NCBI RefSeq assembly: GCF_029767755.1
Contig: NZ_JARUQS010000001.1
Span: 124,001 to 188,000, forward strand
Reading direction: 5' to 3'
Source of the DNA: Thiomicrorhabdus sp. zzn3
Lineage (GTDB): Bacteria; Pseudomonadota; Gammaproteobacteria; Thiomicrospirales; Thiomicrospiraceae
DNA length: 64,000 nucleotides
The position numbers and the translations under genes are program-made. Under the pieces are notes generated by a model. That model was given only the letters and a program-made list of their open reading frames with translations, was not told the DNA's origin and ran no database searches. This document shows positions 1 through 64,000 of this stretch, piece by piece. The stretch's first letter is position 1. Every line of letters begins with the position of its first letter.

Positions 1-243
1 CGCATTAATGAGCTGGCGATGCGCTTGCTGAATCCGGAAGGCATTTTGGTGTCCGCGTCTTGCTCCCATCATATGGGCCGAGATCATCTGCTCACTCAAG
101 TGCAATCCGCGGCACGCCATATCGACCGCTCTTTGCAGTTGTTTGAGCAAGCGCATCAGGCGCCGGATCACCCTGTTCATCCGGCTATTCCGGAAACCGA
201 ATACCTTAAAACCTTTTTCTTTAGAGTTTCTCAAAGCTGGTAG
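1..243 (+). CDS. rlmI: RlmI-type 23S rRNA (cytosine-C5) methyltransferase, C-terminal fragment
   Basis: This is the last 80 codons of a gene that begins before the window; the frame is open from base 1. It reads as the C-terminal end of the class I SAM-dependent methyltransferases that methylate cytosine 1962 of 23S rRNA. Visible family features are the segment SCSHHMGRDHLL and the near-terminal signature QAPDHPVHPAIPETEYLK, which is very conserved in RlmI. The SAM-binding motifs lie upstream of the window. The gene ends 15 bases before the next start and may be cotranscribed with the sensor kinase. Identity rests on the tail only. Confidence 0.8.
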   Translation, partial: RINELAMRLLNPEGILVSASCSHHMGRDHLLTQVQSAARHIDRSLQLFEQAHQAPDHPVHPAIPETEYLKTFFFRVSQSW

Positions 244-258
244 CTTTAGGAGAGTGTT

Positions 259-2550
259 ATGCCAAAGTCCGGTGCCGTCAGTTTTATCACTAATGAGGTG
301 TTGTCGCTTGAAATTCTGGCGGATAAGACCGTTAGGAATGAGCGTGTTTCCAAGCGATTATTGCAGGCATTGGAATTGCAGCGCCGCAGTGTGCAAAAGT
401 TGTTTGAAATTGTTCCGGAGTCTCAGAAAGAGCACTTTGGCGACTTTATTGAGTTACTGAATGCCTTTGCGTCTGAAGTGTCCGACTCTGCAAACGAGCT
501 CACGTTGCTCAAACGGTTTCAGCAATGTATTAAGGCTACAGTGCAGGACTTGATTGCTCCCGGAGGACTGCTGGAAAAGTATGGGGATGATTTTCTCTCC
601 ACCACATGGGGCGACCTCTATGCCGTGCATAACCATGCGATTATTTCAAAAACCGATCGTTATGGCACCATTGTCTCCGCTAATCCCAAGTTTGTTGAAA
701 TTTCGGGGTATTCGCTTTGCGATCTGATTGGTGAAGATCATGCCATTTTGAATTCCGGCGTCCATCCCAAAGGGTTTTTTAAAGAGGTCTGGAATACCTT
801 GCAGGATGGCCATGTATGGCACGGCACCATCTGTAACCGCAATAAACGCGGCGATTATTATTGGGTGGAGTCGAGTATTCAGCCGGTATTGGATAAGAGT
901 GGTGAGGTCGATCACTTTATCTCCATCCGCACGGATGTCACCGCCTTGAAAAAAACCGAACAGCAACTGGTAACCAAGTTGAACCAGCTCGAAGAAGTGG
1001 AAAAACGTCTCCACCAAAGCCAGGTGTTTGCCAACATCGGTTCATGGGATTGGAATATAGAAACCAATGAACTTTGGTGGTCGGAGATGGTCGCGCCCAT
1101 TTTTGGCGGGCCAAACCAGGCTATGGAAACCAGTTATGAGAATTTTATCGGGGCCATTCACCCTGATGATGTGGGACTGGTTTCATCCGCAATCAGTGCT
1201 TGTGTGGAGAAGGGCGAAGACTATGATATCGAGCACCGCATTGTCTGGAAGGACGGCACCGTGCGCTGGGTCTCCGAAAAAGGGGATGTGATTCGCGACC
1301 ACACCGGCAAGCCTGTACGTATGCTCGGCGTTGTGCAGGATATTACGAGCAGTAAACGGATTTCTGAAGAGTTAAAAGAGGCCAAACAGCAGGCGGAGCA
1401 AGCCAACTTGGCTAAATCCGATTTTTTGTCGAGCATGAGTCATGAATTGCGCACGCCGCTCAACTCGATTATCGGCTTTTCAGATTTGCTGGCCAATACG
1501 GATTTAACCTCCAAGCAGTTACGGCAGTTGCAGAATATCAGCCAATCGGGGCGTCACTTACTGGAACTGATCAACCAGGTGCTTGAGCTGGCCAAGATTG
1601 AATCGGGCGCTTTGGATGTCGAATTGAGTTCGGTGGCGATGCAGGATGTGATTAGAAACTGCGTCTCCACCATTCAACCCATGGCGGACCGTAAAGGGAT
1701 TACCTTACGCTATTTGAACAAGGATGATTGCCGCGTCTGCGTACTCGGTGATTTCACTCGCCTTAAACAGGTTTTGCTGAACTTCTTGTCGAATGCGATC
1801 AAATACAACCGTCCGAATGGGATTGTTGAAATTGAGTGTGGGCAGCGTGAGACAGAGAATGGTCCCCGTTTACGGGTCAGCGTTCATGATACCGGGGTAG
1901 GCATTGCGGAAAAACATCAAGCAAGCGTGTTTGAACCGTTTAACCGTTTGGGGCATGAGGGCAAGTCGATTGAAGGCACCGGGATCGGGTTAAACATTAC
2001 CAAACGGATCATCGAACTGTTATCAGGGGAAATCGGTTTTAGCAGTGTCGAGGGCCAAGGATCGGTGTTCTGGTTTGAATTACCGATCGAACAGCAAGGG
2101 GCGTGTTCGATTCAGAGTGATTTCGCTTTACCGCAGCCAAAATCGGAAGAGGCGTTAAGTGAGCAAATCGCCATTCTACCTCGACTTAAACAGGTGCTGT
2201 ATGTTGAAGACAATCCGATGAATATGCAATTGATGTCGGAAATTTTTGAAACCCTGGACGGTTTTGAGCTCACGATTGCGCCGACCGCAGAAATTGGCAT
2301 TGAAAAGGCTGTAGAACTGAAGCCGGATTGCATTTTATTGGATTTGGATCTCCCGGATATGAGCGGTGAAGAAGCCCTTGAGGTTTTAAAGTCGCATGCC
2401 GCTCTGCAACAAAGAATGCCTAAAATCTTTGCCGTCACGGCTAAAGCCATGCCTGAGGATATTGAACGGGGGATGCAATTGGGGTTTGATGATTATTTAA
2501 CGAAGCCTTTGGTGATCAGTTATCTCGTTAAGTTGTTGAAGGAATTGTGA
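259..2550 (+). CDS. PAS-PAS hybrid histidine kinase with C-terminal receiver domain
   Basis: A 763-residue cytoplasmic sensor kinase with no obvious membrane segment. A helical N-terminal region of about 120 residues is unassigned. PAS domain 1 lies at about 125-235 and is of the Aer type, with GYSLCDLIGEDHAILNSG. A PAS_3-like domain lies at about 255-365. The HisKA motif SHELRTPLNSI places the phospho-accepting histidine at H395. The ATPase domain shows an N box (FLSNAIKYN) and the glycine boxes DTGVGI and GTGIGLNI. The receiver (about 645-763) has LLDLDLPD with the phospho-accepting D695 and a KPL lysine. It is followed after 10 bases by a REC/HD-GYP protein, its likely partner. Signal unknown; the soluble PAS layout suggests redox or another cytoplasmic cue (inference). 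Confidence 0.93.
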   Translation: MPKSGAVSFITNEVLSLEILADKTVRNERVSKRLLQALELQRRSVQKLFEIVPESQKEHFGDFIELLNAFASEVSDSANELTLLKRFQQCIKATVQDLIAPGGLLEKYGDDFLSTTWGDLYAVHNHAIISKTDRYGTIVSANPKFVEISGYSLCDLIGEDHAILNSGVHPKGFFKEVWNTLQDGHVWHGTICNRNKRGDYYWVESSIQPVLDKSGEVDHFISIRTDVTALKKTEQQLVTKLNQLEEVEKRLHQSQVFANIGSWDWNIETNELWWSEMVAPIFGGPNQAMETSYENFIGAIHPDDVGLVSSAISACVEKGEDYDIEHRIVWKDGTVRWVSEKGDVIRDHTGKPVRMLGVVQDITSSKRISEELKEAKQQAEQANLAKSDFLSSMSHELRTPLNSIIGFSDLLANTDLTSKQLRQLQNISQSGRHLLELINQVLELAKIESGALDVELSSVAMQDVIRNCVSTIQPMADRKGITLRYLNKDDCRVCVLGDFTRLKQVLLNFLSNAIKYNRPNGIVEIECGQRETENGPRLRVSVHDTGVGIAEKHQASVFEPFNRLGHEGKSIEGTGIGLNITKRIIELLSGEIGFSSVEGQGSVFWFELPIEQQGACSIQSDFALPQPKSEEALSEQIAILPRLKQVLYVEDNPMNMQLMSEIFETLDGFELTIAPTAEIGIEKAVELKPDCILLDLDLPDMSGEEALEVLKSHAALQQRMPKIFAVTAKAMPEDIERGMQLGFDDYLTKPLVISYLVKLLKEL

Positions 2551-2560
2551 GGGAGCGTGC

Positions 2561-3628
2561 ATGCCAAAGATTAAACAGAGGCTAAAGCAAGCGCAAATCC
2601 TGGTCGTGGATGATCAGGAGGTGAATCTGGAGTTGATCCGCGATGTGTTTGAGCAAGAAAATTATCGCCATGTGGAAACCTGTGCCAACTCGTTGGAGGT
2701 GGCCGGTAAGTTGATCGAGTTATCCCCCGACTTGATTCTATTGGATATTAATATGCCGATTCTGGATGGCTTTGGTGTGCTCTCGGTGATTAGCCGGCAC
2801 TATGGCCAAGAAGACAAGCCCCCGGTGATCATGCTGACCGCGCAAAACGACCAATTGAACCGTAATAAAGCGCTGCACTCCGGCGCGAATGATTATGTCA
2901 CTAAACCGTTTGATCAGCAGGAGCTGCTCAGACGGGTTGAGTTGCAGCTGGAAAACTGGTTCTTGCGTAAAGCACTGCAGCAGCAGAATGAGATTTTGGA
3001 TCAGAAGGTCCGTGAACGCACCGCCGAGTTAAACAAGGCGAATATTGAAATCGTCGAACGGTTGGGGCGTGCGGGGGAGTACCGTGACAATGAAACGGGT
3101 AATCATGTGAAACGCGTAAGCCTGTTCTCCTATCTGATCGCCAAACAGGCGGGCTTGGGAGAGAAGCGGGCCCGTTTGATCGAACTGGCCTCGCCGATGC
3201 ATGATATTGGCAAAATCGGGGTCTCCGATACCATTCTGATGAAACCCGGCAAGCTTACCGATGAAGAGTTTAGTGCGATGCAAAACCATGTGTTGATCGG
3301 CGCGAATATCTTGAAAGACTCGGAGTCTGAGATTCTCAAGGTCGCCTATCAGATCGCACTGACTCACCATGAAAAATACGATGGTAAAGGCTATCCGCAC
3401 GGTTTGGCAGGAAAGGACATTCCGATTGAAGGGCGTATTGTTGCCATCGCGGACGTATTTGATGCCTTGACGTCGGAACGGCCGTATAAACAAGCGTGGC
3501 CGGTCGACAAAGCGGTGGGCTTGTTGCAAAAAGAGAAGGGCAAACATTTTGACCCCGAGCTCGTAGACTGTTTTGTCGCGGTGTTGCCGGAGGTGCTTAA
3601 GATCCGGGAAGCGTATTTTGAAGCCTAG
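2561..3628 (+). CDS. Response regulator with HD-GYP domain (c-di-GMP phosphodiesterase, RpfG-like)
   Basis: A 355-residue two-domain regulator. The receiver domain (about 12-130) has the acidic pair VVDD, the phospho-acceptor D62 in LLDINMP, and a KPF lysine. A coiled-coil linker (about 135-165) leads to an HD-GYP domain (about 165-345). This carries the metal-binding HD pair H214-D215 in MHDIGKIG, the tandem histidines H269-H270 in HHEKYDGKGYP with the GYP signature, and DVFDALTSERPYK. All residues expected of an active c-di-GMP phosphodiesterase are present. It sits directly behind a hybrid kinase, so phosphorelay control of c-di-GMP breakdown is likely (inference). The downstream gene overlaps its 3' end. 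Confidence 0.93.
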   Translation: MPKIKQRLKQAQILVVDDQEVNLELIRDVFEQENYRHVETCANSLEVAGKLIELSPDLILLDINMPILDGFGVLSVISRHYGQEDKPPVIMLTAQNDQLNRNKALHSGANDYVTKPFDQQELLRRVELQLENWFLRKALQQQNEILDQKVRERTAELNKANIEIVERLGRAGEYRDNETGNHVKRVSLFSYLIAKQAGLGEKRARLIELASPMHDIGKIGVSDTILMKPGKLTDEEFSAMQNHVLIGANILKDSESEILKVAYQIALTHHEKYDGKGYPHGLAGKDIPIEGRIVAIADVFDALTSERPYKQAWPVDKAVGLLQKEKGKHFDPELVDCFVAVLPEVLKIREAYFEA

Positions 3629-4799
3629 ACTGATTGCACATTCGGCGGCGTTTAAACGTCAGCAGAAACTGGCAAAACAGTGTTACTGGGATGAGGTCGA
3701 GCAGACCTTATGGATTGATGCGCGTACCCTCTATCCCGAAGCCGGTGTGGTGCAGGTGATGGGCTGGGATCGGATGATGCTCGACTCAGAACCGATTCCC
3801 AGCTATCCTGAGGAGTGGATGATCTTTCAATGGTCTAGTTACTCACAACTGGCTTATTGGCGCAAGCAGATTCCCAAATGGGTGCAGGACAGTTGCGCGC
3901 TGTTTCCCTCTCATCAGCTGACGCTGGTGCATTATTGCGGTAAATATCCCCAGCTTTTAGAGTTACTGGATCATGCGCCTTTGCTGGCCTGGCGTCTGGT
4001 TGCTTCCGAATTGGAAGAGCCGGAGATCGTCGCCTTACTTTCCGGAAAAAGGGTGGATATGGTGACTCAGGTCGGATGGCCGGGGAAAGACGAAACGGTC
4101 AAGTTTCTGCGCAATTTGCGCTTGCGTTGGGTCAATCAGGAGATTGCCGAACAGGTTGAAGTCTGCCTGTTGGATGACAAACGCCTGCAGGCGCTACAGA
4201 ATTTGCCGCGGATTAATTCGATGGCCCTTTCTTTGGCCGCGCGTTTCCCTGAATTGATCGGCTGTCGCTTGCATCGAGCGTTGGCGCAACTGCCGTGCCG
4301 ACCGATGCAGTGCCAATCCATGGTCGCCTTGTTAGAGGATGCCTACCGTTTGGCGGAGCATCTTGGCTTGCCGGAGCAGGAAGTGGCGCGTATTGGAGAC
4401 AGCCGTTATCTGGTCGAGGTAGAGCAACTCTATCAAAGCTGGCTGAATACCGAACTGGAAGAAGCCTTGCAGGGTGATGAAGAGAGCATGCCTGGGCTGA
4501 TGGAACAGCTGCAGCGATCGCACAAGGCGTTTATGAGGTTGACTCAATTCGAACAGTGGGTTCAGTTGAGCATGCATCAGCAGCATGCCTGGCTGACTGA
4601 CTTCACAACGGACACCGACACGGAAGGCGCGCCGATGTTGATTGCCTGGATAAAAGAGAACGAGGTCTGGGCAGCCTTGATCGAGCGCGGTGGAGGCGAA
4701 GCCAAGATTGCGCGTGTGCGCGGTGAGGAAAACCGTTTGCCCGACGCGGCGGTGCTGGCCGATCTGCATCTCTGGCAGGCACACGGTCTGTTTCACTAA
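3618..4799 (+). CDS. Conserved protein of unknown function in the HD-GYP operon; C-terminus weakly PcfJ-like
   Basis: The open frame runs back to 3573. A TTG at 3618 with GGGAAG six bases upstream is the better start; it gives 393 residues and an 11-base overlap with the HD-GYP gene, indicating translational coupling. The protein is rich in Trp, Leu and Gln, with no signal peptide or membrane helix. Near the C-terminus the order LTQFEQW, QQHAWL, WAALIERGGGEAKIARVRGEENRLP and LHLWQ resembles the end of PcfJ-domain proteins, but the family QxHC motif is degenerate, so this is a weak remote match. Location suggests an accessory role in the kinase/HD-GYP pathway. Function not recognised. Confidence 0.75.
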   Translation: MKPRLIAHSAAFKRQQKLAKQCYWDEVEQTLWIDARTLYPEAGVVQVMGWDRMMLDSEPIPSYPEEWMIFQWSSYSQLAYWRKQIPKWVQDSCALFPSHQLTLVHYCGKYPQLLELLDHAPLLAWRLVASELEEPEIVALLSGKRVDMVTQVGWPGKDETVKFLRNLRLRWVNQEIAEQVEVCLLDDKRLQALQNLPRINSMALSLAARFPELIGCRLHRALAQLPCRPMQCQSMVALLEDAYRLAEHLGLPEQEVARIGDSRYLVEVEQLYQSWLNTELEEALQGDEESMPGLMEQLQRSHKAFMRLTQFEQWVQLSMHQQHAWLTDFTTDTDTEGAPMLIAWIKENEVWAALIERGGGEAKIARVRGEENRLPDAAVLADLHLWQAHGLFH

Positions 4800-4836
4800 A
4801 ACGGCTTTAGGTTTCTCTTTCGGTTACAGAAAGTTT

Positions 4837-4852
4837 TGAACAGGCCTGTTCA
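4837..4852. repeat. Dispersed CAGGCCTG palindrome, perfect 16-base copy
   Basis: TGAACAGGCCTGTTCA is its own reverse complement. It lies 37 bases after the stop of the gene ending at 4799, in the convergent space before lysA. An identical 16-mer occurs inside the coding region at 24281-24296. Confidence 0.85.
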
Positions 4853-5059
4853 GATTTATTGTAAATGTTTCGATAAACATAAGGAGTGTTTTGATCTTAT
4901 GAGTGAAACAGTCACTTTATTGGGTAGTCTTTTTAATTGATTGCTTCACTATTACAAGTGTACAAAGCCTTACCGTTACCTATTTTGGTTCGCCCAAAAC
5001 GAGTAACCACAAAAAAGCGTCCCATTTCATGAATTCGCAAGTTCTAAATTTGTTTACTG

Positions 5060-5099
5060 AAAACGCTGAATTCGCTACGCTCAAACAACAGCGTTTTTT
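5060..5099 (+). terminator. Possible plus-strand terminator hairpin
   Basis: AAAACGCTG at 5060-5068 pairs with CAGCGTTTT at 5089-5097, with a 20-base loop and six T at the end of the right arm. It would end transcripts from the kinase/HD-GYP operon. The long loop lowers confidence. Confidence 0.4.
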
Positions 5100-5190
5100 G
5101 ATCGTTCATTGCATTAAGAACCTGACTGAATTTATTCCAAGGGATGAAAGGTCTGATCCGTGGTGCACCAGCTCGATTCTTGAGAACGGC

Positions 5191-5223
5191 AAAAATAAAA
5201 AGGGGGCGATGTGCCCCCCTTTG
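5191..5223 (-). terminator. Rho-independent terminator of lptM-lysA
   Basis: Read on the minus strand, AAAGGGGGGC and GCCCCCTTTTT form a GC-rich stem around a five-base loop, followed by a T-rich tract. It starts about 20 bases after the lysA stop. Confidence 0.8.
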
Positions 5224-5242
5224 TAAAAAAAAATTAACGGAT

Positions 5243-6505
5243 TTATTCTACATTGTTGCCGATAAGGCGTTCGCTGCCCATCAAATCGTCATAGGTTTCA
5301 CGCGGACGGATCAACCAGGCCTGATCATTCTGTACCATCACTTCTGCGGCGCGCGGACGGGTATTGTAGTTTGAACTCATGGTAAAGCCGTAAGCGCCTG
5401 AGGAAAGCACGGCTAACAGGTCCCCCGCTTTCAGGTTCAACTCGCGGTCTTTGCCCAAAAAGTCGCCGGTTTCGCACACCGGGCCCACAATATCCCATTT
5501 GGCATTTAAGCCATCATTGCGAGGCGTAACCGGCACGATCTGCTGATAAGCCTGGTAGAGTGCCGGGCGAATCAGGTCGTTCATGGCCGCATCGATGATG
5601 GCAAAGTTTTTGTGCGCCGTCGGTTTCAAATATTCCACTTCGGTGAGCAGCGCGCCGGCGTTCCCCGCAATGGCTCGGCCCGGTTCGATAATGATCTCCA
5701 CGGATTCGTCATTCAACTTGCTCACCAGCGCTTGAATATAGTCGTCAATCGCTGGCGGGGTTTCATCCGTGTATTGAATCCCCAAGCCGCCGCCGAGATC
5801 TAGGTGGTGAATCTCAATGCCCATTTCCGAGAGTTTGGTTTTTAGGGAGAGGACGCGCTCCAGAGCGTCCACAAACGGCGTGATATCGGTCAGCTGAGAA
5901 CCGATGTGACAGTCGATGCCAACCGGGCGGATGTGCGAACAAGCCTGCGCTTTAGCATACAGTTCCGGAGCCGTATTGATGTCGACGCCAAACTTATTGT
6001 CTTTGAGCCCGGTTGAAATATAAGGGTGGGTTTTCGCATCCACATCCGGATTGACGCGGATGGAGATGTTTGCCACTTTATCCACGCGCTCGGCAACCGT
6101 TTGGATGCGATCCAGTTCAGCATGGGATTCGATATTGAAACAGCGAATGCCCACTTCTAGCGCGCGCTCGATCTCCTTGGATTGTTTGGCTACGCCGGAA
6201 AACACCACTTTAGCAGGGTCGCCACCGGCACGCAGTACGCGTTCCAGCTCCCCTTGAGAAACAATATCAAACCCGGCGCCCAACTTAGCCAATACGTTGA
6301 GGACCGCGAGATTGGAGTTGGTTTTTACCGCATAGCATACCAGGTGCGGTTGTTCGCCAAATGCGCTGTCAAACGCCAGCCAGCGGTTTTCCAATTCGCT
6401 GCGTGAATAGACATAGAGCGGCGTACCAAACTCTTTGGCCAACTGTGCCAGGTTGACGTCTTCGGCATAAAGCGTGTTGTTTTTGAGAACAAAAGGCTGT
6501 GTCAT
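5243..6505 (-). CDS. lysA: Diaminopimelate decarboxylase
   Basis: A 420-residue PLP enzyme of fold type III that decarboxylates meso-diaminopimelate to L-lysine, the last step of lysine synthesis. The PLP lysine is K61 in YAVKTNSN. Further family marks are HIGSQ at about 200, GGGLGI at about 237, EPGRAI at about 272 and the substrate-binding GPVCETGDF with its cysteine near 344. Length is normal. The start overlaps the stop of the upstream lipoprotein gene by four bases, the conserved lptM-lysA arrangement of gammaproteobacteria. A copy of the CAGGCCTG repeat lies at 5316-5323, in frame as Gln-Ala-Trp. Confidence 0.97.
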   Translation of the reverse strand: MTQPFVLKNNTLYAEDVNLAQLAKEFGTPLYVYSRSELENRWLAFDSAFGEQPHLVCYAVKTNSNLAVLNVLAKLGAGFDIVSQGELERVLRAGGDPAKVVFSGVAKQSKEIERALEVGIRCFNIESHAELDRIQTVAERVDKVANISIRVNPDVDAKTHPYISTGLKDNKFGVDINTAPELYAKAQACSHIRPVGIDCHIGSQLTDITPFVDALERVLSLKTKLSEMGIEIHHLDLGGGLGIQYTDETPPAIDDYIQALVSKLNDESVEIIIEPGRAIAGNAGALLTEVEYLKPTAHKNFAIIDAAMNDLIRPALYQAYQQIVPVTPRNDGLNAKWDIVGPVCETGDFLGKDRELNLKAGDLLAVLSSGAYGFTMSSNYNTRPRAAEVMVQNDQAWLIRPRETYDDLMGSERLIGNNVE

Positions 6506-6729
6506 GGTGTTTCCTGTGTTGCAGTTGAGGCGGCGGGCGTATTTTCCGTTTTTTCCGAACCGGTTTGCGTGGCAGACTCCTCCGCCTGCGGGATATACAG
6601 CGGTCCTTTTTTACCGCAGCCAGTGAGCAGAGTGATGCTGAGCAGGCCTGTCGCCAATAACAAGAAAGGGGGAACTCGTCTGGTTGGGACAGAGTGCGTT
6701 AAGACCGATTGAGTGTGTGCTTCAGACAT
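6502..6729 (-). CDS. lptM: LptM (YifL)-like small lipoprotein
   Basis: A 75-residue lipoprotein. A hydrophobic segment at 21-36 ends in the lipobox LLTG-C38. It is followed at once by GKKGPLYIP, the diagnostic LptM signature. In Escherichia coli this protein aids maturation of the LptDE outer-membrane LPS translocon. The C-terminal tail (48-75) is low complexity, rich in Glu, Thr and Ala. The N-terminus before the hydrophobic core is longer than usual, but no closer in-frame ATG exists. It lies immediately upstream of lysA with a four-base overlap. The repeat core CAGGCCTG occurs at 6643-6650. Confidence 0.85.
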   Translation of the reverse strand: MSEAHTQSVLTHSVPTRRVPPFLLLATGLLSITLLTGCGKKGPLYIPQAEESATQTGSEKTENTPAASTATQETP

Positions 6730-6887
6730 GATGTTGGTTCGTTTGGTGAAAGTTTTGCCAAGCCGTTAAAATAAGCGCTATTCTATCAGAACCGATGTAA
6801 AGCTTATATAAGAAACCCGCAGGGATAATGTTGAGGGTCTCTAAAATATGAGCCAATCATTTGCAACCTAACCTCAGAAGGAATCTC

Positions 6888-7559
6888 ATGGATCCGACAT
6901 CAACTGCTCCGATTATTCTCGAACCGCAAGGTCAGGTTCAATCTGCCGTCATTTGGCTACATGGCTTAGGCGCGGACGGTGAAGACTTTGTGGGGGTGGT
7001 TCCGCAATTGGATTTGCCTGAAGAGCATGGCATTCGTTTTGTGTTTCCGCACGCACCCTATCAGGAAGTGACGATTAACGGTGGGGCGACGATGCGTGCT
7101 TGGTATGACATCCGTTCCATGGACTTGATGGGCGAGGTGGATGCTGCCGGGATTCGTGTGGCCTGCTATCAAGTGTATGATCTGGTGCAGCAACAAATCC
7201 GTGCCGGCATTGCTCCGCAAAGAATCGTGCTGGCCGGATTTTCGCAAGGCGGCTTGATTGCTTTGCATGCGGGCTTGAGTTATCAGCAAGCGCTTGGCGG
7301 GATTCTGGCGCTGTCGACCTACTGCCCGATGTATGAACAGTTCTATATGCATCGCCATATGCCGATTATGATGACGCACGGCCTGTCTGATCCGGTGATT
7401 CCGCTGCCGATTGCCGACCAGTCCCGCAAAGCTTTGGAGCACAAAGGCTATCACGTCGAATGGCATACGTATCCGATGCAACATCAAGTATGTGCCGAAG
7501 AGTTGGATGACATTTCACATTGGCTGCGGCGCGTGCTTCAGTTGGATGGCAAAAGATAG
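6888..7559 (+). CDS. Alpha/beta-hydrolase, carboxylesterase/phospholipase family
   Basis: A 223-residue serine hydrolase of the Abhydrolase_2 family, to which bacterial carboxylesterases such as EstB and YpfH belong. The start at 6888 is preferred over an in-frame TTG at 6861 because AGAAGGA precedes it at the right distance. The oxyanion motif HGLGADG is near residue 25. The triad is visible: S119 in GFSQGG, D168 in HGLSDPVIP and H199 in MQHQV. The length is typical. The substrate is probably a short acyl ester; the physiological substrate cannot be read from sequence. It is transcribed divergently from lptM-lysA and is followed by a HugZ-like gene after 30 bases. Confidence 0.88.
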   Translation: MDPTSTAPIILEPQGQVQSAVIWLHGLGADGEDFVGVVPQLDLPEEHGIRFVFPHAPYQEVTINGGATMRAWYDIRSMDLMGEVDAAGIRVACYQVYDLVQQQIRAGIAPQRIVLAGFSQGGLIALHAGLSYQQALGGILALSTYCPMYEQFYMHRHMPIMMTHGLSDPVIPLPIADQSRKALEHKGYHVEWHTYPMQHQVCAEELDDISHWLRRVLQLDGKR

Positions 7560-7589
7560 CGTGTTCTTATTAAGCGTGGTAGAGAATGG

Positions 7590-8096
7590 ATGAGCTCAAA
7601 AACTGAACAGGCCTGTCGGGATTTTTTACAGAGGCGCCGCACTCTGGTATTAAGCACGCTGTCGCAAGACGGTACGGTTGACAACGGGGCCGTGCCGTTT
7701 GTATGGGCAAGCGAAAGTGAGCTGGTCATTCTGGTCAGTGAATTGGCGGCGCATACTAGCAATCTTCTGAACTTGTTAGCGCAACCGAATAGCAAAGCAA
7801 CCGTCAGTGGGTTGTTGTTGGCGGATGAAAGTGAAACAGAAGAACTGTTTGCGCGTGAGCGTTTGTCTTTAAGTTTGTCGGTTGCCGAGGTGGCGCGGCC
7901 AGGCGAAGAGGCTGACAGACTGTTTACGCTTTTTTCAAAGCAGTTTGGCGAGGTAATTAAGGTGTTGCAGACTCTGCCGGATTTCCATTTGTTTAAGCTT
8001 AAAGTGGAAAAGGGCCGTTATGTCCACGGCTTCGGTGCGGCTTATGAGTTTTCCGAATCACCTTGCTGTGAATTAAGTCGCGTTAAAGGTGCGTAA
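7590..8096 (+). CDS. HugZ/PNPOx-like split-barrel protein (heme-utilisation family)
   Basis: A 168-residue protein of the pyridoxamine-phosphate-oxidase-like split-barrel fold. The N-terminal segment RRTLVLSTLSQDGTVDNGAVPFVW fits the first strands of that fold. The C-terminal pattern DFHLFKLKVEKGRYVHGFGAAYEF matches the HugZ/HutZ subgroup, whose members bind or degrade heme. The histidine of VHGFG sits in the region where HutZ proteins ligate heme. HugZ function is inferred; a generic flavin-binding role is the alternative. The second line of the frame contains the CAGGCCTG repeat at 7608-7615 (Glu-Gln-Ala-Cys). It converges on the next gene with a 17-base gap. Confidence 0.72.
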   Translation: MSSKTEQACRDFLQRRRTLVLSTLSQDGTVDNGAVPFVWASESELVILVSELAAHTSNLLNLLAQPNSKATVSGLLLADESETEELFARERLSLSLSVAEVARPGEEADRLFTLFSKQFGEVIKVLQTLPDFHLFKLKVEKGRYVHGFGAAYEFSESPCCELSRVKGA

Positions 8097-8113
8097 AGTG
8101 CGGGGTAAACCGA

Positions 8114-8530
8114 TCAAGCCCTTTTTTGGCCGCGCGCTTTCTGCTGTTTGACGATCAGGCAGCGTTTGATCCAATCGGCGAACATAGGATGATCGTTGAC
8201 CATGGCTTTATACAGTCCGGCGGCATCTTGTCCCGGCAGCCCGGCGGCAAAGGCGGCGATTTCTAGCAGCTTGTCAATATACGCATTCGGGAAGTCCATC
8301 GTAATCTGAAAGTAACTGATTTTGGTCAAAAGCACCGCATTCAACACCAGAGTCCACTGTTCTTCACTCAGCGAATAGCGTTCCCGGTAATAAGATGTCG
8401 GTCCGTTGATGCGCATCAACAACATCTCTTTGAGGGTGGCATAGCGGATCATATCCAATGCCGGATCTCTGACCGACAACGGCAGTTCATCCATGAATGT
8501 TGGATCGACTTCGTGGCTGCTACCTGGCAT
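8114..8530 (-). CDS. Conserved hypothetical protein, 138 residues
   Basis: Not recognised. The protein is predicted mainly helical, with no signal peptide or membrane segment. It has a hydrophobic middle (LVLNAVLLTKISYFQITMDFPNAYIDKLLEIAAFAAG, about 61-97) and a basic C-terminus (KQQKARGQKRA). GAGG lies just before the ATG. The gene follows the PilZ gene on the same strand after 65 bases, so it may share its transcript and act with c-di-GMP signalling (inference from position only). Coding is supported by the clean full-length frame and by the absence of any competing gene. Confidence 0.65.
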   Translation of the reverse strand: MPGSSHEVDPTFMDELPLSVRDPALDMIRYATLKEMLLMRINGPTSYYRERYSLSEEQWTLVLNAVLLTKISYFQITMDFPNAYIDKLLEIAAFAAGLPGQDAAGLYKAMVNDHPMFADWIKRCLIVKQQKARGQKRA

Positions 8531-8595
8531 AAACCTCTGTTACTCCCTAATCGAATTAAAGCCTGTAAGGGCCGATGAATGTCGTCGAGTGACCG

Positions 8596-9537
8596 TTAAA
8601 AAAGAATGCTCATACATTCTTTCACTTCCTGTTTCTGAATTTGCGTTTGCAGATAGTCCTGAAGTGCCCCGTCCGGAAATTCAAAGTTGATGGCGATCCG
8701 TTCTGTCTGAGTTTTTTCATCACTGCGAATATCGACGATGCTGCCCTCAAACTGCAGGACCTGTTCGTCTTCCGGAAAGTAAAGCAATACATCAACATTC
8801 GAGTAATTGGGAAAGCGCTTCTCCAGATTAACGGCAATGCCGCTGGCGCTGACATTAGCGGTTCTCACCGGCCACTCTTCAGGATGTTGCCTTAAGGAGT
8901 TGTCATCATGAATTTGGCGGAACACTTCCAGATAGGCGTTCATATAATTGTAGACGCTTGACAGTGTTTGGATCAGTGGAATTTTGGCAAACTTGGGGGC
9001 CTCAAACAGCGGCATGACTTCATCCACTTTAAAGCCCTGCGGCAAGCGTTTTTCTACGGTAAATTGGGTGGGGGATGAGTGTTCCAGACTCCATAACATG
9101 CTGCGTAGGAAAGCCAGATACTTTTCTTCAATCATGGTCAGATATTGATAGGTCTTCGGGGAAGAGGCATGTATTTGTTTGATCCGCTTGAAGCCTTGCA
9201 GATGGCTTTGCAAACGCAGTTTGCTTTGTGAATTTTTGAGCGGGTTTCGCCCCTGGGCGATCATTTTGGTGCTGTCGCCAAAAAATTCCATGTACTCCAC
9301 CATTTCATTAAAAATGGGAACGAGAATCTCCGCATGCTCTTGAATTCGATGCGCCCAGTGGTGAACGGTAAATTTATAGGCGTTAATTTTATTTTGTACG
9401 GTCTCCGGAAAATAATCGACGCCGGTTGCGTAAATCTCGCAGTCTTCAAGCGGTGATGCGGGGACAATAAAATAACGTACCGGCATGTCAATCCGGTAAA
9501 AACGTCTAGAATTTCCTTTTCTGAACCACTTGTTCAT
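8596..9537 (-). CDS. PilZ-domain protein (probable c-di-GMP effector)
   Basis: A 313-residue cytoplasmic protein. The first residues contain RRFYRIDMPVRYFI, resembling the N-terminal arginine motif of PilZ domains. The C-terminal domain (about 205-300) begins WPVRTANVSASGIAV, a degenerate form of the D/NxSxxG motif of PilZ, followed by the expected beta-strands (VDVLLYFP, EGSIVDIRS, IAINFEF). The middle is helical, with few recognisable features. Binding of c-di-GMP is likely but not certain because the second motif has N for D. The unusual N-terminal extension separates the two motif parts by about 200 residues. Confidence 0.72.
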   Translation of the reverse strand: MNKWFRKGNSRRFYRIDMPVRYFIVPASPLEDCEIYATGVDYFPETVQNKINAYKFTVHHWAHRIQEHAEILVPIFNEMVEYMEFFGDSTKMIAQGRNPLKNSQSKLRLQSHLQGFKRIKQIHASSPKTYQYLTMIEEKYLAFLRSMLWSLEHSSPTQFTVEKRLPQGFKVDEVMPLFEAPKFAKIPLIQTLSSVYNYMNAYLEVFRQIHDDNSLRQHPEEWPVRTANVSASGIAVNLEKRFPNYSNVDVLLYFPEDEQVLQFEGSIVDIRSDEKTQTERIAINFEFPDGALQDYLQTQIQKQEVKECMSILF

Positions 9538-9640
9538 ATGGCCGAACCGAACTCCTTGGCAAAATTCCCCATTACACCCAGCTGATTATAGGGGCGGCTT
9601 CCAAAACTTGAATAACTGATTTTCAATCTTAGCATGGATC

Positions 9641-9671
9641 GCGCCAAAATGTAGATAGCGAATTTTGGCGC
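9641..9671. terminator. Perfect 10-bp hairpin downstream of feoB
   Basis: GCGCCAAAAT at 9641-9650 pairs with ATTTTGGCGC at 9662-9671 around an 11-base loop. There is no T-run on either strand, so it may stabilise the feoB transcript 3' end or act as a weak terminator. Confidence 0.45.
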
Positions 9672-9704
9672 AGGAACGGTGAAAATGGGAACCGCTACGA
9701 ACGG

Positions 9705-12047
9705 TTATGGCAAGGTGCGGGGTGATTTTTGCCGGTAAGCACGTCCGGTACGATGCAGTAACAGGGCGATGGTGATGAAGCCGAGCGCGATCGCACTTAG
9801 CCACAGGCTGGAGCTTTGCGGATGTGAGCTGAAGGTCGATATCTGATAAAAAGCAACGGCCGTGCTGTAACCTAAAAACAGGCTCCACCCCCCGCTGTAA
9901 AGGGCCCAACGCCAACCCAACTCTTGTTTTATGGCACCAAAGGTGGCGACACAAGGGAAATAGAGCAGCACCAGAAGCAGGTAGGCATAAGCCCCGACTT
10001 TGCCGTCAAAATAGTTGACCATTTTGTCTAGCGTTGAGAGAGTAAAGCCTTGCTCTTCAGCGATGGCTTTCTTGTCAGCGATGTTCTCAATCGACTGCAA
10101 GCCCAGTGGGTCATCAACATCGGTGACAATCCCGGGGAGGTTGGCCGGAATGGTCATTACGGCCTCTTGTAAGGCGCCGATAAAATCGTAAGGTTCCTCT
10201 TTGTTGATCGGGGCGGTATTGTCCATATTCTGGTAAAGCGCATCCAATGAACCAACGACGACCTCTTTCGCCAAGAGTCCGGTAATCAGCCCCACCGTGG
10301 CCGGCCAGTTTTCTTCATTGACGCCTAGGGGCTCGAAGATGGGGGTGGCTGTTTTCGCGACGGTACTCAATACGGAGTCGTTTTGGTTTTCATGTCCAAA
10401 AGAACCGTCCGTTCCCAAGCTGCTCAATAAATTGAGGCCAAGCACGACGAGAACAATGACTTTACCGGCATCGAGAATAAAGCTCTTAAGGCGGTTGCGC
10501 GTGTTCAGCAGCACATTGATGATGGCGGGCTTGTGATAGATAGGCAGTTCCATCAACAGTGCCGGGGCGGTGCCGGGTAATAAGGTGTATTTCAACAGCA
10601 GAGCCGTCAGCACGGCGGCCAGAATCCCCACCACATAAAGCGAGAATACCAGCAGGGCGCCATAGTCGGCAAAAAACGCCGTGGCGAACATCACGTACAC
10701 GGTCAATCGCGCGCTACACGACATGAAAGGGGTCATCATAATCGTCATGATTCGATCGCGTTGATCGGGGAGCGTCCGAGAAGCGAGTACCGCAGGGATA
10801 TTGCAACCAAAGCCGACGACCAAGGGAATAAAGGCCTGGCCGGAGAGGCCGAGTTTGCGCATCAGTCCGTCCATAATAAAGGCCGCACGTTGCATATAAC
10901 CGCTTTCTTCCAAGATAGAAAGGAGCAAGAAAAGTGCGCCGATAACGGGAATAAAAGTGGCGACCACTTGAATCCCGCTGCCGATGCCTTGTGCCAAAAT
11001 GGCAATCAGCCAGTCAGGGGCGTTAATCGCCTGCAGGAGTTCGGTCGGGCCATCGACAAACAGGGCTTGGGCGCCGAGATCAAAAAAGTCGAGGAACGTG
11101 TTGCCGATGGTGATGGAGAGCGCAAACACCATGTACATGACGAGCAGGAAAATAGGCAGTCCCCAGATTGGGTGAAGTGCCCAGCGATCCAAGGTGTCGG
11201 TCGTGTTTCTCGTAAAACGATCGGTATGAATCAGGCTGCTGTGTGCGGCTTCATGGGCAAACTGAAAATAGAGATCGGCAGAAATCAGCGCCAGATCTTC
11301 TTGATAATGCGCTTCAAGCTTAGTTTTTTCAGCCGCACAAAAACTTCTTAACTCCAATGGTGCCAGTTCCGGTTTGATCAGCATCTGCAGGGTTTTCCAG
11401 CAGGAGTCAGAATCCGCTTGCGCTTGAAGATCACGCACCGCATGCACCGATGCGTGCAGCGTTTCCGGCAGATCAAAATGCAGATCCGATTTGCGGTTCA
11501 CCAGGTTGGGAAGTTGTTGTTTTAATTCGTCAATTCCCTGGTTGAAATAGGCGGATACCGGAATGACGGGACAGCCCAGCGATTTGGATAGTGCCTCAAT
11601 GTCGATTTGCAGATGACGCTCTTTAAGCAGATCCATGCGGTTAAGCACGACGACGACAGGGAGCCCCATATGCAGAAGCTGAGCGGTCAAGAAAAGCTGG
11701 CGCTCCAGGCTGGTGGCATCGACGATATTCAGGATCAGATCGGTCGGCTGGCACTGCAGGTAATCCAGGGCTACTTTCTCATCCAGGCCGGTATGGCTCG
11801 AACTTTCCAAACTGTAAACACCGGGCAGATCCATTAAGTGGTAATGCATGTCGGCGATGTCGATATAGCCCGACTTCTGTTCGACCGTGACCCCCGGCCA
11901 GTTTCCGGTGGTTTGTTGCGAACCGGTCAAGCGGTTGAACAGTGTGGTTTTTCCACAGTTCGGACTGCCGATCAGGGCAACCTGATAAGCGTGTTTGGAC
12001 GGGAAACCGTGTTTTTTGAATTTGATTTTGGGTTTAACCACTGTCAT
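9705..12047 (-). CDS. feoB: Ferrous iron transporter FeoB
   Basis: A 780-residue inner-membrane protein that imports Fe(II), with a cytoplasmic G-protein domain. G1 is GSPNCGKTT at 27-35, G3 is DLPG at 73-76 and G4 is NRMD at 136-139. A helical GDI-like region precedes the membrane part, which begins near 290. Gate motifs typical of FeoB are present, including GFGCNIPAV and the TPFMSCSARL segment with its cysteine. Length is normal. It overlaps feoA by four bases, so the two are translationally coupled. No feoC follows. Upstream regulation is through the Fur-like site ahead of feoA. Confidence 0.97.
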   Translation of the reverse strand: MTVVKPKIKFKKHGFPSKHAYQVALIGSPNCGKTTLFNRLTGSQQTTGNWPGVTVEQKSGYIDIADMHYHLMDLPGVYSLESSSHTGLDEKVALDYLQCQPTDLILNIVDATSLERQLFLTAQLLHMGLPVVVVLNRMDLLKERHLQIDIEALSKSLGCPVIPVSAYFNQGIDELKQQLPNLVNRKSDLHFDLPETLHASVHAVRDLQAQADSDSCWKTLQMLIKPELAPLELRSFCAAEKTKLEAHYQEDLALISADLYFQFAHEAAHSSLIHTDRFTRNTTDTLDRWALHPIWGLPIFLLVMYMVFALSITIGNTFLDFFDLGAQALFVDGPTELLQAINAPDWLIAILAQGIGSGIQVVATFIPVIGALFLLLSILEESGYMQRAAFIMDGLMRKLGLSGQAFIPLVVGFGCNIPAVLASRTLPDQRDRIMTIMMTPFMSCSARLTVYVMFATAFFADYGALLVFSLYVVGILAAVLTALLLKYTLLPGTAPALLMELPIYHKPAIINVLLNTRNRLKSFILDAGKVIVLVVLGLNLLSSLGTDGSFGHENQNDSVLSTVAKTATPIFEPLGVNEENWPATVGLITGLLAKEVVVGSLDALYQNMDNTAPINKEEPYDFIGALQEAVMTIPANLPGIVTDVDDPLGLQSIENIADKKAIAEEQGFTLSTLDKMVNYFDGKVGAYAYLLLVLLYFPCVATFGAIKQELGWRWALYSGGWSLFLGYSTAVAFYQISTFSSHPQSSSLWLSAIALGFITIALLLHRTGRAYRQKSPRTLP

Positions 12048-12283
12048 GACAGCACTTCTACCTGAATGTTTTGTGCGATTTGCTTATCAATGGCAAAGCG
12101 AGTGCCATCCACGCACACCACCATATTGTGGCCGCGAACCAGGATCAGCTTCACAATGCTGTGGGTGTGAAAGCCTAAGTTGACCAGACGTTTTTTGGTT
12201 TCTAAGTCACCGGTCAGTGCCGTGATTTCGCTGGTCTGTCCAGCGTGGCAGAGATCGAGGGTGATGTCGGAACGATGAGGCAT
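12044..12283 (-). CDS. feoA: FeoA SH3-like iron transport accessory protein
   Basis: A 79-residue cytoplasmic SH3-fold protein that assists FeoB. The pattern SEITALTGDLETKKRLVNLGFHTHSIVKLI is the standard FeoA fold core, ending with a strand FAIDKQIAQNIQVE. Its stop overlaps the feoB start. A promoter-like pair and a Fur-box-like palindrome lie 30-100 bases upstream. Confidence 0.95.
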   Translation of the reverse strand: MPHRSDITLDLCHAGQTSEITALTGDLETKKRLVNLGFHTHSIVKLILVRGHNMVVCVDGTRFAIDKQIAQNIQVEVLS

Positions 12284-12329
12284 AGGCGATCAAGAATTAC
12301 TATTGAAACGAATTTTCAGTAAGGGCGAA

Positions 12330-12358
12330 CAATAGCACGAATGGTTATGGATAGCAAG
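12330..12358 (-). promoter_or_regulatory. Putative sigma-70 promoter of feoAB
   Basis: On the minus strand TTGCTA (12353-12358) and TATTGT (12330-12335) are separated by 17 bases. The Fur-like site ends just upstream of the -35 element. The -10 is imperfect. Confidence 0.5.
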
Positions 12359-12361
12359 GTT

Positions 12362-12380
12362 AATGATAGTTATTATCATT
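12362..12380. promoter_or_regulatory. Fur-box-like operator of feoAB
   Basis: AATGATAGTTATTATCATT is a 7-5-7 inverted repeat (AATGATA/TATCATT), matching the core of the Fur consensus. It lies 79 bases before the feoA start, next to the predicted -35. Iron-dependent repression by Fur is the expected meaning, because feo operons are classic Fur targets. Confidence 0.8.
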
Positions 12381-12464
12381 TTTGATAAGTCTGTATTGAA
12401 CCTTGCTAAGTAATTGTAATCTATGTGTATCGAACAGGAGTTCGACAAAGAGCGTCAAGCTGAA

Positions 12465-12472
12465 CAGGCCTG
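12465..12472. repeat. Dispersed CAGGCCTG repeat, intergenic copy
   Basis: The core is preceded by GAA and followed by GTT. It lies 28 bases after the metW stop, in the space before feoA. Flanking symmetry is weaker than in other intergenic copies. Confidence 0.7.
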
Positions 12473-12500
12473 GTTGGTATTAGCCTGTTTGCGCCGTTGA

Positions 12501-13124
12501 TTAAGCTTTCTTTTGCACCTTGTAGAGGGCGATTTCGCCAAGTAGATTCGGAGCGATTTTCATGCCCAAGGTGCTGCGGTGCTCGGCGTTGACTACGGCG
12601 CGTTCCACGACTTCAATCCCTTTTGCTTCACACAGGTCTTCAAAATCATTAAAGGTGCACAAGTGAATATTAGGGGTATCGTACCAGTGGTAAGGCAGGG
12701 TTTTGGTTTCCGGCATGCGGCCTTTAAACAGCAGCTGGGCACGCATTTTCCAGTGACCGAAATTCGGGAACGTAATGATGCTCTGTTTACCAATCGCCAA
12801 CATATCGTCCAGCAATTCGTCGGGACGTTTTACGACCTGCAAAGCCTGGGTCATGATGACATAATCAAACGAGTCTTCATCAAAGTAGTGACAGATGTCG
12901 TGGTTATTCAAATTGCTCTGAATCACATTGATATTGGCATCAATCGCCTGAATGATTTTGTCCGGGTCCAATTCCATGCCATAACCGCTGATCTGATGAG
13001 TATTGATCAGATGGGTCAGTAATCGACCGTCACCGCAACCTAAATCGAGCACGCGGCTATTGGGGGTGATCCAGTCTGAAATCAATTTAAATTCTGGTGA
13101 AATATGCATGTTAGCTTGACTCAC
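12501..13124 (-). CDS. metW: MetW methionine-biosynthesis protein
   Basis: A 207-residue protein with a class I methyltransferase fold. The SAM-binding motif VLDLGCGDGRLL is at 25-36, with TFPNFGHWKMR and MPYHWYDTPNIHLCT-like segments (here LPYHWYDTPNIHLCT) typical of MetW. MetW is encoded beside metX in many proteobacteria and is needed for full activity of the cognate homoserine acyltransferase. Only two bases separate it from metX, so it belongs to the proC-yggT-metX-metW transcript. No catalytic methyl transfer has to be assumed. Confidence 0.93.
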   Translation of the reverse strand: MSQANMHISPEFKLISDWITPNSRVLDLGCGDGRLLTHLINTHQISGYGMELDPDKIIQAIDANINVIQSNLNNHDICHYFDEDSFDYVIMTQALQVVKRPDELLDDMLAIGKQSIITFPNFGHWKMRAQLLFKGRMPETKTLPYHWYDTPNIHLCTFNDFEDLCEAKGIEVVERAVVNAEHRSTLGMKIAPNLLGEIALYKVQKKA

Positions 13125-13126
13125 TC

Positions 13127-14299
13127 TTAAGAGGGCTTTGCGTTCGTCTGGGCTGATTCCAACTCAGTCAAAATGCGATTCATATAGCTTTTAAAGACGC
13201 CTTCGTAATGTGGGTTAGGCAGTAAGAAGGCATCGTGTCCATGTTCCGAAGTGATTTCAGCGTAGCTGACATCTGCATCGTTATCGAGCAGAGCTTTGAC
13301 GATTTCATGCGAACGTTCCGGCGAGAATCGCCAATCTGAGGTAAACGAGATGACCAGGAATTTGGCCGTGGCGTTGGCCAGGGCTCGGGTTAAATCATGA
13401 TCATATTCGGCCGCCGGATCAAAATAGTCCAATGCCTTGGTCATCAGCAGATAGGTGTTGGCATCAAAATTCTGTTTGGTGGCAAACTTTTCACCTTGGT
13501 AACGCAAATAACTTTCAACCTGAAATTCTACGTCAAAGTTATACTGCAGCTTGCCTTCACGCAGTTCGCGACCGAATTTCGTTCCCATCATGTCATCGGA
13601 GAGGTACGTTAGGTGTCCCAGCATGCGTGCCAGCGCAAGCCCGCGCTTTGGTGTGGTGCCGTGTTCGATAAAACGGCCATCGTGAAAATCCGGATCCGAC
13701 ATGATCGCTTGGCGGGCCACTTCGTTAAAGGCAATGTTTTGCGCAGATAATTTCGGTGCAGCCGCGATGACAACGGCATGCTCAAGCTTATCCGGATAGT
13801 CGATCGCCCACTGTAAAACCTGCATGCCGCCCATAGAACCGCCGACTAGTGCGGCCCATTTTTCAATGCCTAAATGTTTACGCAGTTCGTTTTGGCTGTT
13901 GACCCAATCGCGGCAGGTCATAATTGGAAAGTCTGGGCCATACACCTTGCCGGTGTTGGGATTGATGGTGGTCGGCCCAGTACTGCCGCGGCACCCTCCG
14001 AGGTTGTTGGAACAAACCACAAAAAAACGATTGGTATCGATGGTTTTTCCCGGGCCGATATAACCATCCCACCACCCCGGCTTGCCGTCTGCATCTATAC
14101 CGGCAACGTGATGATCTCCGCTCAATGCATGGCAGATCAGGATGGCGTTAGAGGCATCCTCATTGAGTTCGCCGTAAGTTTCATACACCAGTTCATACCC
14201 GGGAAGAACGGCTCCGCTCTCTGTTTCCAAAGGGGTGTCTACCTTAAGTATTTGCGGTGTTGTGATCGCGCTGTTTTCTTGCTGTGTGGCTGAGCTCAT
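13127..14299 (-). CDS. metX: Homoserine O-acyltransferase MetX
   Basis: A 390-residue alpha/beta-hydrolase-fold enzyme that activates homoserine for methionine synthesis. The triad is visible: nucleophile S155 in GGSMGGMQ, D322 in TSDWRFSP and H355 in EHGHDAFL. The family start VYETYGELN and HALSGDHH are present. Whether acetyl- or succinyl-CoA is used cannot be settled from overall similarity; enzymes paired with MetW are often succinyltransferases, so the acyl donor is left open. It sits between yggT and metW in a tight operon. No SAM-riboswitch-like element is evident in front of this operon. Confidence 0.95.
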
Positions 14300-14314
14300 G
14301 CGTCTATTCCGTTT

Positions 14315-14902
14315 TTACAGTAAGCCTTGTGCGACTTGCACAATGGAACCGATCACAACAATCTGAAACAGTTTGATCGCTAAAATGGCAATTAACGGCG
14401 AAAGGTCAATGCCGCTAATGGGCGGAACTAGACGTTGAAACGGCGCCAGAATCGGACGGGTGATCTGGTTGAAAATCTCCGTATTCGGGTTGTAGCCAGG
14501 GGAAACCCAGCTCAAAACGGCCTGGATAATGATCAGCCAGAACATCATATCCAGCAACTGATTCAGAATTTCAGTAGTGGAAGCCAGAACGATCGCTATG
14601 GCACCAAAATCACGGTTGGTCAGCCAGCCGATGACCCAGACAAAAATGGCCTGAATGACTAAGGCGGTGATAATTGAAGCCCAGTCCCAGCGACCTTTAA
14701 TCGGAATGATTTTGTTGGCCGGTGCGCACAGCGGATTAGTCACCTTTGCGACAAAGTGCACAATCGGATTGCGCCAGTCTACATGGGTTGCACGCATTAA
14801 AAAACGCAGCATCAATGCAAAAATGACCAAGCCGACGATAAATTGCAACAAGAACAAGCCGCCTTGTCCCACCGGGGAGCCTAAGGTGTTCATTGTATCC
14901 AT
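14315..14902 (-). CDS. yggT: YggT family integral membrane protein
   Basis: A 195-residue protein with two copies of the YggT unit, each made of paired hydrophobic helices. Family signatures are FLMRATHVDWRNPIVHFVAKVTNPL in the first half and ILSWVSPGYNPNTEIFNQITRPILAPF-like sequence in the second (here AVLSWVSPGYNPN followed by RPILAPFQRLVPPISGIDLSP). The function of YggT is poorly known; roles in osmotic tolerance and division have been proposed. Its start overlaps the proC stop by one base, a conserved linkage. Confidence 0.93.
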   Translation of the reverse strand: MDTMNTLGSPVGQGGLFLLQFIVGLVIFALMLRFLMRATHVDWRNPIVHFVAKVTNPLCAPANKIIPIKGRWDWASIITALVIQAIFVWVIGWLTNRDFGAIAIVLASTTEILNQLLDMMFWLIIIQAVLSWVSPGYNPNTEIFNQITRPILAPFQRLVPPISGIDLSPLIAILAIKLFQIVVIGSIVQVAQGLL

Positions 14903-15753
14903 TAAACTTCTCCTCCCAATTCGTTGGCCAGTTCCTGGGCTCGGGTTTGTGCGGCGCGCATCGCGTTTTCAACGATTTCTCGCAGCCCCTGATCTTCAAA
15001 GGTTTGAATGGCTTTTTCGGTCGTGCCGTTGGGAGAGGTGACGTTATGCCTCAGGGTGGTACAGTCGTCCGCACTTTCCATGACCATTTTGGCGGCGCCT
15101 AACGCGGTCTGCATGGTGAGTAAATGCGCTGTTTTGGCGTCCAACCCCAGTTTCTCGGCCGCCTGTTCCATCGCCTCCATAAAGAGGAAATAGTACGCCG
15201 GACCACTGCCTGAGAGGGCGGTCACCGCATCCAGCTTGTCTTCTTGGTCGACCCAGACGGTGAGACCGGTTGCGCGCATGATGTGTTCGGCTTGGTTCTT
15301 TTGTTCGTTATCGACCTGTGCCGTGGCGTAAAGACCGGTGGCTCCGCTTTGAATCAACGCCGGCGTATTGGGCATGGTGCGTACAATGGCCAGATCACCA
15401 CCCAGCCAGCGATTGATGTCGGCAGAACGAATGCCCGCAGCGACGGAAACGATCAGCGGCTTGTTGTTTTGTACGCTGTTTTGAATGCTTTTACACACGC
15501 TTTGCAGAATTTGCGGTTTGACCGCCAAAATAACGATGTCGGCGCCTTCCATGGCTTCCTGGTTATCGGCAAAGCAGTGAATGCCAAATGTTGTGGTCAA
15601 ATTTTGACGTTGCGCTTCGCCGGGATCCGCGACCCGAATCTTCTCTTTGGCATAACCACTGGCAATCAGGCCGCCAATCAAACTTTTGGCCATGTTGCCG
15701 CCACCAATAAAACAGAGCGTTGAATTCATAATTGAGTTCATTCCGTTAATCAT
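14902..15753 (-). CDS. proC: Pyrroline-5-carboxylate reductase
   Basis: A 283-residue NAD(P)H enzyme for the last step of proline synthesis. The nucleotide-binding motif CFIGGGNMAKSLIGG lies close to the N-terminus. The family signature ALSGSGPAYYFLFMEAMEQAA is near 170, followed by VTSPNGTTEKAIQTFE. The frame allows starts at 15753, 15741 and 15729. The last (MNSTLCFIGG) gives the usual ProC N-terminus and may be the true one, but no ribosome-binding site clearly decides. It is the first gene of the proC-yggT-metX-metW operon; yggS, often its neighbour, is elsewhere (21851-22552). Confidence 0.95.
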   Translation of the reverse strand: MINGMNSIMNSTLCFIGGGNMAKSLIGGLIASGYAKEKIRVADPGEAQRQNLTTTFGIHCFADNQEAMEGADIVILAVKPQILQSVCKSIQNSVQNNKPLIVSVAAGIRSADINRWLGGDLAIVRTMPNTPALIQSGATGLYATAQVDNEQKNQAEHIMRATGLTVWVDQEDKLDAVTALSGSGPAYYFLFMEAMEQAAEKLGLDAKTAHLLTMQTALGAAKMVMESADDCTTLRHNVTSPNGTTEKAIQTFEDQGLREIVENAMRAAQTRAQELANELGGEV

Positions 15754-15869
15754 TTGAATGCGCTTATTATAAAGGATAACCCGTTAAAAAATACCCTAAG
15801 CGGTGTATAGAAAAACAGAGAAACGGGTTTTCTAAAGGTTTAGATAAAAAACCTAGGCTTAAGGCACGG

Positions 15870-15891
15870 AACCCAGCAGGCCTGTCGGGTT
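15870..15891. repeat. Dispersed CAGGCCTG palindrome, 22-base copy
   Basis: The core at 15877-15884 is flanked by AACCC on the left and GGGTT on the right, so the whole element can form a hairpin except for the mismatched inner pairs AG/TC. It lies 45 bases after the multiheme gene stop. Confidence 0.8.
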
Positions 15892-15901
15892 TAGAACGTA
15901 T

Positions 15902-15932
15902 AAAAAACGCCGCGTGTGTATGCGGCGTTTTT
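15902..15932 (-). terminator. Rho-independent terminator of the multiheme lipoprotein gene
   Basis: AACGCCGC (15906-15913) pairs with GCGGCGTT (15922-15929) with A-runs and T-runs on both sides, so it can work on either strand. It starts five bases after the stop at 15937. Confidence 0.85.
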
Positions 15933-15936
15933 CAGT

Positions 15937-18147
15937 TTAATTGACGGAGGTGGATACCGCGTCAATTTGTTCTGGAATAGGTGGGGTATTTTCATACATG
16001 TATTTGAAGCGACGCACATAACTGTCGCCTTCAATGCCGTGCTCCGGATCGTCAGCATGCATGCCGTAGACGAAACTTGGACGGATGCTTTGATAGAGCA
16101 GTTCAGCTTCAACTGTAAATGGCCCGGTTGCACCGCTGGTATCGACTTCATAAGTGACCGTGTCTTTACCGTCGGATCCCGCTCCTTCTTTGCCGGCAGC
16201 AAAGTTGGTGTCCGAGGTTGCTAAGCCGTTGATATCGTCATCGTACATGCCTGGTGTTACCGGATTGGGGTGGCGGTTTTCCAAAGTCCAGCCAATAGGT
16301 GGCAGGCGGTTGTCTTTCAGATACTGGTTGGCGTGCAGCAATACGTGGGTGATGCCGCCGTTTACGTCGCCCAATACTGGTTCGTAAATTTGAACCTGGT
16401 TGGCATCATCTATGGTGTCGTGATGCGGTTCATAACAGGTTGAGTAGTCGAATTCAGGATCGTCTTTTTCGATTTTCAGACATTTATAATTGTTGAATTG
16501 TTCATCTTTGGCTAAGCGCCCGTTGGCATCCGCTGCGCCAGACTCAAAGACGACCGACCCGTTGACGTCGGTGACCTTTAGATGAACCCACATGCGGCGC
16601 GATGGGAAACTGGTCGGTAAGCGGTGACCGGTCAGGTTGGTGATGGTCACGGGAATCGTCAGGGTGCCAGCGTTATTCGTGGGGTTCGTCTCAATCGTTG
16701 CAGCTTGTGACAGCATAGCCCGTGTTTGGGTGATTTTTTCATCAAAGCCGCTTTCCGTGGTTTTATCGGCAATCCCCAATTCTTCCATGTAGGTTTTCAG
16801 CAGTCCGAGCAGATAGCTGTTGCCGCCGACGAATTCATGCACCGAAAACACACTGTCCGCATCGTCAACTCCGGAAGGTCTTGCTGTTGCATCAGCCGGT
16901 CTGGTGGTAATCGGAGTAGTATAGCCATCCGCCGGTGATGCCATATGGCAGGCCTGGCAGGTTTTTCCGGTGGCAGGATCCGAGTATTGGCTATTCAACC
17001 AATCCCAATAAGGGGTCTGCTCCGGGAATTGAGCAATGTTGCCGTCGACCAGGTGCGGATCACCCTCCAAATTCAACGTTGGAGTATACAGGTTATGGCA
17101 GGTGGCGCACATCGCTGATTCCCGAATGTGCGCGGCATATTCCGGTGTGTAGATGGTATTGTTTTGCATGGCATTTCCAACCGGGCTTTTGAATGGCCCG
17201 AAAATACTTGGGCTGACGCCATTGTTTTCTTCTTCCGATTTAATCGTGTAATGCCCGCTCATGCTGGCAACCTGCCCCAGGTCTTGGTTCTGCATCTGGT
17301 GACAGGCGGTACAGGAAATCCCTTCGCGTGCGTGCGGCTCAGAGATGGCGGTGGCAAACGGGTAGCCGCCGTCGGTGCTCAAACCGGTAGGGTCTTCGGT
17401 CAACAGCTCGATGTTTTGATGGGCGTGCGTGCTCGCCATCGGTGCATGGCAGCGCAGACAGGTGTCTTCAATAAAGACTTGCTTGTCCGGGAAGATGTGC
17501 ACTTCTTCTTCCACCACGGCATTGAAATAAGGGTCGTTTAAGGAGTGTGCCATTACGCTGTGTTTCCATTGGGTGGCCGGGCTAACATCAGTGCCGCTGT
17601 AATTCATCACCGTGGTGGTGCCTGTATGGCAGGACGCACAGGTCGTGGCATTGGTAAAGATGCCCTTGATTCCCCAGTTGGCCAAGTAGCTCGGGTTGTT
17701 GAACATAGCACTGTGTTCAGCATCCAGAAGAGAAATGGTTGCTTGGCTATCCGCTAAAGTGGCGTGTGCCGGTTCGGATAAAGTAACGGTAAAGGCCTTA
17801 AGCGTGCTGGCATCACGGCCGTCAACCAAGGTGATCGTGATGGTTTTGCTGGTTTCCCCTGCGGCAAAGGTCAGGGTGCCGCTGGCGGATTCATAATCGG
17901 TGCCGGCAATGGCCGTACCATCCGCCGTGGCATAGTTTACGGTGACAGTTTGGCCACTCGCTTGGGACAAAGTGACGGCCACTTCCACCGAGGTAGCGCT
18001 ATCTATGGCTTGAGTATCGGCGATGGAAATTTCCGGGTCGGTGCTGCTTGAGCTTCCTCCGCCACCGCCACCACAGGCAGTGATGAGAAACGTAGATAGC
18101 GACAGTATCAACAGACGTAGCCAAGCGGATGAAGTGAATGTATCCAT
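15937..18147 (-). CDS. Pentaheme c-type cytochrome lipoprotein with Calx-beta domain
   Basis: The frame extends upstream to 18288. ATG at 18147 has AAAGGA at good spacing and begins a proper lipoprotein signal: SAWLRLLILSLSTFLITAC followed by six Gly and a Ser run. This gives 736 residues. After the lipid anchor comes a Calx-beta-like domain (about 40-145), with DGTAIAGTDYESASGTLTFAAGETS. Five CxxCH heme motifs follow: CASCH (about 168), CLRCH (229), CTACH (279), CATCH (346) and CQACH (397). The C-terminal third has beta-rich segments such as TGHRLPTSFPSRRMWVHLKV. A role in extracytoplasmic electron transfer is inferred. Natural redox partners are not evident nearby, and an FNR-like site lies upstream. 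Confidence 0.85.
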   Translation of the reverse strand: MDTFTSSAWLRLLILSLSTFLITACGGGGGGSSSSTDPEISIADTQAIDSATSVEVAVTLSQASGQTVTVNYATADGTAIAGTDYESASGTLTFAAGETSKTITITLVDGRDASTLKAFTVTLSEPAHATLADSQATISLLDAEHSAMFNNPSYLANWGIKGIFTNATTCASCHTGTTTVMNYSGTDVSPATQWKHSVMAHSLNDPYFNAVVEEEVHIFPDKQVFIEDTCLRCHAPMASTHAHQNIELLTEDPTGLSTDGGYPFATAISEPHAREGISCTACHQMQNQDLGQVASMSGHYTIKSEEENNGVSPSIFGPFKSPVGNAMQNNTIYTPEYAAHIRESAMCATCHNLYTPTLNLEGDPHLVDGNIAQFPEQTPYWDWLNSQYSDPATGKTCQACHMASPADGYTTPITTRPADATARPSGVDDADSVFSVHEFVGGNSYLLGLLKTYMEELGIADKTTESGFDEKITQTRAMLSQAATIETNPTNNAGTLTIPVTITNLTGHRLPTSFPSRRMWVHLKVTDVNGSVVFESGAADANGRLAKDEQFNNYKCLKIEKDDPEFDYSTCYEPHHDTIDDANQVQIYEPVLGDVNGGITHVLLHANQYLKDNRLPPIGWTLENRHPNPVTPGMYDDDINGLATSDTNFAAGKEGAGSDGKDTVTYEVDTSGATGPFTVEAELLYQSIRPSFVYGMHADDPEHGIEGDSYVRRFKYMYENTPPIPEQIDAVSTSVN

Positions 18148-18250
18148 GATGAATCCTTTAGCCGATAGTGCTGGCATGGCGAAATAGATGAAGGGATAGA
18201 CTGATTTAATCACTGGCTGAGAAGGGGTGTCAAAAGTATCACTCCTGAAA

Positions 18251-18264
18251 TTGACGCATATCAA
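18251..18264. promoter_or_regulatory. FNR/Anr-box-like site upstream of the multiheme gene
   Basis: TTGACGCATATCAA matches TTGAT-N4-ATCAA in nine of ten conserved positions. It lies 103 bases before the multiheme start at 18147. Control by an FNR-type oxygen sensor would fit a cytochrome for low-oxygen respiration (inference). Confidence 0.55.
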
Positions 18265-18410
18265 TAAAAAAATTATGGCTAGGTTCAAGTTTTGCGCTCA
18301 CGGGTCGATATAAGTTTATGAAAAGCAACGCGATCCCGTAAAAACAGACAAATAGAGGGTCGTTAAATCACAAGGGAACTTTTTTAACGTTTTAATCAGG
18401 GTAGGCCAAG

Positions 18411-19334
18411 ATGTTAACCTCAGCAATTTCTAACGGACTGTTAACCGGAGCGATAGAATCCCGCCTAAAGGGAGAGAATGCTCTTTTGCAGGGGCGAAAC
18501 GATCCAGCTGAGCCGCTTGGCTTGTCTAAAACGCCGCAGAATAGCGGTCAAGATGTGGTTTCTACCAGCGAGCAGGGCATGTTCGCTGCGGCACGTATGC
18601 AAAATTATGAGCATGCCCTGTCGTTTAGTCAAACCATGAACCTACAGTTGAAAACACAAGAAGGTGACCTGGTTACGGTGGACTTTAGGCAGTTGTACGC
18701 CGAGTACCGATCTTATAAAGAACAACAGGCCGGACAAGTCGGGCCTGAAGGTGTGCGCTATTTTGAAAGTCGTGAAGCGATGGAAATGACCGCCTTTGAA
18801 GAGCGCTTTGCCTTCAGTGTTGACGGTGAGCTTAATGAGGACGAATTAAATGCGGTGTTTGATGTTTTTGAGCAAGTCGGTCGTTTGGCTGATCGCTTTT
18901 ATAGTGGTGATGTCGAAGCGGCCTTTGAACAGGCCGTGCAGATGGACTTGGATTATGGGCAGTTGCAAAGTATGCAGTTGAACCTTTCTCAGCAACGTAC
19001 TGAGGTGAGTCGCTATCAGCAGGCTGCAGTCGCTCAATATCAGTCGCTTCAGCCCGATAGCGCAAATGAGACTGTGCCGTCTTCTGTCCGCCTTCCGGAT
19101 TATTTTGATCAATGGGAACAAACCGTCGCTAAACTCGATGAACTGTTTGCAAACAGCCGCGCGTTTGTTGATGAACTAATGGCCAAATTGATGCCAAATA
19201 CAGAGAATGTGCCAGAAGTTGAGCAGAACGCTCAAGCACCATTAGAACGTATTCAAGATTTTCATAACCGTTTACGCGACTGGGTGACCAATCCATTTGT
19301 TGCTTCAGAAAATGAGCTGGCTGAAGTGGCGTAA
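18411..19334 (+). CDS. DUF5610-like protein of unknown function
   Basis: A 307-residue soluble, acidic, Gln-rich protein. The region from about 60 to 185 resembles DUF5610 proteins, with FEERFAFSVDGELNEDELNAVFDVFEQVGRLADRFYSGDVEAAFEQA and then LQSMQLNLSQQRTEVSRYQQ. Proteins of this type have no firm function. No signal peptide or membrane helix is visible. It stands alone, convergent with the GGDEF-EAL gene. Downstream lies a sigma-28-like promoter with a separate terminator, which hints at flagellar co-regulation in the neighbourhood but does not by itself control this gene. Confidence 0.75.
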   Translation: MLTSAISNGLLTGAIESRLKGENALLQGRNDPAEPLGLSKTPQNSGQDVVSTSEQGMFAAARMQNYEHALSFSQTMNLQLKTQEGDLVTVDFRQLYAEYRSYKEQQAGQVGPEGVRYFESREAMEMTAFEERFAFSVDGELNEDELNAVFDVFEQVGRLADRFYSGDVEAAFEQAVQMDLDYGQLQSMQLNLSQQRTEVSRYQQAAVAQYQSLQPDSANETVPSSVRLPDYFDQWEQTVAKLDELFANSRAFVDELMAKLMPNTENVPEVEQNAQAPLERIQDFHNRLRDWVTNPFVASENELAEVA

Positions 19335-19367
19335 TGATTCATTTAAAAAAATGAGTTGAAAAAGCAT

Positions 19368-19394
19368 TTAAGCTTCTAAAAAACCGGCCGATAA
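19368..19394 (+). promoter_or_regulatory. Sigma-28 (FliA)-like promoter with no downstream gene
   Basis: TTAAGCTT, 11 bases, then GCCGATAA matches the flagellar sigma-28 consensus TAAAGTTT-N11-GCCGATAA in 14 of 16 positions, with a perfect -10. A transcript from here would run about 120 bases to the terminator at 19493-19524. Confidence 0.55.
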
Positions 19395-19399
19395 CTATT

Positions 19400-19524
19400 T
19401 TAGAGGCGGTAAAGGCGCGATTAGCAAGCGTTGGAAAAACTGCCCTTTAACGTGAAGAAGTGCGTCTTTTTCATGTTGCAAAAAGGAGAGACAGCCGGAA
19501 GCCCCAAGGTTTCCGGCTTTTTTA
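19400..19524 (+). ncRNA. Candidate sigma-28-dependent small RNA
   Basis: The stretch between the sigma-28-like promoter and a strong intrinsic terminator has no convincing frame. The only short ATG frame runs through the terminator. It contains GAGGCGG near its start and AAAAGGAG before the terminator. Whether it is a stable RNA or the leader or tail of something else cannot be decided from sequence. Confidence 0.35.
19493..19524 (+). terminator. Rho-independent terminator
   Basis: AGCCGGAA (19493-19500) pairs with TTCCGGCT (19511-19518) around a 10-base loop and is followed by T's. It lies 160 bases after the DUF5610-like gene. Confidence 0.88.
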
Positions 19525-19533
19525 TGCGTTAAA

Positions 19534-19555
19534 AACTCAGCAGGCCTGTTGGGTT
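19534..19555. repeat. Dispersed CAGGCCTG palindrome, 22-base copy
   Basis: The core at 19541-19548 is flanked by AACTC and GGGTT, which pair with one G-T. The element ends one base before the stop codon of the convergent GGDEF-EAL gene. Confidence 0.8.
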
Positions 19556-19556
19556 G

Positions 19557-21854
19557 TTAAGCGTTTGAATTGGCTTGTTTGTCGAGAATGAATTGTTCCA
19601 GCTCTGCTTTGGTCAGCGGTTTGGCAAACAGATAGCCCTGATATAAATCGCAGCCGTAGGTTTCCAGTGCCTTGGCTTGATATGCATGTTCAACGCCTTC
19701 GGCCACCGTATGAATTCCCATTTTTTGGGCGATGTCGATAATGTTTTCGATCAGGCCGCCGTCATCACCACCTTCCTGAATGTCATCGACAAACATCTTA
19801 TCGATTTTCAGTTCATTGATAGGCAATTTCCTCAACAAACTTAAAGAGGAAAATCCCGTGCCGAAATCGTCCAATGACAAACTAATGTGCTGCGCTTTAA
19901 AGCGTTTGAGAATCGGCAGAATGCGGTCGAGAGACTCAATAAACAGGGACTCGGTCACCTCAATGGTAATCTGCTTGGATTGCAATTGACTGTCGAGGAT
20001 CGATTGAGTCAACTCCTCACACAATCCGGCTTCCATAAACTGAGCCACGGAAACATTAATCGAAAGTTTAAAGTGGCTGTTTAAGCGCTGTTGCAATTCG
20101 CCTATTTCGACCAGTGCCGTTTGGGCAATGAAACGCCCGAGTTGAGGCATGATGCCGATTTCTTCTGCAACCGAGATAAATTCGATAGGCGAGACCTGGC
20201 CTAACTTAGGGTTATTCCAGCGTACTAGCGCTTCAACGCCATAGAGCTCTTGCTGGGGCGTGAGTTGGGGTTGGTAGGTCAGGTAAATTTCTCGGTTACG
20301 CACCGCGCTGCGCAGGTGGTGTTCAAGTGCGGTTTTGCGCGTCAATTGATTTTGCAGTTCATCCGAGAAAATTTCGATGCTGTTCTTGCGTTTTTTTGCC
20401 TGATACATGGCGATGTCGGCATGGCTGAGAGCGGTTTCCAGAGAGTATTGATGCGGAACGGCATAAGCGATCCCAACACTGGCGCCGATGTTGAAGCGCA
20501 TACCTTCAATCAGATAGGTTTCCGACAGGGTTTGGATAATGGAAGCGGCGATCTGTTGCTCATTTTGACCATCAAACAGCAGCACCACAAATTCGTCACC
20601 GCCAAACCGGACCACCTGTTCCTGTTCGCTGACAAAACGTCTCAGACGGTTGGCTACCTGAATCAGCAGTTTATCGCCGACGGCGTGACCAAAGGTGTCG
20701 TTGATGTTTTTAAAGTTGTCGAGATCGACAAACAAAACCTTAATGCGCTGTTTGAGTTCGTCGTGGTTTTGGAATTTATGATTGAGATAGTTGCGGTTAT
20801 ACAGCCCGGTTAACGGGTCATGATTGGCTTGAAACAGCAACTTTTTGCGCGTAGAGGCTTCGTAGCGTGAAAAGGTGCGCACAAGACCATAAATCATGAA
20901 ATTCGAGAGCACAAAAATCAGCAAGTACTGACTGAAGGTATCCCATAATCGGTTATAGAAGACACTAACGGGTTCAGAAATGACGGTCCAAACTCCATAT
21001 ACGGGTTCATAGATGGCACTTTCGATAATGGTGCCCTTGAAGAAGTCGGAATGGCGTTCCATAAATAAAGGCACATTGGGGTTGAATTGCTGCGCTTGCT
21101 GCAGAGTCACCCCGTAATCCTTTTGCAGGCTGCTGCTGATGCTGGCAATTGATTGGGGAGTTAGCGGCCGGGAATAGACGCTGCGGTATTGGTCGGCATT
21201 CAAACCGCTGAAATAGATATGAAAGTAATTGTGTGCATTGATTAGCATCGCTCGCCGACTTTGTTTAAAATCGCTATCGTCAAACAAAGAATTGTTGTCG
21301 ACCCTTAAACCCGTGGTCATGACGGCCACTACTTTACCAGAAGCGTTACGTAACGCTTTGCGTAATGGTAAAGCCCATTGACTGCCAGCTTTAAAGTTGT
21401 AGGTTCGGCCAAGCACAAGCTGGTCCCTGTTCAGGGCCTGTTTGAAACTATCACGCGTGATTTCCTGCTCGAGTAAATTATTTAATTGGCTGGGATCGAT
21501 GTTGTCACTGACCGCAATGAAATCGCCTTGCGGGTTGACCAGGCCAAAACCACCCAGAGAACGGTTGCTTTCAAGCATCCCCTTTAAAAGAGCTTGAGTC
21601 TTATCACGGTCTTGATAGCGGTTATCCTCTAAAAGCTGCTTGCCAAGCAGATCCAGCAGCAGTTCATTCTCGACCAGCTTGGAATGCATGCTGTGAGAGA
21701 GAAGTTTGGTTAAGGCACCGAGTTCAGCGTATTTATCCTGTTTGAGGTCTTGATATTTACCGTAGGTCAGCAATAGCAGAACCAGGGTGTTGGTCAGGAG
21801 TATCAGGTAGAACACCGACCAGCTGTTTTTCCATTTACCGACTAGAAATTTCAT
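19557..21854 (-). CDS. Membrane sensor GGDEF-EAL protein (c-di-GMP turnover)
   Basis: The frame is open further upstream inside yggS, but ATG at 21854 begins MKFLVGKWKN and couples to the yggS stop. The protein has 765 residues. A transmembrane helix (about 13-32) is followed by a large periplasmic sensor (about 33-315) of dCache-like character (GFGLVNPQGDFIAVSD) and a second helix (about 320-345). GGDEF is intact (RFGGDEF, about 417). EAL is intact (VEALVRW, about 540), with DDFGTGFSS present. Both synthesis and breakdown of c-di-GMP are therefore possible. The ligand of the periplasmic domain is unknown. It forms an operon with yggS. Confidence 0.93.
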   Translation of the reverse strand: MKFLVGKWKNSWSVFYLILLTNTLVLLLLTYGKYQDLKQDKYAELGALTKLLSHSMHSKLVENELLLDLLGKQLLEDNRYQDRDKTQALLKGMLESNRSLGGFGLVNPQGDFIAVSDNIDPSQLNNLLEQEITRDSFKQALNRDQLVLGRTYNFKAGSQWALPLRKALRNASGKVVAVMTTGLRVDNNSLFDDSDFKQSRRAMLINAHNYFHIYFSGLNADQYRSVYSRPLTPQSIASISSSLQKDYGVTLQQAQQFNPNVPLFMERHSDFFKGTIIESAIYEPVYGVWTVISEPVSVFYNRLWDTFSQYLLIFVLSNFMIYGLVRTFSRYEASTRKKLLFQANHDPLTGLYNRNYLNHKFQNHDELKQRIKVLFVDLDNFKNINDTFGHAVGDKLLIQVANRLRRFVSEQEQVVRFGGDEFVVLLFDGQNEQQIAASIIQTLSETYLIEGMRFNIGASVGIAYAVPHQYSLETALSHADIAMYQAKKRKNSIEIFSDELQNQLTRKTALEHHLRSAVRNREIYLTYQPQLTPQQELYGVEALVRWNNPKLGQVSPIEFISVAEEIGIMPQLGRFIAQTALVEIGELQQRLNSHFKLSINVSVAQFMEAGLCEELTQSILDSQLQSKQITIEVTESLFIESLDRILPILKRFKAQHISLSLDDFGTGFSSLSLLRKLPINELKIDKMFVDDIQEGGDDGGLIENIIDIAQKMGIHTVAEGVEHAYQAKALETYGCDLYQGYLFAKPLTKAELEQFILDKQANSNA

Positions 21855-22552
21855 CGTTTTTCTCTTTGGCCAAAGATGTCGGTACCGATGCGCACCATCG
21901 TTGCGCCTTCCATAATCGCGGCTTCTAAATCTCCTGACATCCCCATGGAAAGGGTGTCGATTTGGCAATCAGGGAGTTGATTTTGCAGTTGGCTAAGCAA
22001 GCGGCGCATTTGTGCAAAAGGCTTGCGTTGTTCCTCAAACTGAGTGGCTATTTGCGGTATGGCCATTAATCCGCGCAGTTTTAAGTTGGGCAGATGAGCA
22101 ATTTCATGGGCCGCTGCAAACAATTCCTCTTCGGTAAACCCGGACTTGCTGGGTTCGTTGCTGACGTTGACTTCCAGCAAGATATTCAACGGCCCTAAGC
22201 TTTCTGGCCGTTGAGCACTCAAACGTTGTGCAATTTTCAAACGATCGACACTGTGTACCCATTGGAAGTGTTCGGCAATAGGTTTGGTTTTGTTGGATTG
22301 AATGGGGCCGATGAAGTGCCATTCCAGGTCAGGATGTTGTGCAATTTTTTGTAATGCTTCCTGCACATAGTTTTCACCAAAAGCCGTTTGTCCCTGTTGT
22401 GCAATCTGTTCAATGGCCTCAATCGGCTTAGTTTTACTGACGGCCAGTAATTGTACCGAATGGGCGTGGCGTCCTGCCTGCTCGGTCGCCCGTTTAATGC
22501 GGTCCAGTACTGTCTGATAGCGTTCAGTCAAAGATCCAGTCATGTTGTTCAC
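21851..22552 (-). CDS. yggS: YggS/PROSC family PLP homeostasis protein
   Basis: A 233-residue PLP-binding protein of the alanine-racemase-like barrel fold, which keeps free PLP and amino-acid pools balanced. The PLP lysine is K40 in LLAVSKTKP. GENYVQEA, WHFIGPIQSNK, SMGMSGD and RIGTDIFG are diagnostic. It may start at residue 4 instead (MTGSL). Usually it neighbours proC-yggT; here it is separated from them by about 6 kb and is instead joined to a GGDEF-EAL gene with a four-base overlap. Confidence 0.95.
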   Translation of the reverse strand: MNNMTGSLTERYQTVLDRIKRATEQAGRHAHSVQLLAVSKTKPIEAIEQIAQQGQTAFGENYVQEALQKIAQHPDLEWHFIGPIQSNKTKPIAEHFQWVHSVDRLKIAQRLSAQRPESLGPLNILLEVNVSNEPSKSGFTEEELFAAAHEIAHLPNLKLRGLMAIPQIATQFEEQRKPFAQMRRLLSQLQNQLPDCQIDTLSMGMSGDLEAAIMEGATMVRIGTDIFGQREKR

Positions 22553-22803
22553 GTTTTTTGAGAGTGAATACGGCCCATCCTTGGGCGATTAATTGCGCTT
22601 ATTGTAACCAAATATTCTTCTTATGAATACGGTGCGGTTAATCATTATGCAGTATTGGCTAATCTTTAACAGGTATGTTTTGCGCTCATCGAATGATGGC
22701 TTGCTTTGAATCAATTTTCCGGAGCTTTTTTCTTGTTCACGAACAGCTTAGCCGTATACTGAATTTAAATCATTACGTTATTGTGAAGAAAACGGAGCGT
22801 TGC

Positions 22804-23598
22804 ATGAAAAAAGTCAAATCCAGTGAAAGCAATTACCCCTATCAGGAAAAAATGCCACGATCCGAGTATGAAGCGACCAAGCGGTTACTGCAGATTGAAC
22901 TGCTTAAGTTACAGAGATGGGTAAAAGATAATAATGAGCGGGTGGTGATGCTTTTCGAGGGACGCGATGCGGCTGGAAAAGGGGGGACGATTAAACGTTT
23001 TATGGAGCATTTGAACCCGCGTGGCGCCAGAGTGGTGGCTTTGGACAAGCCGAATGAAAGGGAGAAAGGGCAGTGGTATTTTCAGCGCTATGTTGAGCAT
23101 CTGCCGACCAGTGGAGAGATGGTGCTGTTTGACCGTTCCTGGTACAACCGTGCCGGGGTGGAACGTGTCATGGGCTTTTGTACGCCGACCGAATACACCC
23201 AGTTTATGCATCAGGCACCGGATTTTGAACGCATGATCACGGCCGATGGGGTTCGTCTGATGAAGTTCTGGTTTTCGGTTGGACGCAAAGAACAGTTACG
23301 GCGTTTTAATGAACGGAAACACGATCCCCTCAAACAGTGGAAATTAAGCCCGATGGATTTGGCCTCACTGGACCGGTGGGAGGATTACACCAAAGCCAAA
23401 GAAGACATGTTTTTCTACACCAATACCACGCATGCGCCTTGGACGGTGATTAAATCAAATGATAAAAAGCGCGCGCGTATTGAGGCCATGCGTTACGTTC
23501 TTAATAAAATTCCTTATGAAGGTAAAGATCAAGAAGTCATTGGTAAACCGGATCCGTTGATTGTCAGTACGGGTGAAGATGTCTTTCAGGAGGACTAA
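22804..23598 (+). CDS. ppk2: Polyphosphate kinase 2
   Basis: A 264-residue PPK2-family enzyme that transfers phosphate between polyphosphate and nucleoside diphosphates. ATG at 22804 with GGAG seven bases upstream is chosen over a longer frame from 22675. Walker A is GRDAAGKGG at 53-61. FDRSWYNRAGVERVMGF carries the catalytic lid residues, and SPMDLASLDRWEDYTKAKEDMF is the typical C-terminal motif. The length fits a single-domain class I enzyme. A 78-residue helical protein follows after 34 bases and may be part of the same transcript. Confidence 0.95.
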   Translation: MKKVKSSESNYPYQEKMPRSEYEATKRLLQIELLKLQRWVKDNNERVVMLFEGRDAAGKGGTIKRFMEHLNPRGARVVALDKPNEREKGQWYFQRYVEHLPTSGEMVLFDRSWYNRAGVERVMGFCTPTEYTQFMHQAPDFERMITADGVRLMKFWFSVGRKEQLRRFNERKHDPLKQWKLSPMDLASLDRWEDYTKAKEDMFFYTNTTHAPWTVIKSNDKKRARIEAMRYVLNKIPYEGKDQEVIGKPDPLIVSTGEDVFQED

Positions 23599-23632
23599 CG
23601 GTGGATTTAAACGGAATGAGAGGGATCAAACA

Positions 23633-23869
23633 ATGAGTATGAAAATCGAAGAGCATGCGACGGCTGTCGTGAAACGCTTTAAGGAGATGTTATCCGACGA
23701 GCAGGTTGCACTGATTGGTGATGAGCATTTTGAAGAACTTGAGGTGTTAATTGAGGCCGCGATTGGTTCGTCGGAAGCCAAAGCGCTCTCGGAAGCGGTA
23801 AAACAAGTAGAAGACTTGGCGAAGTCTTTAGCGAACCATGTTGCTACGATTAAAAATTTAGAGATGTAA
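23633..23869 (+). CDS. Small helical protein following ppk2, unknown function
   Basis: ATG at 23633 with GAGAGGG upstream gives 78 residues; the longer frame from 23561 overlaps ppk2 and is less likely. The sequence is amphipathic helix throughout, rich in Glu, Ala and Lys (EHATAVVKRFKEML, ALSEAVKQVEDLAKSLANHVATIKNLEM). No family is recognised. Its distance from ppk2 suggests cotranscription. It could be a small scaffold or phasin-like partner, but nothing in the sequence proves it. Confidence 0.7.
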   Translation: MSMKIEEHATAVVKRFKEMLSDEQVALIGDEHFEELEVLIEAAIGSSEAKALSEAVKQVEDLAKSLANHVATIKNLEM

Positions 23870-23881
23870 GCAACGGGGTGT

Positions 23882-24541
23882 TTATTTTAGGTCGATGACT
23901 TGCCAGCTGTCCTGCCCGCTTTGCTGTTCCCGCCAATAATTGACTAACTCTTCAAGCGAACCTTGATAGCAGCCGGGCAAGAGTGCTTGACAAGCGAGAC
24001 GATTGGCGATATTCCAATCTTCTAACAAGGGACAGGCGCCGATGGCTTCGGGAGGTGACTCCGGGAGCATAAAGCGCGCGGGTTTCACTGCAAAGGGGAA
24101 CGCCTCGCTGGCATAAAGAAATGCCAGTGTCGGCGCCTTAATCGATTGGCGCATTCGCGCCAGAAATAATAGCGCAGCGATATTGAGATCTTTTGCTAAC
24201 AGAAGCGTAGGTTGCTGAAGGGTAATCTGGCTCAAGGCTTGTTGCAAAGAGTCTGTTTGGTGCGGAATGAGTGTGTAATTTGAACAGGCCTGTTCACTTT
24301 GCTCCTCGATGCGGCTAGATGCCAGCGACCGTTTGCTAAGCAGTTGCAAGCGTTTTCCCGACGTTTGAAATAACGCCCCTTCAATCGGTGTGTCAGAGTG
24401 GTTGTCACAGTGTAATTCATAGCGGTGACTTAAACCGTTCGCTTGAATCGGGGCGTCATTTTCCAAGGTCAGGTTGAGCAGCCAGAATCCGCCCGGCTGT
24501 TCATGTTGTTGAATGTGTTTGACCTTAATTGGCGTGCTCAT
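23882..24541 (-). CDS. Unknown protein encoded after the pyr operon
   Basis: A 219-residue protein I do not recognise. It starts with beta-rich sequence (GGFWLLNLTLENDAPIQANGLSHRYEL) and continues into alternating strands and helices (TLLLAKDLNIAALLFLARMR). That outline is faintly like a ferredoxin-reductase-type module, but no flavin or iron-sulfur motif is present, so no function is claimed. It follows pyrX after 40 bases on the same strand. A perfect 16-base copy of the dispersed palindrome lies inside the frame at 24281-24296, read as Glu-Gln-Ala-Cys-Ser. Confidence 0.7.
   Translation of the reverse strand: MSTPIKVKHIQQHEQPGGFWLLNLTLENDAPIQANGLSHRYELHCDNHSDTPIEGALFQTSGKRLQLLSKRSLASSRIEEQSEQACSNYTLIPHQTDSLQQALSQITLQQPTLLLAKDLNIAALLFLARMRQSIKAPTLAFLYASEAFPFAVKPARFMLPESPPEAIGACPLLEDWNIANRLACQALLPGCYQGSLEELVNYWREQQSGQDSWQVIDLK
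24281..24296. repeat. Dispersed palindrome, perfect 16-base copy inside a gene
   Basis: TGAACAGGCCTGTTCA, identical to the copy at 4837-4852, although this one is within a coding frame. Confidence 0.85.
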
Positions 24542-24559
24542 GCATTTCCCGCGATTGTT

Positions 24560-24583
24560 AAACTGACCAGGCCTGTTGAGTTT
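24560..24583. repeat. Dispersed CAGGCCTG palindrome overlapping the pyrX stop
   Basis: AAACT (24560-24564) and AGTTT (24579-24583) flank the core at 24568-24575. The right arm overlaps the last two bases of pyrX. Confidence 0.8.
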
Positions 24584-25871
24584 AAATGGGATTGTTGCGG
24601 AAGACCGGGCGCCCTTGGAAGAAGGTTTGTTCTACTTGGCCTGTGAACTCCCAGCCGATAAACGGCGAGTTTTTCCCTTCGCTTAACATGCGTTCCTCTT
24701 CCAGTGTCCAGGTGGCTTGCGGATCCACAATACACAGATCGGCGGAGTTGCCAATCTCCAGAGAGCCGATGACATTGCGGCCTAGAATTGCAGCCGGAGT
24801 CTGAGTGACGCTCCGCACGGCGGTCATCAGATCAAGACCGTTTTCATTGACCAATTTCAATAGCAGCGGCAACAGCGTTTCCAAACCGCTGATGCCCGGG
24901 CGGCTTTCACCGAATGGCAACAGCTTGTCATCCCGTTCCAACGGCGTATGGTCGCTGACGACTGCATCGATAATGCCGTGTTTAAGCCCCATTTGCAGTG
25001 CGCTTTTGTCCTCTAGGCTGCGCAGCGGGGGGCTGGTATGGAATAGGCTGTTAAAGCCCATGACATCCATTTCCGACAGGTGCAGCTGATGGATGGCGAC
25101 ATCGCAGGTCACGGGTAGTCCGCGTTTTTTGGCTTCCGCGATCAGTTCCACAGAGCGCGCGCAGGAGATTTGGGAAAAGTGGGCGCGAATCCCGGCTTCT
25201 TCCACCAGAATCAGATCACGAGCCAAAGCGGCCGTTTCCGCCGAGGGGGGAATCGGCGGTAGGCCTAAACGAGAACTGACCGGTCCGCTGTGAGCGACGC
25301 CGTTATTTTTGAGTTTTTGATCTTCGCAGCGCAGCATCACCACCATATCGTGGGATACGGCGTACTCGAGTGCGTTTTTCAGGGTCAAAGAGTTCTGAAT
25401 AGGTCGGTCGGCCTGGCTGAGCGCGACGCACCCCGCCTGCTGCAGGGAGTAGATGCCGCTGAGCAATTCACCTTCGAGTCCCTGGGTCAGGGCGCCGACG
25501 GGCATAACAAATGCCGTGGCTGCCTGACGGGCACGGCGTTGAATCAGTTCGGTGACCGCTTGCGAGTCGTTGACCGGAGAGGTATCCGGTGGACAGCATA
25601 GGCTGGTAATGCCGCCGGCTACCGCCGCTTTGGTTTCGGAGGCAATATTGCCGGCAAAATTACTTCCAGGGTCTCCTAAACGCGCTTTGAGATCGACCAG
25701 GCCGGGTAGAAGCCACTTTCCTGTCGCATCGATCTCCTGGTCGGCGCTGAACCCTTCCGGTGCTTCATCGCCAATCCCGGCAATGCGTCCACGGGCAATG
25801 TATAAGTGAGTGACTCGGTCTAAGTTCTGGCTCGGATCGATGATACGAGCGTTTTTGATCATCAGTCTCAT
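24582..25871 (-). CDS. pyrX: Non-catalytic dihydroorotase-like subunit of aspartate transcarbamoylase (PyrX/PyrC')
   Basis: A 429-residue amidohydrolase-fold protein encoded directly behind pyrB with a four-base overlap. Active dihydroorotases have DxHxHLREPG. Here the same place reads [10 protein letters not shown], with K62 and R64 in place of both zinc-binding histidines. The HAED motif is replaced by CEDQ, and the later HxS by AHFSQIS. The enzyme should therefore be inactive. It matches the pseudo-dihydroorotase that in Pseudomonas is required to assemble the PyrB dodecamer. A catalytic pyrC should lie elsewhere in the genome. Confidence 0.9.
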
Positions 25872-26923
25872 GCGTTTTCCTTACCGTCTGTATCGTCGGC
25901 TGAGGCCATTTCCAATTCCAGGGAGGCCTGTTCTGCTTTGTGTTGTGCCAGTTGCGCGGCGTTACTCATGATAATCGACATCACCGCCATGCGCACCGCG
26001 ATGCCATAAGTCACCTGCTGCAAGATCACCGATTGCGGGCCGTCGGCGACTTCGGAGTCAATTTCCACTCCGCGGTTAATCGGGCCCGGATGCATCACGA
26101 TCGCATCCGGTTTGGCCAATGCCAAACGCTCCTTCGTCAGTCCGTAGAGTTTAAAGAATTCTTTTTCGCTAGGAATTAAGGCGCTTTTCATGCGCTCATT
26201 CTGCAGGCGAACCATAATAATCACGTCCACGTCCTGCAGCCCCTCTTCAATGTTGTCGTAATGGTGCACCCCCATTGCTTCCGGGTGGGTCGGCATCAGG
26301 GTTTTGGGGCCGATGACGCGAATTTCCCGAGCTTCCAGAATGCTCAGCGCCTGAATTTGCGAGCGCACTACGCGGGAGTGGAGAACGTCACCGACAATGG
26401 CCACTTTCAGGTCGTAGATGTCGCCCTTGTGGCGACGGATGGTGAACATATCCAGCATCGCCTGGGTAGGGTGGGCATGCTGGCCGTCACCGGCATTGAG
26501 CACGTGGACATGCGGTGCGACATGTTGCGCAAAAAAGTGTGCCGCGCCGCTTTCCGCATGGCGAATGACGAACATGTCTGCCTGCATTGCTTGCAAATTC
26601 CACAATGTATCGAGCAAGGATTCGCCTTTTTTGGTCGCCGAGGTGGCAATGTCTAAACTGGCCACATCCGCAGAAAGACGTTTTTCGGCAATTTCGAAAG
26701 TGGTGCGGGTGCGGGTGCTCGGTTCAAAAAACAGGTTCATGATGGTTTTGCCGCGCAACACCGGTACTTTCTTGATTTCATCGGTGTTGGGATTGATAAA
26801 TGACTCGGCCGTATCGAGAATTTCTAGCAGGTGGTGCTGCTTAAGACCTTCAAGAGTCAAAAAGTGGCGAATTTTTCCGAGTTCATTCAATTGCAGGTTG
26901 GGGGCAGTCAAACGAGCACTCAT
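25868..26923 (-). CDS. pyrB: Aspartate carbamoyltransferase catalytic subunit
   Basis: A 351-residue enzyme joining carbamoyl phosphate and aspartate in pyrimidine synthesis. The carbamoyl-phosphate loop [13 protein letters not shown] spans S69-T72, and HPTQAMLD is present. [13 protein letters not shown] is the aspartate-binding region. Compared with the common length of about 310 residues it has extra N- and C-terminal tails, as in the Pseudomonas-type enzyme that complexes with PyrX. It overlaps both pyrR and pyrX by four bases. Confidence 0.97.
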
Positions 26924-27432
26924 GCGGATTCCTCTGTTTGATCAAGAATAGAGACGGTTAAAGGGTCAGGGCCGGATACTTTGAGTGTTTGGCTACACTC
27001 AAGTTGCATGCCGACGGCATCGGCCTGAATTGGCAGTTCACGGCAGCCGCGACGATCCAGCAGGGTGACCAGAGTCACGGAGGCCGGGCGGCCGAAGTCG
27101 AAAATTTCATTCAGGGCCGCGCGAATAGTGCGCCCGGTAAATAGCACATCGTCCACCAGAATAATGTGTTGATCGTCTATCTCCCAGGGAATATCGGAAG
27201 GCTTTACCGCGGGGTTAAGGCCAATTTTGGAAAAGTCGTCGCGGTAAAAGCTGATGTCAATGACGCCCAAAGGATCGGTGAGCTGCAATTGCTGATGAAG
27301 CGCTTGCGCGACCCATTCGCCGCCGGTGCGAATGCCGATCATTTTGGGGGATTTTGCCAAAATGTCCTGGCTTTGTAGTTGTTCGCATATGCGGGTAATC
27401 AGAGCATTGACATCAATATCGAGTTCCTTCAT
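26920..27432 (-). CDS. pyrR: PyrR, bifunctional pyr regulator / uracil phosphoribosyltransferase-like
   Basis: A 170-residue type I phosphoribosyltransferase. The PRPP loop [10 protein letters not shown] is at 93-102, with [10 protein letters not shown] near the N-terminus and [13 protein letters not shown] near the end, both typical of PyrR. In Gram-positive bacteria it binds pyr mRNA. In gammaproteobacteria with pyrR-pyrB-pyrX its regulatory mode is less clear. It is the first gene of the pyr operon; an inverted repeat lies in its leader at 27470-27498. Confidence 0.92.
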
Positions 27433-27469
27433 GGGGCCTCTCTTTCATTTGCTGAGCTTAAAGCTAGTG

Positions 27470-27498
27470 CTGTGAGGCCTTTCAACAGAGTCTCACAG
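27470..27498 (-). promoter_or_regulatory. Inverted repeat in the pyrR leader
   Basis: CTGTGAG (27470-27476) and CTCACAG (27492-27498) form a 7-bp stem with a 15-base loop, 38 bases before the pyrR start. It may be a regulatory hairpin; no classical PyrR-binding loop is recognisable. Confidence 0.35.
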
Positions 27499-27536
27499 GC
27501 GGCTTTTTAAATTAAGACAACGGCTTCACCGATCGG

Positions 27537-27947
27537 TTAACTGTCTTGCTGTAGCCAGTTTTCTAAAATAATTTGTGCGGCATGGTCGTCAATATGGGTG
27601 CGACCGGTCATGCGGTTTTCCGCTTCGATGGAACTGAGTTGTTCTTCTATATAAAACACCGGCCGCTGATAGCGCCCACTAAGGCGTTGTCCAAATTTGC
27701 GGGCCGGCTGCGTCAATGGCTGTTCACTGCCGTCTAATCGCATGGGAAGGCCGACGACAATGGCGACCGGTTGCCACTGATCAAAGAGACGACTGATATG
27801 CTCCCAATCAGGCACGCCATCTCGACTGTTGACAATGGCCTCCGGCGAAGCGGTTTGGGTGACGGTTTGGCCGACCGCGACGCCAATGCGGCGCAAGCCG
27901 AAGTCGAATCCTATCACCACCCCCTCAAGAGCCGCTTTATCAGGCAT
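27537..27947 (-). CDS. ruvX: RuvX/YqgF, Holliday-junction-resolvase-like pre-16S rRNA nuclease
   Basis: A 136-residue RNase-H-fold nuclease. The N-terminal strand motif GFDFGLRRIGVAVGQ, the middle VVGLPMRLDGSE and the C-terminal DDHAAQIILENWL are the family landmarks. The acidic residues of the active site (in GFDFG, in the IEEQLSS region and in the final DDHAA) are in place. YqgF-type proteins process the 5' end of 16S rRNA in E. coli. It overlaps yqgE by eight bases, a common linkage. Confidence 0.95.
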   Translation of the reverse strand: MPDKAALEGVVIGFDFGLRRIGVAVGQTVTQTASPEAIVNSRDGVPDWEHISRLFDQWQPVAIVVGLPMRLDGSEQPLTQPARKFGQRLSGRYQRPVFYIEEQLSSIEAENRMTGRTHIDDHAAQIILENWLQQDS

Positions 27948-28506
27948 GACCGGCCTCGGCCGTCAAAAATTCAGGGGAGATGCCAAGCGTTCCCAAAGCG
28001 ACTTCCCATTTCGATTCATGGGGGGTGTCGAACAGCAGATTGTGGTTGTAGGGAATGGTCAGCCAGCTGTTATCTTGAATCTCTTGTGCCAGTTGGCCGG
28101 GCTTCCAACCGGCAAACCCCAAGCAGACCATGAAGTGTTCCGGGCCTTGGTTATGCGCCAGAGCCTGCAACAGATCGTCGGAAACCGTCATTGCCAAATG
28201 GTCGTCGAGAATCATGCTGCTCTTCCAGTTGCCTATCGGATTGTGCAGGATAAAACCGCGTTCCATATCTACGGGACCGCCAATCATGACTTCCTGAGTT
28301 AAAAAGGGGTAATCCCCTTCCGGCGTGTAGTCAAAGTGGGTTAACAGCTCTTCAATAGAGAGTTTATGGGGTTGGTTTATGACCAATCCCATGGCTCCGT
28401 GTTCATTGTCTTCCACCAGATAAATCACCGTTTTTTCAAACCAGCTGTCATCCAGGCTGGGCATGGCGATCAGAAATTGGTGTTCAAGCGATTGCATCTC
28501 TTTCAT
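27940..28506 (-). CDS. yqgE: YqgE/AlgH family protein
   Basis: A 188-residue protein of UPF0301. Signature segments are FLIAMPSLDDSWFEKTVIYLVEDNEHGAMGLVIN, VMIGGPVDMERGFILH and FMVCLGFAGWKPGQLAQEI. Function is not established; AlgH in Pseudomonas affects alginate expression. It lies directly upstream of ruvX, as in many gammaproteobacteria. Confidence 0.95.
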   Translation of the reverse strand: MKEMQSLEHQFLIAMPSLDDSWFEKTVIYLVEDNEHGAMGLVINQPHKLSIEELLTHFDYTPEGDYPFLTQEVMIGGPVDMERGFILHNPIGNWKSSMILDDHLAMTVSDDLLQALAHNQGPEHFMVCLGFAGWKPGQLAQEIQDNSWLTIPYNHNLLFDTPHESKWEVALGTLGISPEFLTAEAGHA

Positions 28507-28515
28507 ATTCGCGAA

Positions 28516-29571
28516 TTATAACAGTTTGCAATGGTTTGCCATGGCTTTTGTTTGTTCTATATGGCCATTATGGTCGATCACCAGTACCGCGTCGATTCCC
28601 ATCTTTTTCGCCACTTCTTTCCAATGTTCCGGGCCGGCGATCAGCAGCGCGGTGGCTGCGGCATCGGCCGTGGTGGCATCAGGGTGCATGACGGTGACCG
28701 AGGCCAAGGACTCCGCCGGATAGCCGCTGTTTGGATTCAGAATGTGACTGTAGCGTCTGCCTTTCCACTCAAAAAAGCGTTGATAGGTTCCTGAGGTGAC
28801 AATGCTCATGTCACCGCGCAAGTCGATTTCAGCAATTGCTTGCTGAGGGTGTGCGGGGTTTTGAACGCCTATTGACCAGGCCTGTCCGTTTTTGGAACCG
28901 ATCACGCGCATGTCGCCACCAATGTTGACAATGGCGTTTTGAATGCCGGCTTGGCGGAGTTGCTGGATGGCGATATCCAAAGCCAAGCCTTTGGCATTGC
29001 CGCCAAAATCGAGTTTGACCGCTGGATTACGGCTGTAGAGTTGATTGCCTGTGAAATAGAGGTCGGCAATCGATGGACGGACCCTTAGCCAGTGTGAAAT
29101 TTTATCCGCGGTCGGCGGCGGACCGCTCCATTGTTCGCTGTGAAAGCCCCAAAGATCAATCAGTTGGCCAATGCCGGGATCGAACAGGTAGTCGCTTTGT
29201 TTGGCAAGCTGTTGCGACTTGAGGATAAAGTCTTTGACCGAGTTTGCCACCTCAATGGGTTGGTTATTGGCGATCGATTGGTTGATTTTGCTGACAATTC
29301 CCCCTTTTTCCCAAGCATGCCATTCGTGGTGAAACGTCTGAAAACGCTGTTCTACCGCCTGAATGGCTTTTTGTGCTCTTTGCTGATCACTTGAATAAAT
29401 GGTGATTTGAACTAAGGTGCCAAACACCAGCAATTCCGCTTTGGTCGCATTGGGTTTAGGGGTACAGGCGGATAACAGAAACAGGATGAGAGTTAAGCAA
29501 TAGAGTCGAAGCGACAAGGGTTTATGAGGATGGGGGTAGGCGGCGGTTAAGCTGGCAGCGTGTTGTGGCAT
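28516..29571 (-). CDS. apbE: FAD:protein FMN transferase ApbE (lipoprotein)
   Basis: About 351 residues from ATG at 29571; a GTG at 29613 would add 14. The N-terminus has a hydrophobic core and the lipobox LLSACTPK, giving a periplasmic lipid-anchored enzyme. ApbE moves FMN from FAD to threonine in Na+-NQR, RNF and similar flavoproteins. The flavin-binding segment NAIVNIGGDMRVIG, the metal-site stretch LDFGGNAKGLALD and HILNPNSGYPAESLASVTVMHPDATTADAAATAL are typical. No ribosome-binding site decides the start. The CAGGCCTG repeat is in frame at 28877-28884 (Gln-Ala-Trp). Confidence 0.93.
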   Translation of the reverse strand: MPQHAASLTAAYPHPHKPLSLRLYCLTLILFLLSACTPKPNATKAELLVFGTLVQITIYSSDQQRAQKAIQAVEQRFQTFHHEWHAWEKGGIVSKINQSIANNQPIEVANSVKDFILKSQQLAKQSDYLFDPGIGQLIDLWGFHSEQWSGPPPTADKISHWLRVRPSIADLYFTGNQLYSRNPAVKLDFGGNAKGLALDIAIQQLRQAGIQNAIVNIGGDMRVIGSKNGQAWSIGVQNPAHPQQAIAEIDLRGDMSIVTSGTYQRFFEWKGRRYSHILNPNSGYPAESLASVTVMHPDATTADAAATALLIAGPEHWKEVAKKMGIDAVLVIDHNGHIEQTKAMANHCKLL

Positions 29572-29820
29572 TTTGAATTGATTGCTTGGATTGTGAATGA
29601 CTTTCTGGCACACGGTTTGAATGCAGTATACCGCATAATCAAGGTCTTCTTGAGGTTCGCTCTTCCAAAATTAACCCTTAAATATGGTTGAGCGTGATGA
29701 GAAGGACTAGAATAGGGATGAATTATTTTTGGCTCGCGACGTATTCCGAACATTGTAAGTGGCGTTTGTGTATGCTTTTTGCTTCGGAAAATCGATTGTT
29801 AACACAAAGAGGTAATGCCA

Positions 29821-32433
29821 ATGAATCCGCAGCTGACTGGACATGAAAGAGAGGTGGCTGAAGGGGTGACGATTGTTTCCCAAACCGATCTGCACGGTAC
29901 GATCACCGATGTCAATGATGCCTTTGTTCAGATCAGCGGTTATTCCAAAGAAGAGTTGATTGGCCAACCTCATAATATCTTGCGTCACCCCGATGTGCCC
30001 AAGGCGGTGTTTGCCGATCTTTGGCGTACGCTTAAACAAGGCAAACCTTGGGTGCAGTTGGTTAAAAACCGTTGTAAAAATGGCGATCACTACTGGGTGG
30101 AAGCGAATGTCAGTCCGGTCGTTCAGAAGGGCGAAATTATCGGCTATATGTCGGTTCGCCGCCGTATCAGTGATGAGCAAAAACACGCTGCGGAGCAGCT
30201 CTATCAGGCGGTGGAAAAAGGCCAGGTTGAGATTAAAAACGGTTATGTCAATACTTGGGCTAAGCGGTTCAGTTTAGTCAATCGCATCAATCCGTTGTTT
30301 ATTTTGATGTTGATGATCGCCTTAGTGAGTGTCTTTGGAATTTTGGATGCACTGGACATTATCTCGATCCATTGGGCGATTCAGGTCGCGGTGCTGTCCG
30401 TGGTGCAGATTTATGCACTGACCATTAACCGCTTTGTCGAGAAGCAGGCACAAAGTTTTGATCGCCTGCTCAAAGCGGCTTCGGAAGCGGATTTTACCGC
30501 TCAGGTAGATACGTATAGCCGCACCTGGTTAGGTGGGTTGGCCAGCGATCTCAAAAGAATGCAAATTCAGATGGGCGCGAGTTTTGAGCAGAATCGACTG
30601 CAACTCAACCAGAATACGCGTTTGAAAACGGCGCTGGATAATGCGTCGACCTGTACTCTGGTGGCCGATACCAATCACCATATCATCTATTTCAATCAGG
30701 CAATGGAAACGCTGTTGCACAAATACCAGTCTGAGATCGGAAAAACAGTGGCTGGTTTTGATGTGGAGCGGATGTGCGAAGCGCCTATCGAAACCTTACA
30801 TACCGACCCGCAACGTTTTAGCCAGGTTCTCGATACCTTAAAAGGCGTTTGGGAAGAAGAGCTTCATTTTGGAAACTGTGTGATTAAATCCACCGTACAG
30901 CCGGTTATCAATGGGCACGGAGAGCGTTTAGGGAGCGTGGTCGAGTGGACCGATTTGACGCAGCGGCGTCAGGTAGAAGCAAGGCTGGACGGGGTTTTGA
31001 GCTTGGCTGCTAAAGGCCATACCGATTTGAAAGTGGATCAGCATGACCTGGAAGGTTTTTACCTTTATATGGCAAACAACATCAATGGATTAATGAAAAG
31101 CCTGAATGTGGCCATTGAGGAAATTGTTAAGGTGATGGCGGGATTAGCGCAGGGGGATATTGCGCAACGTGTTGAGAAAGAGTTCAGCGGTTCGTTGGCA
31201 GCGATGAAAGGCGCAACCAATGTGTCTCTGGATAATTTGGGAAGCATTATTATGCAGATTCGCAATGTGGCTGAGGCGGTCAGTCTGGCGGCGGCTGAGT
31301 CAGCCCAGGCCTCTGACGATCTTTCCAATCGCACTCAGCAGGCTGCGGCGGCTTTGGAAGAGGTCAATGCCAATATGCAGAGCATTAATCATTCGCAGCA
31401 AGCCAATACGCAAACCCTTAATGAAGTCTCTCAGCTGGCTCAAGGTTCAGTTAAATTGAATCTCCAAGCTCGGGAGTCCATGGACGAAACCATTGCTGCG
31501 ATGGAGAGCATAAAGCAGACATCGGAACGCATCAGCGACATTATCGGTTTGATTGACGGTATCGCGTTTCAGACCAATCTGCTGGCCCTGAATGCCGCAG
31601 TTGAGGCGGCTCGTGCCGGTGAGCACGGTCGCGGGTTTGCCGTAGTGGCCGGTGAAGTGCGTAACTTGGCGCAGAAATCGGCGGAAGCGGCCGGCGAGAT
31701 CAAGGCCCTCATTGAAGAGGCGGGCCATCGAGTCAACGAAGGGGCGGAAAAGGTGCAGTTAACGCACGATGTCTTTATACAGGTGGATCAGGAAGTCTCT
31801 AAAATCGGCAATGAGTTGGCCGGCGTGGTTTCTTCGATTGAAGAGCAGCAACACAGTGTGAACGAGGTGAGTTCGACGATCAACCGGCTCGATTCCAACA
31901 TTCAGCAGAATGCCGCACTGGTTGAAGAAACCTCCTCTTCCGCAGAGGCTTTACGTCATCAAGCCGATCAACTTCACGTGGAAATCGGCAAGTTTAAAGT
32001 GGATGAAAGGGCGTTAAAACAGCAGGATCGTTACCAGGGGGAAATCAACGGCGTGCGAATGGGGGAGGTGCGTCGGAATATGCGTATTTGGCGAACCACC
32101 ACACAAGCTTATCTCAACGGCATTCGCGTGCCTTTTGATTCTGAAACGGCTGTGGATGCAACGGCCTGTGCGGTGGGGAAGGCCCTGAACACCTTGCAGC
32201 AGGCAAATCCGCAAATGCAGGCCTGGCCGGTTTGGGAAGAGGTGAATCGATTGCACAAGCGTCAGCATGACATGGTGCATGAGGCACTTGAGTTGCGCCA
32301 GCAGCTTAATGAACACTCTGAGGTGGCAGATTATGAACGTCTGGACGATTTAATGGATGAATTCTCTACCGTGACTCACGCTTTGGATCTGAAGCTGGCC
32401 GACCTTGAAGATAAACTGCTGGAAACTCTGTAG
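29821..32433 (+). CDS. Aer-type PAS methyl-accepting chemotaxis protein with CZB-like C-terminus
   Basis: ATG at 29821 has AGAGG eight bases upstream; an in-frame ATG at 29815 is too close. The protein has 870 residues. An N-terminal Aer-type PAS (about 20-120) has [29 protein letters not shown]. It is followed by a hydrophobic hairpin (about 145-200), a second PAS-like region (about 255-385) and a HAMP-like segment. The signalling domain has the hairpin tip [37 protein letters not shown] (about 575-615). The tail (about 745-830) resembles the zinc-binding CZB domain (ACAVGKAL, then HKRQHDMVH), but its first histidine is replaced by Met. Energy or redox taxis is likely. Confidence 0.9.
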
Positions 32434-32519
32434 ACCGTATCGTTTTAAGAGCGGTTTTAAATGTCTGTTCTCATAGACCAGAACCTGTTTCTAATCGTGA
32501 ACAACGCTTGGTAACGGTT

Positions 32520-33470
32520 TCAGAGAGGCTTGTGTGTTTCCAGACTGTCGAACAGGGTGCCGGCAATATTGAGATGAAACTGGGCGTCGAGTTCGCGAAT
32601 GCAGGTCGGGCTGGTAACGTTAATTTCGGTAATGTAATCACCAATCACATCCAAGCCGACAAACCACAACCCTTTGGCTTTTAGAGTCGGTGCGATCTGC
32701 TGACAGAGCCAACGTTCTCGTTCCGTAATCGGCATGCCGACTCCCGTTCCACCCGCGGCGATATTGCCGCGCGTTTCGCCTTCGGCGGGAATGCGCGCCA
32801 GGGCATAAGGAACAGGTTCGCCGTCAATCAGCAAAATGCGTTTGTCGCCGTCTTTAATTTCCGGCAGGTAAATTTGCGCCATAATATGATGGCGCCCCAT
32901 GCCCGTCATTGTTTCCAGAATGACATTGATGTTCGGATCGTCATGACGCACCCTGAAAATAGAGCTGCCTCCCATGGCGTCGAGCGGTTTGAGAATGGTG
33001 TCTCGGTGTTCTTGGACGAAGGTTTTGAGTTGTTCCATATTGGCTGAAACCAAAGTCGGTGGAATGCACTCAGGAAACCAGCTCGCAAACAGCTTTTCAT
33101 TAGCATCACGCAGACTCTGCGGCTTGTTCACCACCAGAACGCCGTCGGCTTCCGCCAGTTCCAGCATATGGGTGCTGTAGAGGTAGTCGTTGTTAAATGG
33201 CGGATCTTGACGGATCAGAATGATGTCCAAGGTGTTTAACGGCAGTTCATGGCCGGCGCCGAAGCCGTAATACTGTTCGTCGCGATCCCACACTTTCAGT
33301 TCGCTGCACACCGACCAGGCCTGCCCATTTTTTAAAAACAGATCTTCCGGCTGCATGTAGAAAATTTCATAGCCACGCCTTTGTGCTTCCAGCAGCATGG
33401 CAAAGGAGCTGTCTTTGTAGGGTTTGATCTGCTCGATTGGATCCATGACTATGCCCAGTTTGTAGGCCAT
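32520..33470 (-). CDS. gshB: Glutathione synthetase
   Basis: A 316-residue ATP-grasp ligase that adds glycine to gamma-glutamylcysteine. The frame runs up into gshA, but ATG at 33470 with GGAGAG upstream begins MAYKLGIVMDPI, the standard GshB N-terminus. Family segments include RQDPPFNNDYLYSTH, NKPQSLRDANEKL, DAMGGSSIFR, RILLIDGEPVPYALARIPAEGETRGN and the C-terminal GLDVIGDYITEINVTSPTC. It follows gshA after 11 bases, forming a complete glutathione pathway. The CAGGCCTG repeat is in frame at 33316-33323 (Gln-Ala-Trp). Confidence 0.97.
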   Translation of the reverse strand: MAYKLGIVMDPIEQIKPYKDSSFAMLLEAQRRGYEIFYMQPEDLFLKNGQAWSVCSELKVWDRDEQYYGFGAGHELPLNTLDIILIRQDPPFNNDYLYSTHMLELAEADGVLVVNKPQSLRDANEKLFASWFPECIPPTLVSANMEQLKTFVQEHRDTILKPLDAMGGSSIFRVRHDDPNINVILETMTGMGRHHIMAQIYLPEIKDGDKRILLIDGEPVPYALARIPAEGETRGNIAAGGTGVGMPITERERWLCQQIAPTLKAKGLWFVGLDVIGDYITEINVTSPTCIRELDAQFHLNIAGTLFDSLETHKPL

Positions 33471-33481
33471 GAGACTCTCCC

Positions 33482-34774
33482 TTAATTCTTCTGCTTGGCT
33501 TCCGCCAGCTCTCTTGCGGCGGCTAAAAGAGCCAGACGTGCGATGACACCGTATGCGTAAAAGCGGTTTGGTGAGGCATCTGGGGATTGCTGTTCGTCCG
33601 GAACGACGCAAGAACCTTCAAAAGAGAGTGGTTTGAAGTGCATGCCGGGTGAGTTTAGATTGTCAGTGGCGGTCTTACCGGTATGAACGCGATAGAAGCC
33701 ACCGATAACATGGCTGCCCAACATATAAACGACGGGTTCGGCCACGGCCTCTTCAATGGTTTCAAACGTATAAACCCCTTCCTGTACCAGCATGTGTTCG
33801 ACTTGTAAGCCTTCTTTAACCGAGGCCATTTTATTGCGTTGTTTGCGGTTCAGGTTGAGCACGTCTTCTGGTGTGCTGACCGACATAATCGCCATGCCGT
33901 AGGTGCCGCTGTCGGATTTGACGATGGCAAACGGTTTGCAATCGATGTCATGGGTGTCGTAATACTGCTGTGTGTTTTCCAAAACTTTGTTGACCGACTC
34001 GGCCAGGTTTTCCAGACCGGTGCGTTCTTTGAAATTAATTGGACCACATTGCAAGGAGGTTGGGGTGATCAGCCAGGGATCGATATCGATCAGTTCGGCA
34101 AACGCCTTGGTGACATCGGCGTAATGCTTGAAATGTTGTGTTTTATAACGATTGGCCCAACCCAGTTCCAAGGGGGGCAGGAGGGTTTGATCAATGTCTT
34201 CCAAGATCTTGGGACGGCCGCTGGAGAGGTCGTTGTTGAGCAATACGGCACAAGGGAAGAAATCGTCCACCCCGACCTTATTATCCTGGCGGCGTAAAGG
34301 TTTTAAGGTGAGCGCGTTTCCGGAAGGAAGTTCAATGGTCAGCGGCTCTTCCAGATCCGGAAGCAGTGAGCCAATATGCACTTCATAGCCTGCGGTTTCT
34401 AAAATCGTTTTGAGCGCATGGACGTTTTCCAGGTAAAACAGATTGCGAGTATGGTTTTCCGGGATGATCAGAATGCCGTCGGCAATGGGACAGATTTGCG
34501 TGACTGCGGTTTGTGCGGCATGAACCGCTAGAGGTCTCAGATCGGGATGCAGATTGTTGAAACCGGCCGGAAACAGATTGGTATCTACCGGAGCCAGTTT
34601 ATAGCCGGCGTTACGCAAATCCACCGAGGCATAAAAAGGGGCGGGGGTTTGCATAAACTGTTTTCTAAACCAGGCTTCAATTTCATTGCGATGGTCCAAT
34701 AGGTGTTTTTCCAACTCCAGTAGCGGGCCAGTCAAAGCGGTTTGCAAATGCGGAACTTGGTTGGTAGAAGGCAT
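33482..34774 (-). CDS. gshA: Glutamate-cysteine ligase, Acidithiobacillus-type (type 3)
   Basis: A 430-residue ligase making gamma-glutamylcysteine. It is unlike the E. coli GshA and matches the type found in acidophilic and sulfur-oxidising proteobacteria: FYASVDLRNAGYKLAPVDTNLFPAGFNNL near residue 50, PITSLQ-like LITPTSLQCGPINFKERTG in the middle, FAIVKSDSGTYGMAIM and VEHMLVQEGVYTFE near the ATP site, and SHVIGGFYRVH. Identity rests on these segments and on the coupling to gshB. The gene type is one of the hints to the organism group. Confidence 0.9.
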   Translation of the reverse strand: MPSTNQVPHLQTALTGPLLELEKHLLDHRNEIEAWFRKQFMQTPAPFYASVDLRNAGYKLAPVDTNLFPAGFNNLHPDLRPLAVHAAQTAVTQICPIADGILIIPENHTRNLFYLENVHALKTILETAGYEVHIGSLLPDLEEPLTIELPSGNALTLKPLRRQDNKVGVDDFFPCAVLLNNDLSSGRPKILEDIDQTLLPPLELGWANRYKTQHFKHYADVTKAFAELIDIDPWLITPTSLQCGPINFKERTGLENLAESVNKVLENTQQYYDTHDIDCKPFAIVKSDSGTYGMAIMSVSTPEDVLNLNRKQRNKMASVKEGLQVEHMLVQEGVYTFETIEEAVAEPVVYMLGSHVIGGFYRVHTGKTATDNLNSPGMHFKPLSFEGSCVVPDEQQSPDASPNRFYAYGVIARLALLAAARELAEAKQKN

Positions 34775-34909
34775 CAGTATTTCTCTTTAGGTAAGTTAGG
34801 GCACTAGCCCTTGCTTACCGAGTTACAGTTAGATTAGATTGCCTTATTATAGCGAACTCGCGCAGCTATAACAGCGATGAATCGGCCTGTTAAGAGAGTG
34901 GTTAGTGAT

Positions 34910-37324
34910 TTATTGAACCGTATCCATGTGAGTGGAGGGGGCTTTCATCACCTCTTCGAGCGTAAGCTGTTTGCAGTTTACGACTTGGTTTTTACCGTTG
35001 TGTTTAGCCGTGTAGAGTGATTGGTCGGTTCGATATATCCACTGATCGGTACTTTCGTTAAAGCGATATTGGGCGACGCCAATGCTCAGGGTTTGTTTCA
35101 GTTTTTCAGGGAAACGCTGTTGTTCAATGCCGCTGCGAATCTTTTCGGCGAGCATGACCGCTTGGGCCAGGTCGGTTTCAGGGCAGATAATGACAAATTC
35201 TTCCCCGCCCCAGCGCCCGAAAGTGTCTGTGCTGCGGATAACGGATTCAATCCATTTTGAGGTCTGAATCAGAACGGCATCGCCGGTCAAATGACCGTAT
35301 TTGTCGTTCACTTGCTTGAAGTTGTCCAAGTCAATCAAAATTAAACTCAGATTAAGGTGATAGCGGGAGGCGCGTTCGCTTTCTTGTTTTAATACCTGAT
35401 CTGTATGTCCGCGGTTAAATGCGCCTGTTAGCGGGTCGGTGATCGACAAGGTTTCTAATTTCTGATTGGTTTTGGTGAGCTCGCCTTGAGTGGTGACCAA
35501 GTCATTGTTCAGTTGACGCAAACGGCGGTTATAAATTAGGATGATGAATAAAATGGCCAGAACGGGCGTCATAATGTAGGCCAGAGTACGCCACTGCAGC
35601 TCTTTTTTGTAGGTCACCTGTAGCCAGGGGTTGGTTAGCCGGTTTTGGGTTTGTTCACTCATCGAGTTGAGTACTTTCTGAATGATGCTGTGGAGCTCGG
35701 GCCAGTCTTTGCGGATGGCCATGGCAATGTCGGCGCGGAAGGGGGTTTCTCCGGAGATTTGCATATTGGAAAGGTTTTCTTGGTTGATGATATGGCTGAT
35801 GACGGCCAAGTTGTCGATATAGGCATAGGCCTTTCCATTAGAAACCGCTTCCAACCCTTCTTGAGGGGTATTGACAAGATAAAGTGGAATTTCCGGGTAG
35901 TATTTTTGCATCTTTTCGTGTGAGGCGTAGTTTGCGACGACGGAGACGGTGTGGCCGTTTAGCTGATCCATGTCGCTGATAAAAGGTTCTTGCCTCCGTG
36001 TAGCAATGACCATTGGGAATTTCAGATAGGGGTCGGTGTAATTCATGTATCGGCGACGTTCTTGCGTGCTGATCACCGCAGAAAACATGTCCAGTTCGCG
36101 TTTTTGGGCGCGTTGAACCGCCTCGGACCAGCCGAGTTCGGTAGCGGGTTGGAAATGAATCCCGGTGGCCTGGCTCAAGAAGTCCAGGTAGCCTTTGGCG
36201 ATTCCGGAAAGCTGTCCTTTGTCATTGACGTATTCAATCGGTTCCCAGCTGGTATCGATGGCAACCCTAACGACCGGGTGTTGTTTAATCCAGCGGGCTT
36301 CTTTTGCGGAAAAAATAATCTGGTCGGAATTGGATCTATAGATTCCTTTGTTTAGGGAAAATGGCTTGTCAATCAGGCCGTGTTTCACGAACAATTCGGA
36401 CATGAACTTGAATCGCCCTTCGTCCATCGAACCGATTGGGATGGTTTTAGGGGCAATTAACTCTTCAATCGCATCCGCTTCATAAAGCAGGTGTTCTAGC
36501 GTTTTGGCACTGCCTAATTCGCGTTGAATGTATTTGGCTATTTCGACTTTGTGGCTGAGGGCGTATTTCCAGCCCTTAAGCGTGGCGCGTTTGAAGCGTT
36601 CGACACGATCCGGGTGTTGTTCAGCTTCCTGGCGAGAGGTGAACAGCATGTCGCCATAAAAGTCGATGCCGTAATTCATGGGTTGGATGATACGGGTTTT
36701 GATCCCTTGTTGTTGAAGGGTATAAGGTTCATTGGAAATGTAACAGGCATAGGCATCGACTTCTCCCCGCACCAGCATTTCGGGCTCGGTTTTGGACGCA
36801 ATGCGTTTGAGTTTGGGAGAAATGTGAATGTTTTCAAACATGGCCAGCAAAGGAAAGCCATCGGTATCTTTCTGATAAAACGCCACTTCCTTGTCTTGCA
36901 GGTCGTAGGCGCTGTAGATGTCACTGGACTCCAGCGTCATCAATACATTGGGGGAGTGTTGAAAGATAGGGGCGACGATGACGACAGGTTCGTTACGTGC
37001 ATGATAAAGGAGGAGTACCGTATCGGCAACGCCGTATTCCGCCTCCCCCTCAATGACCTGAAGGATATTGTTTTTCATTAAGTCTCGAGGCCGAATGTCG
37101 ACTTCGAGACCTTCGTCAGCGTAAAATCCTTTTTGTTGAGCGGCGTAGTAGCCCGCGAATTGGAACTGATGAAGCCACTTTAGCTGTAAAGTGACTTTTT
37201 CCAGTGGTTGGCTGGTCGGTGAACGATCAGGTTCGGTTGGCTGTGATGCGAATGCCGGCGTTACGACTAGGAGCGCCAGGCTTATGAGTGCCAGAAATAA
37301 TTTGGAATGCACCGATCGCATCAT
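34910..37324 (-). CDS. Periplasmic-binding (NMT1 plus SBP_bac_3) diguanylate cyclase sensor
   Basis: An 804-residue membrane protein with a cleavable or uncleaved signal (FLALISLALLVVTPAFAS). Two periplasmic-binding domains of different families follow. The first, about 40-315, is NMT1/THI5-like: LQLKWLHQFQFAGYYAAQQKGFYADEGLEVDI. The second, about 335-570, is an SBP_bac_3 domain: VVRVAIDTSWEPIEYVNDKGQLSGIAKGYLDFL. One transmembrane helix (about 580-600) precedes the GGDEF domain, where GGEEF is intact (about 705). It should make c-di-GMP in response to ligands bound in the periplasm. The first domain resembles pyrimidine-precursor binders and the second amino-acid binders (inference). Confidence 0.92.
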   Translation of the reverse strand: MMRSVHSKLFLALISLALLVVTPAFASQPTEPDRSPTSQPLEKVTLQLKWLHQFQFAGYYAAQQKGFYADEGLEVDIRPRDLMKNNILQVIEGEAEYGVADTVLLLYHARNEPVVIVAPIFQHSPNVLMTLESSDIYSAYDLQDKEVAFYQKDTDGFPLLAMFENIHISPKLKRIASKTEPEMLVRGEVDAYACYISNEPYTLQQQGIKTRIIQPMNYGIDFYGDMLFTSRQEAEQHPDRVERFKRATLKGWKYALSHKVEIAKYIQRELGSAKTLEHLLYEADAIEELIAPKTIPIGSMDEGRFKFMSELFVKHGLIDKPFSLNKGIYRSNSDQIIFSAKEARWIKQHPVVRVAIDTSWEPIEYVNDKGQLSGIAKGYLDFLSQATGIHFQPATELGWSEAVQRAQKRELDMFSAVISTQERRRYMNYTDPYLKFPMVIATRRQEPFISDMDQLNGHTVSVVANYASHEKMQKYYPEIPLYLVNTPQEGLEAVSNGKAYAYIDNLAVISHIINQENLSNMQISGETPFRADIAMAIRKDWPELHSIIQKVLNSMSEQTQNRLTNPWLQVTYKKELQWRTLAYIMTPVLAILFIILIYNRRLRQLNNDLVTTQGELTKTNQKLETLSITDPLTGAFNRGHTDQVLKQESERASRYHLNLSLILIDLDNFKQVNDKYGHLTGDAVLIQTSKWIESVIRSTDTFGRWGGEEFVIICPETDLAQAVMLAEKIRSGIEQQRFPEKLKQTLSIGVAQYRFNESTDQWIYRTDQSLYTAKHNGKNQVVNCKQLTLEEVMKAPSTHMDTVQ

Positions 37325-37481
37325 TAGATTTCCTCGACATGGAAAGCGGTAAGTTGGATTATAACGCTGTTAATGAAGGCTGAGTATGAAATAACCTGAT
37401 ACGTTTTAAGGGAAAGGCCTTATATGCAGATGGAATGTTCGATAACACGCTTAATCTCCTGTGGCCATTAAGTCAAGGGGA

Positions 37482-38222
37482 TTACCAGTCTCCCCAGCGT
37501 AATTGCAGGCCGGCTAACACTGCCGGTCCGGCGGTTTCGGTGCGTAAGACGCGTGGCCCAAGACGAATTGCGGTTAAGCCTTTTTGAGTGGCTTGCAACA
37601 CTTCCTCTTCGGTCAATCCGCCTTCAGGACCAATCAACAGGTGAATCGGCGTGGTTAGCGCCGGTTGCTGGATGCTGTTCAAGGTTTCAGACGCGTAAGG
37701 ATCCAAAGTAAGGCCAAATACCTCGGTGTTGTCTAAGCTTTCTAACCAGGCCTGCCAGGTTTGAATGGCACGGACTTCTGGCACAAAGCAGCGGCCGCTC
37801 TGCTCGCAGGCGCTGATGACAATGTTTTGCCACTGATCACGACGCTTTTCAAGTTTATCGCCACTGAGTTTGACTTCACAACGCTCACTGAAGATGGGCT
37901 GAATGGTGGTGACGCCCAGTTCCACCGCTTTCTGCAGAGTGTAATCCATGCGGTCACCGCGCGAGATACTTTGTACCAATACGGTGTTGAGCGGCGATTC
38001 AACCCGGGGCTCGGATAGGGTTTCGATGCACAGGTCGGCACTGCGTTTTCCGGTTACTACCAAAGTGGCACGGGCTTCAATGCCTTGGCCATTAAACGCT
38101 TCAACCGGATGGTGGTTTTTGAGGCGCAAGACGTTAAGCGCATAGTGAGCCTGCTCTTTGCTCAGGCTGATGACGTGTTTGGGGGCGTAATCACCTGGCA
38201 GGTAAAGTCTGGGAATGCGCAT
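37482..38222 (-). CDS. rsmE: 16S rRNA (uracil-1498-N3) methyltransferase RsmE
   Basis: A 246-residue SPOUT methyltransferase acting on 16S rRNA. N-terminal PUA-like part: RLYLPGDYAPKHVISLSKEQAHYALNVLRL. The knotted SAM site shows LLIGPEGGLTEEEV and LGPRVLRTETAGPAVLAGLQ, both diagnostic. ERCEVKL is the usual middle motif. It precedes nothing on its own strand until the GGDEF sensor 157 bases further. The repeat is in frame at 37747-37754 (Gln-Ala-Trp). Confidence 0.96.
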   Translation of the reverse strand: MRIPRLYLPGDYAPKHVISLSKEQAHYALNVLRLKNHHPVEAFNGQGIEARATLVVTGKRSADLCIETLSEPRVESPLNTVLVQSISRGDRMDYTLQKAVELGVTTIQPIFSERCEVKLSGDKLEKRRDQWQNIVISACEQSGRCFVPEVRAIQTWQAWLESLDNTEVFGLTLDPYASETLNSIQQPALTTPIHLLIGPEGGLTEEEVLQATQKGLTAIRLGPRVLRTETAGPAVLAGLQLRWGDW

Positions 38223-38251
38223 GCCTAATCCTTGTTCGAGCTCTTCGGAGC

Positions 38252-39106
38252 TTAGCCTTTCAAAGTCAGTGACTGTGCAATGCTGAGCGTCGGTTCAATC
38301 TGGTTCATGCTGTAGAAATGGATGCCCGGAGCACCAGCGTCCAGTAGGCGTTGCGACAGTTCGGTGACCACGTCCTGACCAAAGGCCATCAGGCTCTCTT
38401 TATCGTCTTCAAAACTTTCCAGGCGGCATTTCAGCCAGCGCGGCACTTCGGCTCCACACCCTTCGGAGAAACGGATCAGGTTCTCGTAGTTGGTAATCGG
38501 CATGACCCCCGGCACAATCGGAAGGTCGATGCCGTTGCGTTCACAATTATCGATAAAGTAGAGGTAGCTGTCTACGTTGTAAAAATATTGTGTGATCGCC
38601 GAATCCGCACCCTGTTCCACCTTATGTTTGAACCACTTGATACCGATGTCGCAATTACGCGCTTGAGGGTGGGTTTCCGGGTAGGCGGCTACTTCAAGGT
38701 GAAAGGTGTCCCCTTTTTCGGCACGAATAAAGGCGATCAAATCACTCGCATATTTGAATTCGCCCGGATCCATCATTCCGGAAGGCAAGTCACCACGCAG
38801 AGCCACAATGCGTTTGACGCCCATCTTTTCATAAGCCTCAAGGAGCTCACGCACACTTTCTTGGGTAGCACCGATGCAGGTCAGGTGAGGGGCGGCATCG
38901 AATGGGGTCTGCTCCTGAATATAGCGGACGGTTTCCACGGTTTTTTCTTGAGTGGTACCGCCGGCACCATAGGTGACCGACATGTATTCCGGTTGAAGCG
39001 CGCCAAGCCCTTCAATCACGGTTTTCAGCTTTTCTGTACCTTGTTCGGTTCTCGGCGGAAAGAATTCCAAACTCAGTTTTTGCGGGTATTTCTGTTGCGA
39101 CTGCAT
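38252..39106 (-). CDS. metF: Methylenetetrahydrofolate reductase
   Basis: A 284-residue FAD enzyme of the TIM-barrel type, providing 5-methyl-THF for methionine synthesis. LSLEFFPPRTEQG, SVTYGAGGTTQEKTVE, HLTCIGAT, RIVALRGDLP, YPETHPQA and SAITQYFYNVDSY are all expected family segments. It follows metK after 81 bases. A hairpin between them may reduce read-through, so the two may be only partly cotranscribed. Confidence 0.97.
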   Translation of the reverse strand: MQSQQKYPQKLSLEFFPPRTEQGTEKLKTVIEGLGALQPEYMSVTYGAGGTTQEKTVETVRYIQEQTPFDAAPHLTCIGATQESVRELLEAYEKMGVKRIVALRGDLPSGMMDPGEFKYASDLIAFIRAEKGDTFHLEVAAYPETHPQARNCDIGIKWFKHKVEQGADSAITQYFYNVDSYLYFIDNCERNGIDLPIVPGVMPITNYENLIRFSEGCGAEVPRWLKCRLESFEDDKESLMAFGQDVVTELSQRLLDAGAPGIHFYSMNQIEPTLSIAQSLTLKG

Positions 39107-39146
39107 GCTTTGAACCTAATTGTTTGTTGAACGTATTCTGTAGGTG

Positions 39147-39185
39147 AAAACGGCCGGCCTGTTGCGTTGGCCTTGCCGTTTTTTT
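39147..39185. terminator. Hairpin between metK and metF
   Basis: AAAACGGCCGGCC and GGCCTTGCCGTTTT form a strong, slightly imperfect stem around a nine-base loop. The T-run is good on the plus strand (seven T) and weak on the minus strand, on which the genes lie. It contains a CGGCCTGTT variant of the dispersed repeat. Confidence 0.5.
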
Positions 39186-39187
39186 GA

Positions 39188-40348
39188 TTAAAGCCCGGCT
39201 TCCGTTCTTAGAACCTCGGCTTTATCGGTTTTTTCCCAGGTAAACTCATCCAGCTCACGGCCAAAATGTCCGTAAGCGGCGGTTTTCTGGTAAATCGGGC
39301 GGTACAAGTCTAACATGCTGATTAAGCCTTTTGGGCGCAGATCAAAATGTTCGCGTACCAGGTTTTCAATCATGTCAATCGCGACTTTTTCGGTTCCGAA
39401 GGTTTCAATGCTGATCGAGGTCGGTTCCGCGACGCCAATCGCATAGGACACCTGAATTTCGCATTTGTCGGCGAGACCCGCGGCGACAATGTTCTTGGCA
39501 ACATATCGGCCGGCATAGGCGGCTGAACGGTCTACTTTCGAAGGGTCTTTGCCGGAGAAAGCTCCGCCGCCGTGACGCGCCATACCGCCATAGGTATCGA
39601 CAATGATTTTACGTCCCGTCAATCCGGCGTCACCGACCGGACCACCGATGACAAAACGGCCGGTTGGATTGATATGGTACAAGGTCTCTTTGTGTAACCA
39701 TTCTGCAGGCAGAACCGGTTTGATGATCTCTTCCATGACCGCTTCTTGCAGGTCTTTTTGGGCAATTTCCGGGTTGTGCTGAGTAGACAGAACTACGGCA
39801 TCAATGGCGACGGGCTTACCGTCTTCGTAACGCAGGGTGATCTGGCTCTTGGCGTCAGGACGCAACCAGCCCAGTTGACCCGATTTGCGCACATAAGCCT
39901 GACGCTCCATCAAACGGTGCGCGTAATAGATAGGGGCTGGCATCAGCACATCGGTTTCGTTGGTGGCGTAACCGAACATCAAGCCTTGGTCACCGGCGCC
40001 TTGTTCGTGTTCCTTGGTTTCGTCAACCCCCATGGCGATTTCAGGGGACTGTTTACCAATGGAAGAGAGTACGGCGCAGGTTTCGCCGTCAAAACCAAGG
40101 TCGTGACGGTCGTAGCCGATTTCTTTGACCACACGGCGCACCAGCTCTTCCTGGTCTACCCAAGCGCTGGTGGTGATTTCGCCGCCGATAAGGACCATAC
40201 CGGTTTTTACAAAGGTTTCGCAGGCAACGCGGGCTCTTGGATCCTGTTCCAAAATGGCATCAAGCATGGCGTCGGAAATTTGGTCGGCAATTTTATCCGG
40301 ATGGCCTTCAGAAACGGATTCAGATGTGAATACAGTGGTTTTTGTCAT
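39188..40348 (-). CDS. metK: S-adenosylmethionine synthetase
   Basis: A 386-residue enzyme converting methionine and ATP to SAM. Diagnostic sequences are [18 protein letters not shown] at the N-terminus, [16 protein letters not shown] in the middle and [20 protein letters not shown] near the phosphate-binding site. Length is normal. CGAGGA lies seven bases before the ATG. The 150-base leader contains a promoter and a SAM-II-like aptamer, so feedback by its own product is expected. It is followed by metF. Confidence 0.98.
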
Positions 40349-40355
40349 GTTTGTT

Positions 40356-40405
40356 CCTCGAAAAAGTTATGTCGTGCAAGACAAATTAAATAGAACGAGG
40401 TACGG
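40356..40405 (-). promoter_or_regulatory. Possible expression platform of the metK riboswitch
   Basis: Read on the minus strand, CCGTA (40401-40405) directly precedes CCTCG (40396-40400). CCGTA is complementary to TACGG in the aptamer tail (40442-40446). CCTCG is complementary to CGAGG both after the aptamer (40431-40435) and in the metK ribosome-binding site (40356-40360). The alternative pairings could switch access to the ribosome-binding site. This is inference; the stems are only five bases each. Confidence 0.4.
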
Positions 40406-40430
40406 AAAAATCGGCGGGAAGGGTGGATTT

Positions 40431-40492
40431 CCTCGCTTTAGCCGTACTTATTAAGGCGCCCGCAAGCTGAAAATCAAATCGGCGCTAACTAA
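40431..40492 (-). promoter_or_regulatory. SAM-II-like riboswitch aptamer ahead of metK
   Basis: On the minus strand GCGCC and GGCGC close a hairpin whose loop contains GATTTGA and CTTGC. The tail reads TTAATAA and then GGCTAAAG. This order (GCGC, GATTT, CTTGC, GCGC, TAA, GCTAAA) is the SAM-II layout. A pseudoknot is available: loop AGCTTGC pairs with tail GTACGGCT with one bulged C. The predicted transcript start falls just before it. The gene downstream makes SAM, which supports the call. Decisive would be a covariance-model score. Confidence 0.72.
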
Positions 40493-40498
40493 CTTTTT

Positions 40499-40527
40499 AT
40501 TATCTCAATTTTTTATTTGGTAGTCAA
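40499..40527 (-). promoter_or_regulatory. Sigma-70 promoter of metK
   Basis: TTGACT (40522-40527), a 17-base spacer and GATAAT (40499-40504) on the minus strand. A start about seven bases further would place the SAM-II-like aptamer at the very 5' end of the RNA. Confidence 0.75.
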
Positions 40528-40699
40528 AGAGTTTTGTGGGGACAGATTCAGGGCGTATTTTTCCACCATACGGGGAGACACGATTGTATCCGGGGACTCT
40601 GTTGCGGAGTGTCATAAAAAAGTCATCTGTGTGTAAGATGGGTGACATTCGACTGAGGTAAGCTACGCCGTCTTCTACTAGCAGAGTACAGGCTATCCA

Positions 40700-42505
40700 A
40701 TGGTTGATTGCATTCAATTTGATACTTCTTCGGTTCATGAACAGCTTAAATTTCAATTATCGGGTTCGGCGCTGGGACGAGAGCTGCTGTCGATTTTTTC
40801 GTTGAAAAATCTGACGACCGTCTATCAGCCCATTATTGACTTGAATAAGCAGAAGGTATTTGGATTTGAAGCCTTAACGCGTGGTCCGGAAAACTCTCCC
40901 TTGTATCGACCGTTGCATCTTTTTCATGTGGCCGAAGAACACGATTGTCTGTTTGAAATGGACTGGCTGGCGCGACAGATAGCCATAGAAAAATATCACG
41001 ATTTTGGCAACAAAGAACTGCTGTTTGTCAATGTCACGGTGAACGCTTTGATGCAGAGCTCGCATCGCCGCAGTATGACATTAGAGTGTTTGAAAAGCCT
41101 GGGCATTGATGTCTCTCAGGTGGTGATAGAAATTACGGAATTGCAGCCGGTTGAAGATTTTGAATTGTTTGTTAAATCAATCAGCTACTATCGCGAGATG
41201 GGGTTTAAGGTAGCCATAGACGATTTGGGAGGAGGGTATAACGGCCTGCGCATCTGGTCGGAGGTGAAGCCGGATTTCGTCAAAATCGATAAGCATTTTA
41301 TTTCTAACCTGGCGAGCGATCGCGACAAGCAACGTTTTATCGAAACGATCTGTGCGTTGGCCAAAGGCCTGAAGACCAAAATCATCGCCGAGGGGGTCGA
41401 GGATGAAGCCACCCTGAAGGTTCTGGAAAAATTCGGTGTGGATTATGTTCAGGGCTATTTGTTTAAGCGGCCGCAGTCGGTTCCTGATATCAATTTGGAG
41501 TATAAATGGAGTAAGAGCCGCTTTGAGGCCTTGAGCCGAGAGGAGACGGCAGCTTGTTTGTTGAAAGAATCTCCTTGCGTGCTTCCGGATGTCGCTGTAA
41601 GCGATGTGACCGAACTGTTTTTAAAAGAGTCGTGCATGGATTACCTTCCCGTGGTCAACGAAGATAATGAGGTGGTCGGAATGATCTGGCGCCGTGAGTT
41701 GATGGATTTGTTGGCGCACCGCTATGGTCGGGACCTTCATCAGCGAAAACCGGTCAATAAGGTGATGGATACGGCCCCGATTGTGATTGATGTCTATACC
41801 CCGCTGGTTGAGCTGAGCCGGATTGTCACCGACTACGAAGGTGGTCATCGCGGGGATGTCTTTATTATTACCGAGAACGCTCACTATCGTGGTTGTGGGC
41901 GTTTTGTGGATCTGCTGCGTGTCATGACGGATCTCAAGGTACAGAGTGCCCAGTACGCTAACCCGCTTTCCGGCTTGCCGGGGAATGTGCCGATTCAGAA
42001 CAGCTTGAAAGCCTTTATGCAGTCTGATGCGGAATTTATGGTGATCTATGCAGATTTGGATCATTTTAAGCCATTTAACGATCATTACAGCTTTGAAAAA
42101 GGGGATGATGTGATTCGACTGCTTTCCGAAATTCTGCAAAAGCATGTTAAAAACGGCAAAGACTTTGTCGGTCACATCGGGGGGGATGACTTTATGATCA
42201 TCTCGTCGCGAGTCAAAAAATATCAGCAGCTATGCGAGGCCGTGCTGCAAGAGTTTCGCGATGGTGTATTGCCGTTTTACGATGAGCGAGATCGTCAGAG
42301 AGGGGGAATCGTGTCAAAAGATCGGGATGACCAAGAGAGTTTTTTTCCGATCATGAGCCTTTCTTTGGGGGTGCTTATCGTCGCCCCTGGAGCCTTCAGT
42401 CACCAGCAGATGCTCACCTCTTATGCGACTAAGGCGAAAAAGCTGGCTAAATCCCAGGGCGGAAATACGTTTGCCGTCATTCATTCCGATACGATAAGCG
42501 CGTAA
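40700..42505 (+). CDS. EAL-CBS-GGDEF protein with altered GGDDF motif
   Basis: A 601-residue cytoplasmic protein with no membrane segment. The EAL domain (about 25-265) has FEALTRGP, VIEITE, IDDLGGGYNG and IIAEGVE; the key residues are present. A pair of CBS repeats (about 285-405) follows, with MDYLPVVNEDNEVVGMIWRRE. The C-terminal GGDEF-like domain (about 420-585) reads IGGDDF near 493 instead of GGDEF, with ADLDHFKPFNDHYSFEKGD. The CBS pair may bind adenine nucleotides and adjust the flanking domains. The cyclase is doubtful because of the altered motif. The start has only a weak ribosome-binding site. Confidence 0.9.
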   Translation: MVDCIQFDTSSVHEQLKFQLSGSALGRELLSIFSLKNLTTVYQPIIDLNKQKVFGFEALTRGPENSPLYRPLHLFHVAEEHDCLFEMDWLARQIAIEKYHDFGNKELLFVNVTVNALMQSSHRRSMTLECLKSLGIDVSQVVIEITELQPVEDFELFVKSISYYREMGFKVAIDDLGGGYNGLRIWSEVKPDFVKIDKHFISNLASDRDKQRFIETICALAKGLKTKIIAEGVEDEATLKVLEKFGVDYVQGYLFKRPQSVPDINLEYKWSKSRFEALSREETAACLLKESPCVLPDVAVSDVTELFLKESCMDYLPVVNEDNEVVGMIWRRELMDLLAHRYGRDLHQRKPVNKVMDTAPIVIDVYTPLVELSRIVTDYEGGHRGDVFIITENAHYRGCGRFVDLLRVMTDLKVQSAQYANPLSGLPGNVPIQNSLKAFMQSDAEFMVIYADLDHFKPFNDHYSFEKGDDVIRLLSEILQKHVKNGKDFVGHIGGDDFMIISSRVKKYQQLCEAVLQEFRDGVLPFYDERDRQRGGIVSKDRDDQESFFPIMSLSLGVLIVAPGAFSHQQMLTSYATKAKKLAKSQGGNTFAVIHSDTISA

Positions 42506-42514
42506 CCTTCAAAA

Positions 42515-42532
42515 GTGGCCAGGCCTGGTCAC
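42515..42532. repeat. Dispersed CAGGCCTG palindrome, 18-base copy between convergent genes
   Basis: GTGGCCAGGCCTGGTCAC pairs along its whole length apart from one G-T. It lies 10 bases after the EAL-CBS-GGDEF stop and 18 before the stop of the convergent GGDEF-EAL gene, and may help end both transcripts. Confidence 0.82.
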
Positions 42533-42549
42533 AGCCTGCGATGTTTATT

Positions 42550-44967
42550 TTAGGTCGGGAAAATGGCGTCGATCGGCTTAGGCTGGTCGTAGTGGTATCC
42601 CTGAGCGTAATCGATACCGACTTGTTTGAGCCATTGACTGACATTTTCCGTTTCCACAAATTCAGCAATGGACTGAATGTTCATCTCCTGACTGATCTGA
42701 TGGATCGCACGTACCATGGCGGCGTCTATTGGATCGCTCAACACATCCAAGATAAAGGCGCCGTCTATTTTGACAAAGTCAACCGGCAGATTCTTCAGCC
42801 AGTTAAAAGAGGAGAAGCCGGAGCCAAAGTCGTCCAGTGCCAGTTGACAGCCAGAATTCTTAACGCTGTTTAAAAAGCTGATACTGGCTGACATATGGGT
42901 GATGGCGGCCGTTTCCGTAATTTCAAAACAGAGTTGGTGATTGATGGGGGAATAGGCCTTTAAAAGCTCTAACAGTCGGTCGTTAAATTTCTCACTGTCC
43001 AGTGACTGTCCTGAAATATTGAGGTTAAGACGTTCAATGGCATGGCGGTGTTCGCTAAGCCATTGAATGGCGTGCTCAATGATGTAGGCGTCCAGCATCC
43101 CCATTAAATTGAAACGTTCGGCTGCAGGCAGGAATTGGTTGGGGGTGATCAGTTTGCCGTCCTCAGAACGCAGGCGAACCAAAATTTCATAACACCTTTT
43201 ATCTGTTGTCTTTTGCAGCGGCACAATTTCCTGCGCATACAGAATGAAGCGTTCCTCTTCAATCGCCTGTTTGATTCGGCTGACCCAGTCGAGCTGGCTG
43301 ATCTCTTGAGTCGAGCTCTGATCGTCTTCGCTGAAAACATGGATGCGGTTGCGCCCTTGATCCTTGGCAAGGTAGCAAGCCATATCCGCCTGACTCATCA
43401 CCGTGGCTTTATTCACACCGTTGCGGATGGAAGCAATGCCGACACTGGCACCAATATCAAAAGCCCGGTTTTCCCAGGTAAACCGGTACTCTTCCAGCTG
43501 CTTGAGAATTTGAGTGGCGACGCGCAGGGCGTTTTCCGTGTTGCAGTTGGCCAGCAGTATGGCGAATTCGTCGCCACCTAAGCGTGCCAGCAGGTCGCTG
43601 TCGCGGACTTGCTCGGAAAACAGTGTGGCCACTTGTTTGAGCAGCTCGTCTCCCGCGGAGTGTCCGACGGTATCGTTGACGATTTTGAACTGATCCAGGT
43701 CGAGGTAGATGAGCACATGCTGTTTGCCTGGATTTTCCAGCGTGTTTTGGATCAGGTCTTCGATCCGGGTTTCAAAGGCTTGGCGATTGTACAGGTTGGT
43801 TAAGCTGTCATGCAGCGCTTGCCAGGTCAGGCGATCGCGCAGTTGGCGGGCTTCGGTGGCATCGTGGAAGACCAGTACCGCACCGATGGTCTGGCCGTCC
43901 TTATCAATGATCGGGGCGCCGGAATCCTCGATGGAGATTTTTTCGCCGGCGCGGTTGATCAAAACCGTGTGATTGGCCAGTGCGATGATTTTTTGAAACT
44001 CCATGCTTTGCAGCGCCGGGTTGGCTGCCGGTTCCATGGTGAGTTCATTGTAGATTTTGAAAACGTCTTCAATCGGTTGTTTTTGCGCCGCATGGTTGCT
44101 CCAGCCGGTTAAGTGTTCGGCCACCGGGTTGAGATAGGTGATGCGGCCCTCGCGGTCGGTGGTGATGACGCCGTCGCCGATCGATTTCAGGGTGATTTCC
44201 GCACGTTCTTTTTCGGCAAAAAGGGCCTGTTCTTTTTCTTGCAGGGTGGCAAGCATCGACTGAAAATTCTCGGAGAGACTCTGCAGTTCATCATGCCGAT
44301 TGAGGGTAACGGTGAGGTTGCGTTCCCCGGCACGTACTCTTTGTGAGGTGTGAATCAGTTGGTAGATGCCGTTGGTGAGGTTGCGCCCCATAATCCAGGC
44401 AAACAGGGTGCCGACAATAATAGCGAGCAAGGTGTAGAGTAGCCCTTCCTTGGTGAGAATTTGGATGCTGTCATAGATCTGTTGGCGGCTCATCTGTACG
44501 CGTGCCCAGCCGATCAAGGTGTTGTTAACCAAAATCGGGGTGGCGACATCAATCGCTTGGTCGTTGTCGAAGAAGGTCACCACTTCGTTTGCTGATGGGG
44601 TGGCTGGTAAAAGGTCGGTCGGAATATACTCGCCGCCCCGACGCTCTTCAGGGGTCTTAATGTTGTGATAGGCGAGTACTTTGCCCTGCGGGGTGACCAC
44701 CATGCCAAACCTGAAGTTGGATTGCTGGGATTGGGCGCGAATGATTTCGTCCAAGCCGGCTAAGTCGTTGGATAACACCCAGGGAATGCTGTTGGTCGCC
44801 AGGGTTTTTGAGATGCCGATTGCGCTGTCGTGCGATTCTTTGATTAAGAAGGCTTGCTGGCGGCTCACGAGATCGACGATAAAGATCGTCATCAGTACGG
44901 CATGCACGGCGGCAATGGCATAAATCAGTTTGTATTTGATTGAGTGGGCGTAAAAATGTTTTAACAT
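42550..44967 (-). CDS. Membrane HAMP-PAS-GGDEF-EAL protein
   Basis: An 805-residue c-di-GMP enzyme. Transmembrane helix 1 (about 12-32), periplasmic sensor (33-175), helix 2 (about 176-193), HAMP (194-245), PAS (255-370), GGDEF (380-545) and EAL (560-800). GGDEF is intact (RLGGDEF, about 464). The EAL motif reads EIL (CYEILVRL), an accepted ExL variant; DDFGSGFSS and IAEFVET are present. It is encoded 69 bases behind a PhnD-like binding lipoprotein on the same strand, which may deliver the signal to its periplasmic domain. No transporter is encoded nearby, so the pair looks like a sensor rather than an uptake system. Confidence 0.92.
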   Translation of the reverse strand: MLKHFYAHSIKYKLIYAIAAVHAVLMTIFIVDLVSRQQAFLIKESHDSAIGISKTLATNSIPWVLSNDLAGLDEIIRAQSQQSNFRFGMVVTPQGKVLAYHNIKTPEERRGGEYIPTDLLPATPSANEVVTFFDNDQAIDVATPILVNNTLIGWARVQMSRQQIYDSIQILTKEGLLYTLLAIIVGTLFAWIMGRNLTNGIYQLIHTSQRVRAGERNLTVTLNRHDELQSLSENFQSMLATLQEKEQALFAEKERAEITLKSIGDGVITTDREGRITYLNPVAEHLTGWSNHAAQKQPIEDVFKIYNELTMEPAANPALQSMEFQKIIALANHTVLINRAGEKISIEDSGAPIIDKDGQTIGAVLVFHDATEARQLRDRLTWQALHDSLTNLYNRQAFETRIEDLIQNTLENPGKQHVLIYLDLDQFKIVNDTVGHSAGDELLKQVATLFSEQVRDSDLLARLGGDEFAILLANCNTENALRVATQILKQLEEYRFTWENRAFDIGASVGIASIRNGVNKATVMSQADMACYLAKDQGRNRIHVFSEDDQSSTQEISQLDWVSRIKQAIEEERFILYAQEIVPLQKTTDKRCYEILVRLRSEDGKLITPNQFLPAAERFNLMGMLDAYIIEHAIQWLSEHRHAIERLNLNISGQSLDSEKFNDRLLELLKAYSPINHQLCFEITETAAITHMSASISFLNSVKNSGCQLALDDFGSGFSSFNWLKNLPVDFVKIDGAFILDVLSDPIDAAMVRAIHQISQEMNIQSIAEFVETENVSQWLKQVGIDYAQGYHYDQPKPIDAIFPT

Positions 44968-45036
44968 GCCAGCTCCACTTGTGGCGTTTCACTACGTTTA
45001 TTGTTCTTATTTTTCATAAATGGATCTTTTTATCTT

Positions 45037-45951
45037 TTAATTCAGAGGGCGCACACGTTCGGAAAACTGGGTGACAAATTCTTTGACTGGTTGATACGTT
45101 GAGTTGTCGGCCGGTTCGTAGCGTGATAGATACATGCCTTTCAAAATGGTTTGACCTTCCGGGGTCGTATGCAGCTGGGTTAATAGTGTGGAGACCTTGT
45201 CTGCAACGGAAGCGGGAATGTCGTCGCGAACCACCACGCTGTTGTTGGGCAGGCTCTCTGTTTGCCAGATGACTTTCAGCTGCTCTTTGAGCTCCGGACG
45301 CTCGTTGCTCAATGCTCTCCATGGTGGCGGCCAAGTGGCGCCTGCGGCGGTCGCGCCAATAAATACGTTCATAATCGACGACTCTTGGGAACCGACATAC
45401 CGGTTTTGGATGTCGCGGTTAATGTCGATGCCGTGTCTTTGCAAGTAGTCCTGCGGCAGCATGGTCGCGGCCAGTGCCGTCGGCGCCGGATAGCTGACGG
45501 CTTTACCTTTCAGGTCGGCAGGCGTGTGGATGCCACTGTCCTTTCTGACTAAGATGATCCCTTTGAAATTTTCATCATCTCCCATTTTGGCGATCACATG
45601 GTAATGATGATCAATCGCCATTAAGGTTTGGTAAGGGTTGGGCAGCGCAAAGGCGACGGACCTGTTTTTCAATTTTTGGTTAAACGTTGCGTAATCGCGT
45701 GAAGCTTCTACTCTGAAATGTGCCTCGGGAATGTGTTGGTTGAGATACTCAACTAAAGGATTAAACACTTCAAACAGGCGAGTTGGGTTGTGCAGCGGGT
45801 GAACGGCAAAGGCGTATTCTGGTGTCGAGATGGTTTTGCTGATGAAAACCGGTTCGGTTGATGAGGAGGCCTCTTCGGAACAACCGCTGAGCAACGTCAA
45901 AGGCGTCAGAAACAGGACTAAAATCAATTTGTAAGATAGAGTGTGCATCAT
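45037..45951 (-). CDS. PhnD-like phosphate/phosphonate-type binding lipoprotein
   Basis: A 304-residue periplasmic-binding protein. Signal and lipobox: ILVLFLTPLTLLSGCSEE. The PhnD family outline follows, with FAVHPLHNPTRLFEVFNPLVEYLNQHIP, VAFALPNPYQTLMAI, GIILVRKDSGI and DLKGKAVSYPAPTALAATMLPQDYL. Related PhnD homologues bind phosphonate, phosphite or other oxyanions; the ligand here is unknown. No ABC permease or ATPase gene is nearby. The next gene on the strand is a GGDEF-EAL sensor, so a signalling role is inferred. A start at codon 2 is equally possible. Confidence 0.9.
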   Translation of the reverse strand: MMHTLSYKLILVLFLTPLTLLSGCSEEASSSTEPVFISKTISTPEYAFAVHPLHNPTRLFEVFNPLVEYLNQHIPEAHFRVEASRDYATFNQKLKNRSVAFALPNPYQTLMAIDHHYHVIAKMGDDENFKGIILVRKDSGIHTPADLKGKAVSYPAPTALAATMLPQDYLQRHGIDINRDIQNRYVGSQESSIMNVFIGATAAGATWPPPWRALSNERPELKEQLKVIWQTESLPNNSVVVRDDIPASVADKVSTLLTQLHTTPEGQTILKGMYLSRYEPADNSTYQPVKEFVTQFSERVRPLN

Positions 45952-46151
45952 TGTCGATTAGCCTGTGCCGCGGGTTTAATAAGCTACAACGTTGTTAAGC
46001 CTGAATTAAGTATGGGATTTATTCTAGCAGAACCGCTTTAAATAACTACCTATGCATTGCGTAAAAATCACAAAGGCGCGTTAAAATCCCATTATATGGC
46101 TAGGAATGTTCCGAACCAGCCCTCGTGCTTTGTGCATGTAGATTTAAGTTG

Positions 46152-46179
46152 TTGAATAATATTGAAAATGCAGTATAAT
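46152..46179 (+). promoter_or_regulatory. Sigma-70 promoter of purE
   Basis: TTGAAT (46152-46157), a 16-base spacer and a perfect TATAAT (46174-46179), 32 bases before the purE ATG. Confidence 0.7.
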
Positions 46180-46210
46180 TTGCCGCTTTTCTGTAAAACC
46201 AGGTTTAATT

Positions 46211-46723
46211 ATGACACAGACAGTTCAGCCGGTTCAGCCTTTGGTAGGCGTCATTATGGGGTCAAAATCCGACTGGCCGACCATGCAGCATGCGGTCGAT
46301 ATGTTGGAGCAATTCAAGGTGCCTTACGAAGTCAAGGTGGTCTCCGCACATCGCACTCCGGATCTGATGTTTGAGTATGCTGAGCAGGCGGAAGCGCGCG
46401 GTTTGCAAGTGATTATTGCCGGCGCGGGCGGTGCGGCCCATCTTCCGGGCATGGTGGCGGCGAAAACCGTGGTGCCGGTGTTGGGCGTGCCGGTTAAGTC
46501 GCGCGCTTTAAATGGTCAGGACTCGCTGCTGTCGATCGTGCAGATGCCGGGCGGCGTGCCGGTGGGCACTTTGGCGATCGGTGATGCCGGTGCCAAAAAT
46601 GCCGGTATTCTGGCTGCGCAAATCGTCGGCAACCAAAATGCCGCAATCCGTCAGGCTGTACACCGCTTCCGCAAACAGCAAACTCAGACGGTGCTGGAAA
46701 ACCCGGATCCGCGCGAAGAATAA
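46211..46723 (+). CDS. purE: N5-carboxyaminoimidazole ribonucleotide mutase PurE
   Basis: A 170-residue class I PurE that moves the carboxyl group in purine synthesis. [16 protein letters not shown] at the N-terminus is diagnostic, with [18 protein letters not shown] and the loop [16 protein letters not shown]. The presence of purK 112 bases downstream fits the class I pathway. A start with AACCAGG upstream is weak, but no better ATG exists. A hairpin before purK may lower purK expression. Confidence 0.96.
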
Positions 46724-46771
46724 TCGATCTTTGGCTGATGTTCCCATTGGCCTGAACACGAAATGAAACAG

Positions 46772-46818
46772 ACCGTAGCCATGCGTTTTTGCTAAACTAA
46801 CGCCGCTACGGTTTTTTT
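46772..46818 (+). terminator. Terminator-like hairpin between purE and purK
   Basis: ACCGTAGC (46772-46779) pairs with GCTACGGT (46805-46812). An inner pair GCGT/ACGC extends the stem, and a run of seven T follows. It ends 17 bases before the purK ATG, so it would attenuate read-through from purE. Confidence 0.65.
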
Positions 46819-46835
46819 GTTTGGAGAGCTAATAA

Positions 46836-47942
46836 ATGACCCCGTTTACAAAGCGAATTGGAGTATTGGGAGCCGGTCAGCTAGGCCGCATGTTGGCGAT
46901 TGCCGGCTATCCACTAGGACAGAAGTTTGGATTTTATGGCAGCAGCGATGACGAACCTTCGGCGATGCTGGGCCATATGTATAAACAGTCCGATGATGTC
47001 GACAGCCTTGGCAAGTTAGTCGAATTCGCTGATGTGATCACTTATGAAAGTGAAAATACCGACGTTGAACAGGTTCGTCAAATTGCGCAAACCACGCCGG
47101 TCTATCCGGGCGAGAAGTCGCTTTATGTCTCCCAGCACCGTGGGCGCGAAAAAGGCCTGTTCGACCAGTTGAATATTCCGTGTGCACCGTACCAGATCGT
47201 CGATTCACTAGACAGTCTGCGTGTCGCAGTGGCTGAAATCGGCCTGCCGGCGGTATTGAAAACCACCACCGAGGGTTATGACGGCAAGGGCCAGTTTGTG
47301 ATTAAAGAAGCATCGCAAATTGAACAGGCCTGGTCGGAAATCGGTAATCGCGAGTTGATTCTGGAAGGCTTCGTTGATTTCAAACGCGAGCTTTCCATTG
47401 TGGCGGTGCGCAACGCCAATAACCAACACGTCTATTATCCGCTGGTGCAGAATGTGCATCATGAAGGCATTCTGCGTTACACGATTGCGCCGGCGCGCGA
47501 TATTACCGATGACATCCAGCAGCAGGCCGAGCAGTACATGCTGGCGCTGTTGGACGAACTGGATCATGTCGGCGTCTTGACGTTGGAGCTGTTTGAAACC
47601 GAACAGGGGTTGGTCGCCAACGAGATGGCACCGCGCGTGCACAACTCCGGTCACTGGACCATTGAAGGTGCGCTGACCAGCCAGTTTGAAAACCACGTGC
47701 GTGCCATCAGCGGACTGCCGTTAGGCGATACCTCACCGCGCCAGCCGTTGGCGGCGATGATCAACATCATTGGTGAAACCGGGCCGGTGGAGCAGGTATT
47801 GAGTATGCCCAACGCCTTCTTGCACCTTTACGACAAGGCGGAGCGCGCTGGACGTAAGCTGGGGCATATCAACCTGATCGCCGAAACCGAAGACGAGCTG
47901 TTTTCCCAAATCAAGCAGCTTGAGGCGTTTTTGCCGAAATAA
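46836..47942 (+). CDS. purK: N5-carboxyaminoimidazole ribonucleotide synthase PurK
   Basis: A 368-residue ATP-grasp enzyme that carboxylates AIR before PurE acts. IGVLGAGQLGRMLAIAG at the N-terminus, ITYESENTDVEQ, LKTTTEGYDGKGQFVI, LILEGFVDFKRELSIVAVRN and MAPRVHNSGHWTIEGALTSQFE are the family landmarks. GGAGAG lies eight bases before the ATG. The repeat is in frame at 47325-47332 (Glu-Gln-Ala-Trp), and a shorter GGCCTGTTCGACC variant occurs near 47154. Confidence 0.97.
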   Translation: MTPFTKRIGVLGAGQLGRMLAIAGYPLGQKFGFYGSSDDEPSAMLGHMYKQSDDVDSLGKLVEFADVITYESENTDVEQVRQIAQTTPVYPGEKSLYVSQHRGREKGLFDQLNIPCAPYQIVDSLDSLRVAVAEIGLPAVLKTTTEGYDGKGQFVIKEASQIEQAWSEIGNRELILEGFVDFKRELSIVAVRNANNQHVYYPLVQNVHHEGILRYTIAPARDITDDIQQQAEQYMLALLDELDHVGVLTLELFETEQGLVANEMAPRVHNSGHWTIEGALTSQFENHVRAISGLPLGDTSPRQPLAAMINIIGETGPVEQVLSMPNAFLHLYDKAERAGRKLGHINLIAETEDELFSQIKQLEAFLPK

Positions 47943-47963
47943 ACAGCCGGTCAGCAGAATTGT

Positions 47964-49454
47964 TCAGCCTTTAACCTGCGGCTCTGCATAGGTTAGGAGT
48001 TGGCTTAAGGTTGCCGCCAGTTCGGTGGGCAGCAAGCCGGGTTGACCATGCTGGCGGGCGAGCAAATCTCCCGCATGCGCATGCAGCGAAACACCTAAAC
48101 AAGCCGCATTAAAAAGCGCCATGCCCTGAGCCAGCAGTCCGCTGATGGTCCCGGTCAATACATCCCCCATGCCGCCGACCGCCATGCCGGGGTTGCCTGC
48201 GGTACACAGTTCCATTTTCTCACCGTCATAAATCAGTGTGCCGTTGCCCTTTAAGACAATCACGCCGCCATAACGTGCGTGCAATGCTTTTACGGCCGCG
48301 ACGCGATCCTGTTGAATGTCTGCCGTGGTGCAATCAAGCAGGGCAGCCGCTTCTCCCGGATGCGGGGTGAGTATCCAACGGTCATATTTTTGCGGCGTTT
48401 TCGCCAGCAGTTTCAAGGCATCCGCATCCATCACCAGCGGCGTTTGCTGCGCCATGCAAACCGAACAGGCCTGGTCAAACAGGGTTTTTCCCCATTCATT
48501 CAAGCCTAATCCGGGACCTAAGCCAACCGCCTGGGTGTTCACCAGAATCGGTTTCAGTTCTTCCGGTGTATAGCACATCAGTTCCGGCAAGGTTTGGGTG
48601 AGCGCAATGCCGTGTTCCGCATGGGTAATGACTTTGACCAGGCCGACTCCGACTTTAAGGCTCGCCAATCCAGCCATTTGGATGGCGCCCATCATCGAGC
48701 GATCTCCGCCGACCAAGGCAACGCTGCCGCATCGGCCTTTATGGCTGGTTTGCGGCCGCAGTGGTAACAGGTTCAGCCAGTGTTTTAGGGAATGGTTGGT
48801 GGCTATACTGGTTTGGGATTGCAGAATTTCCTGAGCAAGAAACAGTGGGCTGTAGTGGATCTGGCCGCAATGGTCCGGGCCTTGAAACTGGTAGAGTCCG
48901 AGTTTACGCGTGATAAAAGTACAGGTTCTATCAGCACGAATGGCCTGTCCCATCACTTGTCCGCTGTCGGCATGCAGGCCGCTGGGGATGTCGATTGCCA
49001 GCACGGGTTTGTTGCTTAGATTAATCTGCTGAATCCAGTCTGCCGCGATGCCGCTCACCGGACGATCCAGGCCGGTGCCGAACAGGGCGTCGATGACCAG
49101 ATCGCACTGTTCCAAGCGTTCGGGCGTGAAATCGACAGGAGCAATCTTTAGAGGCTTAAGTTCGTCAAACGCCTGGCGCGCCTCGTTATGAAGACTGTCC
49201 GTTGAACCTAGCAGGGTCAGGTCCACCTGGAATCCGGCCATGGCCGCCAGTTGGGCGACCACAAAACCGTCGCCACCGTTATTGCCGCCGCCGCACACAA
49301 TCAGCAGACGCTGCGCTTTAGGGTAATGATGGCGCAGGGTTTCAAAGGCGTAGAGGCCGGCGCGTTTCATCAGCAGCAGGCCGGGAATGCCGGCGGACTC
49401 GATGGCAAAACGGTCGATTGCCCGACTTTGTTCGGCGGTGTGAAAGCGCATCAT
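47964..49454 (-). CDS. nnr: Bifunctional NAD(P)H-hydrate epimerase/dehydratase Nnr
   Basis: A 496-residue fusion repairing hydrated NAD(P)H. The N-terminal YjeF_N epimerase domain (about 1-210) shows AIDRFAIESAGIPGLLLMKRAGLYAFE, CGGGNNGGDGFVVA and ALFGTGLDRPVSG. The C-terminal ADP-dependent dehydratase (about 225-490) shows HKGRCGSVALVGGDRSMMGAI, VMDADALKLLA, LTPHPGEAAALL, VLKGNGTLIYDG and GNPGMAVGGMGDVLTGTISGLLAQG. Domain order and length are standard. It is convergent with purK. The repeat lies at 48476-48483, read as Asp-Gln-Ala-Cys. Confidence 0.96.
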   Translation of the reverse strand: MMRFHTAEQSRAIDRFAIESAGIPGLLLMKRAGLYAFETLRHHYPKAQRLLIVCGGGNNGGDGFVVAQLAAMAGFQVDLTLLGSTDSLHNEARQAFDELKPLKIAPVDFTPERLEQCDLVIDALFGTGLDRPVSGIAADWIQQINLSNKPVLAIDIPSGLHADSGQVMGQAIRADRTCTFITRKLGLYQFQGPDHCGQIHYSPLFLAQEILQSQTSIATNHSLKHWLNLLPLRPQTSHKGRCGSVALVGGDRSMMGAIQMAGLASLKVGVGLVKVITHAEHGIALTQTLPELMCYTPEELKPILVNTQAVGLGPGLGLNEWGKTLFDQACSVCMAQQTPLVMDADALKLLAKTPQKYDRWILTPHPGEAAALLDCTTADIQQDRVAAVKALHARYGGVIVLKGNGTLIYDGEKMELCTAGNPGMAVGGMGDVLTGTISGLLAQGMALFNAACLGVSLHAHAGDLLARQHGQPGLLPTELAATLSQLLTYAEPQVKG

Positions 49455-49609
49455 AGGCAGATTCCTTGTCTTTATGCAGAATTATAGTGCAAGCATGAAA
49501 TGAATTTCACCTTGTCTAAGTCTGACATCGTACAGGATTTAGCGTTAAAGAAATCGGCTGAGGTTAAGATGGCGTTTGTCAGCTGTGACGTTGACTGGAA
49601 GGGAGGAGA

Positions 49610-49653
49610 AAAAAGACCAATGACTGGCGTTTTATTCCGGGTCATTGGTCTTC
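49610..49653 (-). terminator. Rho-independent terminator of the chemoreceptor gene
   Basis: On the minus strand AAGACCAATGAC and GTCATTGGTCTT form a perfect 12-bp stem with a 16-base loop, followed by T's. It lies about 60 bases after the stop at 49714. Confidence 0.85.
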
Positions 49654-49689
49654 GCATGTGATTTGAGCAGGCCGGTTTAGATCGTGTTA

Positions 49690-49711
49690 GAACACAGGCC
49701 TGTTGAGTTCA
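49690..49711. repeat. Dispersed CAGGCCTG repeat just after the chemoreceptor stop
   Basis: The core at 49695-49702 is flanked by GAAC on the left and GTTC on the right (with an offset). It ends three bases before the chemoreceptor stop. A degenerate copy GCAGGCCGG lies 20 bases further out. Confidence 0.75.
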
Positions 49712-49713
49712 AA

Positions 49714-51948
49714 TTAGAAAGTACTCCATTCGCTGGATTCATCTTCATTTTCGCTCACCGGAGAGGGGGCAACCGGCTTGGAGGCTGATTGCACGGCCGG
49801 TTTTGAAGGTATCGCTTTCTGAGCGGGCTCCGGTTTTTTTGAAGGGCTAGGCAGGGCCTTACTATGTCCTTGGTTACCGGTTTTAAAGAACGCCATATTG
49901 TGGCTCAGTTCTGTTGCCTGTTCAGACATGCTTTCTGCTGCCGCCGAAGTCTGTTCTACCAGAGCGGCGTTTTGCTGGGTGACCTGGTCAATGTCAGCAA
50001 TGGCTTTATGCACCTGTTCAACCCCTTCAGCCTGTTCGCGAGAGGCCTGTGCAATGTGCTCGATCATCTGCGAAACGTTTTCAACCGCTTCGTTAATCTC
50101 TTTAAGCACTTCGCCCGATTCAGAGGCCAGTTTAGTCCCTTGATCGATGCGGGTAACGCTTTCGTCAATCAACTGTTTAATGTCCTTGGCGGCTTCTGCC
50201 GACTTCTGTGCCAGTGCGCGCACTTCACCGGCGACGACCGCAAAACCACGGCCGTGATCACCGGCGCGAGCCGCTTCGACCGCTGCGTTCAGAGCCAAAA
50301 GGTTGGTCTGGAAAGCGATGCCGTCAATCAAGGTAACGATTTCAGCGATTTTGTGGCTCGATTCCTGAATTTCATTCATGGCTGAAATGGTTTGCTGCAT
50401 GACCTGGGTACCGTTATTGGCTTTACCTTGTACTTCGGTCGAAACACGTGTCGCTTCCACTGCATTTTGCGTGTTGTTCTGTACCGCGGAGTTCATTTCA
50501 TCCATGGTGGCAGAGGTCTCTTCAAGCGCAGCGGCCTGTTCCTGAACGCGCTGACTCAGGTCGAGAGAGCCGCGAGAGACTTCTTCCGCCGCGCCGTTAA
50601 CGACATTGGCGCTATTCAATGCGGAGGCGATAATATTCGCTAGATTGTCAGCGTTGCCATTGATGGCCGTTTTCAACTGATCCAATTGACCCGAGCACTC
50701 GGTGGTCACCGAAAGCGTCAGATCGCCCTGACTTTGCGCATCCATGACGCTGGTGATGTCACCAATGACCTTTTCAAGCACTTCAACGGTATTGTTGATG
50801 GCGTTTTTCAGTTGATCCATCTCACCGGATGCGGCAACGGTAACGCGTTCGTCAAAGGCCCCTTCAGAGACTTGTTGCATTACCTGATTGATTTCACTGA
50901 TCACTCGATTCATGGTTTCCATCGAGTTTGATGCGGTTTCAATCATCGCCTTGTACTCACCTTGCGCGTTGGTGGTCAAGTTGACATCAAACTGCCCGTC
51001 ACGCAGGTATTCCATGACTTGTTTTAGTTGCCCCATCACCTCGGTGATGTTGTCGGCACTGTTATTAATGCCGGATTTTAAGGTGTTCAAGTCACCGACA
51101 TAGTCGCGTTCGATGCGCTGTGAGAAGTCACCTTGCGCGAGAGCACCGATGGTGGCATTGGCGTCACCAATGGCATTTTGAATGCTTTTAAGCAGTTCGT
51201 TAAGCGCTTCGGCGGAAAGCCCGATTTCATCTCGGCTTTGAACCTCTACCTGCTTGTCAAACTGTCCGGTGCGTACCACTTCTTGCATCGCGTTTTGCAT
51301 TGCCACCACAGGGCGTACGACGGCGCGCATAATCCACAGGAAGAAACCGATACCGATGATCAGAGCAATGACCAAGATGACAATGGTGCTCGTCACCGCA
51401 TTGCTGGCGGCCTTGGAGCCGTCATCGGAGGCGGTTTGGCTCAAGTGTTGCTGGTACTCAACCAGCTTAGCCAATGAGTCGCGGTAATCGCGGCTGAATT
51501 GACGCGTTTCAGGGGAAAGATACAAGGCGATGGCTTCTTGCGTTTGGTTGGCCAGAATCAACGCTTGAAGTTTTTTGTTGTTCGCGCTCTGCTTGGCGCG
51601 TGCGTCGATGACGTTTTTCAGCAGCTCCTTGCCTTTCTGTGAGCCGATCGTGCTTTCCAGGTAGTCGTAGCTTTTAGCGATGGCTTCACGACGTTTTTTA
51701 ATTCGGTTGTCGGCCGTTTGCTTTTGCGCCGCATCCGTCGCCAGGAGCATCTGCGCGACATCACGCTCTGAGGCGACACGGTATTGATCCAGTCTCAGGG
51801 CTTCAGCAAGTTTGGGGGCACGGTCTTCCGCCACCAGGGTTAACGATTGATCGAGTTTGGAAATTTGCATTAACGCGGTGCCGCCAATAATCGCCGCCAT
51901 CAGAATGATGGCGGCAAATGCGAGCATTAACCTGAGTTTCACGGTCAT
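49714..51948 (-). CDS. Methyl-accepting chemotaxis protein with poly-HAMP chain
   Basis: A 744-residue chemoreceptor. Transmembrane helix 1 (about 8-27), a four-helix-bundle periplasmic domain (about 28-185; [27 protein letters not shown]), helix 2 (about 187-209). After the first HAMP come further HAMP-like units marked by repeated GDF, GQFD, GAFDE and GDL turns (about 250-440). The signalling hairpin reads [37 protein letters not shown] (about 545-580). The end, EWSTF, fits the NWETF-type pentapeptide that tethers CheR and CheB. Typical of receptors under adaptation control. Ligand unknown. Confidence 0.93.
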
Positions 51949-52320
51949 AATTGTTCTCTCTTAAGATTTAAAAAATAGCGCAAACGGGGTTTGTAAAGCC
52001 TAAAAACCGAAATAGAAGTAATTTTGTTATAAGCTATAAAATTTGCTTATAAGAAAGGTGGCGTAATATATAGAGATCTTGTCTAATTATCAAGACGTAT
52101 CATAGACGATTTTTAGCTTATTGGTTGTTTTTTAAGGAATAGTCGGTTTTTTTCCGTTTTGGGGATGGGTGAGGGATGGGTGAATACAGTCGTTTATGCC
52201 GTGGCTGAGGGGGCGACACCATTCAGTCGCCAATGGGTATGTTGGCGGCAATGGAAAGGGGGTGCTGTATGGATTCGTGGGGTATCCGACTCAACCGGCC
52301 TGTTCGGTTTTCATATTCCG
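51949..52320. other. Intergenic region, 372 bp
   Basis: This is the leader of the chemoreceptor gene on one side and the 3' side of uppP on the other. It is AT-rich near 52020-52110, and no convincing promoter pair could be chosen. A short hairpin AACCG/CGGTT at 52293-52309 encloses a CGGCCTG variant of the dispersed repeat and may end the uppP transcript. A 64-codon plus-strand frame from 52159 overlaps the uppP end and is not called. Confidence 0.45.
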
Positions 52321-53130
52321 TTACCAGAAAAGGTAAATCAGCAGGCCGCCTAAGGCGAAACGGTACCAGGCAAACGGTGCCATGCCGATGCGGTTAATCC
52401 ACTTTAAAAACAGCGCGATGACGATGTAGGCGCTGACGGCGGAAAGTAAGGTACCGCCAATCAGGGCTTGCCACTGCACTGGATCAGTGCTTTCCATCAG
52501 GTCTCTGGTTTTGAGCAGGCCCGCTCCCAAAATCACCGGAATGGAGAGCAGGAACGAGAAGCGTGCCGCCGCCTCACGGGTCAGGCCGAGCATCAGCGCG
52601 GCGGTAATGGTGATGCCGGAGCGCGAGGTGCCGGGAATGAGCGCCAGCGCCTGTGCGCCACCGATAATGGCGATGTCCTTGAAACTCAGACTGTATTCGT
52701 CGCGGATGCGCTTTCCCTTTACGTCGGACCACCACAGCAGCACCCCGAAACCGATGGTCGTCGCGGCAATAATCAACGGGTCGCGCAACTGTTCTTCCAG
52801 GCCGTTATTGATAAGCAGGCCAAAGCCGATGGCGGGCAGAGTGGCGAAAATCACCCACCAGGCCAAGCGGCTGTTGGAGGTCGGTTGGCGGGTGATGAGG
52901 GAGGTGCTCCAGTCGCGGGTCATGAGCCAAATATCATGGCGGAAGTAGAAAAGCACCGCCGACAGGGTGCCGATGTGTACCGCCACGTCAAATGCCAGTC
53001 CCTGATCCGGCCAGCCGAACAGGTGCGGCATCAGGATCAGGTGGCCGGAGCTGGAAATCGGCAGGAATTCGGTCAACCCCTGGATCAGGGCTAAAAAAGT
53101 GATTTGAATCCAGTCTAAAGTCGGTTGCAT
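52321..53130 (-). CDS. uppP: Undecaprenyl-diphosphatase UppP (BacA)
   Basis: A 269-residue multi-pass membrane enzyme that recycles undecaprenyl pyrophosphate to the lipid carrier for peptidoglycan and other envelope polymers. The active-site motifs are LTEFLPISSSGHL near residue 20 and PGTSRSGITITAALMLGL near 170. GGAQALALIPG precedes the second. Multiple hydrophobic helices fit the family. BacA-type proteins can confer bacitracin resistance. It follows the MidA-like gene after 29 bases on the same strand. Confidence 0.96.
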   Translation of the reverse strand: MQPTLDWIQITFLALIQGLTEFLPISSSGHLILMPHLFGWPDQGLAFDVAVHIGTLSAVLFYFRHDIWLMTRDWSTSLITRQPTSNSRLAWWVIFATLPAIGFGLLINNGLEEQLRDPLIIAATTIGFGVLLWWSDVKGKRIRDEYSLSFKDIAIIGGAQALALIPGTSRSGITITAALMLGLTREAAARFSFLLSIPVILGAGLLKTRDLMESTDPVQWQALIGGTLLSAVSAYIVIALFLKWINRIGMAPFAWYRFALGGLLIYLFW

Positions 53131-53159
53131 GGCGCCTTCTTGATTCTAGTGTGTCAATA

Positions 53160-54347
53160 TTAGAGCTGGTGGCGCAGATCGCGCATTTTAAAGCCCATCA
53201 GTTTCAGGTCGAGCTGTTTGCTTAACGCTATGACCTTGAAAGTTTCGCCCATCTCATTCGGCAGCGTCAGGGTTTTAATTTGTTGGGCGATTTTAAGCTG
53301 CTCGGTAATCGGCGCGTTCGGATCGGACGACATTTCCAACAGGCCTGTCGCCATCAGAAAATGCGCCTGGGTGGTGTAACCGGCCACTTTCAAGCCGCTG
53401 TCATAAGCGGCTTCGGCCACCGCGGTAAAGTCAACGTGAGCGGTAATGTCCTGCAGTCCCGGATAAAAGAACGGGTTGCTGTGTGCTCGGTGCTGGTAGT
53501 GGCAGCGCAGGGTGCCCATGACGCGCGCGGGTTGATAATACTCTTCGCGCGTGTAGCCGTAATCGATCAGAAGAATCACGCCTTCACTCAGGCTGTCGCT
53601 GACCGCTTGTAGCCAAGGCCGAATATTGAGGTTGATTTCGGTTTCGTAGCCCAGTTCGGAGACCTCACCCAAATGTTCAATTAGCTGGTTGGCGAACTGC
53701 TGTAACGGCTTGTCGGTGATTTTCTGATAGTCCCACTCAAATTGCCGGGTTTCTTCGTTGAAGCGGACGTAACCGCGTAGCGCTTGGTGCGGTTCGATAC
53801 GAAGGCGTTCAAACGGCATCGCATCCAACACCTCGTTGGCAAGTACGACGGCGGAAATCGGCTGCGCCGGCAGGGCGTCGAGCCAGACGACTTTATTAAA
53901 CCACTCGATTGGCAATGCATCTTTAAGTGCCGCCTGTTGGCGTTCGCGCAGGTCGGCACTCAGTTCAATAATAAAATAGTGCTCTAAAGGCTGTTGCTGA
54001 AGTTGCAGCTCCAGCAAGATGTCTTTCGCCATGGTGCCCTGTCCGGCCCCAAATTCTATGATGTTCGGCGTTGGCAAGGTTTGCAAGACCTGAATCGCCT
54101 GGTTGGCGAGGCAGCGGGAGAAGATCGGCGACACTTCCGGGGCGGTAATGAAGTCGCCGCGTTCACCGATTTTCGGCAGTCCGCTGGCGTAGTACCCTAA
54201 GCCCGGAGTGTACAACGCCATCTGCATATACTGTGCAAAGGTCATATGCGGGTGGCGACGCAAACTGCGTTGAATTTTTTCACTGAGTTGCAGGCTGTGG
54301 TGTTTGGCGTCTGCCGAAGGTTCCGGAAGGGTATGTTTGGCTTTCAT
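53160..54347 (-). CDS. MidA/NDUFAF7-type SAM-dependent methyltransferase
   Basis: A 395-residue protein. The family opening is clear: FAQYMQMALYTPGLGYYASGLPKIGERGDFITAPEVSPIFSRCLANQ, followed by the SAM motif IIEFGAGQGTMAKDIL and NEVLDAMPFERL. The mitochondrial relative NDUFAF7 methylates an arginine of complex I; bacterial members are less studied. The repeat core occurs at 53340-53347 in a different frame (Thr-Gly-Leu). It lies upstream of uppP. Confidence 0.92.
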   Translation of the reverse strand: MKAKHTLPEPSADAKHHSLQLSEKIQRSLRRHPHMTFAQYMQMALYTPGLGYYASGLPKIGERGDFITAPEVSPIFSRCLANQAIQVLQTLPTPNIIEFGAGQGTMAKDILLELQLQQQPLEHYFIIELSADLRERQQAALKDALPIEWFNKVVWLDALPAQPISAVVLANEVLDAMPFERLRIEPHQALRGYVRFNEETRQFEWDYQKITDKPLQQFANQLIEHLGEVSELGYETEINLNIRPWLQAVSDSLSEGVILLIDYGYTREEYYQPARVMGTLRCHYQHRAHSNPFFYPGLQDITAHVDFTAVAEAAYDSGLKVAGYTTQAHFLMATGLLEMSSDPNAPITEQLKIAQQIKTLTLPNEMGETFKVIALSKQLDLKLMGFKMRDLRHQL

Positions 54348-54531
54348 GCTTTTGAGTATTCGTTTAATGTGGAACTATTATGCAATAAAGGCAAACAAAC
54401 GACCAGTCACAGAATGTGACAGTGTCATGATGATAAGCTGGTAATTGGCGAATATATTGCTTATATTGCCTCAATAGAGCGGTTAACGAATCTGTTTAAT
54501 TTACAGTCAGTGGCTCTTAGGAGTAAGGGAT

Positions 54532-54996
54532 ATGAAGGTCGGAATAAAAAAGCTGCATGAAAATGAGTGGCAGGTGCATATTGGTTGTGCTTCCATGAAG
54601 CTGGATCGTTTTTCGTTGGCACTGTTGCAGATTACGCTCGATCACCTGTTGGCGCTGGAGCATGGACAGACCCATTCCACTTTGCAAAGTTACGTCAAAT
54701 TGGGACTGAGGTTAAATGAACTCAGTGATCGCGCTTTACAGATCGTACTGAGTGAAGTGGATGATCGCGCCTTGTTGGATCTGTTGCTGTTAGCCAATGA
54801 CAAAGAATTTACCGAACGAGTGTTGAGCAATACCGGGGGGATATTGGCGAAGCAGCTCAAGGAGGATCTGGATTCTGCCGCGATGCCGGATGAGGCGGAC
54901 GCCAAGCAGGCGGTTAAACATTTAATTGAAAAAATGTTTGAGCTTGAGGCGGAAGGCAAAATTGAGTTTATTACCTCTGAAACCCGCTATATATAA
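54532..54996 (+). CDS. FliG C-terminal-like small protein (first of a tandem pair)
   Basis: A 154-residue protein. Its second half reads LSDRALQIVLSEVDDRALLDLLLLANDKEFTERVLSNTGGILAKQLKEDLD, the order of elements seen in the middle/C-terminal part of the flagellar switch protein FliG (ALxxVLxEVDxxxLxxALKGAxxELxxRVLxNMSxRxAxxLxEDLE). The N-terminal half (about 1-60) is short and unassigned. Full FliG is about 330 residues, so this is a stand-alone module. A related but distinct protein is encoded 32 bases downstream. A role near the flagellar motor is conceivable but unproven. Confidence 0.72.
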   Translation: MKVGIKKLHENEWQVHIGCASMKLDRFSLALLQITLDHLLALEHGQTHSTLQSYVKLGLRLNELSDRALQIVLSEVDDRALLDLLLLANDKEFTERVLSNTGGILAKQLKEDLDSAAMPDEADAKQAVKHLIEKMFELEAEGKIEFITSETRYI

Positions 54997-55028
54997 AATA
55001 AACCTGGAACCGTTTTGAGGAAGTAAAA

Positions 55029-55511
55029 ATGGATGTGTCGGCAAAACGAGGTCATGATGGTGAATGCTTGCTTGAGCTGGGACCGGTCACTTTGACACTC
55101 TCGGATCAAGTCATTCAGGCATTGCATGATGTGATTGAGCAACGTCTAAATCAGTCGGGCGCACAGCAGGCTGAAGAGCTGCATAGAAAGTTGCAGGCGT
55201 ACCGCACGCTGGCTTCAAAGATTTCAGAAGTGGATGATCGTATTTTGCAGAAGTTCGCGCCTCAAGTGCCGGCCGAGCAGCTGGTGACTTTGGCGCGTTT
55301 GGCGGAGGGCGATCGATTACGCGAGAAGATTCTTAAAAATCTTTCCAAGCAGAATCGCCGCCAGTTTGAAGAAGATGAAAAATCCTTGGATAAAATTACT
55401 GAACAACACGCCTGTATCTACATGGAGAAGCTGGTGCCTACTTTGAAAAAAGTCGCCCAGGAGCAGAAAGCGCTCCAGGCTGAGTTGGAAGCCGAAAAAT
55501 CAGGCGGTTGA
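55029..55511 (+). CDS. FliG C-terminal-like small protein (second of the pair)
   Basis: A 160-residue paralogue-like neighbour. The second half reads ISEVDDRILQKFAPQVPAEQLVTLARLAEGDRLREKILKNLSKQNRRQFEEDEKSLDKI, again the FliG-like order. The first half resembles that of the preceding protein (LTLSDQVIQALHDVIEQRL against MKLDRFSLALLQITLDHLL). A charged coiled tail ends the protein. The pair are probably ancient duplicates that diverged. Function is unknown. Confidence 0.7.
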   Translation: MDVSAKRGHDGECLLELGPVTLTLSDQVIQALHDVIEQRLNQSGAQQAEELHRKLQAYRTLASKISEVDDRILQKFAPQVPAEQLVTLARLAEGDRLREKILKNLSKQNRRQFEEDEKSLDKITEQHACIYMEKLVPTLKKVAQEQKALQAELEAEKSGG

Positions 55512-55532
55512 TGTGCGTTTCCGCCGGCTGTG

Positions 55533-55889
55533 CTACGGTCGATGGCGGCGGATTTTAAGTCCGACTCCGTCGGCCTCAGGCACCGCTTGCGGTTTGTTGA
55601 CTTTCAAACTGACGGATTGCACCGCCGGGTGATGTGACAAAATGTGATCGCAGAGGCTTTCTGCCAAACTCTCTAACAGTTCAAAACGGTTGTTCTCGAC
55701 CAGTTCAATAATCTCATCGCTGACCTGTTTGTAGTCAACCGTATCGTCAATGGCGTCACTTTGCGCGGCCTGGGCAATAGGGAGTTGCATTTCGATATCA
55801 AAAATCAGGGGTTGGCGCTGTTCGCGCTCCCACTCGTAAATGCCGATAATGGCTTGGGTTTTTAAGCCTTCAATAAAAATGGTGTCCAT
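55533..55889 (-). CDS. folB: Dihydroneopterin aldolase
   Basis: A 118-residue folate-pathway enzyme. DTIFIEGLKTQAIIGIYEWEREQRQPLIFDIEM at the N-terminus, DDTVDYKQVSDEI in the middle and SVSLKVNKPQAVPEADGVGLKIRR near the end are the FolB pattern, including the catalytic lysine of the KVNKP segment. It is transcribed from a good promoter at 55943-55971 and divergently from plsY. Confidence 0.96.
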   Translation of the reverse strand: MDTIFIEGLKTQAIIGIYEWEREQRQPLIFDIEMQLPIAQAAQSDAIDDTVDYKQVSDEIIELVENNRFELLESLAESLCDHILSHHPAVQSVSLKVNKPQAVPEADGVGLKIRRHRP

Positions 55890-55942
55890 GTTTGCCGCCT
55901 GCTATGCCTGTTTTTTGGGGAATGAGATTTAATTGCCCGCTT

Positions 55943-55971
55943 ATTATCTACTTCTTGTACAATCATGCCAA
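55943..55971 (-). promoter_or_regulatory. Sigma-70 promoter of folB
   Basis: TTGGCA (55966-55971), a 17-base spacer and GATAAT (55943-55948) on the minus strand, about 54 bases before the folB start. Confidence 0.65.
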
Positions 55972-56050
55972 CTTCAATCCATGCAAACGCCTCTCCCTGT
56001 CTGATAGGGTTACGGCTTAGAACATGAGAAATGATTAAAAGGTTAAGGAA

Positions 56051-56659
56051 ATGGAATTCACTGCAATTGGGTTAATCGTCGGCGCTTATTTATTGGGCTC
56101 TTTATCGTCGGCGATTATTGTTTGCCGTTTGATGGGCTTTGATGATCCGCGTCAAGGCGGTTCCGGTAACCCGGGAGCCACCAATGTTAAGCGCCTCTAC
56201 GGCAATAAGCCGGCCGCGATTACCTTGGCGGGCGATCTGTTGAAAGGGGTGTTGCCCGTATGGTTGGCCCACGCTTTGGGAATGTCCGCTGAAGTGGTTA
56301 TTTTGACCGGCTTCGCCGCGTTTATCGGCCATCTTTATCCTGTGTTTTTCGGGTTTAAGGGGGGCAAAGGGGTGGCGACCATGTTGGGCGTGATGCTCGG
56401 ATTGTCTTGGTCGATCGGTTTGGCGGTTGCGGCGACCTGGTTGTTTGTGGCCAAGGTGTTAAAGATTTCTTCTGCGTCGGCGTTAGTGGCGACCGCTTTG
56501 GCGCCGCTTTACATCTATTTTTTATCCGGCGAAATGAGCTGGGTGTGGCTGACCGTGGTGATGACCTTGATTCTGTTCTGGCGCCATAAAGGCAATATCG
56601 AACGTTTGCTTAAAGGTGAAGAAAGCAAGATCAAAAAAGAGGCTGAAAAGAGCGAATAG
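56051..56659 (+). CDS. plsY: Glycerol-3-phosphate acyltransferase PlsY
   Basis: A 202-residue multi-pass membrane enzyme that acylates glycerol-3-phosphate from acyl-phosphate to start phospholipid synthesis. LLGSLSSAIIVCRLMG, GGSGNPGATNVKRLYG, HLYPVFFGFKGGKGVATMLGV and FWRHKGNIERLLKGEE are the conserved motifs. AAGGAA lies upstream of the ATG. It is divergent from folB and convergent with tsaD, as in many gammaproteobacteria. Confidence 0.97.
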   Translation: MEFTAIGLIVGAYLLGSLSSAIIVCRLMGFDDPRQGGSGNPGATNVKRLYGNKPAAITLAGDLLKGVLPVWLAHALGMSAEVVILTGFAAFIGHLYPVFFGFKGGKGVATMLGVMLGLSWSIGLAVAATWLFVAKVLKISSASALVATALAPLYIYFLSGEMSWVWLTVVMTLILFWRHKGNIERLLKGEESKIKKEAEKSE

Positions 56660-56696
56660 CGTTAAACCCTGACGGTAAAAAGTAGGTTTAAAACAC

Positions 56697-56732
56697 AACA
56701 GGCCTGGTCAGATTCCATCTGCCAGGCCTGTT
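56697..56732. repeat. Two inverted copies of the dispersed repeat forming a long hairpin
   Basis: AACAGGCCTGG (56697-56707) pairs with CCAGGCCTGTT (56722-56732). An inner CAGAT/ATCTG pair extends the stem, leaving a three-base loop and one bulge. It sits midway between the convergent plsY and tsaD stops and would act as a two-way terminator. Confidence 0.85.
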
Positions 56733-56775
56733 TGGTTCTCGGTGCGGGAATAAGTTTCTTACGGGAATAAGTTCC

Positions 56776-57816
56776 TTAATTGATCGGGGTTAGTTCTTCC
56801 AGCGACCATCTGGGCGTGGCGGCAAAATCCAGCCCCTGATGTTCACCAGCCAATAGGCGTTGTGCGCCGGCATAGGCGATCATGGCACCGTTGTCGGTGC
56901 AGAATTCCAGGCGCGGGTAAAAGACTTCGCCGCGGCGTTTGTTCATTAAGGCATCGAGTTTGGCGCGTATCTCGCGGTTGGCACTGACACCGCCGGAAAC
57001 CACCAGGCGATCGAGCCCTTCTTGGTCGAGGGCGCGCTTGCATTTGATGCTGAGGGTATCGGCTACCGCCAGTTCAAAGGCGCGGCAAATGTCGGCTTTG
57101 GTTTGTTCGGTCGCGTCATTTTCCGCCACGGCTTCTTGCCAGGTGTTCAGCGTGTAGGTCTTCAGGCCGCTGAAACTCATATCCAATCCCGGACGGTCCA
57201 CCATCGGGCGGGGAAATTGGTAACGATCACTGCGACCTTGCAGCGCCAGTTTGGAAACTTCCGGACCGCCAGGGTAGCCCAAATCCAACAGCTTGGCGGT
57301 TTTATCGAAGGCTTCGCCGGCGGCATCGTCCAATGTATCGCCCAATAATGTGTAACGCCCGATGCCGTCCACGCGGATGATCATCGAGTGGCCGCCGGAG
57401 ACCAGCAGACAGATAAACGGAAACTCCGGTTGTTTCTCTTCGAGCATGGGGGCGAGAAGGTGGCCTTCCATATGATGCACGCCGACAGCGGGAATGTTCC
57501 AGGCGTAAGCTAAACTGCGCGCCACCGACGCACCGGCGAGAAGCGCGCCCATCAGCCCCGGGCCGGCGGTGTAAGCGATGCCTTGAATATCGGTCGGAGC
57601 AATGTCGGCTTGCTGAATGGTCTGCTGAATGAGTGGCGTTAGTTTGCGGATATGGTCCCGGGAAGCCAGTTCCGGCACGACGCCGCCATAGAGGGCGTGC
57701 AGTTCCACTTGAGAGTAAAGGGTGTGTGCCAACAGGCCTTTTTGAGTGTGGTACAGCGCAACTCCGGTTTCATCACAGGAGCTTTCAATGCCTAAGACAA
57801 GCAGGGCGTTATTCAT
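56776..57816 (-). CDS. tsaD: tRNA N6-threonylcarbamoyladenosine transferase TsaD
   Basis: A 346-residue ASKHA-fold enzyme for the t6A37 modification of ANN-decoding tRNAs. The frame reaches 57840, but the ATG at 57816 begins [18 protein letters not shown], the normal TsaD start. [11 protein letters not shown] gives the metal-binding histidines; [52 protein letters not shown] and [12 protein letters not shown] are all present. It stands divergent to rpsU, the conserved arrangement. Confidence 0.97.
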
Positions 57817-57899
57817 CAGGATTACTCTACGACCATTCAAAGTGGCTGAATTTTAACAAAAATAATCGTTTTTTATTGGAAGTTTTCTTGCAAAAGGGT

Positions 57900-57928
57900 T
57901 TGCAAAAAATAGAATACAAAACTATAAT
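57900..57928 (+). promoter_or_regulatory. Sigma-70 promoter of the rpsU-dnaG-rpoD operon
   Basis: TTGCAA (57900-57905), a 17-base spacer and a perfect TATAAT (57923-57928), 92 bases before the rpsU start. Confidence 0.75.
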
Positions 57929-58020
57929 TCGTCGTTTTCCACTGTCTTCTTACTGAGTTCGAACATTAAAAGGCCAGTTGGATGACGGTAAACCGAATTC
58001 AAAATTTAATAGGTAGAGTT

Positions 58021-58236
58021 ATGCCAAGTGTAAAAATTCGTGATACAGAACCATTTGACGTCGCATTGCGTCGTTTTAAGCGTGCTTGTGAAAAAGCAGG
58101 TGTTTTGACTGAAGCGCGCAAGCGTGAATTCTATGAAAAGCCAACTTGGGCGCGTAAGCGTATGAAAGCGGCTGCAGCTAAGCGTTTGGCTAAGCGTCTT
58201 TCACGTGAGAACCGTCGTACAACTCGCATGTACTAA
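58021..58236 (+). CDS. rpsU: 30S ribosomal protein S21
   Basis: A 71-residue basic ribosomal protein, first gene of the macromolecular-synthesis operon. The frame opens at 57982, but ATG at 58021 with AGGTAGAG upstream gives the canonical start [27 protein letters not shown]. The tail is Arg/Lys-rich and ends RRTTRMY. It is followed closely by yqeY. Confidence 0.98.
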
Positions 58237-58249
58237 TCCGGAGTGATTC

Positions 58250-58702
58250 GTGTCTAGTGAGTTGAAAGCACAGCTAAGCGCAGCCATGAAGGCTGCGATG
58301 AAAGCGAAAGAAAAAGAGCGCTTGAAGGTCATCCGTTCAATGCAGGCTGCGGTTAAGCAGGTTGAGATTGATACTCAAACCGAACTGGATGATGCAGGGG
58401 TGTTAGCGGTATTGGATAAAGCGATTAAGCAACGCCGCGATGCCGAACAGCAGTATCTTGATGCCGATCGTGCTGATTTGGCCGAACAAGAAGCTTTTGA
58501 AATGACGGTCATTCAAGAGTTTATGCCGCAAGCGCTGACTGAAGACGAAATCAATGCGCTCATCGATGAAGCGATGACTGAAACCGGTGCCAGCTCCATG
58601 CAGGACATGGGCAAGGTGATGGGTCTGCTAAAACCAAAAATGCAGGGTCGTGCCGACATGGGCCAGGTAAGTAAGTTAATCAAGGCGAAGCTGAACGGCT
58701 GA
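58250..58702 (+). CDS. yqeY: GatB/YqeY domain protein
   Basis: A 150-residue helical protein that resembles the tail domain of GatB; its function is not established. It starts with GTG at 58250 after CCGGAG. LKAQLSAAMKAAMKAKEKERLKVIRSM, DAEQQYLDADRADLAEQEAFEMTVIQEFMPQALTEDEI and GKVMGLLKPKMQGRADMGQVSKLIKAKL are the YqeY pattern. It lies between rpsU and dnaG, as in many gammaproteobacteria. Confidence 0.95.
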   Translation: MSSELKAQLSAAMKAAMKAKEKERLKVIRSMQAAVKQVEIDTQTELDDAGVLAVLDKAIKQRRDAEQQYLDADRADLAEQEAFEMTVIQEFMPQALTEDEINALIDEAMTETGASSMQDMGKVMGLLKPKMQGRADMGQVSKLIKAKLNG

Positions 58703-58760
58703 TTTCAGATACGGTTGTTGGTTCCACTGCTGGACGAATCAATCTGATTTTTAAAAAAAA

Positions 58761-58790
58761 CCTGCCAATTGTTGGATTGGCGGGTTTTTT
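58761..58790 (+). terminator. Intrinsic terminator between yqeY and dnaG
   Basis: CCTGCCAAT (58761-58769) pairs with ATTGGCGGG (58775-58783) around a five-base loop and is followed by six T. As in other bacteria it should set the low dnaG level relative to rpsU. Confidence 0.88.
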
Positions 58791-58836
58791 GCGTTTTAGG
58801 GTGTGTGTATTTCCTGTGGATAAGGTGTGAATATTG

Positions 58837-60627
58837 GTGGCACAAAGCGGATCCATCCCACGTTCCTTTATCGAGAACCTGTTGGCTCGAGCCGACTTGG
58901 TGCAGGTAATAAATCAACGCGTCCCTCTTAAAAAAGCGGGGGCTACCTATAAAGCCTGCTGCCCGTTTCATGACGAAAAAACCCCTTCCTTTAACGTCAA
59001 TCCGCAAAAACAGTTTTATCACTGCTTTGGCTGCGGTGCCAGTGGCGATGCCATTAAGTTTTTAATGGAGTATGACGGCCTTTCCTTTGTTGAAGCCGTA
59101 GAAGCGTTGGCCGCACAATACGGCATGGAAGTGCCGCGCGAAAAGCTTTCCCCAAAACAGCAGGCGCAGCAGCAGGTCAAGCAGCAACAGCAGCGCGACC
59201 TGTATGATGTGATGCATTTGGTGGCTAAATTTTATCGCCATCAGTTGCGGGATCATCCGGCTGCACAGGAAGCCAAAGCGTATCTGAAAGCGCGTGGCCT
59301 GAGTCCGGATATTGCCAAAACTTATGTGATCGGTTTTGCTCCGCCCGGCTGGGATTCGCTGTTGTCGGGTCTGAAAGCGGATGAAAAATTAAAGCGGCAG
59401 CTGATTGAGACCGGCATGCTGGTTGAAAAGGAAGGCGGCAAAATTTACGACCGTTTTCGCCACCGAATCATGTTTCCGATTCGCGATGGGCGCGGTCGAG
59501 TCGTGGCTTTTGGTGGCCGGGTGCTGGGCGACGACCAGCCAAAATATTTGAACTCCCCGGAAACCCCTATCTTCCATAAAAGCTATGCGCTTTATGGGTT
59601 GTATGAGATGCGCCAATCTCGCCAGAAGTTTGATCATATTCTGGTCGTGGAAGGGTATATGGATGTGGTGGCGCTGGCGCAATTTGGCCTGCGCAATGCC
59701 GTCGCCACCTTGGGTACCGCCACTACGGCCGATCATCTGGCGATGCTGTTCAGGCAGGTGAATGAAGTGGTGTTCTGTTTCGACGGCGATCCTGCCGGAA
59801 TGAAGGCGGCCTGGAAAGCGATGGAGCTTGCGGTGCCATTGATGGAGAATGAGCGTTCGGTGAAATTTCTGTTTTTGCCGCAGGGAGAGGACCCCGATTC
59901 GATGGTGCGTAAAGAGGGAGTAGACGCCTTTCAAACCCGAATTCGCAATGCTCTGCCTTTGTCCGATTTTTTATTACAGGGACTGCAGGGAAAGTTGTCT
60001 CTGCCGTTAAGCAGTATAGAGGGACGGCAACAGCTGGTATCGATGGCGCAGCCTTATATTCAGCAAGCAAAAGGCTTGTACCAGTACTTGTTGGTGGAAG
60101 GTTTGGCGCAATTGGTGGAATTACCCGCTTGGCGCTTGGAAAAGCAGATGAATGTCTATTCAGGATATGCCGGCTTTAAAAAGGGGCATGCGAATTCGTC
60201 AAAGTCAAAACAAACTCAACAGGCCTCCTCCCCGGTGAGTCGCGTGGTGACCTTGCCGTTAAAATTGGTGCGAATTTTGTTAAAAAGACCCGGGTGGGCG
60301 CAATTTTTTCCAGAAAATTTTGCTCAAGACCTTTTAAAAAGCACGCAGCGTGACTATCAAGTATTAGGCGGCGTGATCCAAAGTCTGGTTTTTAATGCTT
60401 TTTTAGCGGAAGCCGCCGTGCAGTGGTTGTTAGAAAATGGCTTTAAATCGGAGTTGGAGTTGATTCAGCAATCGGACTTACCGGATGATGACGGTTTTTT
60501 GCGTGCAGAGTTTGATGTGGCCATTGTCTCGCTCGCAGTGGCTTTGGATGAGGCGCAGCTAGGGCATTGCGGATGGGATTTGAATGAAATGATCCGTTTG
60601 CAGAGCTTGGCAGGGGCGCGTGATTAA
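58837..60627 (+). CDS. dnaG: DNA primase
   Basis: About 596 residues. It starts with GTG at 58837 (or TTG at 58834); AAGGTG lies upstream. The zinc-binding domain (about 40-65) shows CPFHDEKTPSFNV and HCFGCGASGD. The catalytic core has the TOPRIM motifs VVEGYMDVVALAQFG and FDGDPAGMKAAWKA. The C-terminal helicase-binding region (about 450-596) is poorly conserved, as usual. A long Gln-rich stretch (about 110-127) lies before the core. It is the third gene of rpsU-yqeY-dnaG-rpoD. Confidence 0.97.
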   Translation: MAQSGSIPRSFIENLLARADLVQVINQRVPLKKAGATYKACCPFHDEKTPSFNVNPQKQFYHCFGCGASGDAIKFLMEYDGLSFVEAVEALAAQYGMEVPREKLSPKQQAQQQVKQQQQRDLYDVMHLVAKFYRHQLRDHPAAQEAKAYLKARGLSPDIAKTYVIGFAPPGWDSLLSGLKADEKLKRQLIETGMLVEKEGGKIYDRFRHRIMFPIRDGRGRVVAFGGRVLGDDQPKYLNSPETPIFHKSYALYGLYEMRQSRQKFDHILVVEGYMDVVALAQFGLRNAVATLGTATTADHLAMLFRQVNEVVFCFDGDPAGMKAAWKAMELAVPLMENERSVKFLFLPQGEDPDSMVRKEGVDAFQTRIRNALPLSDFLLQGLQGKLSLPLSSIEGRQQLVSMAQPYIQQAKGLYQYLLVEGLAQLVELPAWRLEKQMNVYSGYAGFKKGHANSSKSKQTQQASSPVSRVVTLPLKLVRILLKRPGWAQFFPENFAQDLLKSTQRDYQVLGGVIQSLVFNAFLAEAAVQWLLENGFKSELELIQQSDLPDDDGFLRAEFDVAIVSLAVALDEAQLGHCGWDLNEMIRLQSLAGARD

Positions 60628-60689
60628 GCTAACACGCTATTTTTAAAGCGATTTTAATAATATTTTCATTAAAAGCAGATTAAATTAGG

Positions 60690-60695
60690 TATAAT
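60690..60695 (+). promoter_or_regulatory. Possible rpoD promoter -10 element
   Basis: A perfect TATAAT stands 58 bases before the rpoD start, in an AT-rich spacer of 126 bases. No -35 element with good spacing is visible. A separate rpoD promoter is common in this operon. Confidence 0.45.
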
Positions 60696-60753
60696 TAAGG
60701 GTTCCGTTTTTCTGCGTGATTGCAGAGCAGAGTCCACAAGTTTCGAGGCAGAC

Positions 60754-62538
60754 ATGACAAAAGTTGAAAGAAAACAGCAGTTAATTGATTTGATCGAGCG
60801 TGCTAAAGAGCTGGGTTATTTGACCTATGCTGACGTAAATGATGTATTGCCCGATGATATCGAAGAGGATCAGTTGGGTCAGGTTTTGACCATTCTGAAA
60901 GATTTCGGTATCCAGCTGTTTGACTCTGCACCAGATGAAGACGAACTTTTGACCAAAGATGGTGAGTTGTTTGATGATGCCGCCGCTGAAGCGGCCATTG
61001 CCGCACTCGCTGAAGTCGATTCTGAGTTTGGGCGCACCACCGATCCGGTACGTATGTATATGCGTGAGATGGGATCGGTTGAGTTGTTGACTCGTCATGG
61101 CGAGATTGAAATCGCTAAACGTATTGAGTCCGGTATCCGTGGTATGTTGGATGCCCTAGCCACTTATCCGGTATTTGCTGAAACCATCCTCGATACCTTT
61201 TCCAAAATGGAAGACGGTGAAGGAAAGGTCGCGGACGTTATTCAGGGATTTGTACGTCCAGGCGATTTAGTGGATGTTCCTGTTGAAGAACTGTCTCCGG
61301 ATAACGATAACCAGGAGCCAAAAGAAGACGGTGTTGATCCGGAAGAGCTGGCGGAATTCTTGGCGAAACTGGAAAAATTGAATTCGGCTGCACTGGAAGC
61401 GGAAGCCAAATACGGTTTTGATGATGAAAAGGCGCAAAAGAAACGCGCGGAAGTGGTTGCGCACCTGCAGGGCATTAAAATCACGCCAATCTTCTCCAAT
61501 AAGATGATCAAACAGATCAAATCGAAAATTGCCTTAATCCGTGAACAAGAGCGTGTGATTGTGGATAAAGTCATGCGTGAAATCAAAGTGCCGCGTCCGG
61601 TTTTCCTGGAAACATTTGTAGGTAAAGAGATTGATTACGAGTTAATTGACCGTTTGATCGAAAAATGCCCTGATTTGGCCGACTCGCTTGAAGCGGCGCG
61701 CGCCGATGTTAAACGCGCACAAAAACGTTTGGCAATGATTGCCAAAGCTGAAAAAATGCCGATCGCACTTTATAAGTCGAACTACAAGGACTTGAGTAAG
61801 GCGGAAAATCAGGCACGCACTGCCAAGCGTGAAATGATCGAAGCCAACCTGCGTCTGGTTATCTCCATTGCCAAAAAATACACCAACCGTGGTTTGCAGT
61901 TCCTGGACCTGATCCAGGAAGGTAACATTGGTTTGATGAAAGCGGTGGATAAATTCGAATACCGCCGTGGTTACAAGTTCTCGACTTATGCGACCTGGTG
62001 GATTCGTCAGGCGATTACCCGCTCGATTGCCGACCAGGCACGCACCATCCGTATTCCGGTGCATATGATCGAAACCATCAACAAACTGAACCGTATTCAG
62101 CGTCAATTGCTGCAAAAAATGGGGCGTGAACCGACTCCGGAAGAGTTGGCGGAAGAGATGGAAATGCCGGAAGATAAGATTCGCAAGGTGATGAAAATCG
62201 CCAAAGAACCGATTTCCATGGAAACCCCGATCGGGGATGATGAAGATTCTTCATTGGGTGATTTCATTGAAGATTCGAATATTCTTTCGCCTCAAGATGC
62301 CGCGGATGCCGAAGGCATGAGCGAAACGGTGCGTGAGATGTTGAGTACTCTGACGCCGCGCGAAGCCAAAGTGTTGCGCATGCGTTTCGGCTTGAGCATG
62401 AACACCGACCATACCTTGGAAGAGGTTGGTAAGCAGTTCGATGTCACGCGTGAGCGTATCCGTCAGATTGAAGCCAAAGCGTTGCGTAAGTTACGTCATC
62501 CTAGCCGCGCCGAACGCCTGAAAAGTTTCTTAGACTAA
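60754..62538 (+). CDS. rpoD: RNA polymerase sigma-70 factor RpoD
   Basis: A 594-residue primary sigma factor. Region 1.1 at the N-terminus ([27 protein letters not shown]), region 1.2 ([29 protein letters not shown]), a non-conserved insert (about 130-250), region 2 with [59 protein letters not shown], region 3 ([15 protein letters not shown]) and region 4 ([31 protein letters not shown]). GAGG precedes the ATG at the right distance. Confidence 0.98.
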
Positions 62539-62552
62539 GACCCTCTTATCGA

Positions 62553-62588
62553 TGAACCGACCTGTTGGGGTTTGCTCAACAGGCCGAA
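62553..62588 (+). repeat. Imperfect inverted pair of the dispersed repeat after rpoD
   Basis: CGACCTGTTGGG and CTCAACAGGCCG (about 62558-62586) are near reverse complements with two mismatches. They form a hairpin 20 bases after the rpoD stop that may act as its terminator. Confidence 0.6.
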
Positions 62589-62633
62589 TCAAAAAAGCAC
62601 GGCTTTATCGTTCCCTAAAGATCATGCAGCCGT

Positions 62634-62639
62634 TATAAT
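62634..62639 (+). promoter_or_regulatory. Possible tRNA promoter -10 element
   Basis: TATAAT followed by the GC-rich AAGCGGCG, 58 bases before the tRNA. The -35 is unclear (TTCCCT at 62611-62616). Confidence 0.4.
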
Positions 62640-62661
62640 AAGCGGCGTTTTTCGTATTTAG

Positions 62662-62683
62662 AACTGACCAGGCCTGGTCGGTT
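62662..62683. repeat. Dispersed CAGGCCTG palindrome, 22-base copy in the tRNA leader
   Basis: AACTGACCAGGCC and GGTCGGTT surround the core at 62669-62676; all pairs match except one G-T. It lies 14 bases before the tRNA and is probably in its 5' leader. Confidence 0.82.
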
Positions 62684-62697
62684 TTCTTCCTATCTAA

Positions 62698-62774
62698 GGG
62701 CCCTTAGCTCAGTTGGTTAGAGCATCCGACTCATAATCGGCAGGTCCACGGTTCAAGTCCGTGAGGGCCCACCA
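62698..62774 (+). tRNA. tRNA-Ile2 with CAU anticodon (lysidine-modified type)
   Basis: A 77-base cloverleaf with encoded CCA. Acceptor GGGCCC pairs with GGGCCC; the D arm is GCTC/GAGC, the T arm CACGG-TTCAAGT-CCGTG. The anticodon loop CTCATAA gives CAU. The acceptor stem, TTAGCTCAG, GACTCATAATCG and TTCAAGTCC resemble tRNA-Ile2 rather than elongator tRNA-Met, and tRNA-Ile2 is often found beside rpoD. TilS would convert C34 to lysidine to read AUA. Elongator Met is the alternative. Confidence 0.85.
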
Positions 62775-62969
62775 TTTATTTCTGTCCAAATCGTTTAAGA
62801 AACAAAAATCATTAAGATGCAACTTGCCCTGGGAATAAAAGCTTACTCAATAGGTTTTGCTGATTAGGGTGTGTGAAGATTTTGTTTCCACTTGCAGTTT
62901 TTGCTGGCGCAGCGTTTTTTTGTGATGCTATGATGAGTAAAAAATAATAATAAGTAAAAAGGTTGAGCC

Positions 62970-64000
62970 ATGGTTGTTGACGGCGTCAAAGGGCACTCTT
63001 CTAAAAAGAGTCTGATCATTTATTTTCTGGTGTTTATTTTGATTAACGCTTTCGGTTTAGGGGCTTTCTTATATTTGCAAAAGCAACATATCAAGACGAT
63101 CAATCACGCAGAAAATGAAATTAGTCAGAAGCTCGTGCTTTATAACGATATTGTTTATCAATTAGGGTATGGCAATTACATTCACAATTTCAAGAATTTG
63201 ATTTTGCGAGGAAAAGCGGATTACCGAGAAGCCGATTATCGCGAAAAGCTTCAAGAAAACTCCGCCAAATTAAAGCAGGCTTTTGCTGAGTATCGTCAGT
63301 TGACGGGTGTGGAGCCTTACGAGTTGGAGCGCTTACAGGTTGTTGAAAAAACGGTTACAGAATTTGACCAAATGGTTGCCAAAGCGGTTCAGCTTCGTAA
63401 TCAAGGCAGTCGCATCGGCGAGATCGACCGTAACGTAGTGGTGGATGACCGTCCGGCGATGTTGGCGATCAAAGAGTGGCATGATTTCCTGCAGGAAGAT
63501 GCCCAGGCAAAGAAACAGAAGGTCATTAGTGAATTAGCCTATCAAGAGAGAATGGATCTGAGTGTTTATTTTGTTCTGCTTATTTTGCTCAACTTAATCG
63601 CGTTTGAATTTTTGGTCCGCCGAGATTTGATTAAACCGGTTCTGCAGTTGCAGACGCAATTGAAGCACTTTTGCGACACCCGTGGCGAAGGCATCAGCGA
63701 AGATTTTCAGGTTAAAGCCAAGGGGAGTTTGGAAATCAATTTGGTTACCGAATACCTCAATCGCATGTTATGCATTATTTATCACAATATGCATGAAGTT
63801 GAAGCGGTTAAAGCGGTTGTCGATCAAAGCAGCGCCAATATCATGATGGCGGATGAAGACTTGGTCATCACTTATATGAACCCATCCATCGTGACCACTT
63901 TAAAGAAAGTGGAAAAAGAGATCCAGGAGATGTTGCCGCATTTTTCCACAGAAAAACTGGTGGGGCAGAATATCGATATTTTCCACGTTCATCCCGAGCA
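62970..64000 (+). CDS. PAS-containing methyl-accepting chemotaxis protein, N-terminal part
   Basis: The gene continues past the window end; 343 codons are visible. ATG at 62970 has AAAGG seven bases upstream. Transmembrane helix 1 (about 14-36), a periplasmic helical domain (about 37-190) and helix 2 (about 193-210) are followed by a cytoplasmic segment. A PAS domain starts near 280 with AVVDQSSANIMMADEDLVITYMNP, the pattern found in PAS chemoreceptors with a flavin-like pocket. The signalling hairpin would lie downstream of the window. It could instead be another sensor protein, but the PAS context strongly suggests an MCP. Confidence 0.75.
   Translation, partial: MVVDGVKGHSSKKSLIIYFLVFILINAFGLGAFLYLQKQHIKTINHAENEISQKLVLYNDIVYQLGYGNYIHNFKNLILRGKADYREADYREKLQENSAKLKQAFAEYRQLTGVEPYELERLQVVEKTVTEFDQMVAKAVQLRNQGSRIGEIDRNVVVDDRPAMLAIKEWHDFLQEDAQAKKQKVISELAYQERMDLSVYFVLLILLNLIAFEFLVRRDLIKPVLQLQTQLKHFCDTRGEGISEDFQVKAKGSLEINLVTEYLNRMLCIIYHNMHEVEAVKAVVDQSSANIMMADEDLVITYMNPSIVTTLKKVEKEIQEMLPHFSTEKLVGQNIDIFHVHPE

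Follow-up and report, generated by a model that had tools for sequence, protein, structure and literature searches.

The metK locus

The metK gene of Thiomicrorhabdus sp. zzn3 lies on the minus strand of the window (i.e., the whole 64,000-nucleotide stretch of DNA analysed here), where it is followed by metF and then by rsmE, which encodes a SAM-dependent enzyme (Table 1). The metF gene is probably on the same transcript as metK. Upstream of metK is a leader that holds a SAM-II aptamer and that shares a downstream arrangement of paired elements with the leaders of related genomes.

Table 1. Features of the metK locus, in the direction of transcription from promoter to rsmE
Feature	Position	Strand	Remarks
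Promoter	40499..40527	-	-35 TTGACT (40527-40522), 17-nt spacer, -10 GATAAT (40504-40499); 10/12 consensus matches
metK leader	40349-40504	-	holds the SAM-II aptamer
SAM-II aptamer	40421..40495	-	span of the RF00521 match; 25.1 bits, E 0.0011
P1 5' strand GCGCC	40481..40485	-	partner 40456-40460
L1 GAUUUGA	40474..40480	-	fully or almost invariant in alignments A1 and A2
P2 5' strand CUUGC	40462..40466	-	U40465, U40464, G40463, C40462 = U20, U21, G22, C23 of 2QWY
P1 3' strand GGCGC	40456..40460	-	partner 40481-40485
Helix A 5' arm GUACGG	40442..40447	-	overlaps P2 3' strand; pairs with CCGUAC
P2 3' strand GCUAAAG	40436..40442	-	G40442, C40441, U40440, A40439, A40438 = G42, C43, U44, A45, A46 of 2QWY
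Intervening hairpin GCGAGGAA/UUCCCGC	40414..40436	-	predicted fold; arms conserved in most family leaders; no conserved U-tract
Helix A 3' arm CCGUAC	40400..40405	-	pairs with GUACGG
Anti-Shine-Dalgarno CCUCG	40396..40400	-	shares C40400 with helix A; covaries with Shine-Dalgarno
Shine-Dalgarno CGAGG	40356..40360	-	7 nt upstream of metK AUG
metK, methionine adenosyltransferase (SAM synthetase), 386 aa	39188..40348	-	NCBIfam TIGR01034, 637 bits, E 8e-192
metF, methylenetetrahydrofolate reductase	38252..39106	-	TIGR00676, 327.7 bits; same strand as metK
rsmE, 16S rRNA (uracil(1498)-N(3))-methyltransferase	37482..38222	-	NF008692, 280.7 bits; same strand as metK

The original prediction, which was made from the sequence of the window, had placed a TTGACT-17-GATAAT promoter ahead of the aptamer, and such a promoter is indeed found there. 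Taken alone it is weak evidence, as a mean of 0.7 such sites is expected in shuffles of the region; a promoter-like site does, however, recur in 32 of 46 homologous leaders versus 10% of shuffles, and most of these sites end 7-9 nt upstream of P1. Promoters of alphaproteobacterial SAM-II elements occupy the same position relative to P1 (Corbino et al. 2005, PMC1273637).

Membership in the SAM-II class

At curated cut-offs no Rfam family matches the leader. When the cut-off is lifted, the metK leader matches RF00521 (SAM_alpha, the SAM-II family) over the full length of the model (positions 1-79) at an E-value computed against all of Rfam, with a score below the gathering score of 36 bits, which is a curation threshold rather than a feature of the RNA. 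The search with Rfam SAM models that the original prediction had proposed thus returns a SAM riboswitch, though one under its gathering score. The only other match obtained in this way is a weak one to RF02424 on the opposite (plus) strand (15.8 bits), and the covariance models of the SAM/SAH riboswitch (RF01727) and of SAM-V (RF01826) yield no match up to an E-value of 10.

The DNA of the leader recurs in 37 of 58 relatives, and a covariance model, termed here R1, was built from 31 relatives. R1 matches the window at 40431-40489 with 80.3 bits, has a single match in the entire genome, and also reaches the canonical alphaproteobacterial SAM-II leaders of metZ, which have the usual GUGGC-type P1. 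RF00521 itself matches 77 of 229 genomes of the class, 20 of which exceed the cut-off, and 14 control genomes give no match; this argues that strong and weak scorers form a single series; one member above the cut-off (L031, 42.1 bits) is continuous with elements of the window's type. The stability of the whole-leader fold is unremarkable (z -0.85), as expected of a pseudoknotted switch.

The blocks that the original prediction had read in SAM-II order are all present on the minus strand, namely GCGCC, GATTTGA, CTTGC and GGCGC, followed by GGCTAAAG at 40443-40436. Among 107 distinct sequences, 99.6% of P1 cells are paired and double changes occur in three pairs, a degree of covariation that is matched on all five measures by only 0-1 of 500 shuffles; hence the GCGCC/GGCGC stem does covary in related leaders, which was a further check that had been proposed. 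P2 is formed by CUUGC and GC(U)AA(A)G, with the U and A skipped, in agreement with structure 2QWY; 97.9% of its cells are paired among 106 sequences and four of its five pairs are invariant, so that it is conserved without covariation. The pseudoknot first suggested, AGCTTGC/GTACGGCT with one bulge, is not the P2 of SAM-II: CUUGC/GCUAAAG fits 2QWY and is invariant in relatives, and the pairing AGCUUGC/GUACGGCU was dropped in its favor.

The ligand pocket is likewise retained. Within L1, the nucleotides G40480, U40478, U40477 and U40476 correspond to G8, U10, U11 and U12 of 2QWY, and the base triples of that structure, G8-C23-G42, U11-U21-A45 and U12-U20-A46 (PMC3764141), map to G40480/C40462/G40442, U40477/U40464/A40439 and U40476/U40465/A40438, respectively. 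The equivalents of these triples and of U44 are all in the window and are conserved in alignment A2. The outer extension of P2 known from alphaproteobacteria (CGGCC/GGCCG) is unsupported here, being 70.8% paired and no better than shuffles; because the final 3' pairing element occurs in most, though not all, SAM-II RNAs (PMC2704228), this extension is treated as a feature of a lineage rather than as a defining one.

The full-length RF00521 match, the R1 model and the covarying P1 uphold the prediction of a SAM-II-like aptamer ahead of metK in a gammaproteobacterium, and these sequence comparisons support the conclusion that the leader element of this Thiomicrorhabdus is a real SAM-II riboswitch.

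The expression platform

Leaders of the window's family have in common the GUACGG at the end of the aptamer, a hairpin GCGAGGA/UUCCCGC, CCGUACCUCG, and the Shine-Dalgarno (SD) sequence CGAGG. Helix A (GUACGG/CCGUAC) is paired in 100% of cells in 31 of 31 sequences; at its G-C end, A-U and G-U are found in some of 46 leaders, and the sister genus g28 has G-C in place of an inner A-U, though double changes are few and four of them come from one clade. The anti-SD CCUCG is paired with the SD in 98.7% of cells, and 8 cells carry double changes, a number reached in none of 500 shuffles; the fifth pair is G-C in 20 sequences, A-U in 7, U-A in 1, G-U in 1 and something else in 2. (This 31-row platform alignment omits L035, L036, L038, L039, L048 and L051, whose platform differs, and register was preserved by deleting a single surplus U from L056.) A candidate anti-sequestor, in which the upstream GCGAGG would pair with CCUCG, was rejected: it lacks covariation and its outer pair is mismatched in 10 of 31 leaders. 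The anti-SD is missing from genus g28, whose platform is different. The metK leader L015 (G018) retains an intact aptamer and is missing the conserved platform; its distance from aptamer to start is 346 nt, versus 61-124 nt elsewhere, and part of the extra DNA resembles an inserted inverted-repeat element.

The computed energy needed to open the window's SD is 3.75 kcal/mol in the free form and 6.14 kcal/mol when the aptamer is held bound; this difference of 2.39 compares with 0.32 +/- 0.71 in shuffled platforms, none of 40 of which shows one as large. By the same computation the SD is less open in the bound than in the free form in 44 of 46 leaders; in a shuffle control of 11 leaders, L005 and L238 gave no signal. 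The computation leaves the SD largely paired in the free state as well (the median chance of full opening is 0.4%), so that the ON state may rely on co-transcriptional kinetics or on help from the ribosome.

A terminator scan of the window leader found no intrinsic terminator, and only 8 of 46 family leaders have a run of at least five U ahead of CCGUAC. Of the 'complete leader architecture' that had been claimed, promoter and aptamer stand, and the scan yields no terminator; the output of the riboswitch is most likely control of translation.

Distribution and target genes

At the level of the order, R1 matches 55 of 63 genomes; in an even sample of the class it matches 177 of 369, and in the phylum 30 of 299, the last including alphaproteobacterial metZ leaders. 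A SAM-II element in a gammaproteobacterium is thus common rather than the exception for which it was first taken. Within the window's family (Thiomicrorhabdus, Thiomicrospira, Hydrogenovibrio) metK lies behind the element in every leader examined; in g2, a sister genus in this family, none of four genomes (G032, G059, G066, G070) has a SAM-II match, and there the element seems to have been lost. SAM-II also precedes metK in seven more families (f44, f80, f102, f122, f132, f137, f188), in these cases with terminator-like hairpins. The usual target of SAM-II is metZ, which is also its commonest target outside the window's family, where metF, metN, metE and metX are seen as well. The metX gene at 14299 of the window has no SAM-II leader, just as the original prediction had stated.

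MetJ (PF01340) was found in 4 of the 369 class genomes, none of which has an R1 match; four genomes are too few to prove mutual exclusion of MetJ and SAM-II, and, because the sample was drawn evenly by family, families such as Enterobacteriaceae count little in it.

Several leaders depart from the single-aptamer arrangement. SAM-II-like aptamers occur in tandem, about 100-120 nt apart and with a terminator between them, in L153, L187, L192, L201, L211, L217, L223, L224 and L226 (genomes G387, G265, G142, G176, G304 and G180), and one of these genomes, G304, has 10 model matches. Such pairs precede genes not known in methionine metabolism (a MoxR-like AAA ATPase, an HD-domain protein and proteins without a Pfam match), and their second aptamer has no Rfam SAM-II or SAM-V match at an E-value of 0.05. 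In L262, L264 and L265 (at about 1500-1730), a second GGGAUUUGAGGGG-CAGCUUGC-GCUAAAGCGC block comes within about 120-170 nt after SAM-II, as in known SAM-II/SAM-V tandems; a metZ-like gene follows in L262 and in L265. L141 has, at 1-52, a partial SAH riboswitch match (33.1 bits) that is cut by the end of the stretch and is located behind metK, some 1.3 kb past the start of SAM-II; here metK is under SAM-II and an SAH riboswitch is next in line.

An annotated sRNA opposite a SAM-II-like leader

The plus-strand RF02424 match over the metK leader resembled noise but pointed to an antisense relationship in Burkholderia. RF02424 ('Bp2_287 Burkholderia sRNA') matches the minus strand of L252 from Burkholderia arboris at 1468-1641 with 203.7 bits, and L253 as well; on the opposite strand in B. 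arboris is a SAM-II-like element ahead of metZ, with a P1 of GCGUC/GACGC, a terminator and an extra hairpin. RF02424 was described as a candidate Burkholderia sRNA, tested by RT-PCR, with metZ and metX as its neighbors (PMC3521395). On this sequence comparison, RF02424 lies antisense to a metZ leader of SAM-II-like type. Gene context and published description indicate that the element opposite RF02424 is probably the betaproteobacterial metXZ element of Leyn et al. (2014). The element opposite RF02424 shares the SAM-II blocks with the window's, there ahead of metZ, but has a terminator platform and an additional hairpin, placed after P1 and before the P2 3' strand.

Discussion

The outline of the SAM-II class in gammaproteobacteria was already known: Barrick and Breaker (2007, PMC2258182) reported sporadic occurrences, perhaps acquired by transfer, and according to Meyer et al. 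(2009, PMC2704228) SAM-II is present in alpha-, beta- and gammaproteobacteria. In the survey of Leyn et al. (2014, PMC4239095), SAM_alpha was confined to Rhizobiales and Rhodobacterales, and no metK was among its targets. No paper describing SAM-II ahead of metK was found in a literature search that was mostly blind to subscription journals; both metK as a SAM-II target and the distal translational platform appear to be new to the literature.

Like the RF00521 prototype, the metA element (Corbino et al. 2005, PMC1273637), the window's element consists of a single stem P1 and a pseudoknot P2, carries the GAUUUGA, CUUGC and GCUAAAG blocks, has a promoter ending a few nucleotides before P1, and occurs as a single copy ahead of a gene of the SAM cycle. 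It differs from alphaproteobacterial members in its weak model score and its lack of a supported outer P2 extension, from the SAM_alpha targets of Leyn et al. in that its target is metK, and from RF00521 RNAs in that the SD is masked by a separate downstream helix and not by the aptamer. In the translation-type SAM-II riboswitches from the Sargasso Sea metagenome and S. meliloti metA (PMC9373788) the SD is hidden upon ligand binding, as is proposed here; there, however, it lies in or beside the pseudoknot, whereas in the metK leader it is about 80 nt downstream and would be reached through helix A and the anti-SD. The SAM/SAH riboswitch of Rhodobacterales (PMC2864571) is also a pseudoknotted SAM sensor directly ahead of metK, but is a different motif, absent from the Rfam matches here. 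SAM-V and the tandem SAM-II/SAM-V arrangements (PMC2704228, PMC11508383) have a related pocket and pseudoknot; unlike those tandems, the window has a single aptamer and no SAM-V match.

The proposed mechanism is as follows. Without SAM, GUACGG would be occupied by the downstream CCGUAC, forming helix A, which would leave the anti-SD only about four pairs with the SD (i.e., only CUCG), so that ribosomes could load. With SAM, GCUAAAG would close the P2 pseudoknot on CUUGC and helix A would lose its 5' arm; the freed GUACCUCG (the CCGUAC-CCUCG region) could then pair with CGAGGAAC over the SD, blocking initiation and reducing metK translation. The ligand response is inferred from membership in the SAM-II family. 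It is likely, in our judgment, that the riboswitch thus lowers metK translation at high SAM and thereby forms a direct product-feedback loop, in which SAM binding and the sign and size of the switch are inferred, whereas the aptamer and its class membership, helix A, the anti-SD/SD pairing and the gene are established by comparison and the energy difference by computation.

The main competing explanation is that this SAM-II element acts through a transcription terminator, as in metZ leaders, with SAM allowing the GCGAGGAA/UUCCCGC hairpin and the U-rich CGAUUUUU to end transcription. The window does have GC-rich arms followed by CGAUUUUU, and a crude scan finds terminator-like hairpins at 82 of 97 metZ loci and at 7 of 7 metK loci outside the family, although the same scan flags 12 of 52 leaders within it. 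Yet the window leader itself is negative in the terminator scan, the scarcity of U-runs before CCGUAC in the family speaks against such a device, the CUUUAG/CUUUGG antiterminator complement is absent throughout the family leaders, and termination would leave the conservation of CCGUAC and of the anti-SD without a reason; we consider this explanation unlikely.

That the element controls metK in response to a ligand other than SAM alone (SAH or another analogue), in the manner of the SAM/SAH riboswitch, is less probable still: the metK context is shared with that riboswitch in Rhodobacterales (PMC2864571) and variant riboswitches with altered ligands do exist (PMC10853860), but every pocket nucleotide of 2QWY is kept, SAM-II discriminates strongly against SAH (PMC1273637), and SAM_SAH gives no Rfam match even at an E-value of 10. 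The Rfam score under the curated cut-off would also suit a conserved leader that is no riboswitch at all, such as a protein-binding or transcription-factor site resembling SAM-II by chance; set against the block order, the covarying P1, the invariant pocket and the continuity with L031, which scores above the cut-off at 42.1 bits, this is extremely improbable. Translational control of metK by SAM through a SAM-II riboswitch remains the preferred reading.

In a broader reading, to which we give somewhat better than even credence, the metK loop of the Thiomicrorhabdus family relies on a conserved long-range platform of a new kind, acting on translation, where the aptamer, helix A and the SD helix swap partners; SAM-II is the main SAM sensor of methionine genes throughout Gammaproteobacteria in the GTDB sense (former betaproteobacteria included), masked by the Rfam cut-off and by the wrong-strand RF02424; and in at least eight families it puts metK itself under product feedback. 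The window's element is part of a widespread, mostly unannotated branch of SAM-II in gamma- and betaproteobacteria, a class far wider than surveys at the Rfam cut-off, with their restriction to Rhizobiales and Rhodobacterales (Leyn et al. 2014), had indicated, and an annotated Burkholderia sRNA family is reassigned to the reverse strand of a riboswitch leader. Because its state-switching helices are visible by covariation, the compact expression platform is testable with a few paired mutations. For gammaproteobacteria without MetJ, which was seen in 4 of 369 genomes as against 177 of 369 for SAM-II, the element would provide a mechanism for the control of metK.
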